Shown here in pieces: positions 1-57,940 of a stretch of 57,940 nucleotides of DNA. A model generated the notes under the pieces. That model was not told where the DNA came from and made no database searches. It saw nothing but the letters and a program-made list of their open reading frames with translations. The translations under genes and the position numbers were made by a program. The DNA is from Symploca sp. SIO1C2 (lineage in GTDB: Bacteria; Cyanobacteriota; Cyanobacteriia; Cyanobacteriales; Coleofasciculaceae). Location: NCBI GenBank assembly GCA_010672925.1, contig JAAHFP010000040.1, positions 1 to 57,940 on the forward strand, in the 5' to 3' direction. How positions within the stretch are numbered: the first letter of the stretch is position 1; every line of letters begins with the position of its first letter.

Positions 1-70
1 TGTCAAAGCGTTAAGAGTACTGACTAGTGTAGTCTTGACTCTCCGCTAGCGCTCCGAGCCAAGACTAAAG

Positions 71-3704
<3,634 letters not shown>

Positions 3705-4259
3705 TGGGTTGTTGCACTTTTGTTAAGTAATAAGCATCTCAGACACAGGGAGTAGAGAAAAAATACCGCGTCGAAAAAAAAATAAGGAACTAGTCAGCTT
3801 CCCTGGAAGCCTTATACCTAGCCTGCGGCAACGGCTTTGCGAACTGCATATACACCCATTTACTAGTATTTCATACTTGAATGAAGTAGCATTTTATATA
3901 CTGTTTGCCATACTCCATAAGTATTATTTTAAAGCAAATAACCAAAATTGGGCTAATTTTATTAAAGTCTCTGTAGGAGCGGGTTGAGCAATATTTTGGT
4001 AAACTAGGCTACATTTTTGGTTAACCCACTTTTGTTGTTTGTCCAAATTGCCTAGATCAATTGTTTTGATGAGTAGCTGATAAAGCAGTGGATGCAGTTT
4101 GGGTTAAGGCAAGCTATTATGCATTTAAATTATTAATTGTTTCTGACCTGGAGACGTGGCGACCAGGAGAAAGAGTCAGTGATTTTGTATGGTTTTTAGA
4201 ATATACAATTTAAATGCTTATTCGCTTAACATCACCCAAAACCAAACTTAATGACAATG
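3705..4259. other. Intergenic region, possible coding remnant
   Basis: No credible full gene. On the plus strand 4071-4213 reads without stops as a 46-codon tail containing KASYYAFKLLIVSDLE and GERVSDFVWFLEY before TAA, with no start codon; it may be a remnant of an unrecognised gene. The rest is AT-rich and would contain the promoter of the kinase operon. Confidence 0.35.
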
Positions 4260-5459
4260 CTATTCATCCGCTGGAAAAGCTCCCGGTTTTACCACAATAG
4301 TTGTTGTCTTACCTTGGCGGTTAACTTCAACTTCTAAATCTGTACCTACCTCACTAATTTCTACATTCTGCTGTACCTCAGCTGCACTGCTTACCGGTTT
4401 ACCAGCAACTTTTTCAATAATATCTCCAGCTTGGAAACCCGCCTGAGCAGCTGGTGAACCTTTAACCACCCGGAAGATTACAACGCCATTGTCTTTGGTT
4501 ACTTTGAAGTTAGTTTCACTATCTTGGTTGATTTCTTTTCTTAATTCTGGTGTCAGATTCACCATATGAATTCCTAAGTAAGGATGCTCTACTTTACCAT
4601 TGCTAAACAATTCATTAGCAATGCGTTCTGCTGTTTCAATCGGAATCGCAAAACCTAATCCCTGAGCATTAGCACGAATGGCAGTGTTGATCCCAATCAC
4701 TTCCCCTTTGGCATTCAACAGAGGGCCACCAGAATTTCCAGGGTTAATAGCTGCATCTGTTTGAATAAAGCTGACTCGCTTGTCTGGAACACCTACCTGA
4801 GAACTAGAGCGTCCTAAAGCACTAATAATACCAACAGTAACAGTATTATCTAAACCCAGGGGATTACCAATAGCGATCGCCCATTCTCCTGGAGTCAACT
4901 GCTCAGCTTTCCCCAAGCGTACAGTTGGCAGGTCACTGGCTTCAATTTTAACCACAGCAACATCAGTTACCGTATCTTTACCTAATACTTTCCCTTCAAA
5001 CTTACGTCCATCCTTCAGAGTCACATCAACAACATCAGCACCTGATACCACATGAGCATTAGTAATCAAACGTCCATCTGAGTTGAGAATAAATCCAGAA
5101 CCAGTACCTTGCTCAATCTGTTGTCGCTGCCTAGGCATTTCCTTTTCATCACCGAAGAAGCGCCGGAAGAAAGGATGTTGGAAAGCTTCGGGAACTTCCT
5201 GGGATACTTGACGTGCAGCATCAATTCTCACTACAGCTGGTCCTACCTGTTTGACTGCCTCAGCAATAAAGTTAAGATTTTCTTTGGTATTATTAATTGA
5301 GGGCTGAGGTTCTAAAGGTCGCAATACAGCGGGAACTGCTTCAGGAGAGTTTGCAACCTGCTGCTCTGCTTTGAGATAGCGACTACCCAAAACTCCTGCA
5401 CCACCGCCTAAGCACAGTAAGGTTAGATAAACAGTCAGTTGCTTCAGGGATAAACTCAT
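4260..5459 (-). CDS. HtrA/Deg-family serine protease (HhoA/HhoB type)
   Basis: A 399-residue periplasmic or thylakoid-lumen protease and chaperone for damaged proteins. Residues 5-25 form an uncleaved or signal-type hydrophobic segment. The trypsin-like domain has a complete triad: His136 (TNAHVV), Asp166 (TDVAVV) and Ser243 (GNSGGP). A single PDZ domain follows from about residue 290, with GVVIFRVVKGSPAAQAGF and AGDIIEKVAGKPV. One PDZ domain is the usual layout for cyanobacterial HhoA, HhoB and HtrA; I cannot say which paralogue this is. It is a single gene with more than 1 kb of non-coding DNA on its upstream side. Confidence 0.93.
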   Translation of the reverse strand: MSLSLKQLTVYLTLLCLGGGAGVLGSRYLKAEQQVANSPEAVPAVLRPLEPQPSINNTKENLNFIAEAVKQVGPAVVRIDAARQVSQEVPEAFQHPFFRRFFGDEKEMPRQRQQIEQGTGSGFILNSDGRLITNAHVVSGADVVDVTLKDGRKFEGKVLGKDTVTDVAVVKIEASDLPTVRLGKAEQLTPGEWAIAIGNPLGLDNTVTVGIISALGRSSSQVGVPDKRVSFIQTDAAINPGNSGGPLLNAKGEVIGINTAIRANAQGLGFAIPIETAERIANELFSNGKVEHPYLGIHMVNLTPELRKEINQDSETNFKVTKDNGVVIFRVVKGSPAAQAGFQAGDIIEKVAGKPVSSAAEVQQNVEISEVGTDLEVEVNRQGKTTTIVVKPGAFPADE

Positions 5460-5652
5460 GATCAGTGGAAGTGCTAATGATTGTTTGGTAGGTTACTTAG
5501 GTGATTTTCTCCGAAAAAATGTACCTATCATAGGCTGCGTTAGCAGAGTGTAACGCACCACATCATGGGTACGATCATTTTCAAAATTCGCCTTACTTCT
5601 ACTGTAAGTGAAAACTGAAGGTAGTGGAAGGATTGAAGTATAGAGTAGTCTA

Positions 5653-5672
5653 GGGCGCACCGACGTGCGCCC
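5653..5672. repeat. GGGCGCAC hairpin (dispersed cyanobacterial repeat)
   Basis: Perfect 8-bp inverted repeat GGGCGCAC/GTGCGCCC around a 4-nt loop, flanked by TA and CTA. It lies in a non-coding stretch that also holds a TGTAGGTTGGTTGAGGCAAC motif, a second type of short palindromic filler. Confidence 0.6.
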
Positions 5673-5785
5673 CTACCTGAATTTAATTAAGCATCTTGTA
5701 GGTTGGTTGAGGCAACAAAACCCAACATCTGCGCGATCGCGCATCTTGGAGACTAGGTTGATATTAGCTGCAATTAGAATGCTCT

Positions 5786-5944
5786 CTATTCTGAGCAATA
5801 GCGCTTCAAGCGACGAATGTACTCTATAATTACTTCAGTTTTAGTTTTACCTTTGGCTAAGCAGTACATTTCTAGAGTCTGCAAATCTGCTTCTGGTAAA
5901 CGAATAGTTAGAACTTTATTAGATGGTGGTTTCGTTCTAGGCAT
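5786..5944 (-). CDS. Small ribbon-helix-helix-like protein
   Basis: A 52-residue reading frame from ATG to TAG: MPRTKPPSNK at the start, then VLTIRLPEADLQTLEMYCLA and KGKTKTEVIIEYIRRLK. The basic N-terminus, the short beta strand VLTIRLP and two helices (DLQTLEMYCLAKG, TKTEVIIEYIRRL) match the MetJ/Arc/CopG ribbon-helix-helix pattern of small DNA-binding regulators and antitoxins. No toxin gene is adjacent. No clear ribosome-binding site is visible. Family assignment is by pattern only. Confidence 0.65.
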   Translation of the reverse strand: MPRTKPPSNKVLTIRLPEADLQTLEMYCLAKGKTKTEVIIEYIRRLKRYCSE

Positions 5945-6171
5945 ATTGTCTTGTAATAACAAAGTACAATTACCATCTTGACATAATCATAACAAATCTT
6001 CTGCCTTTTTAATAAAAGTTGAAAAAGAAGTTCTCCAAATCCTGAAATCTTTCACTCCCCCTCCTGGAGCGTTCTCCTTGATGAGTGTTTCTGGACTGGA
6101 TTATTAATAAATTTTAATTTATTTGTCAAAAAATATACTTTTATAATCTTATATTTTCGTTATCCAACCAA

Positions 6172-6390
6172 TATCTTGTTATTGTTATCAACAATGGTTC
6201 ATTTGCCTCACTACGCTCAATGGATCATCAGAAAGCGGATTTTGTCAATATTCCCAGCATTAACTACGCGCAGCTAGCCACTGTCTTCGGGGGATGTGGT
6301 TTTGTGGTTAAAACTAGCGATCAACTTCGTCAAGCATTGCAGATGGCAAAAGAGAGTACTACCTTTAGCTGCTCTGCAGCGGTTCAGTGA
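6172..6390 (+). pseudogene. Remnant of a thiamine-diphosphate-dependent decarboxylase/synthase
   Basis: In the plus frame the text YLVIVINNGSFASLRSMDHQ, continuing to INYAQLATVFGGCGFVVKTS and DQLRQALQMAK, matches the C-terminal ThDP-binding region of the acetolactate synthase / benzoylformate decarboxylase / indolepyruvate decarboxylase superfamily (INNGSF followed by the LA..FG...V.....L..AL pattern). Only about 70 codons remain; the GDG motif, the whole N-terminus and the true C-terminus are missing, and the frame ends in a degenerate tail. A decayed fragment. Confidence 0.6.
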
Positions 6391-6426
6391 TTTGTTTACC
6401 AAGACATTAAAAGGATAATTTCTCTT

Positions 6427-6465
6427 GGAGGGAAAGAGTTGAGCTTAGCTCAACTCTTTCCCTCC
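6427..6465. terminator. Strong 19-bp hairpin
   Basis: Perfect inverted repeat with arms GGAGGGAAAGAGTTGAGCT and its complement around a single base, followed by CTCTTTTCTTT. It may terminate transcription from the left, although only the decayed fragment at 6172-6390 lies there; it may instead be a leftover of the deleted gene. Confidence 0.6.
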
Positions 6466-6683
6466 CTCTTTTCTTTGATTATCATTTGAATTGATTTCTA
6501 GACTTGGACATAGTGTAATGTACGCTGTTATTTCACAAGTCTTGTTCAAAGAACCTACAAAGAAACAAAAACGCTCTCCTCAAGAGAGTCACATATAAAA
6601 ACAACCCAGCCTTACTGTATGGGTGTAGATGTTTCTCGTGTAGGCAAGTGTAACTCTGCTATACCAAAAGTGACGAATCCTTA

Positions 6684-7010
6684 TTAGATATATTTTTCCA
6701 GAGTATTCGCCAAGGTAGTTTTGGGAACTGCTCCCACTACCATATCAACTCGCTGTCCATCTTTGAAAACCATCAATGTTGGGATACTGCGGATACCATA
6801 TTGGCCAGCCACAGTGGGATTCTCGTCGGTATTGAGCTTCAGCACTTTCAACTGACCCTCGAATTGCTGTGAAATTTCTTCCACAACAGGCGCAACCATA
6901 CGACAAGGACCACACCAGGGAGCCCAAAAATCTACTAAGACGGGAAGCTGACTGTCAAGTACGTCTTCTTGAAAGGTACTGTCTGTTGTTGCGGCTACGG
7001 CGGTTGACAT
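6684..7010 (-). CDS. trxA: Thioredoxin
   Basis: A 108-residue m-type-like thioredoxin, a general disulfide reductase of the cytoplasm. The active site [11 protein letters not shown] is intact, as are the conserved LKLNTDENP and cis-proline segment [14 protein letters not shown]. Length is normal. An AAGGA sequence lies 11 nt before the ATG. It stands alone, with 300-500 bp of non-coding DNA on each side. Confidence 0.97.
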
Positions 7011-7531
7011 GTGGAGAAAATCCTTGCTGATACTATTCTATATCTCTAAAAATTTTACCACAGCGAAAACATAGGTTCTCAACAGGTGGACAGAAATAAG
7101 CGCCAGTGGATTATACAGGTTTTGAAGGCATCAAATTGTTATCTGGCAAGCATCTTGGCTAAACCCAGCCTGGTAAATTTACTTTAAGTTTTTTTCATTT
7201 ACCTACTTAAAAATATACATTTAGATACAAATTGCTTTAGAGGAATCTATGCTATTGACCGATATGACCGACTAAGGAATAATCTGAAAAAAGGAACCGC
7301 CCGAACGTAGTCGGGCGGAGTGTGGTGTGAGGAGTGAACGGAAACATTTGTCTCCGCTTTCTCTATTGTAAGCGAGAGCTTAATTTTTACCAGTCTTGTA
7401 GTAACTAATGCTGCATTTTTGATTGAATGGCTACAAACTGGGAAGGAAATGCTTGTTAAGCTAAATTCTTTTGTCAGAGAGTAGTGTAAGCAAAAGGGAA
7501 GGAGTAATACTCTCTAGACTTCCCTGTGAGC
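7011..7531. other. Intergenic region between thioredoxin and GuaB3 genes
   Basis: About 520 bp without a gene. Apart from the GC-rich hairpin at 7297-7318 it is AT-rich. It contains the thioredoxin promoter region and the 3' side of the GuaB3 gene. Confidence 0.5.
7297..7318. terminator. GC-rich hairpin
   Basis: Perfect inverted repeat CCGCCCGA/TCGGGCGG with loop ACGTAG. On the minus strand the stem is followed by TTCCTTTTTT, the pattern of an intrinsic terminator for the GuaB3 gene on that strand, although it sits about 210 bp past that gene's stop. Confidence 0.65.
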
Positions 7532-8695
7532 TTATTTACCCATACCCAACTGCTGTGCTTTCTGGTAAACTTTTCCTTCCGTTAATAGAGATGGGGCAAT
7601 CACCACTTCCACTTGTTGCATTTCTTTGAGGTTTTTAGCTCCCAAAGTACCCATGCTGGTTTTCAAGGCTCCCATGAGATTATGAGTGCCATCATCAAGT
7701 TGTGCTGGTCCAGTGAGAATTTGCTTTAAAGTTCCAGTGTTACCCACTTGGATGCGAGTTCCACGGGGGAGCACAGGAGAAGGGGTTGCCATACCCCAGT
7801 GAAAACCTTGTCCCGGTGCTTCTTTTGCTCGTGCGAAAGGGGAACCAATCATGACGCCATCAGCACCACAAGCAATACACTTGCAGATGTCACCACCCGT
7901 AATTAGTCCTCCATCAGCAATTACTGGTACATATTTACCAGTTTCCTGATAGTAATCATCTCTGGCGGCAGCACAATCTGCCACAGCAGTTACCTGGGGC
8001 ACTCCTACCCCTAAGACTCCACGAGAAGTGCAAGCTGCACCAGGGCCAATACCCACTAACACAGCTGCCGCACCTGCTTTCATCAAGTTGAGGGTGACTT
8101 CGTAGGTTACACAATTGCCCAAAATCACAGGTAAAGGCATTTCCTGACAAAACTTTGCCAAGTCCAGAGGAGTTACTGATTGGGGTGAGAGGTGAGCAGT
8201 GGAAACCACTGTAGCTTGCACCAAACATAAATCAGCACCCGCAGCAGCTACAATTTCACCATATTGACTAGCGCCTGCTGGGGTTAGACTGACAGCTGCA
8301 ATCCCTCCTTGATCTTTAATTTCCTGAATCCGCTGAGTAATTAATTCTGGCTTAATTGGTTCGGCATACAACTCCTGCATTAGGGAAACAAACTCGGACT
8401 TTCCCACCGAAGAGATACGTTTGAGTACGGAGGATGGATCAGTATAGCGGGTTTGAATACCTTCTAAATTGAGAACCCCTATTGCTCCCAACTCAGAGAG
8501 TTGAACTGCCATTGAGACATCAACCACGCTATCCATCGCACTGGCAATGATCGGAATTTCCCGTTCTATATTACCTAGACTCCAGCGAGTATCTGCCAAA
8601 CTGGGGTCGAGTGTACGTGGTCCGGGAACTAGTGCAATTTCATCGATGCCATAGGCTCTGCGAGCTGTTTTACCTCGCCCAATTTGAATATCCAC
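7532..8695 (-). CDS. guaB3: GuaB3-family IMP dehydrogenase/GMP reductase-like protein
   Basis: A 387-residue cytosolic TIM-barrel enzyme of purine nucleotide metabolism. The N-terminus ([19 protein letters not shown]), the catalytic loop [11 protein letters not shown] with Cys222, and the phosphate-binding segment [12 protein letters not shown] are intact. It lacks the paired CBS domains of true GuaB and has the ~387-residue length of the GuaB3 subfamily common in cyanobacteria and actinobacteria; a cyanobacterial GuaB3 has been reported to act as a GMP reductase. Monocistronic on the minus strand. Confidence 0.92.
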
Positions 8696-8824
8696 GCTTT
8701 TTTGTCTATTCCCAAGGTTATTTAAGCTAGGTTATCAAATTGCAGGGTAATTGGTCATTAGCTTTACTAGGTTTTAGGTAAAACAGCCTCAGAACTTGAT
8801 TTGTGTTAATTAGTTCTACTGTAC

Positions 8825-9067
8825 TTATCTAGCTTGCCGGGAAACTAGCTTTTCCATATTCGCTTGGGTTTGCTGTAACAGCTGCTCTCGACTATTTGCT
8901 GCCTGAGTAATGGTGGGAACTAAGTTACGAGCTTGCAATGCCATGTGAAGCTGTAACTCAGCTACATATTCACTTATATCTTCCTGAAAAATTTTGTTTG
9001 TGGCTTGAGTAGAATTAAAAGTCAAAATGTTCTCCTTAGCTTTCCCTGGGCTGTTTATCAAAGTCAA
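8825..9067 (-). CDS. Hypothetical small protein
   Basis: An 80-residue protein of no family I recognise. It is Gln/Asn/Ala-rich and probably helical (DISEYVAELQLHMALQARN, SREQLLQQTQANMEKLVS). The only start codons available are two TTGs (9067 or 9061). It lies 130 bp upstream of the GuaB3 gene on the same strand and has no signal peptide or membrane segment. Confidence 0.55.
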   Translation of the reverse strand: MTLINSPGKAKENILTFNSTQATNKIFQEDISEYVAELQLHMALQARNLVPTITQAANSREQLLQQTQANMEKLVSRQAR

Positions 9068-9248
9068 GAGCGGTGATCACTCACATTGATAGAAATTATC
9101 ACAGCTGTCTTGCAATCTTTATGATTTCGCAATGAAGTTTAAAATTTTTAGTATTTCTAGATTAAGAAAAGTAAATTTTAGTAAATCTAGGAAATTTTAT
9201 GATTTATTTTGTTGTTTATGTGATATAATTTTATGCCTAATAAAAAAG

Positions 9249-9617
9249 TTAATTCTTCCACACCACCAGTAAAACACCACAAATAATCAAACCCAAGCCA
9301 ATGACACGACTTAGGGGAATTGTTTCTCGGAAGAAAAAATAGCCGATAAGCACTGAGAAGATATAAACCATTGCGACTGAGGGGCCTGCCACACTAAGAT
9401 TAACCCGCGTCAGCAGCAAAATGTAGGAAATTGCTCCCAAACCGTAGCAACAGAGACCTGCTAACACGGCAGGGGTGGTGACCATACCCACAATATGACC
9501 AAAAAAATTGGTCGCATTTACCTTACCTAACTGTAAGGCTCCAATTTTAAGTAAGAATTGTCCAGCAGCACTGGTTAAGATTGAAATAAGGAAAAGTCCT
9601 AACTCTGGTGGAGTCAC
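9249..9617 (-). CDS. EamA/SMR-type small membrane transporter
   Basis: A 122-residue integral membrane protein with four predicted transmembrane helices. The pattern LISILTSAAGQFLLKIGA at the start, GLGAISYILLLTRVNLSVAG in the middle and YIFSVLIGYFFFRETIPLSR near the end is that of the drug/metabolite transporter superfamily, as in SMR proteins and half-size EamA proteins that work as dimers. The E in FFRETI is the conserved residue before the last helix. Start codon is GTG. Substrate unknown; no partner gene beside it. Confidence 0.82.
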   Translation of the reverse strand: MTPPELGLFLISILTSAAGQFLLKIGALQLGKVNATNFFGHIVGMVTTPAVLAGLCCYGLGAISYILLLTRVNLSVAGPSVAMVYIFSVLIGYFFFRETIPLSRVIGLGLIICGVLLVVWKN

Positions 9618-9732
9618 AAATATCTCGCAAATACTATCTTTTGTTTAGCCTCTATAGTTTACAGCTAGTTGAGACTGAGCCGGAGTTCGTTTGGACAATA
9701 AATGTTTGTTGATTTGATTTTTGTAGATATAT

Positions 9733-10434
9733 ATGAAAAGCATTACCCAATCTTCCTACACCGAAGAGCAAATTTCCGCTTGGCTGCGGGGTTTATTCAC
9801 TATCGCTTGGGCTGATGGTCACTTTGATCCAGAAGAGCAAGAGGTACTAGCTCAACTAACTCACGAAGAACTCTCTTCTGCCAATGATTTGCAATCTCTT
9901 GAGCAACGAATTTCCCCTGAGGAACTAGCAGCAGCTTTAGGTAAAGACCCAATAACGGCGGAGAATTTTTTAAGGACTGCCGTGATGGTAGCTATTGCCG
10001 ATGGTGTCTATTCCAGTTCCGAAGCAGATGTACTGTATGAATTTTGTGAGGCATTGGGGCAAAAGATAGAAGCTCTCGAAGCCTTGCGACATACTCTTTA
10101 TGAGGGTGAAGTCGTTGAAGATACTGATGCTGCTGGTACTTTGCCTCAGCCACCAAAAGCTCTTACCCATCCAGATGCACTCAAACCTGTAAGAGAATGG
10201 TTAGATGGCATGGAAATGCATGACCCACGGGTAGCAAGATTCCTGTGTAAAATGATTCCTGATCAATGTCCCTTTGAACGAGATGTGAAGCTATTTGGTC
10301 ACAAAGTTGTTCATATTCCCCCGATGTGTAAGCTGAATCCTCTCTATGAACAGTTGGTAGGGTTACGCTTTCGGGCTTTATCCTATTTAGCTGATGAGCA
10401 AGGGGAAGATGTTTCTAAGTACTTTTCTTCATAA
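9733..10434 (+). CDS. TerB-like protein with Mo-nitro_C domain
   Basis: A 233-residue soluble protein. Residues 10-125 hold two TerB-like helical halves with the acidic motifs [12 protein letters not shown] and [12 protein letters not shown]. Residues 150-233 match the cyanobacterial family called Mo-dependent nitrogenase C-terminal ([59 protein letters not shown]). Despite its name that domain occurs in many proteins unrelated to nitrogenase, and nothing nearby points to nitrogen fixation. Function unknown; the conserved cysteines and acidic clusters suggest metal binding. Confidence 0.85.
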
Positions 10435-10443
10435 GTGATCTGA

Positions 10444-10589
10444 AGGCAGAAGGCAGAAGGCAGGAGGCAGAAGGCAGGAGGCAGGAGGCAGGAGGCAGGA
10501 GGCAGGAGGCAGAAGGCAGGAGGGAAGACATTTGACAAATGACAAATAACAAACAACAAATAACAAACAACAAATAACAAATAACAAAC
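10444..10589. repeat. Two adjacent heptanucleotide arrays before obgE
   Basis: About twelve units of GGCAGAA/GGCAGGA run to about 10530, followed by about eight units of ACAAATA/ACAAACA that end one base before the obgE start codon. The whole space between the two genes is filled by repeats, so the obgE leader contains them. Confidence 0.92.
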
Positions 10590-10590
10590 C

Positions 10591-11619
10591 ATGCAATTTG
10601 TTGACTTGGCAGAAATTGAAGTGGTAGCTGGGAAGGGTGGTGATGGTATCGTTGCCTTTAGGCGGGAGAAGTATGTGCCTGCAGGGGGACCGGCTGGTGG
10701 TAATGGAGGATGGGGTGGCAATGTTATCTTAGCCGCTGTAGAAAACCTGCAAACTTTGCTGGATTTTAAGTATAATCACTGTTTTCAAGCAGAGAATGGT
10801 AAGCGGGGGGGACCCAATAATTGTACTGGAGCAAATGGAAGCGATCGCATAATTGAGGTTCCCTGTGGTACTTCTGTCTATAACTCTGATACTGGTGAAC
10901 TTATCACCGATTTGGTGCAGTCAGGTCAAACTTTTTGTGTCGCGAAGGGGGGCAAAGGAGGCTTGGGCAACAAGCATTTCTTGAGCAATCGTAATCGGGC
11001 ACCGGAGTATGCTTTACCAGGACTACCGGGAGAGGAACTAAAGCTGCGTTTGGAGTTGAAGCTACTAGCGGAAGTGGGCATTATTGGTTTACCGAATGCA
11101 GGTAAGTCTACCTTAATTTCTTCTCTCTCCGCAGCACGTCCCAAGGTAGCAAACTATCCTTTTACTACTTTGGTGCCCAATTTGGGGGTTGTGCGTAAAC
11201 CCAGTGGTGACGGCACGGTTTTTGCTGATATTCCTGGATTAATTGCTGGTGCTCATCTTGGTACTGGTTTAGGTCATGATTTTCTACGGCATATTGAGCG
11301 GACTCGTATCTTGGTTCACTTGATTGATGCTACAGATTTAGACCCTATTGCTAACTATCAAACAATTCAACAAGAGTTGCAAGCTTACGGGCGAGGGTTA
11401 ATGGAACGTCCTCAAATTCTTGCCCTCAATAAAGTGGATGCTGTGGATGCAGAAACTGTAGATGAGTTGACTACGGAACTCAATCAACTGACTCAAGTAC
11501 CGGTTTTCTCAATTTCAGCAGTGGCGAAAATTGGTTTAGATTCTCTGTTACAGAAAATCTGGCTGTCTTTAGATCAGTTATTGCCAGACATCTCCAAAAA
11601 CTGGAAAGATGCTCAGTGA
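10591..11619 (+). CDS. obgE: Obg-family GTPase (ribosome assembly)
   Basis: A 342-residue essential GTPase acting in 50S ribosomal subunit maturation and stress signalling. The N-terminal glycine-rich Obg fold (residues 1-158; [20 protein letters not shown]) precedes the G domain with G1 [10 protein letters not shown]3 DIPGLI, G4 NKVD and G5 SA. It lacks the C-terminal OCT domain of longer bacterial forms, as is common in cyanobacteria. No Shine-Dalgarno sequence is visible because a heptamer array abuts the ATG. Confidence 0.97.
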
Positions 11620-11650
11620 TCAACTTTGAGCGTCTCAAAATCCTCAATCA

Positions 11651-11944
11651 ATGGGAAAATTACCTAGCTCGAATCAGCCTTCGCTAGCTGGATTTTATTT
11701 ACCATCTGAAACCACAATGTCAGTATGTCAAGAAATTGGTTATATGGAAAGAAATTTAACCTAGCCAAAACGCTTATTAGCAATTTGGGCTGCAGATATA
11801 AATGAAGCTAGATGGGTTGAGTTAGGAAAAGGTTGGAAAGATTGCTCTCAAGCAGAGGCAACTGAATGCGTGCAACGTTATCATCCACTACATGCAAGCA
11901 AACTATTTACGATAGTAATAAACAATTTTGACTCTAACACATGA
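11651..11944 (+). pseudogene. Broken small gene with one in-frame TAG
   Basis: A 97-codon frame starting at ATG is interrupted by a single TAG at codon 38 (11762-11764) and ends at TGA. The second part reads PKRLLAIWAADINEARWVEL and GKGWKDCSQAEATECVQRYH, well-formed coding sequence. I do not recognise the family. It immediately precedes the kynurenine operon on the same strand, so it may once have been its first gene. A sequencing error or stop suppression cannot be excluded. Confidence 0.45.
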
Positions 11945-11969
11945 CTTTGATATAGGAAAGTAAAATTTG

Positions 11970-13301
11970 ATGACGGACACAGTTCCCGACTTTACAATTT
12001 TAGGAGCAGGCTTAGCTGGACCTTTAATGGCACTCTACCTCGCCCAAGAGGGGTATCGTGTCGATGTGTATGAAAAACGCCCAGATCCGCGAACAAATGG
12101 TGTAGCTCAAGGCAAATCAATCAATCTAGCACTTTCTAAGCGAGCTTTATTTGCCCTTGAAGAAGTAGGACTGGTTGATGAAGTAATGCAACAAGCTATA
12201 CCGATGCGAGGCAGAATGCTCCATTCCCAAACAGGTAAGCTTTCTTTTCAAACTTACGGTATTAATGATCAAGAAGTTTTAAATTCAATTTCAAGATCGC
12301 TTTTAAATATCACTTTGCTGAAGGCGGCAGAAAAAGTAAATGGCATCAGATTTTTTTTTGATCAACAAGTAGAAAAAATCAACCTACAAGAGAAGAGTTG
12401 TCAGCTTGCAGATAGTAATAGTAAACAACAAGAGCTTGTGCAATTTCAAACTCTTGTGGGGGCTGATGGTGCTTTCTCTGTTTTACGTTATCATATGCAA
12501 AAGCTGGATCGTTTTAACTATGAACAATATTTCATTGATCACGGTTACAAGGAGCTCGTAATTCCAGCTCAGGCTAATGGTGAATTTGCTCTAGATAAGA
12601 ACGCCCTTCATATTTGGCCTAGAGGTGATTTTATGCTCATTGCACTCCCTAATTTAGATAGTTCTTTTACTTGCACCTTGTTCGCACCATTTCAAGGGAA
12701 AAATAGTTTCTCATCCCTCACCCAAGCTCAAGAAGTTGAAGACTATTTCAAAACTTTATTTCCTGATGTGTTACCCTTGGCTCCAACATTAATCTCAGAC
12801 TTTTTTAACAACCCAACTGGCTCACTGGTTTCGATAAAGTGTTACCCTTGGTCTTATCAAGATCAAGCAATTTTGATTGGTGATGCTTGTCATGCAACCG
12901 TACCTTTTTATGGACAAGGCATTAATGCGGGGTTTGAAGATTGTACTTTACTAACTCAGTTTATTAAAAAGCATAGTGATGACCTAGAATTGGCTTTCCA
13001 AGAATATCAGCTTTCTAGAAAAGTAGATACTGATACGCTAGCGGAAATATCTTTTAGTAATTATATTGAAATGCGTGATTCTGTTAGATCACCTCTGTTT
13101 TTGGCTCGAAGGTTGATAGAAAACTTATTCCATAAGTTATTCCCACAAAGGTTTTATCCACTACATTCTATTGTGAGCTTCACCAGAACACCTTATTCTC
13201 AAGCAGTCCAACATGTTAGGAACCAATACAGCATTATTGGTCTCGCTCTTAGTATTGCACTCCTCGTTGGTTTTGTCAAAGTATTAAAAACATTACATTA
13301 G
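11970..13301 (+). CDS. kmo: Kynurenine 3-monooxygenase
   Basis: A 443-residue FAD-dependent aromatic hydroxylase converting L-kynurenine to 3-hydroxykynurenine with NADPH and O2. The dinucleotide motif FTILGAGLAGPLMALYLAQE starts near residue 6; the second FAD motif GDACHATVPFYGQGINAGFE and the kynurenine monooxygenase hallmark EKRPDPR are present. A hydrophobic C-terminal helix (GLALSIALLVGFVKVL) suggests membrane attachment as in eukaryotic enzymes. The ATG at 11970 is preferred over TTG three bases earlier, with AGGAAAG upstream. It is the first gene of a three-gene operon, 39 bp before the dioxygenase. Confidence 0.93.
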   Translation: MTDTVPDFTILGAGLAGPLMALYLAQEGYRVDVYEKRPDPRTNGVAQGKSINLALSKRALFALEEVGLVDEVMQQAIPMRGRMLHSQTGKLSFQTYGINDQEVLNSISRSLLNITLLKAAEKVNGIRFFFDQQVEKINLQEKSCQLADSNSKQQELVQFQTLVGADGAFSVLRYHMQKLDRFNYEQYFIDHGYKELVIPAQANGEFALDKNALHIWPRGDFMLIALPNLDSSFTCTLFAPFQGKNSFSSLTQAQEVEDYFKTLFPDVLPLAPTLISDFFNNPTGSLVSIKCYPWSYQDQAILIGDACHATVPFYGQGINAGFEDCTLLTQFIKKHSDDLELAFQEYQLSRKVDTDTLAEISFSNYIEMRDSVRSPLFLARRLIENLFHKLFPQRFYPLHSIVSFTRTPYSQAVQHVRNQYSIIGLALSIALLVGFVKVLKTLH

Positions 13302-13340
13302 AAATATTAACAACCTTTTTTTATAAGGAGCATAACAATC

Positions 13341-14123
13341 ATGGAACTTACCTATGCTAATTATCTGAAGCTAGAGAAATTACTTTGCCTCCAGGAACCG
13401 AAATCATCTCCCTATGAACATGATGAGATGCTTTTTATTATTATGCATCAGAACTCTGAACTTTGGCTCAAGCTAGTACTTTATGAAGTGGATAAAGTCA
13501 AGACAGATTTTTCATCAGGTAATCTTCATGGTGCTATTGCTACTTTACAGCGTATTAAAGCAATTATGAGGCTTCTGGTTAGTCAACTGGATATTATTGA
13601 AACGATGACCCCCCTGTCTTTTGCCAAGTTTCGGAATTGTCTAGGGGCTGCATCGGGTTTCCAATCCTACCAATTTCGTCAACTTGAATTTTCCTTAGGA
13701 TACAAGCGTGCAGAGACACTGAATTGTCATAAACATGAACCCGCTGTTTATGAAACTCTTTTAAAAGAACTCAAACAATATTCTCTGGTAGATCATTTTT
13801 ACAACTTTCTAGAATATTATGGTATTGCCATACCAGATAAACTCAGATCTAAAGAAATTTCTTCGTCTTCAGAACCTAACAAAACACTTCAACAAGAGAT
13901 TTTTCAGCTTTATCACCAACACCCAGAACTAGTACTACTCTTTGAGTTAATGATTGACTTTGATAAAGAATTACAGCAATGGCGGTATCGTCATATCAAA
14001 GTGGCAGAAAGAATTATTGGCAATAAGGGAGGAACCGGTGGTTCATTAGGAGTTAAGTTTTTAAAAGGCTCTCTTTTTAAAGCTGTTTTTCCAGATCTAT
14101 GGGCTATCCGAGATGAATTTTGA
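13341..14123 (+). CDS. kynA: Tryptophan 2,3-dioxygenase
   Basis: A 260-residue haem enzyme opening the indole ring of L-tryptophan to N-formylkynurenine. Family motifs are intact: HDEMLFIIMHQNSELWLKL with active-site His36, SGFQSYQFRQLEFSLGYK with the substrate-carboxylate Arg, and WRYRHIKVAERIIGNKGG, with the proximal haem His, followed by TGGSLGVKFL. AAGGAG lies upstream of the ATG. Its 3' end overlaps the longest possible reading frame of the formamidase gene by 11 bp. It supplies the first step of the pathway although it is second in gene order. Confidence 0.95.
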   Translation: MELTYANYLKLEKLLCLQEPKSSPYEHDEMLFIIMHQNSELWLKLVLYEVDKVKTDFSSGNLHGAIATLQRIKAIMRLLVSQLDIIETMTPLSFAKFRNCLGAASGFQSYQFRQLEFSLGYKRAETLNCHKHEPAVYETLLKELKQYSLVDHFYNFLEYYGIAIPDKLRSKEISSSSEPNKTLQQEIFQLYHQHPELVLLFELMIDFDKELQQWRYRHIKVAERIIGNKGGTGGSLGVKFLKGSLFKAVFPDLWAIRDEF

Positions 14124-14133
14124 GAGAGTTTCT

Positions 14134-14748
14134 ATGATTTATGATATTACCCCTCTAATTTCAGATAAGATAAAAGTCTGGCCTGGAGATACTCCCCCGA
14201 GTCGAGATATTCTTTGTGATCTTCAAAAAGGAGATAATATTACCCTTTCCTCACTTCATACTACGGTTCATTTGGGTGCTCATGCTGACGCACCTAATCA
14301 TTATTCAGCACAAGGTATTGATATTGCAACACGTTCTCTTGACTATTACTTAGGTACTTGCCAGGTTGTTAAAGTGAAGGCTGTAAGAGGTCAACAGATT
14401 TTACCGACACAAATTCACGTACCGATCCAAGCAAAGCGTATTCTTTTTTCTACCAATACTTACCCTAATCCTAACTTATTTAATCTAGATTTTGCTGCTT
14501 TATCACCAGAATTAATTGAAATGCTCCATAAGCAGGGCGTCATTACAGTTGGTATTGATACACCTAGTATTGATCTGTTTGCATCAAAAGATTTGCCTTC
14601 ACATCAAGCAATATTTTACTACGACATGGCAGTATTAGAAGGACTTGTACTGGAAAATGTTCCAGAAGGGTGTTACGAGCTGATTGCGCTTCCACTGAAG
14701 TTAAAAGATTTTGATGCGAGTCCTGTTAGAGCAATACTTCGAGATTGA
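14134..14748 (+). CDS. kynB: Kynurenine formamidase (cyclase family)
   Basis: A 204-residue metal-dependent hydrolase turning N-formylkynurenine into kynurenine and formate. The metal-binding motif HLGAHADAPNH (His46, His50, Asp52, His56) is complete and GIDTPSIDL with the later SHQ and E residues fit KynB. The ATG at 14134 is preferred because GAGAGAG lies just before it; an upstream in-frame ATG at 14113 would overlap tryptophan dioxygenase by 11 bp and add seven residues. With its two neighbours it forms a complete route from tryptophan to 3-hydroxykynurenine. Confidence 0.92.
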   Translation: MIYDITPLISDKIKVWPGDTPPSRDILCDLQKGDNITLSSLHTTVHLGAHADAPNHYSAQGIDIATRSLDYYLGTCQVVKVKAVRGQQILPTQIHVPIQAKRILFSTNTYPNPNLFNLDFAALSPELIEMLHKQGVITVGIDTPSIDLFASKDLPSHQAIFYYDMAVLEGLVLENVPEGCYELIALPLKLKDFDASPVRAILRD

Positions 14749-14750
14749 CA

Positions 14751-14824
14751 TTACTCGTTACTTGTTACTTGTTACTTGTTACTTATTCAGCAAGCCCTAT
14801 TTATGTACTGGTGCAAGATATGAC
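14751..14824. repeat. TTACTTG heptamer array and IS-end-like sequence
   Basis: About five units of TTACTTG (14751-14783) are followed by ACTTATTCAGCAAGCCCTA, which matches the right end of the element at 37598-37799, and by GTACTGGTGCAAGATATGAC (14805-14824), nearly identical to 56982-57001, which lies in front of the IS1634-type pseudogene. It appears to be scar sequence. Confidence 0.65.
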
Positions 14825-14856
14825 TTAGATGTAACCTAACTGTAGACAGTTAATCT

Positions 14857-16002
14857 ATGCAAACAAACCAGATTTGTATGACATCAGCTCCTTTGCCCAT
14901 TTGCATTACCTTGGGAACTCGCCCTGAAGCAATTAAACTAGCACCAGTTATCCAGCAGTTCCGACGTTGCGATGCTTTTGATACTCAGGTAATTTTAACG
15001 GGTCAGCATCGGGAGATGGTGGAGCAAGTAATGCAGTTATTTGAGCTGAGTGCCGACAGGGATTTAGCCATTATGCAAGCTAAGCAAACTCTGACGGATA
15101 TTACTTGTTGGAGTTTACGGGGACTCGAAACTGTATTTAAGGAAATTCAGCCTAAGCTAGTTATTGTCCAAGGAGATACCACCACCGCTTTTGCTGCTAC
15201 CTTGGCGGCATTTTACCAAAAAATCCCAGTTGGTCATGTGGAAGCGGGATTACGTACCGATGATTTATTTAATCCTTACCCAGAAGAAGCAAATCGACGT
15301 TTGATTTCCCAACTGGCTCAACTAAATTTTGCTCCTACTCCCTTGGCCGTGGCAAATTTGCAGCAGTCAGGAATTGTGGGAGAAATCCACCAGACTGGTA
15401 ATACAGTAATTGATGCTCTACTAACGGTGGCAGAGAGTCAACCCCCTTGTGAAGTTAATGGCTTGGATTGGGGAAAGTACCGTACCCTCTTGGCAACGGT
15501 TCATCGACGGGAGAATTGGGGAAAACCCTTAGAAGATATTGCTCAAGGATTTTTGACCATTTTAGATAAATTTCCCGATACTGCTTTACTCCTACCCCTG
15601 CACCGCAACCCCACCGTTAGGGAACCGCTGCAAGCATCTTTGAGTCACCACCCCAGGGTATTTTTGACCGAACCTCTAGATTATGCTGAACTAGTAGGAG
15701 CGATCGCGCGTTGTCATTTACTGCTAACAGATTCTGGAGGATTGCAGGAAGAAGCACCAAGTTTAGGGAAGCCGGTTTTGGTGTTGCGGGAGACTACAGA
15801 AAGACCAGAAGCTATTGATGCTGGTACTGCGAAGTTAGTGGGAACTAATCCAACACAGATTGTAGCCGCAGCTAGCGAGTTACTTGGGGATACAGCAGCT
15901 TATCAGGAAATGGCCACAGCAATTAATCCTTTTGGAGACGGTCATGCAGCAGAAAGGATTTTGAAGATTGTCGATCATTATTTGGGAAAGGAGGGGGAGT
16001 AG
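14857..16002 (+). CDS. wecB: UDP-N-acetylglucosamine 2-epimerase
   Basis: A 381-residue cytosolic enzyme interconverting UDP-GlcNAc and UDP-ManNAc for surface polysaccharide. Motifs LGTRPEAIKLAPVI near the N-terminus, VQGDTTTAFAAT, GHVEAGLRT, TVHRRENWG and DSGGLQEEAPSLGKPVLVLR are all in place, with normal length. An alternative ATG lies seven codons in. The stop codon is immediately followed by the start codon of the AbgT gene. Confidence 0.95.
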   Translation: MQTNQICMTSAPLPICITLGTRPEAIKLAPVIQQFRRCDAFDTQVILTGQHREMVEQVMQLFELSADRDLAIMQAKQTLTDITCWSLRGLETVFKEIQPKLVIVQGDTTTAFAATLAAFYQKIPVGHVEAGLRTDDLFNPYPEEANRRLISQLAQLNFAPTPLAVANLQQSGIVGEIHQTGNTVIDALLTVAESQPPCEVNGLDWGKYRTLLATVHRRENWGKPLEDIAQGFLTILDKFPDTALLLPLHRNPTVREPLQASLSHHPRVFLTEPLDYAELVGAIARCHLLLTDSGGLQEEAPSLGKPVLVLRETTERPEAIDAGTAKLVGTNPTQIVAAASELLGDTAAYQEMATAINPFGDGHAAERILKIVDHYLGKEGE

Positions 16003-17526
16003 ATGAGAAGCAATCCCAAAAAAAACTTTATTGCCTCGATTCTACAGTGGGTGGAAAACGTCGGTAATCGTCTGCCGGATCCTGTCACGATCTTTATTAT
16101 TCTGTGTTTCACCCTCATTATAGTAAGTGCGATCGCTAGTGCCATGGGAGTGTCGGTTACTCATCCCGGCACCAAAGAAACTATCGAAGCAGTTTCTATC
16201 CTGACTCCCAACGGCATTCGTCGCATTGTCAGCGAGGCTGTGACTAATTTTGTCACCTTTCCTCCACTAGGGGTTGTCTTAGTAGCAATTTTGGGTTTTG
16301 GGCTGGCAGAATATACAGGACTTCTGGGGGCAATTCTGCGGCAGGGAGTTTTGATTACCCCGGCGCGGTTGATTACCCCCGTAATTGTGTTTATTGGTGT
16401 GATGGCAAACCTGGCATCAGATGCTGGTTATGTAATTCTGCCTCCCTTAGCTGCTTTAGTCTTTCTCTCTTTTGGTAAACACCCATTAGCAGGATTAGCT
16501 GCTGCTTTTGCTGGAGTTGCTGGAGGGTTTAGTGCTAATTTGCTAGTTAACTCCCTTGACCCTTTACTTTCAGGGATTACCCAAAGTGGTGCTCAATTAA
16601 TTGATGCTAACTACACCGTCGATGCCACCGCCAACTATTATTTTATGGCAGTGTCCACCCTGCTGATTACCTTATTGGGTTGGTGGGTAACTGAGAATAT
16701 TGTGATACCTCGCTTAGGTACTTATCAAGCTTCAGAAGCTGTTGATTTTTCCCTGGAAACTTTAACCGCAGCGGAACAAAAAGGCTTAAGATGGGCAGGT
16801 TATTCCTTAGCCGCCTTAATTGGGCTGTTGATGGTATTAGTCCTACCGCCTCAAGGAATTCTCCGACAGCCAGAGACTTTCACTATTATCCCCTCCCCCT
16901 TTATCACCGGTATTGTATTTATCACTACTTTAGTATTTTTGATTCTGGGCATTGCCTATGGCTTAGGAGCAGGAACAATTAAAAGTGATAAAGATGCGGT
17001 CAAAGGAATGACCTCGTCTATGAGTGGGATGGGGTATTACCTAGTACTTTCCTTTTTTATGGCTCAATTTGTTGCCTATTTTAGTTGGAGCAACTTAGGG
17101 CTGATTATGGCAATTTCGGGAGCGGAATTTTTACAAGGGACGGGATTAGCTGGGATTCCGTTACTGTTGGGCTTGATTATTCTGAGTGGATTTATCAATC
17201 TGTTTATTGGTTCAGCTTCGGGAAAATGGTCAATTATGGCCCCTGTGTTTGTACCAATGTTGATGTTATTGGACTATTCTCCTGAGTTGACTCAACTGGT
17301 TTATCGAATTGGGGACTCTAGTACTAATATGATTACACCACTGTTGGCTTATTTTCCCCTGATTGTGGCTTCTGGGCAAAAATATGACCAAAGTTTGGGT
17401 TTGGGAACTTTGATTGCGATGATGCTGCCCTATTCGGTAGCTTTTCTTCTAGGATGGTCAATTTTGTTCATCTTTTGGTTAATTTTGGGACTACCTTTGG
17501 GGCCTGGAGTATCTACTTATTTGTAA
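16003..17526 (+). CDS. AbgT-family transporter
   Basis: A 507-residue inner-membrane transporter with about 11-13 hydrophobic segments. Family landmarks include LPDPVTIFIILC near the start, ANLASDAGYVILPPLAAL, SGFINLFIGSASGKWSIMAP and GDSSTNMITPLLAYFPLIV. AbgT proteins import p-aminobenzoyl-glutamate or export sulfonamide-like antimetabolites using a cation gradient. Its ATG follows the upstream stop codon directly, and AAAGGAGGGGG inside the end of the epimerase gene serves as ribosome-binding site. The metabolic link between the two is unclear. Confidence 0.93.
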   Translation: MRSNPKKNFIASILQWVENVGNRLPDPVTIFIILCFTLIIVSAIASAMGVSVTHPGTKETIEAVSILTPNGIRRIVSEAVTNFVTFPPLGVVLVAILGFGLAEYTGLLGAILRQGVLITPARLITPVIVFIGVMANLASDAGYVILPPLAALVFLSFGKHPLAGLAAAFAGVAGGFSANLLVNSLDPLLSGITQSGAQLIDANYTVDATANYYFMAVSTLLITLLGWWVTENIVIPRLGTYQASEAVDFSLETLTAAEQKGLRWAGYSLAALIGLLMVLVLPPQGILRQPETFTIIPSPFITGIVFITTLVFLILGIAYGLGAGTIKSDKDAVKGMTSSMSGMGYYLVLSFFMAQFVAYFSWSNLGLIMAISGAEFLQGTGLAGIPLLLGLIILSGFINLFIGSASGKWSIMAPVFVPMLMLLDYSPELTQLVYRIGDSSTNMITPLLAYFPLIVASGQKYDQSLGLGTLIAMMLPYSVAFLLGWSILFIFWLILGLPLGPGVSTYL

Positions 17527-17552
17527 TCGGTGTTGGGGGTTAGGAGAAAATT

Positions 17553-17990
17553 ATGGCTTTGTGGCGACTCTATTATCACCTGATTTGGGCAACTAAGAAT
17601 CGTCAACCTCTAATTAATCCTCAGCGAGAGGCTGAACTTTATCGCTACATCATTGCTAAGGCTGATGCTCATCGTTGTATTGTTCATGCTATTGGTGGGA
17701 TGGAAGAGCATATTCACCTAGTGGTTTCGATTCCTCCGGTACTGTCTATTGCTGATTTTGTCAAACAAATTAAGGGCAGTAGTGCTCATTATTTAAATAG
17801 TACTTTGGCTGCTGACTCAGATAAATTTGGTTGGCAAGAAGGATACGGTGTATTTTCCTTGGGAGGTAAGCAATTGGAGCAGGCGGTTAATTATGTTAAA
17901 AATCAGAAAGAACATCATCGACAGGGAACTGCAATCGCGTCTTTGGAGCAAGCTATTCGTCAAGATGATGCTCCGGGACGTTGGTATTAG
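17553..17990 (+). mobile_element. IS200-like Y1 transposase (TnpA)
   Basis: A 145-residue HUH single-strand transposase. The metal-binding HUH pair is His53-Ile-His55 in EEHIHLVVSIP and the nucleophile is probably Tyr114 in NYVKNQKEHH. The length is that of short IS200/IS605 TnpA or REP-associated proteins. No TnpB follows it and no clear end hairpins were found. It lies 26 bp after the AbgT gene and looks intact. Confidence 0.9.
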
Positions 17991-18071
17991 TTAAAAATCT
18001 GTGTAATTTACACTCTAGTTTAGATGAGTAGACTGGTTAATTAATTGAATAACAGCTCTTTTGGCACAATT

Positions 18072-18254
18072 TTAGTGCATCGGCCTAACCACTGGCTCCC
18101 AGAAACTAACACATACCTCATTGTCTGTTGATATTGTGTTTGTAGGACAACATAAATTTCCATAGGCTAATGCCGGAGACATGAATGGAAAGAAAGAGAA
18201 CGTTGCGATCGCGATCGCTAATAGGAGTTCCTTGAGAATTTTTGCTTTTTTCAT
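18072..18254 (-). CDS. Small secreted cysteine-containing protein
   Basis: A 60-residue protein with a strong signal peptide: MKKAKILKELLLAIAIATF, then a hydrophobic core to ALA followed by YGNLCCPTN. The predicted mature part is about 30 residues with three cysteines (CC and C). AAGAAGGG lies 5 nt before the ATG at 18254, an ideal distance, which favours it over the GTG two codons upstream. No family recognised. It is a lone minus-strand gene between two non-coding stretches. Confidence 0.65.
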   Translation of the reverse strand: MKKAKILKELLLAIAIATFSFFPFMSPALAYGNLCCPTNTISTDNEVCVSFWEPVVRPMH

Positions 18255-18513
18255 AATCACCCTTCTTTGTTTTTTTACTAGGCCAGTTTAGTTTACCAGA
18301 TTTTACTGATACTAAATCCGGTTTGCATACCCCCCTGATGTGCCATATTGTAGAGACGTTGCATGCAACGTCTCTACAGGGTTTTGCGGTTTATTCAAAA
18401 TGGGGGTGATTAACCTGGATTTGTTATGACTGGAGTTTAGACTATGACAAAATTGCCCAGTTTTCTTTTTAGCCAGGATGGGCATTAGCTTGGAAATGCA
18501 TCTCAAGGCTATT
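18255..18513. other. Intergenic region with dispersed repeats
   Basis: Holds TACTAAATCCGGTTTGCAT (18310-18328; a relative occurs near 49409) and the 30-bp palindrome at 18349-18378. No gene seen. Confidence 0.55.
18349..18378. repeat. 30-bp perfect palindrome
   Basis: Half-site TGTAGAGACGTTGCA followed directly by its exact complement. The same core, built on TAGAGACGTTGCATGC, is a well-known dispersed palindrome in Nostoc-type genomes. Here it sits between the secreted-peptide gene and the 3' end of the NACHT gene. Confidence 0.85.
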
Positions 18514-21500
18514 TTATCTTTGCAACCGTTTTTTTGCCCATTCTCGAATTTTCTCATTAGAGTCGTTGATAGCGCGATCGCTCAACAGAGTAATAGTTTT
18601 GGGATTATCTGGATAGAGATAGCAAATAGCTTTGATAGCAGCAAGGCGGGGATTTCTCCAGTCAAGCTCTTTCTTTTGTGGCAACTCTTTAACCGCAATA
18701 TTGAATAAAATTTCTTCTACTTCAAGGATGTGATGCCAGTTGATGACTAACTGATTAACTGCTTCATACCGCACTATAAGTGGCTGTTCTTTTTTGTGAG
18801 CAAAACTTTGAAGTATCGTCAGAGTATCTGGGTCATTCTTCCAACACTTTGCCAATTTATTAATGGCTATTTCTTTAACAAGTATTTCTTGATCTTGCTT
18901 AATTATTGATTTCAGCATTTGTAGAATCTTTGGGTCATTCTCCCAACTGGTTACGAAATTCAATATAGCTGTTTGTATAACAAATGGGTCTGGCTCTTGC
19001 TCAATTATTGATTTCAGTATTATTGGCAGGGTCTCTGGATCATCTTTCCAAACATTCTCTAATCGCTCTATAACTGAAACTTGTTTAACAAATAGTTCTT
19101 TATCCTGCTTTTTATTCTGCTCTTGCATTGGTTTCAGCATTTGTAGAGTATCTGGGTCATCCTTCCAGCCCTCTTCAATAACCGTCAACACTGCCCTTTT
19201 TAATGTATTATTTTGATTCGTTTGAATAAGACTTTTGAGCCAAGGTAAAGTATCAGAATGATCCTTCCAAACTCTTGCTATTTCTTGTACTGCAATATTT
19301 TTACTTTCTTGTTCTTCATCTTTTTGTATAAAGTCCTTGAGCCAAGGTAAAATACCAGGTACATCTTTCCAACCTTTAGTGATAGCAGGTAATACAATAT
19401 TGGGAAGATAGAATTCACTATATTGAAGAGAGGATTTGAGCCAGTTTAAAACTTCTGTATTTCCTCCCCAAGCTGATGCTAATTTTGATGCTAATGATTC
19501 TGCACTTCCATCATAGGCCAATGTGTCGATAAATGGATTATCAAGTTTATGTTTTATAAATTCCAACAACTTTGTTCCTATCACGGTTGTTGCACCTGGG
19601 TTTCGGATTTCTATAAAACAACCTATGGCTAGTAACAAGCCACTGATTTCTTGTTGAGAAAATACATTTATTTGAGCTCCGTCTCCCTGAAGCGGCATTA
19701 AAAAACTAATTAACTCTCCTGCAAACTTCGCATCAATCATCCCACAAATTAACTGCAATACCTCATGCCACGTCTCATCCTGCCAATGTCCCCCAAATAC
19801 CTCATCCCGCAACTGCTCAAAACTCAAAGTCTGCTGCTTCTCAAACCTGTGGACAATCTCCACTGCACAAAAATATTCCAAAAACGTGCGATGAACAAAG
19901 CCATAAGTATCCGCACCTCGATAACAGAGGATAAAATTCCGCTCTCGTAACTGTTGAATTACCCGATAGGCTTTCTCACGAGGTTCACTAAAACCCTGAT
20001 GGCGTAGATAATCTGTCAAAATTACTGTCAGTCTTTCCGCACTAATTAAATTTCCCTTTAATCCTTCCTCACCAGCCTGCATCTCATAGGCAATCAGACG
20101 CAACATTTCCTGTTTTTCCCGTCGTCCAATCGCATCCATCGGTAATTCTAACCGCTTATGATCCACATCCCAGTGGTACAATAGTACCCGTGAAGCCTGG
20201 TCATATAAATCAGTGCGATCACGTGGTAATTCCTGACGCCGATTTAAAATTGCCATCATTGTCAGCAATAGGGGATTATCTGCTAAATTTTGAATAGCTT
20301 GGGAATTTGCGATCGCATCCTTTAACCGTTGTTTCAATAATTCCCTATCAGCATCACTCCCCATTGCCAAGTCATACCAACGGTTGATAAATTCCTGGAT
20401 TTCTTGATCATCTAGGGGTTGGATAGTAAATTGGTGAAATCCTGCCTGTTGAAAACGCTCTGGATTATAACCAATAATCCGGGATGTGACTAATACCCGT
20501 GCTTGGGGGTACTGCTGACTGAAGCGAATAATCTCATCAATAATGGTAGACTGAGTTGGGCGATCGAATACTTCATCTAATCCATCAAACATCACTAGGG
20601 TGGGATGCTCCAGTAAATGCTCATTGAGTTGCTTTTGGTCAAACTGCCAGTCTGCACCCCTACCACAATGAAGGAATTCCAGAAAGTTCTTCTCTTGTGC
20701 AATAGCATATTCTCGTAATTCAATTAACAAGGGTAGGGTTGTCGTTTTACCTTCCACCCAATCCAAAGCTAGATATTGCAACAAAGTAGACTTCCCAGCA
20801 CCAGGATCACCCAAGATAACCGCCTGTTGAACATTCGCTACTGCTGCTAGCACTTTTCTCGGTGGTTGCTGGAAATACTCGCGGCGATAGTATTCCAAGG
20901 CTTCCGGAGATAAATCCTCAAGTTGTCCCTCCTCTTGCAGTTGATGCTGCAAATCAAGAGGTAATTCATACCGCGTCGGTGGTAAAGCTTCCCGCACCGT
21001 TTGCTCAATAAACATCTGCCACAACTTAATGGCATCGACGCGATCAGTGCTATCCAAAGTATACAATTTTAGGTAGCCGTAGCTGCACTGTAAACTATCC
21101 CGGTACTTAGCTAGATCAAAACCCGGTGAAATTTGAGCCGTATTTTGAGCAATCTCTTCTAGGAGTTGCGTTTCTAGAAGCGATCGCAATTCTGGATTAT
21201 TTCTAATTATACCTTTTACTTCAAACCGATATTCCTTAGCTACCCCACTCCAATCAAACTCATCGGCGGGGAATTGCCATCCGGTATCTTGAGCATATTG
21301 TGTCCAAAGGCGCTGTAGTTCAGAGTAGTTAATCTGCCTACAATCTTTCCCAAAAGCCTCACCCAGGATGGGACGTACCGCTTTATCCTGTACAAATTTC
21401 TTAACCGCAGCTTTATAGTAGTGATTAATGCTGCTATCAGGAACATCATTAATTTGGAGTTCTTTGATAAATCGCTTTATAAAATAGCCAACAGCTTCCG

Positions 21501-21672
21501 CCATTGGTTTCTTTAGTTCCTCCGCCTTTACCCGTGTTACCCCACTTTGAATCGAGTTTTTGAAAAAGTCTTTGACATAGTCTTCCAATGCTGATTTTCC
21601 CAGATTCAGCACCTGATCGAGTACCAACTTACCCAACTCTACACTAGTTGTGGCTGCTAACAATTCTAACAT
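18514..21672 (-). CDS. NACHT-domain STAND NTPase with C-terminal helical repeats
   Basis: A 1052-residue signal-transduction ATPase. The N-terminal ~270 residues are helical and match no effector I can name. The NACHT domain has Walker A GDPGAGKST (288-296), Walker B LVMFDGLDE (359-367) and sensor VTSR (395-398), followed by a winged-helix-like part with YGFVHRTFLEYFCA (the FLEYF NACHT-associated motif). From about residue 715 onward are eight units of about 35 residues beginning W-x-x-D/N-P-x-T/I-L-x-x-L-K, a HEAT-like solenoid typical of a ligand-sensing region. Bacterial NACHT proteins include antiphage defence NLR-like systems; this role is an inference. A 448-residue membrane-protein gene precedes it by 88 bp on the same strand. 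Confidence 0.9.
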   Translation of the reverse strand: MLELLAATTSVELGKLVLDQVLNLGKSALEDYVKDFFKNSIQSGVTRVKAEELKKPMAEAVGYFIKRFIKELQINDVPDSSINHYYKAAVKKFVQDKAVRPILGEAFGKDCRQINYSELQRLWTQYAQDTGWQFPADEFDWSGVAKEYRFEVKGIIRNNPELRSLLETQLLEEIAQNTAQISPGFDLAKYRDSLQCSYGYLKLYTLDSTDRVDAIKLWQMFIEQTVREALPPTRYELPLDLQHQLQEEGQLEDLSPEALEYYRREYFQQPPRKVLAAVANVQQAVILGDPGAGKSTLLQYLALDWVEGKTTTLPLLIELREYAIAQEKNFLEFLHCGRGADWQFDQKQLNEHLLEHPTLVMFDGLDEVFDRPTQSTIIDEIIRFSQQYPQARVLVTSRIIGYNPERFQQAGFHQFTIQPLDDQEIQEFINRWYDLAMGSDADRELLKQRLKDAIANSQAIQNLADNPLLLTMMAILNRRQELPRDRTDLYDQASRVLLYHWDVDHKRLELPMDAIGRREKQEMLRLIAYEMQAGEEGLKGNLISAERLTVILTDYLRHQGFSEPREKAYRVIQQLRERNFILCYRGADTYGFVHRTFLEYFCAVEIVHRFEKQQTLSFEQLRDEVFGGHWQDETWHEVLQLICGMIDAKFAGELISFLMPLQGDGAQINVFSQQEISGLLLAIGCFIEIRNPGATTVIGTKLLEFIKHKLDNPFIDTLAYDGSAESLASKLASAWGGNTEVLNWLKSSLQYSEFYLPNIVLPAITKGWKDVPGILPWLKDFIQKDEEQESKNIAVQEIARVWKDHSDTLPWLKSLIQTNQNNTLKRAVLTVIEEGWKDDPDTLQMLKPMQEQNKKQDKELFVKQVSVIERLENVWKDDPETLPIILKSIIEQEPDPFVIQTAILNFVTSWENDPKILQMLKSIIKQDQEILVKEIAINKLAKCWKNDPDTLTILQSFAHKKEQPLIVRYEAVNQLVINWHHILEVEEILFNIAVKELPQKKELDWRNPRLAAIKAICYLYPDNPKTITLLSDRAINDSNEKIREWAKKRLQR

Positions 21673-21728
21673 GCTGCAATTTTCAACAAGCGACTCAACT
21701 ATTTCTCTACTATGGCATTTGCATCATA

Positions 21729-21751
21729 TTTTTGGACTGAAGTCCTACTAC
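21729..21751 (-). repeat. Stop-proximal GGACTTCAGTCC hairpin, copy 1
   Basis: Minus-strand copy of GTAGTAGGACTTCAGTCC followed by A5, beginning 10 nt after the stop codon of the gene at 21761-23107. The stem is GGACT/AGTCC with a 2-nt loop. See copies at 27933 and 37473. Confidence 0.75.
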
Positions 21752-21760
21752 GGGCTCTAA

Positions 21761-23107
21761 TTAATTCTGCCGAGGATCTTGGTCAGATAAAATCATAACC
21801 GTTATTGGTTCACCTTGATCATTCTTGGCAGGAGCAAGGGTGACATAACTTTTGAATTTACTATTTTTGACTAAGTACAGAAGATTTTCATTGCCATATT
21901 TACCTACTTCCGATAAATCTTCAATTTTCTGCTCCTCTTCGAGTTCAGAGTTCAACGACTGCAGGTGAGTATTTAGGCTTGTAACAAGATCCTTTGGCTT
22001 TACCGAAGAAGAATTGGTTTTTCTTGCTATTTGGAAATCAAATGTATCCTGAGTAAATATCTCTTTTTCATTGAGTAAATCAAGGTCTTGTTCTGAATCA
22101 AAGTTTTCTAGACTGTATTCAAGCTTAGTGAATTCAATGGCAAAAGATAAAGAAGATACAAATTCTTGATATTCTTTATTGTCTTCTATCTTTAATTCCT
22201 TTAATTGACTTAAATCATATTCTTCTGACTCAAGATATATTGCTACCTTACCATCTTTAGCTATCAAGTGTAAATACTTAGTTTCATCTCCTGTAGCCGT
22301 TGATACTTTATACACCTTAAAACCATCAGCATCAGTAACTTCTTGAGGACGAGCAAAGTCATCATTTGGCAGCAGTTCCTGCTCAAATTTTGCAGTTACA
22401 GCCTGCCAATCATCTTCTGTATTAAATAGATAAGCCGCTTCTTCAAATTCTGGACGTAATAGCCCAGCAGAACCTTGGGAAGCATCTGGATAACGGGGAA
22501 ATTCTTCAAAAAATTTTATTGATGGATCTGGGGGATTTTGAGTTGGGTTATTATTTGTTGGAGGCGTTGGCTGATTTTCTGGTGTTTTATTTTCTGGTAT
22601 TTTATTTTCCGGTGTCTTATTTTCTGGTGTTTTATTTTCCGGTAACTGAGGCTCCTGTGGATTAGAGTTTGGTTCAGGTTGATTAACTTCTTGAATAACC
22701 TTGTTTTCCTCTAGAGAATAAGGTTTTTGTTGATATGTTGGTTGTCGATATACCGGTTGTTGATATGTCGGTTGTTGATATGTCGGCTTTTGATATGTCC
22801 GGGGTTCCTTTGGCTGTGGGATATTGGCAGTGCTTCGAGGGGAAGTTGACTGACTCTTCTCAATTCTCGGTTGAGTAGTTGGTTGTGGAGACGATTGAGG
22901 AGAAGCCTCCGGAGATGGCTTGACAGCGGGAGGCAACTTAGTCACCTTGATTGCTTCCTCTTTTTCAAGAGGTTCAACCTTTGTCCAATTAAGGGAGGTG
23001 GGCAACATTAGTACTACAGCATGTAACCCCAAGGAAATCAGCAACATCGGACGAAATAGCATTCGTACTGGAATTGGTAGTTTTTTGAGGAAGTGAGGCT
23101 GATTCAT
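21761..23107 (-). CDS. TonB-like proline-rich membrane-anchored protein
   Basis: A 448-residue protein starting at ATG 23107 (a TTG ten codons upstream is less likely). A single transmembrane segment near residues 18-36 (MLLISLGLHAVVLMLPTS) resembles the TonB N-terminal anchor with its conserved Ser and His. A long Pro/Gln-rich linker follows with repeats YQQPTYQQPVYRQ and PENKTPENK. The C-terminal ~250 residues are acidic and do not match the TonB C-terminal domain; motif FPRYPDASQGSAGLLRPEFE opens it. Probably periplasm-spanning. Same strand as and 88 bp before the NACHT gene, so possibly cotranscribed. Function unknown. Confidence 0.75.
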   Translation of the reverse strand: MNQPHFLKKLPIPVRMLFRPMLLISLGLHAVVLMLPTSLNWTKVEPLEKEEAIKVTKLPPAVKPSPEASPQSSPQPTTQPRIEKSQSTSPRSTANIPQPKEPRTYQKPTYQQPTYQQPVYRQPTYQQKPYSLEENKVIQEVNQPEPNSNPQEPQLPENKTPENKTPENKIPENKTPENQPTPPTNNNPTQNPPDPSIKFFEEFPRYPDASQGSAGLLRPEFEEAAYLFNTEDDWQAVTAKFEQELLPNDDFARPQEVTDADGFKVYKVSTATGDETKYLHLIAKDGKVAIYLESEEYDLSQLKELKIEDNKEYQEFVSSLSFAIEFTKLEYSLENFDSEQDLDLLNEKEIFTQDTFDFQIARKTNSSSVKPKDLVTSLNTHLQSLNSELEEEQKIEDLSEVGKYGNENLLYLVKNSKFKSYVTLAPAKNDQGEPITVMILSDQDPRQN

Positions 23108-23559
23108 GGTAGTATTAGGTGTAATATAGCTGAGCAAGACTGTCTGAATTGAACCGTATTGTTCTTCTAGACAGCAAGGAAAGCAAAACCCCTATAAACT
23201 CAGAAGTATAATGTTTTACTTTTGTTTCAACAAATATCCTCTCCAATTATCTCAATAACAGTCTACGCTCTTCCCACCCTTGTTAACCAAAAGCGGCGAA
23301 AACTTGATTCCTTTTAGGGAAAGGGAAGAGGCTGTGGAGTGTAGTGCCAACCAAGGCATGTAGCGATCGCTTGTTAGTATGGGTGAGTACCAGCTTTTCC
23401 CCAAACCCATCTATAGGAAGTATTCTCTTACTACTAATCTATGACAACAGAGGTTTTGATTACTGAGTTTTGCTTGAGAAATTGTTGTTTGTTGTTTGAG
23501 AATTGATAATAGGGAAGAGCTACCTGCTCTCGCCATGCCCCTGCTATGCTAATTGCTTT
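23108..23559. other. Divergent promoter region
   Basis: About 450 bp between the divergently transcribed TonB-like gene and the solute-binding protein gene; it must hold promoters for both. It includes a HIP1 site (GCGATCGC near 23363) and a short TTGTTG run near 23483. No recognised operator. Confidence 0.45.
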
Positions 23560-24924
23560 ATGTCCCAAAAAAACGAAACTACAGTTCTGGTTCTTTCTTT
23601 AGCAGTAACCCTGGCTCTGGTGGCAGCTGGAGTATGGTGGTTTCAAAAACAACAGATTACTACAACCGATCCAAAATCAAGGTTCAGTACCGGTGAGCAA
23701 CTGTTAATTTCTGCGGACTCAACTCCGGAAAAGAAAGCTGCCATCAAAGCGACCGCAGCGGGAAATTACAATGAAGCTGTAGCTAACCTGGAGTCATCCC
23801 TCAAAGCTCAGCCTAATGATCCTGAAGGGTTGATTTACCTTAACAACGCTCGTATTGGTAACCAAAAGTCTTACACCATTGCTGCTTCTATGCCCATTGG
23901 GAAGGATGTGGGGGCAGCGCAAGAAATGCTGCGGGGGGTGGCTCAAGCACAAACAGAAATTAATCAAGCCGGTGGCATTGATGGTGTACCTTTAAAGGTG
24001 CTGGTGATTGATGATAAAAATGAACCAGAATTTGCTCAAAAAGTAGCTCAAACTTTGGTTAAAGATTCAGCTATCTTAGGAGTTGTTGGTCATTTTAGTA
24101 GTGGAGTTTCTTTAGCTGCAGCTGAGGTTTACCAAAAAGCAGGATTGGTCATGATTTCCCCCACTAGTACCTCAGTAGAACTATCAGGAGCAGGTGAATA
24201 TATCTTTCGTACTGTACCTAGCGATCGCTTTGCGGGTAGTGCCCTGGCTAGTTATATGCTCAAGAAATTAAATAAACAAAATGCTGCTGTATTTTTTGAC
24301 TCGGAAAGTAACTATAGTAAATCATTAAAGGATGTATTCACTACTACAGTATTTAGTGAAGGGGGAAGAGTGGTATCTGAGTATGACTTAGCAGAGTCTA
24401 ACTTTAATGCCGCTGATGCACTTAAGGAGGCAAGGGAGCTAGAGGCGGAGGTGTTAATGTTAGCTCCTGATACTGATACTACCGATCAAGCTTTGTTCGT
24501 AGTGCAAGTCAACGACAGACGTTTACCCCTGCTGGCAGGGGATAGCTTCTACCAACTCAATACTCTACAAATCAGTGGTAAAGATGGTTCAGGTATGGTG
24601 CTGGCAGTACCCTGGCATATTCTAGGGGCTCCAGATGCGAAATTTCCCCAAGCTGCCAAGCTTTTGTGGAAGGCAGATGTTAACTGGCGTACCGCTTTAG
24701 CTTATGATGCTACCCAAGCCCTAATTGCTGGTTTAAAGCGCGATCCTACCCGCCAGGGAATTCAAGAAACCCTGGTATCATCAGGCTTTTCCGTCCCTGG
24801 TGCCGGAGAAGAGATTCGCTTTTTACCCTCAGGCGATCGCAATCAGAAAGTGCAGTTAGTTACTATTAAACCAGGCCCTAGATCTGGAACCGGTTATGAT
24901 TTTTTTCCAGTAAAGGAGGAATAG
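23560..24924 (+). CDS. Membrane-anchored branched-chain amino-acid-type solute-binding protein
   Basis: A 454-residue extracytoplasmic protein. Residues 8-28 form an N-terminal membrane anchor or signal (TTVLVLSLAVTLALVAAGVW). A TPR-like helical stretch (NYNEAVANLESSLKAQPNDP, 69-88) precedes a LivK-type periplasmic-binding domain (IAASMPIGKDVGAAQEMLRG, LKVLVIDDKNEPEFAQ, ILGVVGHFSSGVSLAAA, MISPTSTSVEL). The ATG at 23560 is chosen because the longer form adds 19 residues that break the signal pattern. No permease or ATPase gene is nearby, so it may act as a sensor or an orphan binding protein. Confidence 0.88.
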   Translation: MSQKNETTVLVLSLAVTLALVAAGVWWFQKQQITTTDPKSRFSTGEQLLISADSTPEKKAAIKATAAGNYNEAVANLESSLKAQPNDPEGLIYLNNARIGNQKSYTIAASMPIGKDVGAAQEMLRGVAQAQTEINQAGGIDGVPLKVLVIDDKNEPEFAQKVAQTLVKDSAILGVVGHFSSGVSLAAAEVYQKAGLVMISPTSTSVELSGAGEYIFRTVPSDRFAGSALASYMLKKLNKQNAAVFFDSESNYSKSLKDVFTTTVFSEGGRVVSEYDLAESNFNAADALKEARELEAEVLMLAPDTDTTDQALFVVQVNDRRLPLLAGDSFYQLNTLQISGKDGSGMVLAVPWHILGAPDAKFPQAAKLLWKADVNWRTALAYDATQALIAGLKRDPTRQGIQETLVSSGFSVPGAGEEIRFLPSGDRNQKVQLVTIKPGPRSGTGYDFFPVKEE

Positions 24925-25173
24925 GGAGACAAGGGAGACAAGGGAGACAAGGGAGACAAGAGAGACAAGGGAGATAAGGAGATAAGGAGACAAGGGAGAC
25001 AAGGAGACAAGAGAGACAAGGGAGACAAGGGAGATAAGGGAGATAAGGGAGATAAGGAGATAAGGAGATAAGGAGATAAGGAGACAAGGAGACAAGGAGA
25101 CAAGGAAGATATTGCCAGATAACAAACAACAAATAACAAACAACCAACAACAAACAACAAACAACAAACAACA
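24923..25173. repeat. GGGAGACAAG array followed by ACAAACA heptamers
   Basis: About 22 units of GGGAGACAA (9 nt), GGAGATAA and GGAGACAA (8 nt) run from 24923 to 25106, then eight units of ACAAACA/ACAAATA run to 25173, eight bases before the next start codon. The array begins at the upstream stop codon, so the entire intergenic space is repeat. Confidence 0.93.
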
Positions 25174-25180
25174 ATTTCCA

Positions 25181-27931
25181 ATGAACCGCAAGTATCCAGC
25201 AATTCTCACCCTACTTTCCCAAGGTATTATCCTGGTTTCAACCTTCCTACTATCTATTGGCTTGGTTAGTGCCAAACCTTCTCAGTCTGAGTCTCCTACT
25301 ATGACTCTGGTGCAGTCAATATCCCGGGAAGAGCGGGAAGAGTTGGAGGAATTGCGGAAAGAAAGGCAGGTTCAGGAGCAGGTGCAAGCGGAAGCCAATC
25401 GTGCTTTTAGTCGCACTACAACACTGTTTAATGTTTTGCTGGCAATCCTGGCTTTACTGTTAGCCGCAGCCATTGCCGCTTTGTGGATCTTGCGACGAGC
25501 CGTAATTAGAGAGGTTACGGAGGTGGTTAAGACACATCTGGAAGAATTGGGAGGTTTGGAAAGTCAGCTGGCTAGTGCGAAACAAGAAGTTAACAAGATT
25601 CTGCTAAGAGCCGAAACTGTTGAAGGAAATATAGATGATCAAGCAGGAGCCTTTCAACGGGAGCTGGAAAACCACCGTACAACTTTATCCCAACTAGTTT
25701 CTGAACTCTCTCAATTTAAAACCCAGAATATCGAAGAGTTAGAAGCAAAATTGGGAAGTGCTCAACAGAAGTTAATACAGTTAGAATCCGGCTTTACGGA
25801 GCAACTTTCTCAGTCACAGTCAGCTACTGATCAGCAGAAAGAATTAACTCTACAAAAATTAGCACAATCTGAACTGGAGTTTACTAATCAACTCTCAGAA
25901 CTTCAGTCAGGGGCTCAGGAGCAGAAGCAGCTTGTCTTAGAACATTTTGGCAAGCTAGAAACTCAGCTGGCTCCTCAACTAGATGAACTTCACCTTAAGG
26001 CTCAGGAGCAGGTTCAGCAGCAGAAGGAACAAACCTTAGCAACCCTTGGCAAATTGGAGGCTGAGTTTAGTGCTGGGGTATCGGAACTACAGTCAACGGC
26101 GGATGAGCGTAAGGGGCAATTGTTGGAGCATTTGGCCAAACTGGAGACTGAGTTTGGCACGGGAGTGTCGGAATTACATGCAACTGCCGACAAGCGCAAA
26201 AATGAGTTACTGGAACAGTTAGGAAAGCTCAACTTGGACTTTGCAACTCAGTTAGCCCAGTTAAACTCGGAGTCTCAGGAGCACAGGAATAAGCTAGTTG
26301 AGAATTTGCAACAGCTGGAAACTGAGCTAGCTACTCAAAAGTCGGAGCTACAGTCGGATACTCAAGGGTATAAAGCAGCAATACGCCAGCATCTAGAGCA
26401 AGTAGAAACGGAGTTAGCTACAGGAAAATCCCAACTACAGTCCGATGTCCAGGCTCAGCAGGAGGCGATGCGTCAATACCTAGAGCAAGTGGAAGCAGAA
26501 TTGGCTACAGGAAAATCCCAATTGCAGTCAGAGTTGGAAGCGAAAAAGGAGACAATAAGCGAGAATCTACAACAACTAGAATCTGAATATACTGCTGAAC
26601 TTTCCCAGTGGCAATCGGGGACTAATGAACGTAGGGAAGAAATTTTTAAAAATTTAGAGCAATCTCAGGCTGAAATTGACGAGCAACTGTCTGCTTTCAA
26701 GTCAGATGTTCGCACTCAAAAGGATAAAATTAGCCATAATCTGGAGAAATTAGAGACTAAGTTTGAGGCACAGTTGTCACAATTACACCTCGGTGCTCAG
26801 GAACAGAAAGAGCTAACCCTCCAGAATCTACAAAAAGTAGAAACACAGTTAGCTACTGATTTGTCCCAACTACAATCAGGCGCTCAAACTCAAAAAGACG
26901 AAATCCTGCAAAAATTGGCAGAGGTAACACCTCAATTTATTTCAGACTCCTTCATAGCAGAAGCTCACGAAAAAATCCAGAGCCTTACTGCACAGCTCAA
27001 TGTTCTGCAAGCTAACCATCCTCACCTCTTCTTCAGTGCAGATGACTATTTCAAAGAGGGAGATACCCTCTTATCAGAGAAGCACTATGAAGATGCGATC
27101 GCTAAATATGACCAAGGAATTGAGCTACAACCAAGTATTGCTGCGGTATGGCAACAAAAGGGAACTGCATTGAGAGAATTGGGCAGACATAAAGAAGCGA
27201 TCGCATCTTTAGATAAAGCCTTGGAAATTAATGGTGATGACTCCGGTAGTTGGTATCAGCGAGGTATCACTCTCATGGAATTGAAAGAATATAAAAAAGC
27301 GATCGCAACTTTTGATGAAGTGACTCGCCTCCAACCTACGGATGAAAAAACTTGGCTGAATAGGGGTATTGCCCTAGCTAGGTTGAAAAATTATGAAGAA
27401 GCTATTTCCTCCTACGATAAAGCCATTGAACTCAATGCCGATTATCATGAAGCTTGGGTCAATCGAGGAGTAGCCCTAGGAATTCTACAGCGGCGAGAGG
27501 AAGCTTTTACTTCCTTTGATCGAGGGACTCAATGTAAACCTGAAGATGCCGTTGCTTGGCTCAATCGAGGTCTGGCTTTAGAAGAATTGAAACGCTATGA
27601 AGAGGCTATTGCTTCTTTTGATAAAACCATTGAATTTAAACCCAACTCCCACAAAGCTTGGAATCACCGAGGTTATGCTCTAGTGCAGTTAGAGCAGGAT
27701 GAAGAAGCTCTCAAGAGTTTCAATAAAGCCTTAGAAGCTAAACCTAACTATGCTGATGCTTATTACAACAAAGCAGTTTGTTGTGTGCTACAGGGGAAAG
27801 ATGACTCAGCTTTAAAGAACCTACAACAAGCAATCAAACTTAATCCCAGATATCGACAACAGGCAAAAACTGACAGAGATTTTGAAGTAATTCGAGATGA
27901 TGAGTGGTTTAGGCAGTTGGTTAGAGGATGA
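25181..27931 (+). CDS. Coiled-coil and TPR membrane protein
   Basis: A 916-residue protein. Residues 8-31 look like a signal peptide ending in ALVSAK-like sequence (GLVSAKPSQ), and residues 83-104 form a transmembrane helix (FNVLLAILALLLAAAIAALW). About 490 residues of coiled coil follow, made of repeats near 31 residues such as ELATGKSQLQSDVQAQQE. Residues 620-900 are about eight tetratricopeptide repeats (W.NRG.AL..L..YEEAI.S.DKAIEL pattern). The ATG at 25181 is chosen because the longer frame's first 23 residues are encoded by the repeat array. Likely a scaffold; it follows the solute-binding protein gene on the same strand. Confidence 0.85.
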   Translation: MNRKYPAILTLLSQGIILVSTFLLSIGLVSAKPSQSESPTMTLVQSISREEREELEELRKERQVQEQVQAEANRAFSRTTTLFNVLLAILALLLAAAIAALWILRRAVIREVTEVVKTHLEELGGLESQLASAKQEVNKILLRAETVEGNIDDQAGAFQRELENHRTTLSQLVSELSQFKTQNIEELEAKLGSAQQKLIQLESGFTEQLSQSQSATDQQKELTLQKLAQSELEFTNQLSELQSGAQEQKQLVLEHFGKLETQLAPQLDELHLKAQEQVQQQKEQTLATLGKLEAEFSAGVSELQSTADERKGQLLEHLAKLETEFGTGVSELHATADKRKNELLEQLGKLNLDFATQLAQLNSESQEHRNKLVENLQQLETELATQKSELQSDTQGYKAAIRQHLEQVETELATGKSQLQSDVQAQQEAMRQYLEQVEAELATGKSQLQSELEAKKETISENLQQLESEYTAELSQWQSGTNERREEIFKNLEQSQAEIDEQLSAFKSDVRTQKDKISHNLEKLETKFEAQLSQLHLGAQEQKELTLQNLQKVETQLATDLSQLQSGAQTQKDEILQKLAEVTPQFISDSFIAEAHEKIQSLTAQLNVLQANHPHLFFSADDYFKEGDTLLSEKHYEDAIAKYDQGIELQPSIAAVWQQKGTALRELGRHKEAIASLDKALEINGDDSGSWYQRGITLMELKEYKKAIATFDEVTRLQPTDEKTWLNRGIALARLKNYEEAISSYDKAIELNADYHEAWVNRGVALGILQRREEAFTSFDRGTQCKPEDAVAWLNRGLALEELKRYEEAIASFDKTIEFKPNSHKAWNHRGYALVQLEQDEEALKSFNKALEAKPNYADAYYNKAVCCVLQGKDDSALKNLQQAIKLNPRYRQQAKTDRDFEVIRDDEWFRQLVRG

Positions 27932-27932
27932 A

Positions 27933-27956
27933 AGTAGTAGGACTTCAGTCCAAAAA
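27933..27956 (+). repeat. Stop-proximal GGACTTCAGTCC hairpin, copy 2
   Basis: AGTAGTAGGACTTCAGTCC followed by A5 begins right after the stop codon of the coiled-coil/TPR gene, in the same orientation as the gene. Confidence 0.75.
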
Positions 27957-27975
27957 GAAGCTACCACCTACCACC

Positions 27976-28310
27976 CATTGGTGACAAGTTAAGGAAAAAG
28001 TGTCGTTGTCAAGGGAGCGGAGGAGCAGAGGAGCGGAGGAGCGGAGGAGCAGAAGAGCAGAGGAGCAGAGGAGCAGAGGAGCAGAGGAAGAAGAATACAA
28101 TTTTCCTTAACCCTTGGAGTATTTCCATATATAGGTTTTTTTTTAGTATAGCAATCGCCAAGGCGGTTAGGACAAGATCAAATGCTGAAACCTTTACCTG
28201 TCAACCTCTTCCCTTCTGCCCTCTGCCCTCTGCCCTCTGCCTTTTGCTATACCACTACGCCATGTATGGAAGTTGACACTCATGCACGACCTTTTAACTT
28301 GTCACCAATG
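27976..28310. mobile_element. MITE-like element, family A, with target duplication
   Basis: 335 bp bounded by perfect 17-bp terminal inverted repeats CATTGGTGACAAGTTAA and its complement, flanked on both sides by CCTACCACC (27967-27975 and 28311-28319), a 9-bp target duplication. No coding capacity. It contains a GGAGCGGA-type 8-nt array (28014-28090) and a nested family-C insertion (28147-28250) absent from the partner copy at 42191. Confidence 0.85.
28147..28250. mobile_element. Nested short element, family C
   Basis: Starts TATAGCAATCGCCAAGGCGG and ends TTTTGCTATA, and is missing from the matching position of the family-A copy at 42191, so it inserted later. Inside is a CTGCCCT heptamer array. 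Relatives occur at 35526-35636 (inverted) and 40018-40112. Confidence 0.7.
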
Positions 28311-28397
28311 CCTACCACCTACCACCTACCACCTAAAACCTATCTTTACGTTTCTGTAACCACAAAGCGGTTGCTTTTATGCTACCTTAACTTAATA

Positions 28398-29315
28398 TTA
28401 ACCCAACTTATTCATCACAGCGACTATTTGCGTAGAAATAAAAGGTAAAATTTCTTGGTTTGTACAGTGATTGTTGCCTTCTGTAAAAACAACCAACAGA
28501 TAAGGAGATACAGATGGTAACTCAATGTAAGCAGCATCATGGCAAACTTGAGTATCCCCACCAGCTTGAGACCAGAGTTTAGCTTCTTTAGGAAGACTAG
28601 CACCCAAGCTACCTCTGAGCGGATGAACTGGATCCAGAGTACGTCGCATTAGAGTCATCATTTGTTGCGATCGCTTGGCGGAAACTGCAACTCCTCCAAT
28701 AATACTGTGGAGCAGCCGCGCTGTGGCATTGGTAGTCAACCGGTTGCGATTTTCCCCAAACTCTCCCAGGAAAGTCCTTTCTCTACCATAGGGGCTCTCA
28801 CCCCAGATTTTTTGATTGATATTAATCGACTGTAATTCTTGCCAACCTAAAGACCGAAAGTAACGATTAACGATATTACGCTGAAACTTCCAGGTTTCCA
28901 ATGGCCCTGCTGGTAAGTCTGGGCCACTAGTAGTACCACTCAAAATATCTACCACTAAGCCTAAAGCATCGTTACTGGAGTTGACAATCATCTCCTTAAT
29001 TGCCCTATCTAACTCCCCTGAATTGGGAGTCATCTCGTTTTCTAACCACTCTTCAATGGCAACCAAATAGAAGAGATTAGCAATACCTGCCGGATAAATA
29101 CCCTCCACACCCCGATAACTAAAACCCCTAACTTGGTGTTTCCAAAATTCCTCTGCCGAGAGAGCACCACCAGTATTTACTAGTACAGGGGGGTCATAAA
29201 CTAGCCAAGACAGAGCAATTTGATTGGGAGCTAATTCTGGAAATTCTGTCCAAGTTGCTTCCAGGATCTCGTTACCCAACTTGTCTAGTTGTTCGTCTTT
29301 GCGGAAAAAGGTCAT
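28398..29315 (-). CDS. Class A beta-lactamase-fold protein, probably inactive
   Basis: A 305-residue protein of the serine beta-lactamase/transpeptidase fold (beta-lactamase2 type common in cyanobacteria). YRGVEGIYPAGIANLFYLV occupies the place of the S-x-x-K helix, but the nucleophile and lysine positions read Gly77 and Asn80. MIVNSSNDALGLVVDIL carries the SDN-like loop. No signal peptide. The loss of Ser and Lys suggests a non-catalytic binding protein. It is a lone gene next to repeat DNA. Fold assignment is fairly sure; loss of activity is an inference. Confidence 0.78.
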   Translation of the reverse strand: MTFFRKDEQLDKLGNEILEATWTEFPELAPNQIALSWLVYDPPVLVNTGGALSAEEFWKHQVRGFSYRGVEGIYPAGIANLFYLVAIEEWLENEMTPNSGELDRAIKEMIVNSSNDALGLVVDILSGTTSGPDLPAGPLETWKFQRNIVNRYFRSLGWQELQSININQKIWGESPYGRERTFLGEFGENRNRLTTNATARLLHSIIGGVAVSAKRSQQMMTLMRRTLDPVHPLRGSLGASLPKEAKLWSQAGGDTQVCHDAAYIELPSVSPYLLVVFTEGNNHCTNQEILPFISTQIVAVMNKLG

Positions 29316-29364
29316 AAAATTTGGTGGTGCTCAGCTCCAATATTAAGTCAAAGTATCCTTATCG

Positions 29365-29497
29365 GGGGATGAACGAAATTTAGGGTGGGGTTTCTTGAGC
29401 TTTGTATCCAATAATTATAAGTTTTCTCTTGTCCCCTAGCTCCCTCAGCCCCCTCAGCTCCCTCAGCCCCCTATCTCCCTCAGCTCCCCCATCTCCC
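29365..29497. repeat. Family B element, right end missing
   Basis: GATGAACGAAATTTAGGGTG and the TTTCTTGAGCTTTGTATCC core match family B (51927, 52796), followed by a CTCCCTCAGC array, but the terminal CGCTCACCC is missing. Confidence 0.7.
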
Positions 29498-29597
29498 CTT
29501 ATGTACGGTAGATGCCGCTATCGGAATCTCTATGGCGCATTCTCAGCATTACTCCTAGAGTCACTTGCTTCATTACCCAGTAGAATACTGTGACGTA

Positions 29598-29627
29598 CCT
29601 ACATCAAATCAAAGATTATGATGTAGG
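29598..29627. repeat. Hairpin at the 3' end of TnpB gene 1
   Basis: Perfect 9-bp stem CCTACATCA/TGATGTAGG just beyond the tnpB stop. It could be the right-end structure of the element, where the omega RNA of TnpB normally terminates; this role is inferred from position. Confidence 0.5.
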
Positions 29628-29631
29628 CTTC

Positions 29632-30846
29632 TCAGCGACTCGCCTTTGACGACATTAACTGAGCTTTAAGACCGTGCGCCCCACGGTTCTTTATATTGAT
29701 AGCTGCATTCAAATCCCGACATATATGTGTATGGCATACGGGACAATCATGCATTCGTACTGATAGCGACTTTTTGACAGTGTGACCGCAATTAGAACAG
29801 ATTTGGCTTGTACCATTTGGGTTCACCGCAATTACTTTTAAACCAGCATTCTCGGCTTTGTTTATCAGTATTGAAATGAATTTACCCCAGCCAGCGATGC
29901 TGCTATCGCACCATGCTGCGCAAACGTTGATTGATTTAGCCAGTCTTGTCTTAGCTAGTCCTTTTATGTTCAGCTTTTCAACTACTACGATATCGTACTT
30001 GTCGATGAGTTTTTTAGCTGTCTTGAAGTGGAAATCTTTACGAGTATCAGCAACTTTTTTATGTTGAATACCCAGTTTTTTGATTGCTTTTAGACGACGG
30101 TGAGAACCTTTCTGTCTACGAGAAACTTTACGTTGCGCTGATTTTAATTTACGTTCAGCTTTCCGCAAATGTTTTGGTGCAGCAATTCGGGTATTATCAG
30201 AAGCCACATAAAAATCAATCAGCCCGACATCAATACCAACAATATTATTGGCATCAAAGTCTGGCTTGATAGTCGGAACTTCTTTGTTGTCTAGACTTAA
30301 AGTTACATAATAACCATTGGCTTTTTTAGTGACGGATACGGTTTTAATAACGAATCCTTCTGGTATAGGTCTGTGAACGATTACTTTAACCTCACCAATT
30401 TTAGACAACGTAATTTTATTATCTACAAAGTGATATTGCTTGAATTGCTTATAGGTGAAAGTTTTATATTGTCTTACTCCTTTAAATCTAGGTTTACCAG
30501 ATTTTTTCCCGTTGCGATCACCTTTAAGCCATCTGTCAAAAGCTTTATCAACTTTATCACACACAGACTGCAATACTTGGGAATGAACTTTCTTGTACCA
30601 TGGCCTATCTTTTTTAAGTTGGACTAAACTTTTTTCTTGGCTTGCTTTATTCGGTCTATCCTTTAACTCTGGAAGATGACAAATCAGGGGACATCTATCA
30701 AGAGAGCAACGATTTTGCTCATACCAATCAAACCGTTGCGCAAGCTGATAATTATATTGATAGCGCAACAGCTCAAGTGTGTTATCAATATTTTTCTGTT
30801 GCTCTTTATTTGGTTTTAATCGGTATTGGTATGAAATTCGCATCAT
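29632..30846 (-). CDS. tnpB: IS200/IS605-family TnpB (RNA-guided nuclease)
   Basis: A 404-residue protein. The RuvC-like catalytic set is intact: Asp206 (VGIDVGL), Glu290 (VVVEKLN) and Asp378 (CRDLNAAINI), with a zinc ribbon CxxC pair Cys350/Cys353 and Cys368/Cys371. The N-terminal OrfB_IS605 helix-turn-helix (RLKPNKEQQKNIDNTLELLR) is complete. It would cut DNA at sites specified by an omega RNA transcribed from its own 3' end. No tnpA lies beside it. Start is the first of two ATGs. Confidence 0.95.
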   Translation of the reverse strand: MMRISYQYRLKPNKEQQKNIDNTLELLRYQYNYQLAQRFDWYEQNRCSLDRCPLICHLPELKDRPNKASQEKSLVQLKKDRPWYKKVHSQVLQSVCDKVDKAFDRWLKGDRNGKKSGKPRFKGVRQYKTFTYKQFKQYHFVDNKITLSKIGEVKVIVHRPIPEGFVIKTVSVTKKANGYYVTLSLDNKEVPTIKPDFDANNIVGIDVGLIDFYVASDNTRIAAPKHLRKAERKLKSAQRKVSRRQKGSHRRLKAIKKLGIQHKKVADTRKDFHFKTAKKLIDKYDIVVVEKLNIKGLAKTRLAKSINVCAAWCDSSIAGWGKFISILINKAENAGLKVIAVNPNGTSQICSNCGHTVKKSLSVRMHDCPVCHTHICRDLNAAINIKNRGAHGLKAQLMSSKASR

Positions 30847-31171
30847 TAGATTCTCAAGTTTTATCGACCTGATTATATATTAACATATACGTATAGTCGT
30901 TGTGTAGATTAAGATAAAAAATAAGGCTCTTAACTTGTTTAATTCCTCTCTTTCATATTAAACTTCCTTAGAGCTTATGCTGTTTTATAGGGATAAGACA
31001 ATGACGGCAATCGTAGAAGAGAGGCAACGAGACCCAACAAAGTCTGACGGATGTTGAGTCACGAAGAAAGCTCTACCCAACCTACATTTTTAGTAGTGTC
31101 ACTAGGATGGGAGAAATACCTGCCCGCCACTTGGTTTGTCATTAGTACAAAGGACAAAGGACAAAAGACCA
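30847..31171. other. Intergenic region
   Basis: AT-rich sequence upstream of TnpB gene 1 (likely the element's left end), then a piece of the TGTTGAGTCACGAAGAAAGC / CTACCCAACCTAC filler repeat, then heptamers GGACAAA up to the next start codon. No gene seen. Confidence 0.5.
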
Positions 31172-31579
31172 ATGACTAACGTGATTTTATACCAAATTGA
31201 GGAATTAGAGAAAAGATTATCGGAGACCTCTATCGATGAGCTGTTGCAAGCAAGTTATATCTCTTGGGACGAAGAGCTGCTAAACGATCAATTCTATGGC
31301 AATGCTTTAAAGCTTTATATCTTATTATCCTACAGTCCATTCTTCTGTAGAGAAAATTCGGTAAAAATTTTTTACAATCGGTATTATTGGTTTATGACCT
31401 TTGTTGAAAAGTTTAAGTTAAAAAATGGAGATGATGCAGGTCTCGATCAACAGGCTTTTCAACTATTGGAGGAAGTTGAGGAGATTGATGGTACTATCGA
31501 TTGGGGTATTGTAGAGCAATTGAACAACCAAGTTATACAGGAAGTACAATTGCCTGAGCTTTTGGTACGCTCACCTTAA
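31172..31579 (+). CDS. Hypothetical protein
   Basis: A 135-residue acidic soluble protein of no family I recognise. It is mostly helical, with aromatic residues clustered in the middle (NRYYWFMTFVEKFKLK) and an acidic tail (LLEEVEEIDGTIDWG). The ATG at 31172 is chosen because the 12 extra residues upstream are encoded by the GGACAAA heptamer repeats. No signal peptide. Confidence 0.65.
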   Translation: MTNVILYQIEELEKRLSETSIDELLQASYISWDEELLNDQFYGNALKLYILLSYSPFFCRENSVKIFYNRYYWFMTFVEKFKLKNGDDAGLDQQAFQLLEEVEEIDGTIDWGIVEQLNNQVIQEVQLPELLVRSP

Positions 31580-31738
31580 GTTAGGAGCATCGCGATCGCT
31601 AATTTGTTAGGCGTTGTAAAAAATCTCAAACCACGGCGATATCTATTCTTAGGGAGCCCAAGTAAGTTGCTCATTCAATTGAGTATTGGATAGACTTAAT
31701 TTAAGATAAACAGCGATAGCCAGGGTCAAGGTCTTTCT

Positions 31739-32785
31739 ATGAGCACACCAAAAGTTACCTTAATTGTTACCCAGAGAGAGCGATTCAGTTTAACCAAGCC
31801 TTCCCTAGAGAGTATCCTCTCTGATTATGCCTCCTATCCCTTTGACCTCATCTATGTAGACGGTAACAGTCCTGCTCCTGTACAGCAGTATCTGCAACAG
31901 CAGGCTCAAACCCATGAATTCATTACCTTAATCCGTCGCGATCGCTATTTAAGATCTAATGTAGCGCGTAATATTGCCTTACCTCAGGTGCAAGATGCGG
32001 ACTATATAGTTTTTCTGGATAACGATGTCATTATCGAACCCGGTTGGTTAAAGCACCTCGTTAACTGTGCCGAAGAAGAACAAGCGGGGATTATTGTTCC
32101 TCTCATTCTACAAGGACAGCCCGGTTCTCCAGAAATAGAAGTCCACGTTGCCGGTATTAAGACAATTTGGCGACAGAGAAGATTTGGGAAAAAGTGGTTT
32201 GAGCAAAAGCAACTCCTCTACGGTAAGCAATTGCGGGAAGTGGAGTCAGATTTACACCGAACTCCTGTCGATTCTGTAGAGTTTCACTGTTTAATGGCGC
32301 GTCATTCTCTGATGCAAGCTGTAGTTCTTGATGAAGTCTTTGATAGCTTAGCCAGTCATACAGATCTTTGTTTACAGGCTACTGATTTAGGAGAAAAAAT
32401 CTTCCTGGAACCCAGTTCAAGGGTTACCTTCCTCAATCCCAGACAAATTACTCTGTTTACTGAAACTGATATACCTTTTTACCTGTTTAAATGGAGTGAA
32501 AAATCCATAGCAGATGTCTTCAGTCGCACTTACAGAAAGTGGAAAATTGCTAAAGATGACCCCTCCATTTGGTCAATTTGGAAATGGGTGATTCAAAATC
32601 GTCAATTACCTTTCAAGTGGTCAACGGAAGAAGGCAGTAGGGAAAGAAAAATCTTAGAGTTTTGCCAACGTCGCTGGTGTCCTGGTTGGCTACGTACTCT
32701 ACTAGAATATATTGTTTTTAAGCAGGCATTTCCCAAGTCAGGGATTCCTTCTAATCTTAAAGAGGTAGTTAAGACTTCTGTTTAA
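31739..32785 (+). CDS. Family 2 glycosyltransferase
   Basis: A 348-residue GT-A fold transferase, probably on the cytoplasmic face of the membrane. The start KVTLIVTQRERFSLTKPSLE, FDLIYVDGNS and the metal-binding FLDNDV (Asp94, Asp96) fit GT2. The C-terminal third is basic and Trp-rich (YRKWKIAKDDPSIWSIWKW), possibly membrane-associated. It heads a run of a second GT2 and a sulfotransferase on the same strand, suggesting work on one cell-surface glycan. Confidence 0.9.
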   Translation: MSTPKVTLIVTQRERFSLTKPSLESILSDYASYPFDLIYVDGNSPAPVQQYLQQQAQTHEFITLIRRDRYLRSNVARNIALPQVQDADYIVFLDNDVIIEPGWLKHLVNCAEEEQAGIIVPLILQGQPGSPEIEVHVAGIKTIWRQRRFGKKWFEQKQLLYGKQLREVESDLHRTPVDSVEFHCLMARHSLMQAVVLDEVFDSLASHTDLCLQATDLGEKIFLEPSSRVTFLNPRQITLFTETDIPFYLFKWSEKSIADVFSRTYRKWKIAKDDPSIWSIWKWVIQNRQLPFKWSTEEGSRERKILEFCQRRWCPGWLRTLLEYIVFKQAFPKSGIPSNLKEVVKTSV

Positions 32786-32940
32786 TGGCGAATAGGGAAT
32801 TGGGAATTGGGAATTGGGAATTGGGAATGGAGAAGGTCGAATGGGTGAGTGACATATCTTCTTTGTCTTCCTCAGCTCCCTCAGCTCCCTCAGCTTCCCC
32901 AGCTCCCCCAGCTTCCCCAGCTCCCCCAGCTCCCCACAAC
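32786..32940. repeat. GGGAATT heptamers and CTCAGCTCC array
   Basis: Five GGGAATT heptamers (32795-32827) followed by a CAGCTCCC-type array (32872-32937) fill the gap between the two glycosyltransferase genes. A GGAGA ribosome-binding site appears only after the array. Confidence 0.88.
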
Positions 32941-32965
32941 CTCCTGCCTTCTTGGAGAAACATGA

Positions 32966-33961
32966 ATGAACACATCTGTATCAGTTGTAATTACTACCTT
33001 CAACAAAGCGCGATATCTAGAACAGTCGGTTAATAGCGTATTAGGGCAAAGTTTGCCTAATGTTGAATGCCTGATTGTAGATGATGGCTCTACTGATGAT
33101 ACTAAACAAGTGGCAGAGCATTTAGTCAGCTTACATCCTCAACTGCGGTACTTCTACAAAGAAAATGGAGGGGTGTCGGATGCTCGTAATTTTGGTGCTC
33201 AAAAAGCGACGGGAGAATGGCTGCAATTCCTGGATGCGGATGATTGGATTCATGAAGATAAGCTCCGTTTTCAATTGAGCTGCCGGTCCGACTCTGGGGA
33301 GAACGTGGTATTGTATTCAGATTATGAACGGGTTCTGGTAGACAGAGAGGACAAAGTTGTTAAAACAGTGCCTTATACTGTCGGTGAGCTAACCAAAGAG
33401 CAATTGATTGAAAGACTACTTATTTGCCCAGATTTTCTCGCCGATTCCCCCTTTCCTTTGCTACAGCAGTCGATGTTGTTTCAGAAATCCCTCTTGAACC
33501 AGAAAAGTTTTGATACTAACTTGAAAGCTTGTGAAGACAGAGAATTTGTCTTGGAACTCTTGCTCAAGGGGGTAAAATTTGTCTATGCGCCAATGATTGC
33601 TGCTTATTACCGCAAGCATCGCTCTAACCTAACAGATAATGAACGGTTAATGAGGGAGTCCTATATTGGCTATTTTGAACTAGTTCAGCAACATTACCCA
33701 CAACTACTCCCTTTGTGCCAAAAAAGTGTTCACTATTTGATTGAGCAAACTTTTGCGGAAAAAGACCAAGAGAATTTCCAGCGGTTGGCTAAGCTAGTGG
33801 AATTTCCTGTGTATCTCTGGCAGGGTAGAATTAAAGCTTATAATCTGGTGCTACTGCACATACTTTATCGGTTGAGGTCTGTTATACCCAATTTATTGCT
33901 GTATGAAAAATATCGGGGACCCCGCTCTCGGAGGTTGTTATCCTTGGTATTTCGGAATTGA
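32966..33961 (+). CDS. Family 2 glycosyltransferase
   Basis: A 331-residue GT2 enzyme. Motifs SVVITTFNKARYLEQSVNSV, LIVDDGSTDD, NGGVSDARNFGAQKATGEWL and FLDADDW (Asp90, Asp92) are textbook. GGAGA stands 7 nt before the ATG at 32966. Acceptor unknown. Likely part of the same glycan pathway as the preceding GT2 and the following sulfotransferase. Confidence 0.95.
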   Translation: MNTSVSVVITTFNKARYLEQSVNSVLGQSLPNVECLIVDDGSTDDTKQVAEHLVSLHPQLRYFYKENGGVSDARNFGAQKATGEWLQFLDADDWIHEDKLRFQLSCRSDSGENVVLYSDYERVLVDREDKVVKTVPYTVGELTKEQLIERLLICPDFLADSPFPLLQQSMLFQKSLLNQKSFDTNLKACEDREFVLELLLKGVKFVYAPMIAAYYRKHRSNLTDNERLMRESYIGYFELVQQHYPQLLPLCQKSVHYLIEQTFAEKDQENFQRLAKLVEFPVYLWQGRIKAYNLVLLHILYRLRSVIPNLLLYEKYRGPRSRRLLSLVFRN

Positions 33962-34042
33962 ATAAACCACAAAGACACATTCTCCCTAGGAGTTCCCGAA
34001 GGGTAGAGTACAAAGGAAAAACAGAAGAAGGGGATTGTTGGG

Positions 34043-34789
34043 ATGGCGATTATTTGTCGTAAATATGGTTTACTGTATTTGATGGCACCTAGAACTGGTT
34101 GTACCGCAGTAGAGGAAGCACTGGAAAAGGAACTGGGGGGTGAGTTGGTGCCGCCGCAGGATATTTTGGATGAAAATGGTAATTTTCGGATGCACCGAAG
34201 GCATCACTCCCTGCGAGCAATGTTCAAACATCGGTTGCTAACAGAGGAAGAAGCAGCCCCTTTGTTGAAATTTAGCTGTATTCGCAATCCCTACGATAGC
34301 TTGGCTTCGGATTATGTAAAAAGAGCGGCAAAATACCAGCATTTTATTGCCAATTCTTCTTCCTGGGTTCACCGTTTACCCGGTTATGTGGAAGATATGG
34401 AATTTTGTAAAACCCATTCTTTTGATGAGTGGATTGTTAAACATTATGGCTCGATTTATGGCAATAGATGGCAACGCAGTCTTGAGGCACTGTTGCACTC
34501 TAGTAAACGTAATCGACTCAAACAAGCTCTTGGTGTGCCGACTAAACCTTACTTAATGTATGGGGATTACACTGCTGATATGGACTTGGTGATGCGTTTT
34601 GAAAATCTGCAAGCTGATTTTGACCGGGTCTTAGAAAAAGCAGGAGTACCTTTTAAAGTCACTATTCCCGTAGTCAACAAAACTGAGGAACGTAAGGCAG
34701 ATTATCGGGAATATTATACAGAGCGATCGCGCAAAATTGTGCAGTACGTTTTTCGTGAAGAATTAGAGCGCTATAATTATCAATTTTAA
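34043..34789 (+). CDS. Sulfotransferase family protein
   Basis: A 248-residue PAPS-dependent sulfotransferase. The 5'-phosphosulfate loop is [15 protein letters not shown] (residues 14-28) and the 3'-phosphate motif is [18 protein letters not shown]. The C-terminal pattern [20 protein letters not shown] is characteristic of Sulfotransfer_2 (carbohydrate sulfotransferases). With two GT2 genes directly upstream it probably sulfates an exported polysaccharide or glycolipid. Confidence 0.85.
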
Positions 34790-34796
34790 AGGGCTA

Positions 34797-34992
34797 GGAG
34801 GCAGAAGGCAGGAGGCAGGAGGCAGGAGGCAGGAGGCAGGAGGCAGGAGGCAGGAGGCAGGAGGCAGGAGGCAGGAGGCAGGAGGCAGGAGGAAAGAAGA
34901 GAGAACTAATGATTTTTCTTCAATTCCCAATTCCCAATTCCCAATTCCCAATTCCCAATTCCCAATTCCCAATTCTCCCTTCTCCAATTCCC
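34797..34992. repeat. GGCAGGA and CAATTCC heptamer arrays
   Basis: About thirteen units of GGCAGGA (34797-34893), then about nine units of CAATTCC (34920-34992), between convergent genes. Two unrelated heptamers in one gap show that the 7-nt period is conserved while the sequence is not. Confidence 0.93.
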
Positions 34993-34998
34993 AACAAA

Positions 34999-35469
34999 CT
35001 ACATTTTGCTCACAATCTTCTGAACAATTTGCATACCAGTTACCGCTTGCCAGCCAAATAGACCAACAAGACTCATATTGAGGGCAATGTGAGTATAGCG
35101 TGCCCAAGTTTTACCTTTTTGCATCAAGGGAGTTAGGGAAGCAGAAGTCGCAATTATGGCTACCATCCCTAAGCCAGCGAGCAAATGAGGACCAAAAAAT
35201 AGCTTACCATTATTAATATAGGTCACACCCATGGCCGCGATCGCACCAATAACCATCAGGGAAAGTAGCAGTGACCCCATTTGATGGTGTTTGTCATTAT
35301 ACTTACCTTTAATCAGCTCTTTTTTCTCTTCTCCTTGAGCTGTTCTAGTTTTGCGGATTTTTACACCTAGATATAAGGCATAAATACTTATTCCCAACAG
35401 TACCCACATGATGACAGGGTGGATAAATTGAGACCAAAGCTTAACTGACTCTGGGATTTCAAGGTTCAT
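34999..35469 (-). CDS. DUF4079 membrane protein
   Basis: A 156-residue protein with four predicted transmembrane helices: [56 protein letters not shown] and [18 protein letters not shown]. The layout and the His-containing helix starts ([31 protein letters not shown]) match DUF4079, a cyanobacterial and plastid family resembling haem-binding cytochrome membrane proteins. Those histidines could be haem ligands; this is inference. Confidence 0.85.
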
Positions 35470-35525
35470 AGTGTTCTTAGGAGTTCTTTAAGGATCTTAA
35501 TAAAAATAACTTAACATAACTTTAC

Positions 35526-35636
35526 CTATAGCAAAAGGCAGAGGGTGACCAGGCAGAAGGCTCCAAGGGAAGAGGTTGACAGATAAAGGTTTGCTGCATT
35601 TGGCAAGTGTCCTAAGCGCAGTGCAGTTAGCTATAG
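35526..35636. mobile_element. Family C element, inverted copy
   Basis: Runs from CTATAGCAAAAGGCAGAGG to GTGCAGTTAGCTATAG with internal AGAGGTTGACAG and TAAAGGTTTG segments that mirror the family-C copy at 28147-28250 in reverse orientation. Confidence 0.65.
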
Positions 35637-35637
35637 T

Positions 35638-35690
35638 ACAAATGACCAATAACTAATGACAAATAACCAATAACCAATAACCAATAACTA
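35638..35690. repeat. AATAACC heptamers abutting a start codon
   Basis: About seven units of ACCAATA/ACAAATA end directly at the ATG of the ABC ATPase gene. Confidence 0.85.
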
Positions 35691-36674
35691 ATGTCTATCG
35701 TTGTCGCTCACAACCTGAGTAAAGTTTATTCTGTAGCAGTAAAAGAACCGGGGCTTCAAGGCACATTGGCTCACTTTTTCAACCGTACCTATCGCCAAGT
35801 CAAAGCAGTTCAAGACATTTCTTTGGAAATTGGTATGGGTGAGGTAGTGGGTTTCCTTGGACCTAATGGCGCGGGCAAAACCACCACTCTTAAAATGCTC
35901 ACGGGATTAATTCATCCCTCCGGTGGTTTAGTGAGAGTGGCGGATCATATTCCCTTTCGTCGTCAAGCTAGCTTTTTACAAAAAATTACCCTAGTTATGG
36001 GACAAAAGCAGCAGTTACTTTGGGACTTACCAGCACTAGACTCCCTGAGAATTAATGCTGCTGTCTATGGCATTACCGATAAAGACTTCCGGCATCGAGT
36101 GGGGGAACTTACAGAAATGCTGGCACTAGAAGGTAAACTGAACCAGCCAGTGCGGAAACTTTCTTTGGGGGAGCGCATGAAAGCCGAATTGCTAGCAGCA
36201 CTCCTCCATCAGCCTCAGATACTATTCCTGGATGAGCCAACCCTGGGATTAGATGTTAATGCTCAACTAGGAGTGCGGGAGTTTCTACGGGAGTACAACC
36301 GATACACCGGAGCCACTATACTATTAACCAGTCACTACATGGCTGATATCACTGCTCTTTGCCAACGGGTAATAGTGATTCATCAAGGTCAGTTAATTTA
36401 TGATGGTTCTCTTGAGGGATTGTTAGAGCGTTTTGCTCCTTATCGGGAGGTAAAGGTAGAACTTGCCCAACAGTTACCGGCTGAAAAACTATCTACTTAT
36501 GGCGAACTAGAAGCAGTAGAAGGATGGGAAGTACGTTTCCTGGTGCAACGAGAGGAACTGACTTCTACCGTATCCCGGATTTTAGCAGAATTGGAAGTGA
36601 GAGATTTGAGTGTCACTGAGCCACCCATTGAAGAAATAATTGGTAGAGTTTTTAGTACAGGGGTAGTCTCTTGA
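35691..36674 (+). CDS. ABC-2 transporter ATP-binding subunit
   Basis: A 327-residue ATPase. Walker A is GPNGAGKT (57-64), the signature LSLGERMK (157-164, a variant of LSGGQ), Walker B ILFLDEP (177-183) and the switch His lies in LLTSHYMAD. The C-terminal extension after about residue 235 is typical of NatA/drug-exporter ATPases. It forms a two-gene operon with the permease, whose TTG start overlaps this gene's stop by 4 bp. Confidence 0.95.
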   Translation: MSIVVAHNLSKVYSVAVKEPGLQGTLAHFFNRTYRQVKAVQDISLEIGMGEVVGFLGPNGAGKTTTLKMLTGLIHPSGGLVRVADHIPFRRQASFLQKITLVMGQKQQLLWDLPALDSLRINAAVYGITDKDFRHRVGELTEMLALEGKLNQPVRKLSLGERMKAELLAALLHQPQILFLDEPTLGLDVNAQLGVREFLREYNRYTGATILLTSHYMADITALCQRVIVIHQGQLIYDGSLEGLLERFAPYREVKVELAQQLPAEKLSTYGELEAVEGWEVRFLVQREELTSTVSRILAELEVRDLSVTEPPIEEIIGRVFSTGVVS

Positions 36675-37459
36675 ACAGAATTATCAAAAAAGCTCAAGTA
36701 TTCTTCTCGGTTTACTACGCCTACCTGTTGGAATACCGAGCAGAACAAATTTTGTGGCTTTTATCCGGTAGCTTGCCTCTGATTATGATGGGGGTGTGGA
36801 TGAAGGCATCCCAAGGAGGACAATTTGGTTTGCAACCGACAGATTTTGCTCGTTACTTTATCGGGGTCTTTATCGTTAGTGAGTTGACGGTAGTCTGGGT
36901 GATTTGGAATGTTGAAAGGGAAGTAGTGCAAGGAGGGCTTTCTCCCCGACTGCTACAACCAATTGATCCGGCATGGCGTCATATTGCAGAGCATGTTTCT
37001 GAAAGATTTGCTCGCTTCCCTTTGATACTATTGTTGCTCATTTTTTTCTTCTTACTGTATCCTCAGGCGTTTTGGCTACCAAGTTTGGGTAGGATATTGC
37101 TGTTTATCTTGGTAACAACTATAGCCTTTGCTCTGCGCTTTTTAATCCAATACACCCTAGCCATGTTTGCCTTTTGGACAGAAAGGGCTACTGCTCTTGA
37201 AGAGTTTTGGTTTTTATTTCACTTATTTCTCTCTGGCATGATTGCTCCTCTAGAAGTTTTTCCTCCAGTAGTACAAAAAGTGGCATTGTGGACACCTTTT
37301 CCTTATCTTATAGACTTTCCTGCATCCGTTTTAATTGGATTACCGATAGATCTGGGACGAAGTATATTGGTAATGTTGGGTTGGACTGTACTATTTTTCC
37401 TCTGGAACCGCTGGTTGTGGCGTAGAGGGTTGAAGCAATATTCAGGTATGGGAGCCTGA
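36671..37459 (+). CDS. ABC-2 transporter permease (DUF990 type)
   Basis: A 262-residue membrane subunit with about six helices. YAYLLEYRAEQILWLLSG at the start and FALRFLIQYTLAMFAFWTER in the middle match the ABC2_membrane_6/DUF990 family. The start is TTG inside the sequence TTGA shared with the ATPase stop, indicating translational coupling. In many cyanobacteria the ATPase is followed by two such permeases; only one is here, so a homodimer or a second subunit encoded elsewhere is implied. Confidence 0.9.
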   Translation: MNRIIKKAQVFFSVYYAYLLEYRAEQILWLLSGSLPLIMMGVWMKASQGGQFGLQPTDFARYFIGVFIVSELTVVWVIWNVEREVVQGGLSPRLLQPIDPAWRHIAEHVSERFARFPLILLLLIFFFLLYPQAFWLPSLGRILLFILVTTIAFALRFLIQYTLAMFAFWTERATALEEFWFLFHLFLSGMIAPLEVFPPVVQKVALWTPFPYLIDFPASVLIGLPIDLGRSILVMLGWTVLFFLWNRWLWRRGLKQYSGMGA

Positions 37460-37472
37460 ATAAGTAATAAGC

Positions 37473-37496
37473 AGTAGTAGGACTTCAGTCCAAAAA
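37473..37496 (+). repeat. Stop-proximal GGACTTCAGTCC hairpin, copy 3
   Basis: AGTAGTAGGACTTCAGTCC followed by A5, 13 nt after the permease stop codon and in the gene's orientation. Confidence 0.75.
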
Positions 37497-37576
37497 TAAG
37501 CCAGAAACTAGGAAATTTACTACCACCTACCTCCTATTCCAACCTCATATTCTCCTGACTCCTACTCCCCCCGAAT

Positions 37577-37799
37577 ACTTATTCAACAAACCCTAAGTAG
37601 GGTCTGCTGAATAAGTCAGACAAGGGAGACAAGGAGGACAAGGGAGACAAGGGAAATAATAATTGTAGAGAACGCAAAATGTTCATCATTTGTGCAAGAA
37701 AAATGAGCCTATCAATACAATTTCCTTGCATTTTTTCAGGTAAAAAAATGACTGAAAGCACTGTCTGGTATAGCTTACACACTTATGCAGCAAGCCCTA
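37577..37799. mobile_element. MITE-like element, family D
   Basis: A 40-bp imperfect palindrome (37577-37616; arms built on ACTTATTCAACAAACCCTA and its partner) marks the left side; ACTTATGCAGCAAGCCCTAA at 37781-37800 marks the right. Taking 37598-37799 as the unit, the two ends match inverted at about 16 of 19 bases. A GGGAGACAAG array lies inside. A solo right end occurs at 14783. Confidence 0.55.
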
Positions 37800-37864
37800 A
37801 GTAATCTGAAAACCGACTATTTATTGAATGACATTTCGGATGTAAATTTAGTTGAAGGTGTTAG

Positions 37865-37929
37865 GTGTTAGGTTATTAGTCAAACGACAAATGACAAACA
37901 ACAAAAAACAAATAACCAACAACAAATTA
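37865..37929. repeat. ACAAATA-type heptamers at a 3' end
   Basis: Short run of ACAAACA/ACAAATA/ACCAACA units touching the stop codon of the minus-strand protease gene, showing that such arrays can abut stop codons as well as starts. Confidence 0.75.
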
Positions 37930-39378
37930 TCAACGAATTGTTAACATATAACGACCACGACCATCACTGCCAAAAGCATTAACAATTACTTGATAAGTGC
38001 CGGTACGAGATAGGGTAAGAGTGAGTTGGGAATTATTGTCTGTTTGACTAATGTCATCATTCTGAGCAATTATTCGACCGTCCGGGTCAAGTACTGCCAA
38101 AAAAGGATCAAAATCAGGGCTTGCCAAATTAATGGTCACTGACTGACCAGTACGACCTTCAAAGCTGTAGGCTGTAAATAAACTACCATCACTAGGCAGC
38201 TTAGCATCCCTAGAACTCAAAATACCCTGTTGCTGCAAAATAAAGTTAGCCCCGTTGCTGGAATTACCGACACTGGCGGTAGTTACTTGAGCACGTAAAC
38301 GGTAAGCACCAGCTTGCCCTGCCTCATAGGAATTGGCCATCAACAAGTAGATACCATCCCCTGGCAGAGTCACAATAATTTGGGAGTTCGCAGCGCTACC
38401 ACTATCATTATCCTGAGCAATTTCTTGGCCTTGGGAATTGAGTAAAATTAAGTAAGGGTTAATTTGCTCACTAATCATATCAATTTGGACTCTTTGACCA
38501 GCTCGACCTTCAAAAATATAGAGGTCAAAGAAGCTATTATCAAAGGGCAAAATATTGCTTCTGTGATCCAGTCTACCGGTGAGCAATGAACCATTCAGTA
38601 CTAATGGTTGAGGACGTAATGCCCCAGAGGATGCCTCCCGGCGCACTGCTGTCCGAGGAGCACGTCTAGCTTGCACATCTGCCAGGAAAGGGAGTACTCG
38701 GTCAATAGCGATCGCAAAACCAATGCCAATATTGCCACCACTAAGGCTATCAGTAAAGATCGCACTATTGACGCCAATTAATTCTCCTTGACTATTCAAT
38801 AATGGTCCGCCAGAGTTGCCGAAGTTGATGGCAGCATCGGTTTGAATTAATCCCCTGTCTCCATCGATGCGGCTTACAATACCTACAGTGAAAGTTCCCT
38901 GAAAACGACCGAAGGGATTGCCGATGGCAAATGCTCTCTGACCAACTTGTACAGGATTTTGAGCAAATTGAATAGTAGGTAGATTCCTTTGATTGGGAAT
39001 TTTGACAACGGCTAAATCCAGGTTATTCCGATCAAAAGCCACTACCTCTGCTTGCAAAGGTCTACCATCTGCCAGAATTACCCTAACAGTTTGGGAACCT
39101 TGAACAACATGGGCATTAGTCAAGACCAAACCATCTGGACTAATAATACTGCCACTACCGGTGGTATCACCTGCCTCAATCGAGACTACTGCGGGACTTG
39201 CTCTTTGATATACTTGGATATTAGTTTGTTCGTCAACACCTTGAGCCAAAGCACTGTTAGGCTCTAAAGAGACATTGAACAAATTAATCGGAGCAATCCC
39301 ATCAATAGTAGTAGCACAAATGGTAGCTACGATAGCAACCATGCCAGATGTCGTAATATTCAAGCGCCCAGTACTCAT
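37930..39378 (-). CDS. HtrA-like serine protease with two PPC domains
   Basis: A 482-residue secreted protease. Residues 1-46 form a signal region ending near SALAQG. The trypsin-like domain has the complete triad His90 (TNAHVV), Asp121 (NLDLAVV) and Ser189 (GNSGGP). There is no PDZ domain; instead two bacterial pre-peptidase C-terminal (PPC) beta domains follow, at about 260-370 (FFDLYIFEGRAGQRVQIDM) and 380-482 (FTAYSFEGRTGQSVTINL), each ending in the SGSY-like G.Y...V pattern. Probably periplasmic or cell-surface. It is unrelated in layout to the PDZ protease at 4260. Confidence 0.92.
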   Translation of the reverse strand: MSTGRLNITTSGMVAIVATICATTIDGIAPINLFNVSLEPNSALAQGVDEQTNIQVYQRASPAVVSIEAGDTTGSGSIISPDGLVLTNAHVVQGSQTVRVILADGRPLQAEVVAFDRNNLDLAVVKIPNQRNLPTIQFAQNPVQVGQRAFAIGNPFGRFQGTFTVGIVSRIDGDRGLIQTDAAINFGNSGGPLLNSQGELIGVNSAIFTDSLSGGNIGIGFAIAIDRVLPFLADVQARRAPRTAVRREASSGALRPQPLVLNGSLLTGRLDHRSNILPFDNSFFDLYIFEGRAGQRVQIDMISEQINPYLILLNSQGQEIAQDNDSGSAANSQIIVTLPGDGIYLLMANSYEAGQAGAYRLRAQVTTASVGNSSNGANFILQQQGILSSRDAKLPSDGSLFTAYSFEGRTGQSVTINLASPDFDPFLAVLDPDGRIIAQNDDISQTDNNSQLTLTLSRTGTYQVIVNAFGSDGRGRYMLTIR

Positions 39379-39623
39379 TCTGAATTTCTAGTGGGTGTGG
39401 AAGCTAGTCGTTAAGCTATCTCTAGCTTAAATTGACACCAATGACTGCTTCCACCCTCTGCCTGCATTGATTCCTTTGTTAGTTGCGTTTTCCCTTTTTT
39501 TTTGCTACATTCATAGAATAAACTTATATAAGCTTATACAAAAGCGGCCTTCCTGAAAGACTATCAGGAAATGCTACGGGATTTACCAAATTTCAGGAAA
39601 ATCCCATAAAGGTTAAGAAAAAA

Positions 39624-39776
39624 TTATCCGCCGTACAAAAGCTTTAGAGCTACCTTCATTACCTCCCCTAATTGCTCACGACTGGCTTTATTCAGCTCAT
39701 CTCTAATCTTCTGGAACTCGGATGGTGTTAGTTGGGTGGATATGTTCTCTTTAGCAGCGTTGTGTTGACTAAGCAT
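39624..39776 (-). CDS. Small hypothetical protein
   Basis: A 50-residue frame from ATG to TAA: MLSQHNAAKENISTQLTPSE followed by FQKIRDELNKASREQLGEVM and KVALKLLYGG. It is helical and charged with good codon usage, and it lies 250 bp upstream of the PPC protease on the same strand. No family recognised; no clear ribosome-binding site. Confidence 0.45.
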   Translation of the reverse strand: MLSQHNAAKENISTQLTPSEFQKIRDELNKASREQLGEVMKVALKLLYGG

Positions 39777-40017
39777 AAAAACCCATTTGTCGCTAATTTT
39801 AAGAGAAGATTATCCCACGGAGAGATGCAAAAATCTTGCAAATAAGTATATAGAACAGGTAATTTAAACAAACTATACACTAGTATACATAGTACTCATT
39901 TTTGTTTAAGAAATGTTGCTATTGGCCTAGTCTAGGGTTTGGGAGAATAAGTCATTAGCTTTCAGCTTGAAGATTACCCAGGGATTTTCCACAACCATGC
40001 CAGCTTTTTGAGCCACT

Positions 40018-40112
40018 TATAGCAGTCGCCAGGGCGGTTAATATTCTCAGGTACAGCAAGTTAACAAGGGGCTGCCATCCCCTTGTCCTAATCGCCTTGG
40101 CGGTTGCTATAT
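40018..40112. mobile_element. Family C element, hairpin form
   Basis: TATAGCAGTCGCCAGGGCGG at the left pairs, with few mismatches, with the complement of CCGCCTTGGCGGTTGCTATA-like sequence (TAATCGCCTTGGCGGTTGCT) at the right. It includes CCCCTTGTCCTAA, matching the inner end of the copy at 28147. Confidence 0.65.
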
Positions 40113-40188
40113 ATTCATTTTTCGGCATGGCAAGTATGCTTCCCTAAAAAAGGTAAAATTTCAAAGCAAGGGAAAGCGGACAATCAAG

Positions 40189-41247
40189 ATGAAAGCACAG
40201 GTATTCCGAGGAGTTAATCAGCTAAGTTACGAAGAAGTTCCAGTACCAGAACTTGGAGCTGATGAGGTATTGGTACAGGTGCGAGTTGTGGGTTTGTGTC
40301 AGTCAGATATCAAAAAAATTTGCTATCCTCTCTACGAACCACCCCGAATCTACGGACATGAAACTGCTGGTGAGATTGCAGCAGTGGGAGAGAATGTTAC
40401 TGGTTGGCAGGTAGGGCAACGGGTAGTGGTAATGCATCATATTCCTTGTATGCGCTGTAAGTACTGCCTAAATGACAATTTCTCCATGTGTGAGGTTTAT
40501 AAACAGATCACCACCACTGCTGGATTTATTCCTAGTGGTGGTGGTTTTGCTGAATATGTCAAGGTTCCAGGTCATATTGTACGCAATGGCGGCTTGATTG
40601 CGATTCCGGATCCTGTCAGTTTTGAGCAAGCAAGTTTTGTGGAACCGACTAATTGTTGCCTGAAAGCGGTCAAAAAGCTGCAAGTTGCCCCTGGTCAAAC
40701 TATTTTAATTACAGGGGCTGGTCCGATCGGACTAATGTTTATTATGTTAGTTAAGTATTTTGGTGGTAGAGCGATCGCAACGGATCTTCTCCCCGCCCGC
40801 ATTGAAAAAGCTAAAGCGGTTGGCGCTGAAGCGGCTTTTGATGCTAGAGATCCTGATTTACCTAGCAAAATCTTCTCCGTCACTGATGGTCTGGGAGTTG
40901 ACGCCACATTGCTAGCAGTCCCTAGTGATAAAGCTTTTTTCCAAGCTCTAGATTGTACTCGCAAGGGAGGAAAAATTTTATTTTTTGCCGAATTTCCGGA
41001 GCAGGCAGAAATACCGATTAATCCCAATATCCTCTACCGTCGGGAACTTGATCTAATGGGTAGTTACAGTTCCTCTTATCGACTTCAGTCTCTGGCTACT
41101 GATATTGTTTTTAACCAGCGAATTGATGTTAATTCTTTAATTAGTGACCGCTACCCTCTCCAAAATTTAGCTGATGCTGTTGCTCAAGCGATTAAGCCAA
41201 CTCCAGATACTTATAAAATTTTGCTTTATCCTGGGGAAAGAAATTAG
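40189..41247 (+). CDS. Zinc-dependent alcohol/polyol dehydrogenase (MDR)
   Basis: A 352-residue oxidoreductase. The catalytic zinc set Cys37, His57 and Glu58 (GLCQSD, GHETAG) and the structural zinc cysteines 87, 90, 93 and 101 (PCMRCKYCLNDNFSMC) are complete. The NAD(P) motif is ITGAGPIGLMFIMLVK. It resembles the sorbitol/threonine dehydrogenase branch of medium-chain dehydrogenases. Monocistronic; substrate unknown. Confidence 0.92.
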   Translation: MKAQVFRGVNQLSYEEVPVPELGADEVLVQVRVVGLCQSDIKKICYPLYEPPRIYGHETAGEIAAVGENVTGWQVGQRVVVMHHIPCMRCKYCLNDNFSMCEVYKQITTTAGFIPSGGGFAEYVKVPGHIVRNGGLIAIPDPVSFEQASFVEPTNCCLKAVKKLQVAPGQTILITGAGPIGLMFIMLVKYFGGRAIATDLLPARIEKAKAVGAEAAFDARDPDLPSKIFSVTDGLGVDATLLAVPSDKAFFQALDCTRKGGKILFFAEFPEQAEIPINPNILYRRELDLMGSYSSSYRLQSLATDIVFNQRIDVNSLISDRYPLQNLADAVAQAIKPTPDTYKILLYPGERN

Positions 41248-41465
41248 GAATTGTTATTTGTCATTTGTTGTTTTGCCGGACTCCGTCCCGTTTCGCTCTT
41301 ACGAAATGTAGCGCTAGCGTCTACGCTTTGCTCACCATCCTCCGTGAAGGAAATTGGGAATTGAATTTTCACACATGGTGGTGAAATTTTTTCATCAGCA
41401 CTTCCTCCTGCCTTCTGCCTTCTGCCTTCTGCCTTCTACCACCTATCACCTACCACCTACTAACT
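41248..41465. repeat. Intergenic repeats before the NblR-like gene
   Basis: TTGTTATTTGTCATTTGTTG, a segment containing GCGCTAGCG, and five CTGCCTT heptamers (41406-41440), then ACCACCTA units ending at the start codon. No gene. Confidence 0.7.
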
Positions 41466-42161
41466 ATGAATGACCCTACTGTTGATCCTCATCCCTGTGT
41501 TTTACTGGTAGAAACAGATGAATCTTTAGCTGAGCGAATGAGCTTAGATTTAAAAGAGGCAGGCTACCAGACTTTTATTGCTTCTGATGCTAACAGTGGT
41601 TGGCGTCAAGCTTGTGAATTACAACCAGCAATGGTAGTGGTGGATAGAGCTCTCTCTGGAGAATCGGGACTAAAACTGTGTAATCAGTTAAGAAATTCTG
41701 GTTCTCGCATACCTCTAATTCTGCTAATGGCTCGTGAAACAGTTAATGATCGAGTTGCTTGTCTGGAGGCTGGGGCTGATGATTATTTCCTCAAACCCTA
41801 TCGCACTGAAACATTTCTGCAAATGGTGCGTTTTTATTTAGAACCCGAAACAGAAGTAGCTGAACAGTTAAAATTTGGGGAGTTGATTTTAGATCTGACA
41901 ACTCGTACAGCTAAACGTAATGAACGAGTAATTGACTTGACGATGAAGGAGTTTGAGCTACTCAAGTACTTAATGAGTCATCCTCGCGAAGTATTAACCC
42001 GTGAACAAATTCTAGAAAATGTCTGGGGTTACGACTTTATGGGAGAGTCCAATGTCATTGAGGTCTATATTCGCTACTTACGTCTCAAAGTTGAAGATGA
42101 GGGTAATAAGCGATTAATCCAGACAGTTCGGGGTGTTGGCTATGTATTACGGGAGTCTTAG
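41466..42161 (+). CDS. nblR: OmpR-family response regulator, NblR-like
   Basis: A 231-residue transcription factor. The receiver domain has Asp60 in MVVVDRALSGESGLKLC and the lysine in DDYFLKPYR; the winged-helix DNA-binding domain (about 135-231) contains LTMKEFELLKYLMSHPREVL, WGYDFMGESNVIEV and RLIQTVRGVGYVLR. The phrase DRALSGESGLKLCNQLR and the VETDES acidic site, in which the first acidic residue is Glu, resemble NblR, which controls phycobilisome degradation and stress survival in cyanobacteria. Orthology is likely but was not tested. It has no kinase neighbour. Confidence 0.88.
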   Translation: MNDPTVDPHPCVLLVETDESLAERMSLDLKEAGYQTFIASDANSGWRQACELQPAMVVVDRALSGESGLKLCNQLRNSGSRIPLILLMARETVNDRVACLEAGADDYFLKPYRTETFLQMVRFYLEPETEVAEQLKFGELILDLTTRTAKRNERVIDLTMKEFELLKYLMSHPREVLTREQILENVWGYDFMGESNVIEVYIRYLRLKVEDEGNKRLIQTVRGVGYVLRES

Positions 42162-42190
42162 AATCAGGCAACTGGGAGCATCCCAACGGG

Positions 42191-42502
42191 CATTGGTGAC
42201 AAGTTAAGGCAAAATCGTCGTTGTCAAGGGAGCAGAGGAGCGGAGGAGCGGAGGAGCGGAGGAGCGGAGGAAGAAGAATACAATTTTCCTTAACCCTTGG
42301 ATTTCCATATATAGGTTTTTTTAGAACCACTACGCCATATATGGGAGTTGACCGAAAAAAACAAGGATACAAGCCCCCGGATTTATCCGTGGAAAAAACA
42401 AAGATTCTATCATTATTCCAAGCCCCTGGCTTTAGACATGGGGTCAATCTAAAATCTAAAATCTAAAATCTAAAATTGATTGACACTCATGCACTACCTT
42501 TG
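42191..42502. mobile_element. Family A element, truncated right end, with nested insertion
   Basis: Left end CATTGGTGACAAGTTAAGG, GGAGCGGA array, ATACAATTTTCCTTAACCC and ACCACTACGCCAT all match the copy at 27976, as does GACACTCATGCAC near the right. The right inverted repeat is lost. An extra ~128 bp (42353-42480) is absent from the other copy. Confidence 0.75.
42353..42480. mobile_element. IS605-derived non-autonomous insertion
   Basis: Inserted within the family-A copy after GTTGAC. It carries a left hairpin at CCCCCGGATTTATCCGTGG and a right hairpin at GCCCCTGGCTTTAGACATGG followed by GGTCAA, the style of IS200/IS605 ends. ATCTAAA heptamers (42446-42473) follow. No protein. Confidence 0.6.
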
Positions 42503-43250
42503 TTTACAGATTGACAGAGGTGAATAATCACAAAACCTTTATATAACAGTACTTTCGACCTCCCTAACACCTAATACCTAATACCTAACACCTGCGCGAA
42601 GCGCTATATATTGTTTAAGCTTATAAAGACTATAATAAATTACATTAAAATTCTTGTGTTTTTTTGATATTGGTAAGGTATACTCATCTATGCATAAGCA
42701 AAAGATAACGAAAGTTAAGATAACCTTAATCTTTTAATATTCGTTTGTGCTTGGGTTGATAAGCCCAGCAATAAAATGGGGCAGTGCTACCCTTGTCAAA
42801 TGGTGCGAAGTGCCAGATTATGGTGTGAGGCTGTTGTAAGCTGTTTACAGCTCAAATTTCAATTAGCGCTAACGTGGGAATCCGCAAATGCGGAGATTAA
42901 GACTAACACCTAAAAAACAACCAGAAGGCCAAAGTTCCAAAACGCCAAAAGAAGAGGAACAGCAACTGTTCTGCCATTGATCACGGATGTTAGCAGAGCT
43001 AGGTGCTAACTCTTAGCGTCCAAGAGCCCTCCAGAATCAACAAAAAACCTGTACGGCTAAAACTTACTAAGGCAAACCTGTTGATATAAATCTCAGGTTA
43101 CAGGTGATTTGGGACACATGTTAAAACCATTGCAGCCTTCAATATATATATTAGGCAATACCCAAGTAGTGGACAGATCGAATACTGGCCACTAGGGGCT
43201 AGAAAAGGCAGAGCACGAATCCAAAATAGAGCCGATAAGAGGAGGTGAGA
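42503..43250. other. Long non-coding leader region before the DUF2949 gene
   Basis: About 750 bp without a reading frame. It holds ATCCGCAAATGCGGA (42891-42905) and other short inverted repeats, and non-repetitive, GC-richer text from 42770 to 43240 unlike the surrounding arrays. It ends in a strong Shine-Dalgarno AAGAGGAGGTGA. It may contain an untranslated leader or a small RNA; I recognise no known RNA family. Confidence 0.4.
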
Positions 43251-43448
43251 GTGATTATGAACCCTGTAACTAATTCTCAGTTATTACGCTTTCTTCAAGA
43301 AGAATTAGCGATTCCCAGAGATTCCATCGCGGTAGCGCAACGCCATCGTGAGCAAGACCCTGGACCATTACCAATGATTCTCTGGCAATACGGTTTGATT
43401 ACGCTTCAGCAATTAGATCAACTCTATGATTGGCTCGAAACAGTCTAA
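43251..43448 (+). CDS. DUF2949 protein
   Basis: A 65-residue cyanobacterial protein: MNPVTNSQLLRFLQEELAIP, then ISVAQRH-like DSIAVAQRHREQDPGPLPMI and LWQYGLITLQQLDQLYDWLE. This matches DUF2949, short helical proteins of unknown function. The Shine-Dalgarno GGAGG ends 5 nt before GTG at 43251 and 11 nt before ATG at 43257; either could be used, GTG having the better spacing. Confidence 0.85.
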   Translation: MIMNPVTNSQLLRFLQEELAIPRDSIAVAQRHREQDPGPLPMILWQYGLITLQQLDQLYDWLETV

Positions 43449-43450
43449 GA

Positions 43451-43487
43451 GATTCTAGATTTTAGATTTTAGATTTTAGATTTTAAA
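43451..43487. repeat. TTTTAGA heptamer array
   Basis: Five units of TTTTAGA directly after the DUF2949 stop codon. The complementary heptamer is found at 42446-42473. Confidence 0.88.
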
Positions 43488-43528
43488 TTTACTCTTTTTC
43501 TGTTCAAGACAAAAAACACAATAAAATT

Positions 43529-44626
43529 TTGGAAAATCTTGCTGCTATTGCCAACCAATTCAAACCTCAGGGTAAAGTCATAAATATTCAGGAATATGGG
43601 AATGGCAATATTAATCATACTTTCCTGATAACCTTGGATACCGAAGGAGAAAAGCATTTTATCCTTCAACGGCTCAACACCCAGGTTTTTCGTCGGCCAG
43701 AATTGGTTATGGGGAATATGCGCACTATCACTGAGCATATTCACCAACGGCTACAGCATACCTCCAACAGTGGGGAGCGTCCCTGGAAAACGCCTCGTGT
43801 GCTACTAACTCAGGATGCTCAAGATCACTGTATTGAACCTAATGGAGAGTTTTGGCGTGCTATCAGTTTTATTGATGCTTCCCAATCTTTTGATACTATC
43901 CAAGACACCAAGCACGCTAGAGAAATCGGATATGGGCTTGGTGTGTTCCACAATCTGATCAACGATTTACCCACGGAAAAATTAGCTGATACCCTAAAGG
44001 GATTTCACATTACACCGGGCTACCTCCAACATTATGAGCAGGTACTGACAAAAACTAAGATAACTAAATCCCCTGAAGTAGAATATTGCTTGCAGTTTGT
44101 TAGCGATCGCAAGTCCTGGGCGAATGTCCTAGAAAATGCTAAGGAGCAAGGTTTACTACCTCTGCGTCCGATTCACGGTGACCCTAAAATCAATAATATC
44201 ATGATTGACTCTGCTACTGGGCAGGCAGTCAGCATGGTTGACTTAGACACTGTTAAACCAGGTTTGGTTCACTACGATATTGGTGACTGCCTTCGCTCCG
44301 GTTGTAATCCCCTAGGAGAAGAAACTCAACAGTGGGAAACAGTTCGCTTCGAGCCGGATATTTGCCAAGTTATCCTCCAGGGCTATCTTGCCGTAGCCAA
44401 AGATTTCCTAACTACTACCGACTATAACTATCTCTACGATGCCATCCGTCTGCTAGCTTTTGAACTGGGATTAAGATTTTTTACGGACTATTTGGCAGGT
44501 AATGTTTACTTCAAAGTTAAGGAGCAGTCACAAAATCTTACTAGGGCACTAGTTCAATTCAAGCTCACTGAGAGTATCGAATCCCAAGAAGTTGCCCTTC
44601 GTGGTATGATTCAGGATTTGCAATGA
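43529..44626 (+). CDS. NahK-like aminoglycoside phosphotransferase-family kinase
   Basis: A 365-residue cytosolic small-molecule kinase. NGNINHTFLITL near residue 25 is the nucleotide loop; the catalytic loop is HGDPKINNIMID (His216, Asp218, Asn223), followed by MVDLDTVKPGLVHYDIGD with the metal-binding Asp. This pattern is that of N-acetylhexosamine 1-kinase-like enzymes. The start is TTG at 43529; no ATG lies in a plausible place. It overlaps the next gene by ATGA, so they are coupled. Confidence 0.88.
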   Translation: MENLAAIANQFKPQGKVINIQEYGNGNINHTFLITLDTEGEKHFILQRLNTQVFRRPELVMGNMRTITEHIHQRLQHTSNSGERPWKTPRVLLTQDAQDHCIEPNGEFWRAISFIDASQSFDTIQDTKHAREIGYGLGVFHNLINDLPTEKLADTLKGFHITPGYLQHYEQVLTKTKITKSPEVEYCLQFVSDRKSWANVLENAKEQGLLPLRPIHGDPKINNIMIDSATGQAVSMVDLDTVKPGLVHYDIGDCLRSGCNPLGEETQQWETVRFEPDICQVILQGYLAVAKDFLTTTDYNYLYDAIRLLAFELGLRFFTDYLAGNVYFKVKEQSQNLTRALVQFKLTESIESQEVALRGMIQDLQ

Positions 44627-45216
44627 ATGAACAGAGTTTCTCCCTACAACCCTTTGCCTCAACTAGCCCTTTAACCGATTGCGAGATAGTTGGCAGCATA
44701 ACCCGCCACCATCAAACCCTAACTATCTCCTATGAACTCCACTGTCAACTAACAGAACTAGTAATTCCTACTTCAGCAAGTAAACCTGCTCGCAAGGATG
44801 GGTTGTGGCAAGAAACCTGTTTTGAGTTCTTTGTTGGAGTTAAGGATTCTCCCCAATATTGGGAATTCAACTTATCGCCAGCAGCAGATTGGAATATTTA
44901 TCGATTTGCGGCTTATCGGCAAGGGATGGAAGAAGAGAAAGTTTTTATCTCGCTCCCGTTTAGTGTTGAGCAACAATCAGATATGTTGCGGCTTACCTTA
45001 GAAGTAGATTTGGCTCAGTTTGTTAGTGCTAACCAAATACTGGAAGTTGCCATCAGTGCAGTAGTTAAACTCAAAGAAGGCGAGGTGAGTTACTGGGCAT
45101 TAACTCATCCCGACTCTAAGCCAGACTTTCACCACAGAGACAGTTTTATTCTGGAATTGACCAAAAATATGGGATTCAAGCCCCGTCCTAGCCTTCGGCA
45201 ACGCTATGCGAACTAG
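44623..45216 (+). CDS. DOMON-like domain protein
   Basis: A 197-residue protein with a family-9-like beta sandwich (LWQETCFEFFVGVKDSPQYW, EFNLSPAADWNIYRFAAYRQ, YWALTHPDSKPDFHHRDSF), known from cyanobacterial DOMON-like proteins. It shares an ATGA overlap with the kinase gene. The natural protein probably ends soon after SFILELTK; the last residues (FKPRPSLRQRYAN) and the stop codon come from the left end of the adjacent TnpB element. Confidence 0.85.
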   Translation: MNEQSFSLQPFASTSPLTDCEIVGSITRHHQTLTISYELHCQLTELVIPTSASKPARKDGLWQETCFEFFVGVKDSPQYWEFNLSPAADWNIYRFAAYRQGMEEEKVFISLPFSVEQQSDMLRLTLEVDLAQFVSANQILEVAISAVVKLKEGEVSYWALTHPDSKPDFHHRDSFILELTKNMGFKPRPSLRQRYAN

Positions 45217-45353
45217 GACGGCTTTTCCTCTTGCAGCCTATCAATCCAACTTTCTATAAGCTGAGTCATAGTTTTTTCCCGTTGCTCAGCAATGCGCCTA
45301 AGCTTCTCTAGTCTCAGTTTAGAAACACGAACACTTAGTCTCTCTTTTTGCAT
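45213..45353 (-). CDS. Small ribbon-helix-helix protein of the TnpB element
   Basis: A 46-residue frame: MQKERLSVRVSKLRLEKLRR followed by IAEQREKTMTQLIESWIDRL and QEEKPS. The strand LSVRVS and helices LEKLRRIAEQREK and TMTQLIESWIDRL fit the Arc/CopG ribbon-helix-helix fold. It is transcribed away from tnpB, 44 bp apart, so it probably represses the shared promoter region. Its stop overlaps the stop of the DOMON gene. Confidence 0.75.
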   Translation of the reverse strand: MQKERLSVRVSKLRLEKLRRIAEQREKTMTQLIESWIDRLQEEKPS

Positions 45354-45397
45354 AATTAGCTACCCGCTGGCTACCCAATTATGTTATCATAGTTGCT

Positions 45398-46612
45398 ATG
45401 AAAGCACGTTATCGCTACCGAATTTATCCAACAGTGGGGCAACAAATGGCACTAGCCAAGTTGTTTGGGTGTTGTCGTGTTGTTTTTAACGATGCTTTAG
45501 CTTTCTGTATTGAACAGTATCAAAAAGGAGAGAAAAAGCCGAAAAACGGAGAACTTCAGAAAAGATTTATTACTCAGGCGAAGAAAACTCTTGAACGCCA
45601 GTGGTTAACTGAAGTTTCTAATATTCCGCTGCAACAATCTCTCAATGATTTAGAGCAAGCTTATCAGAACTTTTTCAAGTCTTGCAAGGGACACAGAAAA
45701 GGTAAACCAGTTAGACCACCACGCTTTAAGAAACGTCATGCCAAGCAATCAGCAAGGTTCAGGCAAGGAGGGTTTAAAGTTACTCAAAACTTCGTTAAGT
45801 TGGCCAAGATTGGGAAAATCAAGATTGTCTGGTCTAGATCACTACCAGTACAACCGTCATCGGTCACTGTTATCAAGGATGCTGCCGGAAGATACTTTGT
45901 TAGCTTCGTTGTTGAGATAGCCTCCTGTGTCTTGCCCAAGACTGAAAACAGTGTTGGCATCGACCTGGGTATTGCTACTTTTGCCACCCTGGACAATGGT
46001 CAAAAAATCGATGCCCCTAAACCTTTGAAAAAACGCATCAATCGACTGCGTAGATTGAGCAAGAACCTATCCAGAAAAAACCGAGGCAGTAATCGGTATG
46101 AGCTGGCTAGAAAACGCAAAGCCAAACTGCAAGCTAAGCTCAAAGATACTCGCACAGATTTTCTGCACAAACTATCCACCCAGATAATCCATGAAAACCA
46201 AACGATTGTCTTGGAGGACTTGAATGTTGCAGGAATGCTCAAAAACCGAAAACTGTCGAGAGCTCTCAGCGATTTGGGTTGGCGACAATTCCGAACCTAT
46301 CTCGAAGGAAAAGCTGAAAAATACGGTCGTGAGTTTCGAGTAATCAGCCGTTGGGAGCCAACAAGTCAGACTTGTTCTTGCTGTGGATTCCGTGGTGGCA
46401 AACTCGATCTTTCCATCAGGGAATGGACTTGCCTAAACTGTGGCGCAACACACGACCGCGATATCAACGCCGCAAAAAACATCAAAGTCGCCGGGGGGCA
46501 CTCGGAGACTCAAACCGGACGTGGAGGAAAGCGTAAGACTTTCGTCAAGGAAGCAGTATCCTGTGAAACGTCAACCCAACGAGAGTACGTTCAGTTAGCG
46601 CTGTTCGACTAG
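45398..46612 (+). CDS. tnpB: IS605-family TnpB (RNA-guided nuclease), second copy
   Basis: A 404-residue protein different in sequence from the first TnpB. RuvC residues are Asp189 (VGIDLGI), Glu273 (IVLEDLN) and Asp355 (DRDINAAKNI); zinc ribbon cysteines are 326, 329, 345 and 348. All are intact. The 3' end and the hairpin beyond it are the expected omega-RNA region. C-terminal residues include a basic tail (GRGGKRKTFVKEAV). Confidence 0.96.
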   Translation: MKARYRYRIYPTVGQQMALAKLFGCCRVVFNDALAFCIEQYQKGEKKPKNGELQKRFITQAKKTLERQWLTEVSNIPLQQSLNDLEQAYQNFFKSCKGHRKGKPVRPPRFKKRHAKQSARFRQGGFKVTQNFVKLAKIGKIKIVWSRSLPVQPSSVTVIKDAAGRYFVSFVVEIASCVLPKTENSVGIDLGIATFATLDNGQKIDAPKPLKKRINRLRRLSKNLSRKNRGSNRYELARKRKAKLQAKLKDTRTDFLHKLSTQIIHENQTIVLEDLNVAGMLKNRKLSRALSDLGWRQFRTYLEGKAEKYGREFRVISRWEPTSQTCSCCGFRGGKLDLSIREWTCLNCGATHDRDINAAKNIKVAGGHSETQTGRGGKRKTFVKEAVSCETSTQREYVQLALFD

Positions 46613-46778
46613 TAGGAATCCCCGTCCTTCCAGGGCGGGGAGGATGTCAACGCCTAAGGCTTTGAAGGCAGGAGGGAATTATAACTATTTATCCTAACTT
46701 GATATTAGGATGAAAATTTCTTTTTCTCCGCGTCTCCGTGTCCCCGCGTCCCCGCGTCTCTTTCCAATCAGAAGGCTC

Positions 46779-47810
46779 CTAAATCACTCCCAACTTAGCT
46801 AAACGCTCAATAGTTTCTTGCTGAGTTTGGATAAAGTGTTTACGCTCTACCTCTGTATCCAACATAGTATTAGCAGGGTAAAAGTGGGATTGTTGATAAG
46901 TGTCAGCATAGAGTAAGGAGCGATGTCTAGCCAGCATATTGTTCATACCACCTCGGCGACGGTAGCGTCGCAAGGCAGCTAAATCAATCTCCGCAAAAGC
47001 TGCCATACTCTCTCCAGCAGCAGTTTCAGTTAACACGATGCCCCGATAATCAATTATTTTCGAGCCACCATCCACTGAAGCAGTAGGAATAGGAGTATTG
47101 GCGATACCGGCAGTATTAGCTGAAATCACATAAGCCATATTTTCCACAGCGCGGGAGATTTTAGCTGCTTCTTTAGGCATTCGTGCACTGCCGTAAATTT
47201 CGGATGTGGGGTGGAGAAAAATTTCCGCTCCTCGTGTGGCTAAGGAACGGGCTACTTCTGGAAACAAAATTTCATCAGAAGCCACAGCCGCAAGATTACC
47301 AATCGCTGTTTTTGCCACAGGAAACACTCCATCAATACCATAGCAGTCGAGATAACGTTCCCAAACATCGTGGGGAGTGGGAGCAAACATAGAGTTGAGT
47401 CGGCGATAGCGCAAGATGATGTTGCCGCTGGGATCTAGGACAAAACAAGCTTGGAAGTACAATCCTGGAAAATTAGGATCGAGTTCATAGGCATTGCCTG
47501 CGAGAAATATACCCTGTTTCTGGGCAATCTCCCCCAGGCTTTCATATAAAGGGTCTGTCATTTCCAAACAGGCTTTTTGAGCCCAAACAGTCAGTGACTC
47601 CCCCAGAGGAAAACCTGTGAGTAAATATTCTGGCAGCACCACTAACCGACAATCAGCACCGATAAAGGCAACACTAGCAGCAATTTGTCTCCCTAGTTTA
47701 TCAATAGTCTCTTGCATTAGCGATCGCGCTTCGTCTCGGTTCTGTGCTTGGTTCACTGCTTGGCAAGTTACCTGAAGTGCCAATGCTCTGAAGGAATCTA
47801 TTTTACTCAT
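46779..47810 (-). CDS. Nitrilase-superfamily protein without catalytic cysteine
   Basis: A 343-residue alpha-beta-beta-alpha fold protein. The glutamate of the triad is present (VVLPEYLLTG, Glu61). The lysine position reads Arg137 (LRYRRLN) and the cysteine position reads Ser178 (AAVASDEILFPE, against C-x-x-x-x-F/Y-P-E in active members). Length and flanking motifs (NAYELDPN, ENMAYVISANTAGI) are normal for aliphatic-amidase/formamidase-like members. The substitutions suggest a non-catalytic or altered enzyme. It is a single gene between repeats. Confidence 0.85.
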   Translation of the reverse strand: MSKIDSFRALALQVTCQAVNQAQNRDEARSLMQETIDKLGRQIAASVAFIGADCRLVVLPEYLLTGFPLGESLTVWAQKACLEMTDPLYESLGEIAQKQGIFLAGNAYELDPNFPGLYFQACFVLDPSGNIILRYRRLNSMFAPTPHDVWERYLDCYGIDGVFPVAKTAIGNLAAVASDEILFPEVARSLATRGAEIFLHPTSEIYGSARMPKEAAKISRAVENMAYVISANTAGIANTPIPTASVDGGSKIIDYRGIVLTETAAGESMAAFAEIDLAALRRYRRRGGMNNMLARHRSLLYADTYQQSHFYPANTMLDTEVERKHFIQTQQETIERLAKLGVI

Positions 47811-47819
47811 AGGTGGTTT

Positions 47820-47985
47820 GGGAATTAAGAATTAAGAAGGTCGAATTGGGAAGGTCGAATTGGGAAGGTCGAATTGAGAATTGGGACTTCTGCCTCCTCA
47901 GCTTCCTCAGCTCCCTCAGCTCCCCCAACTCCCTCAGCTTCCCCAGCTTCCTCAGCTCCCCCAACTCCCCCAGCCCTAATTAAGG
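47820..47985. repeat. GGGAAGGTCGAATT and CTCAGCTCC arrays
   Basis: Three units of GGGAAGGTCGAATT (14 nt, two heptamers) and then a CTCAGCTCC/CCCAACTCC array. It lies between divergent genes, in the promoter space of the nitrilase-like gene. Confidence 0.85.
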
Positions 47986-48031
47986 GCATGATTATAGATA
48001 GATATATCAACTTCACCTGGTAAGCTCAAGA

Positions 48032-49378
48032 ATGAGAAATTCTCCAGTTGCGATCGCCCGAGGCATAGCAGCAAAACTCATTACAATTTTTAGTGGGACT
48101 TTGACCTTCATTGCTAAAAAACTGAAAGGATTAGGTATCCCTATTGGAGTTGTAGCAGGAATAATTTTTGCTCTTAGTCTTAACATCGTTACCTGGGAAG
48201 AAATCTCTACCGTTTGGTCAACTATCTGGAATGCTACTTTTACTCTAATTGCCCTAATCATCATTGCCCTCATTCTTGACAAAGCAGGTTTTTTCCGCCT
48301 GCTGGCTCTTCAAGCAGCCTATTGGAGCCTAGGACGTGGGCGTCTACTTTTTATATTGGTACTTCTACTAGGAGCTTCAGTCGCAACTTGCTTTACTAAT
48401 ATGGGTGCAGCTTTAATCTGGACATCCACTGTAATAGAAATGCTGCTGTTGCTGGGTTTTAGTAGCAGAGCTATTTTAGCATTTGTCTTCGCTGCCGGTT
48501 TATTTGCCGATGCCACCAGCTTGCTACTACCGGTAAGCAATTCAGTTAACCTCATCTCCACAGACTATTTCGATATTCCCTTTTTGCGCTACTTCCTAGT
48601 TATGCTACCAGTGAGTTGTGTCGCGATCGCGACAAGTTTGGGCGTCCTTTGGTTCTTTTTTGATCCCTATATCCCCACCAAATACAGAGTTCCCAATTTA
48701 CCCTCATCCGAGCAAGTCATTTGTGATCCCCTAGTCTGTCAATGGAGTTGGGCAATTGTCGGGTTACTCCTCATTGGCTATTTGGTTGCTCAAGCTTTAG
48801 CTATTCCCGTTTGCCTAATTGCCGGGGGCGCTGCTGTGATTCTGCTGATTTTAGCAGGACGTTGGTTCCATAATAGCCCCGCAATTATTCCGGTTAACCA
48901 GTTAGGGCAGGAAGTTCCCTGGCTTGCAATTTTATTAAGCTTGGCGATGTGCTTGGTCGTCATCGATTTGGGTAATGTTGGCATGATCGAGCTATTGAGC
49001 CAACTCTTAGAAGAACTAGCTAACTGGGGACTAACTCTGATTGCTACTGGTACTGCTTTCCTGGCAACTCTGCTATCTAGTGTGATCAATAATCTACCAA
49101 CAGTACTGATTAATGTCCAAGCAATTCAAGGTACCACTGGTCTAGATCCAACTATTCAAGAAGTGATGGTATACGCCAATGTCATTGGTTGTACTATTGG
49201 AGCAAAGATTTCACCAATTGGCAGTCTCTCTACTCTCATTTGGCTGAATATTTTGGCCAGAAAAAGACTTAATCTCAACTGGGTTCAATACACCCGCATG
49301 GCCATCATCTTAACCATACCTGTGTTGTTTGTGAGCCTGTTGAGCTTAGCAATGTGGTTACCTTGGTTGATTGCTTGA
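48032..49378 (+). CDS. arsB: ArsB-type arsenite efflux permease
   Basis: A 448-residue integral membrane protein with about 11-12 helices. IALILDKAGFFRLLALQAA, SVATCFTNMGAALIWTSTV, VINNLPTVLINVQAI and CTIGAKISPIGSLSTLIWL match ArsB of the ion-transporter superfamily, which exports arsenite or antimonite. There is no arsR, arsC or arsA gene nearby. Start ATG at 48032; no strong Shine-Dalgarno. Confidence 0.87.
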   Translation: MRNSPVAIARGIAAKLITIFSGTLTFIAKKLKGLGIPIGVVAGIIFALSLNIVTWEEISTVWSTIWNATFTLIALIIIALILDKAGFFRLLALQAAYWSLGRGRLLFILVLLLGASVATCFTNMGAALIWTSTVIEMLLLLGFSSRAILAFVFAAGLFADATSLLLPVSNSVNLISTDYFDIPFLRYFLVMLPVSCVAIATSLGVLWFFFDPYIPTKYRVPNLPSSEQVICDPLVCQWSWAIVGLLLIGYLVAQALAIPVCLIAGGAAVILLILAGRWFHNSPAIIPVNQLGQEVPWLAILLSLAMCLVVIDLGNVGMIELLSQLLEELANWGLTLIATGTAFLATLLSSVINNLPTVLINVQAIQGTTGLDPTIQEVMVYANVIGCTIGAKISPIGSLSTLIWLNILARKRLNLNWVQYTRMAIILTIPVLFVSLLSLAMWLPWLIA

Positions 49379-49749
49379 TTTTTTAGATTGACGCATAATA
49401 TCAATTATACCAAATCCGGTTTACCTTCAACCGCAAGAAGGCTCACACCGAATTCTTGGAATCGGTGTTGAGATGAATTGCACCGCAGAGTTTGGAGCAG
49501 ATAATGAGTCAATCCATTCTTCCAAAATTGTTGCGAGCGTCTTATCTTAATTTTTCGCCTCAGCTCTCTTTTCTACTTAATCTTTTTTCTTTAGGGGATT
49601 CCAGGTTAAGGCTAAGTTACTTGACAAATGTGTCAAACAGTTCTCCCTCCGCTCCTCCGCTCCTCCGCTCCTCTACTCCTCCGCCCCTCCGCTCCCCACC
49701 CTTTTTTTCGCTCACCCGGTTAGGGGTGGGTTCTCCTGCCTTCAAAACA
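49379..49749. other. Intergenic region with family B right half
   Basis: Contains CCAAATCCGGTTTACC (related to 18312), a hairpin ACACCGAATTC/GAATCGGTGT, a CCGCTCCT array and, at 49692-49717, CCCACCC-T7-CGCTCACCC, the right terminus of a family-B element without its left end. Confidence 0.55.
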
Positions 49750-50700
49750 CTATTTTTCCTCACCAGCATGATAGGAACTGCGTACCAAGGGACCAGAACG
49801 AACATGAGCAAAACCCAGATTACGGGCGATCGCACCTAGTTGCTCAAATTCTTCTGGTGTCCAATACTTTTGTACTGGCAGATGCTGGAGAGAAGGACGC
49901 ATATACTGACCTAGGGTAAGGCGATCGCAGCCAATATTACGCAAATCGACCATTGCCTCAATCACCTCCTCCTTGGTTTCACCATGTCCTAGCATTAATC
50001 CTGACTTAGTGGGAATAGTGGAGTCAAAGGTTTTGACAATCCGCAGCACATCAAGCGATCGCTGATATTGAGCTCCTCGCCTTACCCGTCCCTGTAGGCG
50101 TCGCACTGTCTCAATATTGTGGTTATAGCAAGCAGGATTAGCCTGAACTACTGTTACTACTCGTTGGCGTTGTCGGTCTGCTCCTGTCTGGCGATCGTTA
50201 CCTTTCCCTCCCCAAAAATCCGCTGTCAACACCTCAATTTTGGTTTCTGGGTTTAACTTACGGATAGCATCCATGGTGGCAACAAACCAACTAGCACCCT
50301 GGTCTGGTAAATCATCTCGTGCTACGGAAGTCAATACCACATAACGCAAGCCCAACAGACGCACAGACTCCGCCACTTTTTGCGGTTCATCAGGGTCAAG
50401 AGGCATGGGAGCATGACCCTTATCAACTTGACAAAAGGCACAAGAACGGGTACAAGTAGCTCCCATGAGCAGAAAGGTAGCAGTCTTTTGGGCATAACAC
50501 TCGCCCCGATTAGGACAGCGTCCCTCTTCACAAATAGTGTGGATGTGTCGCTGTTTAATAATGCGCTGTACCGTTGAGAGCTCACTGGCTTTACCAATCG
50601 GGCGTCGCAACCAGGTAGGCAAAGCCTCAATTTCTGAGTGCCACTGGTCTTTAACTGGCAAAGTGGTCACCGATTGGTCAAGTTCTGTAGGCAAATCCAT
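49750..50700 (-). CDS. lipA: Lipoyl synthase
   Basis: A 316-residue radical-SAM enzyme inserting sulfur into octanoyl groups of lipoyl proteins. The auxiliary cluster cysteines are 57, 62 and 68 ([12 protein letters not shown]); the radical-SAM cluster is Cys83, Cys87 and Cys90 (CTRSCAFC). Conserved LTADFWGG-like and [10 protein letters not shown] segments are present. The gene ends in [10 protein letters not shown] as usual. Monocistronic. Confidence 0.97.
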
Positions 50701-51290
50701 AATTCTTTTTATAGGTTACCAACAAGGAGGAATATCTTTAACCTTGTAACATACAAGAGTAATCGCGTTTGTTATGTAGAGATGTTAGTTTATTTTTAAA
50801 TAAGCCGCTATTCATTCCCAGTTCCATACCCATAGGGTGGTTCCAGGGATCGATGGAGGGCACAAACTTGGTAAAATCTAAGTGTGGGTAAGGTCGCACA
50901 AAAGCTAACTATAGAGCTTGCACTCGTTTCCTAAGTACCTCATAATAGGAAACTCTTAACAGGGAGCAGGGAACAGATATCAGGATTTTTAGTTATTTTT
51001 TGTCTTAAAGGATACATTAACATTTTTTAACCACAAGATATGACTTTGACTCCTTCTCACTCCTGAATCCTTAACTTGAGAGCTAAAAATTGAAGGTACA
51101 AGCTCTGAGACCCCACGGAGGCAATTGCATCCGTAACTAATGAGGTGAAGCCAATCAAATCCTGTTGCCTTCCCCCCAAGGGGGGATAAAGGTGGGTCGC
51201 CTGTTGCCTTTGCCAATTTTTGAGCCAGAGTTTAATTCTTCCTCCAAAAATTGTAATTTTTCTGAAATCACCTCTTCTAAGGAGTTAATC
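50701..51290. other. Intergenic region before a response regulator gene
   Basis: About 590 bp without a gene. At 51099-51200 there is structured-looking text: CCACGGAGGCAATTGCATCC, AATGAGGTGAAGCC and the inverted repeat CCCCCC-AA-GGGGGG (51173-51186). It might be an IS end or a leader; no known riboswitch was recognised. AAGGAG lies 6 nt before GTG at 51291. Confidence 0.4.
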
Positions 51291-51833
51291 GTGGCAACTC
51301 ATAAAATTTTAGTAATCGATGACAGTAAGGTTATCCGGATGCGTGTTAAAGGAATGTTACCGGCTGGTAACTTTGAAGTTCTCGAAGCCAAAGATGGTAT
51401 TGAAGGACTAGATTTAATTCGCCAGGAACATCCCAACCTGATCATGTTGGATTTTCTCCTCCCGAAAATGAGTGGTTGGGAAGTATTTCAGCAAATTCAA
51501 ACCAGCAGTGATCTACAGAAGATTCCTTTAGTACTTATGTCTGGTAGAAAGGAAGAAGTAACGGAGAAAATTACTGAACCTTTTGAATATTTTGCTTTTG
51601 TTGAGAAGCCTTTCGAGCAAAAGGAGCTACTCGCAGCAATCAAGGAGGCAATGACAAAAGCGAAAAAACGTCCAGCACCTACACCTGACCCTACACCTGT
51701 AACCTCTTCAGCAGCACCAACAGCAGAAATTGAAGAGTTAAAAGCCAAAATTGCCACCATGCAGACTGAAATTGATGGGTTGAAGAAGCAACTAACTCAG
51801 ATTGTATCTTTCATCAAACAAAAATTGAAGTAG
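51291..51833 (+). CDS. Response regulator with C-terminal coiled coil
   Basis: A 180-residue protein. REC domain with Asp54 (IMLDFLLPKMSGWEV), LVLMSGRKE and Lys in FVEKPFE, then a Pro-rich linker (KRPAPTPDPTPVTSS) and a coiled coil (IEELKAKIATMQTEIDGLKK) at the C-terminus. There is no DNA-binding domain. The GTG at 51291 is chosen because it follows AAGGAG at good spacing and starts the REC domain; a longer frame from 51165 adds 42 residues without domain sense. Probably a phosphorelay or protein-interaction module. Confidence 0.87.
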   Translation: MATHKILVIDDSKVIRMRVKGMLPAGNFEVLEAKDGIEGLDLIRQEHPNLIMLDFLLPKMSGWEVFQQIQTSSDLQKIPLVLMSGRKEEVTEKITEPFEYFAFVEKPFEQKELLAAIKEAMTKAKKRPAPTPDPTPVTSSAAPTAEIEELKAKIATMQTEIDGLKKQLTQIVSFIKQKLK

Positions 51834-51926
51834 TTTGTCATTTGTTGTTTGTTGTTTGGAAATGGGGAATGGGGAATGGGGAAGGTCGAAGGTCGAATTG
51901 GTAATATCTTCCTTGTCCCCCTTGTC

Positions 51927-52048
51927 GGGTGAACGAAATTTTGGGTGGGATTTCTTGAGCTTTGTATCCAAAAATTATCAGTTCTCTCTTCTTCCTCTGC
52001 TCCTCTGCTCCTCCGCTCCTCCGCTCCCCACCCTTTTTTCGCTCACCC
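51927..52048. mobile_element. Family B MITE with 9-bp target duplication
   Basis: 122 bp from GGGTGAACGAAAT to TTTTTTCGCTCACCC, inverted repeats matching in 11 of 12 bases. It is flanked by CCCCTTGTC on both sides (51918-51926 and 52049-52057). The core TTTCTTGAGCTTTGTATCC is shared with 29380 and 52820. The central part is a CTCCTCTG-type array. Confidence 0.88.
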
Positions 52049-52093
52049 CCCCTTGTCTCCCTCAGCTTCCTCAGATCCTCTGCTCCCCCAGCC

Positions 52094-52690
52094 CTAATCC
52101 AACTCCCGACGTCCTTCTAACGCTCTTGCTAAAGTAACTTCGTCAGCATATTCTAAATCTCCTCCCATGGGTAAACCAAAAGCAATTCGTGTCACTGTAG
52201 TAAAAGGCTTAAGTAGCTGACCAATGTAAAGTGTGGTAGTTTCCCCCTCTACACTGGGATTAATTGCCAGAATTACCTCTTTAGTCTTTTGCTGACTCAC
52301 CCGCTGCACTAACTGCTGAATGTGTAACTGATCCGGTCCAATCCCTTCCATGGGAGAGATGACACCTCCAAGTACATGATATTTACCACGGTACTCCCGG
52401 GTTTTTTCGAGGGCAATCACGTCACGGGAGTCAGCTACTACACAAATAGTGCTGTTATCCCGATTAGTATTACGGCAGATTTCGCAAACGGGGTCAGCGG
52501 AGAGGTGAAAGCAAACTTGACACAAGCCTACTTGCCTTTTTGCTGCCACTAAAGCTTGTGCTAAGGCTTGTACCTCAGCTTCTGAACGCTTGATAATATG
52601 TAATGCTAATCGCTGAGCCGTTTTGGGACCGACTCCTGGTAGTCTTTGCAGTTGCTCAATCAGATGAGCTAAGGGTCTTGTGTAAACCGT
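52094..52690 (-). CDS. recR: Recombination protein RecR, apparent ACG start
   Basis: RecFOR-pathway protein acting in recombinational repair. Reading from ACG at 52690 gives 198 residues, the normal length: [20 protein letters not shown] (helix-hairpin-helix), zinc finger C57/C60/C69/C72 (LCQVC, VCEIC), Toprim domain [15 protein letters not shown] and [10 protein letters not shown]. Before ACG the frame runs only nine codons back to a TAG without ATG, GTG or TTG; GGGAGAG stands at Shine-Dalgarno distance. The first canonical start (GTG 52549) would delete 47 residues including the DNA-binding motif. A mutated ATG, a rare ACG start or a base error are the options. Confidence 0.93.
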
Positions 52691-52795
52691 TGTCTTCTCT
52701 CCCGGTCTTTTCTTACACTACTATAGCAATCTTACTACGGGAGATCAGATGCAGCAATCAAGCTAGTGCAAGGGTTAGAGCGGATATTTTCTTCG

Positions 52796-52965
52796 GGGTG
52801 AACGAAATTTTGGGTGGGATTTCTTGAGCTTTGTATCCAATAGCTATAAGTTCTCTCTTGTCCTCCAGCTTCCTCAGCTCCCTCAGCTTCCTCAGCTTCC
52901 TCAGCTCCCTCAGCTTCCTCAGCTCCCTCAGCTCCTCACACCCCCACACCTTTTTTCGCTCACCC
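52796..52965. mobile_element. Family B MITE with 9-bp target duplication, second copy
   Basis: 170 bp from GGGTGAACGAAAT to TTTTTTCGCTCACCC, flanked by TTTTCTTCG on both sides (52787-52795 and 52966-52974). It contains the shared TTTCTTGAGCTTTGTATCC core and a CTCAGCTTC array longer than that of the copy at 51927. Confidence 0.9.
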
Positions 52966-53047
52966 TTTTCTTCGGGTCTTATTGAGAATTGCTATATACT
53001 CTAATGTATAGAAATATTAATTAATCTTCAATAATATTGATGATTCC

Positions 53048-54511
53048 ATGACAAAACTCTTAGAGGAATTCTTAACGAATGTCTCCACACTGTTTACAGA
53101 TGAATTATTCTCAATTGGCAGAGAAGAGATTTCTATCCGAGACGTAATTCATCTGATTGTCTGGCATTTGATAGTTATTGTACTTTGCCGCCATCTCAGA
53201 AATTTCCTCAAAAAACGATTGCTCGTCAGGCTAAATATTGATGAGGGTAACCGAGAAGCGATCGCTACCATCATCAGTTATACAATTGGTACTTTAGGCA
53301 TATTGATTGTCTTGCAAGCTAGTGGCTTAAATGTTACTTCTTTAGCGGTAGTCGCTGGTGGCTTAGGGGTGGGAATTGGCTTTGGACTACAGGACATAAC
53401 CAAAAACTTTGTTAGTGGTTTTACTTTACTATTTGAGAGAACCATTAAACTGGGGGATTTTGTGGAATTCGATGGTTTATCAGGATATGTCTCAACTATT
53501 TCCCTGCGAACTACCCTCATCCGTACTAGAGAAGGTGGACATGTGGTGGTTCCCAACAGTAAAATAGTTGAAAGTAAAGTTCTTAACTGGAGCTATGATA
53601 ATTACCATGCCCGAATTCATATTCCAGTGGGAGTTGACTATGGAAGTGATCCAGTAATAGTAACAGAAACTTTATTAAAGTCTGCTTATATGGAGCGATA
53701 CGTTTTACACGAACCTGCACCGTTAGCACTTTTTACCGGTTTTGGGGAGAGTTCCTTAAATTTTGAACTACGGGTTTGGGTTAAACGAATTGATAAAGAG
53801 CCAGATATCAAAAGCTCATTGAACTTCATCATTGAATATAACTTACGTCAACAAAGAATCACTATTCCTTATCCCCAAAGAGATTTGTGGCTCAAGAATC
53901 CAGAAGTATTGAATCCCATCAGACTACAGAGGAAAAATAACCAAGCTACAAGCTACTTACCACACCAGGAATTAACTGAGCAACAAGAACCTCCTCGGCC
54001 ATTAACCGTTAAGGATTTGCTGTGTCAGGTAACTTACTTTGAAAACTTTACCGATTTAGAAATACGACAATTGATTGAAATTGGGTATCGCAGACGCCTC
54101 AGAGCATCGGAAATTTTATTTCATGAAGATGAACCAGGTAATGCTTTTTATATTATATTAACCGGTTCTGTAGAAGTATTTGTCGCAAAAATTCACAAGT
54201 ATCTCACTACCCTAGAAGCTGGTAAATTTTTTGGAGAGCTATCTTTACTCTTAGGAATTCCTCGTACTGCAACGGTTCGAGCCCTAGAAGATACTATGTT
54301 GTTTGTTATTAACAAAAAAGGTTTTGAAAATCTGCTACAAGAGCAGCCAGGTTTATCTGAAATTATTATCGAAGAATTAGGAAAGCATCAAGAAGAGTTA
54401 ACTCAGCGACAACAAGAACTACGAAAATTAGGGCTAGTAGATCAAGAAGAAGATGACAAAAATCCTGTAATTTGGGTTCGTAAGCGTTTGAACAAGCTCT
54501 TTGGTCTTTGA
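53048..54511 (+). CDS. MscS channel with C-terminal cyclic-nucleotide-binding domain
   Basis: A 487-residue membrane channel. Three hydrophobic segments (33-48, 74-92, 97-118) end in the pore-type helix VVAGGLGVGIGFGLQDITKN, followed by the MscS beta domain (IKLGDFVEFDGLSGYVSTIS, GGHVVVPNSKIVESKVLNWS). From about residue 330 to 450 a cNMP-binding domain carries the cassette FGELSLLLGIPRTATV. This is the bCNG architecture, in which cyclic nucleotides rather than tension may gate the pore. Gating and ligand are inferred. Confidence 0.93.
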   Translation: MTKLLEEFLTNVSTLFTDELFSIGREEISIRDVIHLIVWHLIVIVLCRHLRNFLKKRLLVRLNIDEGNREAIATIISYTIGTLGILIVLQASGLNVTSLAVVAGGLGVGIGFGLQDITKNFVSGFTLLFERTIKLGDFVEFDGLSGYVSTISLRTTLIRTREGGHVVVPNSKIVESKVLNWSYDNYHARIHIPVGVDYGSDPVIVTETLLKSAYMERYVLHEPAPLALFTGFGESSLNFELRVWVKRIDKEPDIKSSLNFIIEYNLRQQRITIPYPQRDLWLKNPEVLNPIRLQRKNNQATSYLPHQELTEQQEPPRPLTVKDLLCQVTYFENFTDLEIRQLIEIGYRRRLRASEILFHEDEPGNAFYIILTGSVEVFVAKIHKYLTTLEAGKFFGELSLLLGIPRTATVRALEDTMLFVINKKGFENLLQEQPGLSEIIIEELGKHQEELTQRQQELRKLGLVDQEEDDKNPVIWVRKRLNKLFGL

Positions 54512-54864
54512 AGTCCCATCTGAAAACTATTCAAAAAAAAGGTAGAAGGCAGTCCCGATGAAAAAAAAAGTTCACCATCAGGTCATGAAAGTGGGTTCTT
54601 CCCTGTTGCCTACTTTCAAGTCAGAAGGACCCAAGGGAAGTTGACTAGTTTATCATCTTATTTTGACGTAGAATTTTATCCTATTCCCTATGCCCCATTC
54701 CCGGCTTCGTCAGACGCTGATTATTTATTACTTATTACTTGTTACTTGTTACTTATTCCCAAGCCTTATTTAGAGATGCTATAAACAAGTTAGGGGGATG
54801 GTGCAGTCAATTGAGGACTTATGATTAGCAACAGTTAAGTTAATATCAAAATAAAATTAGCTCT
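54512..54864. other. Intergenic region with TTACTTG heptamers
   Basis: About 350 bp. A run of A bases and an AGGCAGTC-like piece, then four TTACTTG heptamers (54728-54760) and CCAAGCCTTATTTAG resembling the family-D end. No gene. Confidence 0.5.
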
Positions 54865-56409
54865 ATGTATAATAAACCCATTCACGTACTATTAGTCGAG
54901 GATAGCCCCAGCGATGCTAAATTACAGCGCCATCGCTTTTCGCGCCTGGATCAGGAAAAATGGCAACTAGTACATGTTGAGAGTCTAGCTCAAGCTATCA
55001 ACCGTTGTCATGAATTTACTTTTGATGTAGTCTTACTAGACCTTAATCTACCCGACTCCGATGGATTAGAGACAGTAGTCGAATTCCGTGCAGCAGTACC
55101 GAATATCCCAGTTATTGTACTGACGGGCTCAGATGATGATGAACTAGCAATTGGAGCCATTTCACAAGGGACACAAGATTTTTTGTGCAAAGATAAAATT
55201 GACATTCCCTTATTAGTTCGTACAATCTACCATGCTATTGAACGGGAGCAAATACTCAAGCAGTTGCAAGAAAGTGAGCAACGTTTTCGGGCAGTATTTA
55301 ACCAAACGTTCCAATTCATGACCCTGTTGACACCAGAAGGAACGATTCTAGAAATGAACCAGACAGCCCTTGAGTTCAGCAAAGTTAAACAAGAGGATTA
55401 TGTTGGTTTACCTTTGTGGGAGAGCAATGCCTGGAATTACTCCCTAACCAGTCAAAATTGGCTGAAAATTGCTATTGCTAAGGCACGTAATGGTCAATTA
55501 GTCCGAGAAGAAGTTCAAATTCGCTCTGCTGAGGAGGCAATCGTCTGGATTGACTTTTCTCTCAAACCTTTAACAGATGAAGCAGGTAAAGTAATTTTCT
55601 TGATTGAAGAAGGCAGGGAGATTAGCGCACGTAAATATAGGGAACTTAACGCACGCCAACAAGCTCAGGCAGAAATTCTTCGAGTTTGGGAGCAAGAACA
55701 AGAACTCAATCAAATTAAATTAAACTTTGTTTCTATGGTTTCCCATGAATTCCGCACTCCCCTCACTACAATTCACACTTCTAATCATTTACTCGAACAA
55801 TACTATCAACATTTACCGGAGGATAAAATAGGAACATACCATACTTCTATTAAAAAAGCAGTTAACCGTATAACAAGTCTTTTAGATGATGCACTGATCA
55901 TTGGCAAAAATGTCTCGAAAAAACTCAAATTTGAACCAGAAATTTTAAATTTAGTACAATTCTGTGACCGTCTGGTTTCTGAACAACAACCAAAAGTCAC
56001 TAATAATCGTCAAATTATTTTCACTCATAAAGGAAAATGCAACAATGTCTACATGGATAAATATCTTTTACAGCAAATGATTAACAATCTACTTTCTAAT
56101 GGTATTAAGTTTTCTCTTGAAGGTAGTACTATCAAGTTTGATCTCTCCTGTCAGGATGAAGTAGCAACATTCTGCATTCAGGATCAGGGTATTGGTATTC
56201 CGCCAGAAGATCTAGACCGAGTGTTTGAGTCTTTCTATCGCGCTAGCAATGTAGGTAACATTCAGGGAACAGGACTAGGGTTATCGATTGTTAAAAAGGC
56301 TGTAGATTTACATGGTGGCCAGATTTTGCTAGAAAGCCACATAGGTCTTGGAACAAATGTTCTGATTAATCTGCCCCTTAATTCATATCTGAGCAAAGTT
56401 AAAGTATGA
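54865..56409 (+). CDS. Hybrid REC-PAS histidine kinase
   Basis: A 514-residue cytosolic kinase with an N-terminal receiver. REC has Asp59 (VVLLDLNLPDSDGLETV); PAS spans about 135-255; HisKA has His294 (MVSHEFRTPLTTI); HATPase has N box MINNLLSNGIKFS, G1 IQDQGIGIPPED, F box VFESFYRAS and G2 GTGLGLSIVKK. No transmembrane segment, so the input comes through the receiver or PAS. It has no partner regulator beside it. Lysine after the REC strand is in FLCKDK. Confidence 0.95.
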   Translation: MYNKPIHVLLVEDSPSDAKLQRHRFSRLDQEKWQLVHVESLAQAINRCHEFTFDVVLLDLNLPDSDGLETVVEFRAAVPNIPVIVLTGSDDDELAIGAISQGTQDFLCKDKIDIPLLVRTIYHAIEREQILKQLQESEQRFRAVFNQTFQFMTLLTPEGTILEMNQTALEFSKVKQEDYVGLPLWESNAWNYSLTSQNWLKIAIAKARNGQLVREEVQIRSAEEAIVWIDFSLKPLTDEAGKVIFLIEEGREISARKYRELNARQQAQAEILRVWEQEQELNQIKLNFVSMVSHEFRTPLTTIHTSNHLLEQYYQHLPEDKIGTYHTSIKKAVNRITSLLDDALIIGKNVSKKLKFEPEILNLVQFCDRLVSEQQPKVTNNRQIIFTHKGKCNNVYMDKYLLQQMINNLLSNGIKFSLEGSTIKFDLSCQDEVATFCIQDQGIGIPPEDLDRVFESFYRASNVGNIQGTGLGLSIVKKAVDLHGGQILLESHIGLGTNVLINLPLNSYLSKVKV

Positions 56410-56460
56410 AGTGTAGCGATTGCAAAGAATGCATGAGTCCTTAAGATTGAAATCATCGAC

Positions 56461-56886
56461 TTAGGATGCTAATGATTTATTGGAACTAGCTTGGCTCTTG
56501 GTTTTAGTTGCTCGTTTGCCCCAAGGTTTTAGAACAGAGATGCCAATGATAACAACTAAAAAAATAACCTGAATTAGAGTTCCGAGCAACACACCTCTAG
56601 CATCAAATCCATAGATTGGATTACCAAGTGCTTGTAGTCCCTGTTGTCCTGACAGTTTCTCAGCAGTATTGCCCCACGGAAATAGCCAAAACGTTCCAAA
56701 TACAATCAATCCAGTCGTTAGAACCCATTTCGTAATCACCCAATAAAACTTGGTAAATCCATAGTTTGTCCCCCAACAAAGGAATGTTGCCGTAACAACA
56801 GAACCAATTGCAGAGGGAATCACGATCCAATCATCCAACAGATTAATCTCAGATCTTGCACCAAGTTGAACATTGACCTGTGAAGT
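56461..56886 (-). pseudogene. 5'-truncated membrane-protein gene
   Basis: Encodes three transmembrane helices: WIVIPSAIGSVVTATFLCWG, WVITKWVLTTGLIVFGTFWL and GVLLGTLIQVIFLVVIIGIS. In relatives I recall, a further N-terminal membrane part precedes the DDWIVIPSA segment. Here in-frame coding text continues upstream (QVNVQLGARSEINLLDDW) until 56886 and then meets the GGGAATA heptamer array, with no start codon except TTG at 56838. It looks like an N-terminal truncation with the repeat at the breakpoint. A short protein from the TTG remains possible. Confidence 0.6.
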
Positions 56887-57190
56887 TAGGGAATAGGGAA
56901 TAGGGAATAGGGAACAGTGATAAGATTTGACGATTTCAGTACTGAAATTGATTGTTATCAGGCAGGATATTCAGTATTTTTGTACTGGTGCAAGATGTGA
57001 GTTAATTGCAGAGTCGAGGGCATTAAGTACATCTGCACTAGTAGATTTGGTATTTCTCAGGGACAGAAGAAACATACCTAACACCTAACACCTAACTCAC
57101 GGTTCGCTCAAATCAAATGCCTCTAGCCCAATAAATCACCCAAGAGTGTAGTCTGGGTAAGTAGTTGAGAGATGAGACAGGCTTGATAAA
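56887..57190. other. Intergenic region with GGGAATA heptamers and IS end
   Basis: Four GGGAATA heptamers (56889-56917), then GTACTGGTGCAAGATGTGAG (56982-57001), a possible left end of the IS1634-type element, and CCTAACACCTAACACCTAAC heptamers (57076-57096). No gene. Confidence 0.5.
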
Positions 57191-57940
57191 TTGAGGGAAA
57201 CTCACTCGGAAAGAGCTGACGACCTACCAGTAATCATCCATTGGCTTCAACACATGGGGATTGAAGAATTAATTGACCTTGAGCTACCAACTCCTCACGG
57301 CAATCGGCGGGGATTAAGCTATGGGCAATTAGCTTTCTTTGTTATTAACCTATATTACTAGTCAAGCCGACCATCGACTCTGTGCGGTTGAGCCGTGGGT
57401 GGTATTACATCATCAAACTTTGGAATGGGCTACCGGTTGGAAAATTGGTTTAAAAGATACCACTGATGACCGATTAGCTGACTTATTAAAGCTGTTGGGT
57501 TCTTCTCAACATCAAGCCATAGAGACCATCTTTACTAAGCTAGGACAGCATCTAATACGTGCTCATGAGTTGCCCACTGACCAAGCTCGTAGTGACACCA
57601 CCAGTTTTTCAGTGTACCATCAACCTCCAGAACAAAATAATGGAGAATCTTTGCTGAACTTTGGCTATAGTAAAGACCACCGCCCAGACTTGAGACAATA
57701 TCGTCAAATGTTGGCGACTTTAGACCCGTTAGCTCTACCGGTATTGGGAGCAACTTTACCAGGTAAAGGAGCAGACGAATCTCATTATCTACCTACTTGG
57801 AGACAGCTCACAGAAATTATTGGACACAAAGAGTTTTTATTCCTAGCCGACGTGCTTTGCATCTAGTTGGGGAAATCAACTCCAAAATTCACTATGAAAA
57901 GGTCTATGAAGGCAGCGGTCGTCCCTGTGCCAAAACTCCT
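57191..57940 (+). pseudogene. Broken IS1634-type transposase, running into a second transposase-like frame
   Basis: Frame 1 (57191-57361) encodes ERADDLPVIIHWLQHMGIEE and GNRRGLSYGQLAFFVINL, the N-terminal DUF4277-like part of IS1634 transposases, and ends at TAG. Frame 2 continues as LLTYITSQADHRLCAVEPWV through LPTDQARSDTTSFSVYHQPP, so a frameshift near 57335 splits the gene. Frame 2 ends at 57866, while a third frame (57838 to the window end) reads RALHLVGEINSKIHYEKVYE then GSGRPCAKTP, resembling the start of a DUF772 transposase; the element may be joined to another IS or shifted again. Confidence 0.75.

Follow-up and report, generated by a model that had tools for sequence, protein, structure and literature searches.

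Layout of the locus

The window, a stretch of 57,940 nucleotides that makes up the entire contig C181 of the Symploca sp. SIO1C2 assembly (G000; 8.67 Mb, 97.9% complete, 245 contigs), carries three intact plus-strand ORFs at positions 11970-14748, between obgE and wecB. The features of the locus are as follows.

10591..11619, + strand: obgE, left flank of the insertion, outside the module (family match; empty-site comparison)
11970..13301, + strand: kmo, predicted FAD-dependent kynurenine 3-monooxygenase, KMO (best solved relatives are KMOs; substrate-site residues; tree)
13341..14123, + strand: tdo/kynA, predicted tryptophan 2,3-dioxygenase, TDO (TIGR03036, under cut-off; PF03301, over cut-off; 2nw7)
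14113..14748, + strand: kfa/kynB, predicted kynurenine formamidase, KFA (TIGR03035, under cut-off; 4cog; metal motif)
14751..14827, + strand: stretch of tandem 7-base repeats (TTACTTG) bordering the module on its 3' side (sequence; matches in a same-genus genome, G415)
14857..16002, + strand: wecB, right flank of the insertion, outside the module (family match; empty-site comparison)
16003..17526, + strand: abgT-family transporter gene directly after wecB (PF03806, 661 bits; NCBIfam models under cut-off)

Counted from the ATG at 11970, kmo encodes 443 aa (the ORF listing begins at a TTG at 11967), and its product ends in a stretch that we judged by eye to be hydrophobic. The tdo and kfa products are 260 and 211 aa long, respectively; kmo and tdo are separated by 39 bp, and the last 11 bp of tdo are shared with kfa. 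The first-pass annotation had described a tightly packed set of kynurenine monooxygenase, tryptophan dioxygenase, and formamidase genes, and both the packing and the names are borne out by the intact ORFs and by the family and structure matches given below. Judged from its sequence, the kmo-tdo-kfa module is real, well delimited, and probably functional.

The spacer between kfa and wecB gave no signal of RNA structure (z = -0.69), and the counts of promoter-like (16 vs 13.1 in shuffled sequences, SD 4.4) and terminator-like elements (8 vs 4.9, SD 2.7) were near the shuffled level. Elsewhere in the window, the cyanobacterial RNA Yfr1 lies at 7295-7357, and a TnpB-family gene at 45398-46612 has its closest plasmid relatives in Planktothrix and Acaryochloris; both features point to a cyanobacterial host.

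Identity of the three enzymes

A comparison of the window KMO with 55 solved relatives returned ten best matches that are all named kynurenine 3-monooxygenase (6lkd, 359 bits, E = 2.5e-106). The top NCBIfam model was VioC, with a score (208.7 bits) far below its cut-off of 760. When 29 proteins were aligned, the window KMO proved identical to 5x68 and 6lkd, two solved KMOs that we take to be mammalian, at the Arg, Tyr, Asn, and Glu that we assume to serve the substrate site and at a later Asn-Tyr pair. The kynU-linked KMOs of the phylum carry Asn-Phe at this last position, which is thus variable even among probable genuine KMOs.

The corresponding 29-row tree, which includes 8 of the 14 VioC-like loci, split the KMO side from the VioC-like rows with support of 100/100. 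On the KMO side, the window protein has a long branch of its own; its closest neighbors there are the enzymes of G016 and G001, a placement with modest support (89/87), and its highest identity to any other protein was 47% over the tree columns and 49% by tblastn. The KMO-like cluster enzymes of other cyanobacteria also fall on the KMO side. Hence, by sequence, the window monooxygenase groups with proven KMOs, apart from the VioC-like enzymes, and is predicted to hydroxylate L-kynurenine.

The TDO scored 256.4 bits against TIGR03036, under the equivalog cut-off of 390.7, and passed Pfam PF03301 (185.6, cut-off 34.9). It matched the solved 2nw7 with an E value of 3.4e-53, and the distal and proximal histidines that presumably bind haem were aligned. 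Likewise, the KFA scored 196.3 bits against TIGR03035 (equivalog cut-off 223.05), passed the Pfam Cyclase family PF04199, and matched the kynurenine formamidase 4cog (E = 9.6e-44), with HLGAHADAPNH, which we take to be the metal motif, aligned to HTGAHCDAPLH. Because both scores lie under the NCBIfam equivalog cut-offs, these models do not certify the exact substrates; the two assignments are taken from family, residues, and gene company, and the substrates are predicted.

Origin and insertion site

Both same-genus genomes available for comparison (G415 and G416) have obgE adjoining wecB without the module. The two ORFs are 327 bp apart in G415; wecB of G416 likewise adjoins the end of obgE, with other short repeats filling the gap. 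Neither genome yielded a TDO at E 1e-10 or a KMO at E 1e-70. The wecB gene itself is present in 56 of 60 genomes of the order, and parts of the TTACTTG-repeat stretch recur elsewhere in G415.

The GC content of the module genes was 36.7-38.4%, compared with 43.6-45.9% in the four nearest genes (third-position GC, 23.7-28.7% vs 33.9-39.8%); composition alone is a weak argument, since 2 of the 13 comparison genes in the window, both distant, are nearly as low in GC (38.1 and 38.8%). Taken together, the empty obgE-wecB site in both same-genus genomes and the lower GC make the module look acquired; with a module this rare, a gain is more probable than losses in both sisters. The first-pass annotation had suggested a kmo phylogeny as a check on transfer from eukaryotes, and the 29-row tree does not favor such a transfer: the two presumably mammalian KMOs pair together, away from the window protein, and we rejected a eukaryotic donor. 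The tree does not identify the donor, because its solved KMOs comprise only this pair and one that we take to be from Pseudomonas.

The abgT neighbor

In the window, the first base of abgT directly follows the wecB stop codon, and an IS200-like transposase lies nearby. Its orthologs in G415 (contig C429) and G416 (contig C755) are 87-88% identical and sit at another location; given the inserted module, wecB in the window thus has new neighbors on both sides. AbgT was found at E 1e-30 in 13 of 386 genomes of the phylum; at the 12 loci besides that of the window, the 1.5 kb on either side included no wecB. It coincides with a close (44-49% identical) KMO only in G000 and G010, and with a VioC-like enzyme in G008, G251, and G284. 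We rejected a general AbgT-KMO link across the phylum.

Family models name AbgT for p-aminobenzoyl-glutamate, and kynurenine is o-aminobenzoyl-alanine; on this basis, abgT may have been recruited for the export of kynurenine or 3-hydroxykynurenine. The position of abgT could be due to such recruitment or to chance placement next to the IS200-like transposase, and its tie to the module is uncertain. A five-gene unit with kmo-tdo-kfa, in which AbgT exports either compound as a secreted sunscreen or chelator system, seems to us quite improbable.

Kynurenine genes across the phylum

KMO-like proteins were detected at E 1e-40 in 21 of the 386 phylum genomes: G000 itself, six genomes outside its order (45-49% identity in this search), and 14 that share its order or family (27-31%). 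The six distant genomes all carry kynU directly before kmo, although the kynU of G004 matches as two overlapping pieces in different frames and may be broken. Five of the six have 3-hydroxyanthranilate dioxygenase (HAO); the sixth, G038, is 73% complete. Among the five in which nadA was checked, it is absent from G010, G018, and G004 and present in G016 and G001. Thus, the kynurenine NAD pathway often, though not always, replaces nadA in these phylum-mates, and G000 is the reverse case.

TDO was found at E 1e-15 in 12 of the 386 genomes and, within the order of the window, only in G000 and G197. At E 1e-10, 5 of 57 relatives were positive, namely, these two plus three others from the family, with identities of 29-34%. 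Among the genomes searched, only G000 has a TDO gene adjoining that of a close KMO with no kynU. A search of named genomes for close KMOs returned a single locus, from a Cytophagales genome (48% identity); it used peptide patterns from one protein and so says little about distribution.

KMO-like enzymes of a seemingly different kind

A denser search of the order (388 genomes, E 1e-70) found KMO-like proteins in nine genomes, that is, G000 and eight others (41-46% identity in this search). The latter are, over all comparisons, 40-47% identical to the window KMO, and their likeness to it, like that of the 27-31% identical VioC-like enzymes of the 14 genomes mentioned above, is that of a common FAD monooxygenase group. 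The gene of G397 stands with a tryptophan halogenase, a class I/II aminotransferase, an O-methyltransferase, ATP-grasp ligases, and genes lacking a Pfam match. G627 has relatives of this aminotransferase and of two of the unknown genes; by eye, it also has frames resembling the halogenase and the methyltransferase. The neighbors in G664 are a P450, a tryptophanase-like lyase, two tryptophan-halogenase family genes, a DAHP synthase, and an anthranilate synthase. Three scanned genes of G553 are a halogenase-family gene, a sulfotransferase, and a methyltransferase, and the remainder is similar to G664 by eye. Peptide synthetase genes lie downstream in G468; the neighborhood in G457 is similar in appearance, with broken frames. 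The KMO-like genes of G417 and G426 follow a gene for a small protein, which in G417 has no Pfam match.

The enzymes at these eight loci look different in kind from the window KMO. In the stretches of 23 to 80 kb covered around each of the eight (all but 3 kb of the G553 contig and a few gaps of 100 bp), tblastn (E 0.001) detected neither TDO nor KFA, kynureninase, or HAO. A genome-wide search for TDO at E 1e-10, which took in three of the eight (G397, G417, and G426), was negative in these three. Six of the eight enzymes keep Arg, Tyr, Asn, and Glu, with His-Phe in place of the Asn-Tyr or Asn-Phe of KMOs; these six form a clade (100/100) apart from the window KMO. The enzyme of G468 retains Asn-Tyr, and that of G457, whose frame is broken by two TGA codons, was left out of the alignment and tree. 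The eight aligned VioC-like rows lose more substrate-site residues, Tyr among them. These data suggest that there are at least two kinds of KMO-type enzymes in cyanobacteria, and a residue check may help to separate them.

Fate of the product: the NAD branch

The kynureninase model TIGR01814 gave no match in G000 at E 0.001, while 10 of the 14 control genomes were positive, 2 of them over the cut-off. The model is sensitive: kynureninase-like proteins encoded next to other TDO genes were matched at E = 1.3e-30 and 1.5e-26, and a desulfurase-like protein at 1.5e-11. HAO (PF06052) was likewise not found in G000 at E 0.1, in a search in which 5 of 10 genomes scored over the cut-off. G000 has nadA (399.7 bits) and two nadB matches (635.5 and 581 bits), all over the cut-off, with nadA and one nadB less than 5 kb apart on contig C79. 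With kynureninase and HAO missing and nadA and nadB present, aspartate can serve as the source of NAD, and the tryptophan branch would end at 3-hydroxykynurenine, which, as far as sequence can tell, is the predicted end product. Since the conversion would stop there, the product probably serves a purpose other than NAD synthesis.

The first-pass annotation had proposed this same end product, which the enzyme families and the missing genes now support, and it was correct that kynU and HAO are lacking next door; the absence extends to the whole assembly. Its suggestion that the product feeds NAD synthesis through genes elsewhere did not hold up; its alternatives, a secondary metabolite or a UV screen, may still apply. 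It had also described kynU and haaO elsewhere, with nadAB absent, as the mark of an ordinary split NAD pathway, and the opposite is seen in G000. A gap in an assembly that is 97.9% complete in 245 contigs could hide such genes, and both routes can coexist, as G016 and G001 hold kynU, HAO, and nadA together. Nevertheless, neither kynU nor HAO was found with working controls, and G000 has nadA and nadB, whereas nadA is missing from G010, G018, and G004, where KMO, kynU, and HAO are present. We therefore rejected a split pathway with kynU and haaO elsewhere in the genome as extremely improbable, and it is very unlikely that the module serves NAD synthesis.

Proposed role of the module

We consider it fairly probable, from the sequence evidence, that kmo-tdo-kfa is a horizontally acquired module of three genes, probably co-transcribed, that makes 3-hydroxykynurenine or its non-dedicated derivatives as an end product. 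While the genes, residues, absences, and insertion are read from the DNA, we infer the reactions from family knowledge, and co-transcription as well as the fate and use of the product are proposals. TDO would open the indole ring of tryptophan to give N-formylkynurenine, the formamidase would convert this to kynurenine, and KMO would hydroxylate kynurenine to 3-hydroxykynurenine. The host, which lacks recognized enzymes leading toward 3-hydroxyanthranilate or NAD, would make its NAD from aspartate. The 3-hydroxykynurenine, with no dedicated enzyme, could be transaminated and cyclized to xanthurenic acid or oxidized to a phenoxazinone-type pigment. Tentatively, the product may be a released or stored small molecule that absorbs UV-A and is redox active: 3-hydroxykynurenine has an absorption peak at 370 nm and is counted among the UV-absorbing compounds of marine organisms in PMC6165330.

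The product could instead be processed further. In a quinolobactin-like route, a household aromatic aminotransferase would yield xanthurenic acid, a metal chelator acting as a siderophore or signal. There is precedent in Pseudomonas fluorescens, in which thioquinolobactin is described as made from tryptophan via xanthurenic acid (PMC3053476), and the combination of genes in G397, partly shared by G627, points the same way. However, the enzymes of these two genomes have His-Phe and no TDO was found near them. Moreover, the 27 window ORFs (out of 43 of at least 120 aa) that were scanned against families include neither a peptide synthetase nor an aminotransferase, methyltransferase, or acid ligase, and we think this route unlikely. 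We assign a similarly low probability to the use of 3-hydroxykynurenine or kynurenine as a building block by a peptide synthetase or pigment pathway elsewhere in the genome. Peptide synthetase genes do follow a KMO-like gene in G468 and in Eleftheria terrae, but no TDO was detected in the 80 kb around the former and the scanned window ORFs include no synthetase or pigment-pathway genes.

It is also conceivable, and in our view rather improbable, that the module is an incomplete catabolic transfer, a fragment that lost or never brought kynU and that confers no benefit yet or is disappearing. The kynU linkage of the related KMOs (6 of 6) and the absence of the module from both same-genus genomes are consistent with this explanation. 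Against it, all three reading frames are open with catalytic residues kept, and the order kmo-tdo-kfa is unlike the kynU-kmo order of the relatives. Cyanobacterial kynurenine enzymes have apparently been gained here without the NAD branch, and the aspartate NAD genes have been kept; hence, either the product is the point of the gain or the gain is pointless.

Comparison with known systems

Among the titles and abstract openings listed by our literature search, there was no description of such an operon in cyanobacteria; papers beyond that listing and subscription journals may contain one. The module has the first three enzymes of the kynurenine NAD route of Bacteroidota and some other bacteria (TDO, KFA, KMO, KynU, and HAO), and its KMO is 44-49% identical to the kynU-linked KMOs of phylum-mates and to that of a Cytophagales genome. 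G000 differs in having no KynU and no HAO, together with NadA and NadB.

Xanthurenic acid derives from 3-hydroxykynurenine, and the quinolobactin (qbs) cluster has aminotransferase, methyltransferase, and ligase genes beside its tryptophan genes. The scanned window ORFs differ from that cluster in containing none of the three. The likeness to quinolobactin and thioquinolobactin synthesis in P. fluorescens ATCC 17400, as outlined in PMC3053476, lies in taking tryptophan toward xanthurenic acid and not NAD. With the kynABU anthranilate branch of Pseudomonas aeruginosa, which the same source describes, the module has KynA- and KynB-type enzymes in common (best models TIGR03036 and TIGR03035, under cut-off); it differs in having KMO instead of KynU, which would give 3-hydroxykynurenine and not anthranilate. 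By logic, the closest counterpart appears to be the tryptophan-to-xanthurenate part of quinolobactin synthesis, and by analogy the module would work like the front end of xanthurenate-type pathways.

KMO-like genes in other genomes of the order

In the same-order genome G397, the KMO-like gene at locus L150 is clustered with genes for an aminotransferase, a tryptophan halogenase and an O-methyltransferase, together with an unknown gene; the gene families were assigned by scan in G397. The KMO-like cluster at L154 of G627 has the aminotransferase and unknown genes in common with it, and the unknown gene of the two clusters is cupin-like by eye. We postulate that both clusters may serve halogenated quinoline or anthranilate chemistry.

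At L155 of G664, the KMO-like enzyme gene is surrounded by genes for a P450, a tryptophanase-like lyase, DAHP synthase and anthranilate synthase, and the cluster also holds two tryptophan-halogenase family genes. The cluster at L151 of G553, in which three genes were scanned, resembles it by eye. In G468, a peptide synthetase gene follows the KMO-like gene (L148); the arrangement at L149 of G457 appears similar by eye, and two TGA codons lie within its KMO frame.

Kynureninase-like and nadB-type genes

In the family member G424, a kynureninase-like gene immediately adjoins a divergent TDO gene (L136, 1574-3489); it matched the kynureninase model TIGR01814 at E 1.3e-30, which is under the cut-off. 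The Symploca sp. SIO1C2 genome carries two L-aspartate oxidase genes above the nadB cut-off (C124:30850-32403 and C79:14085-15638), and nadA lies near only one of them.

Other elements of the window

Further features were annotated in the window:

7295-7357, minus strand: Yfr1 small RNA gene
10442-10530: intergenic short-unit repeat, with dozens of matching sites in the searched genus and family genomes
17553-17990: IS200-like transposase gene
18309-18431: repeated stretch of ~120 bp, with many copies across the same-genus genomes G415 and G416

The last of these lies shortly past the transposase gene.
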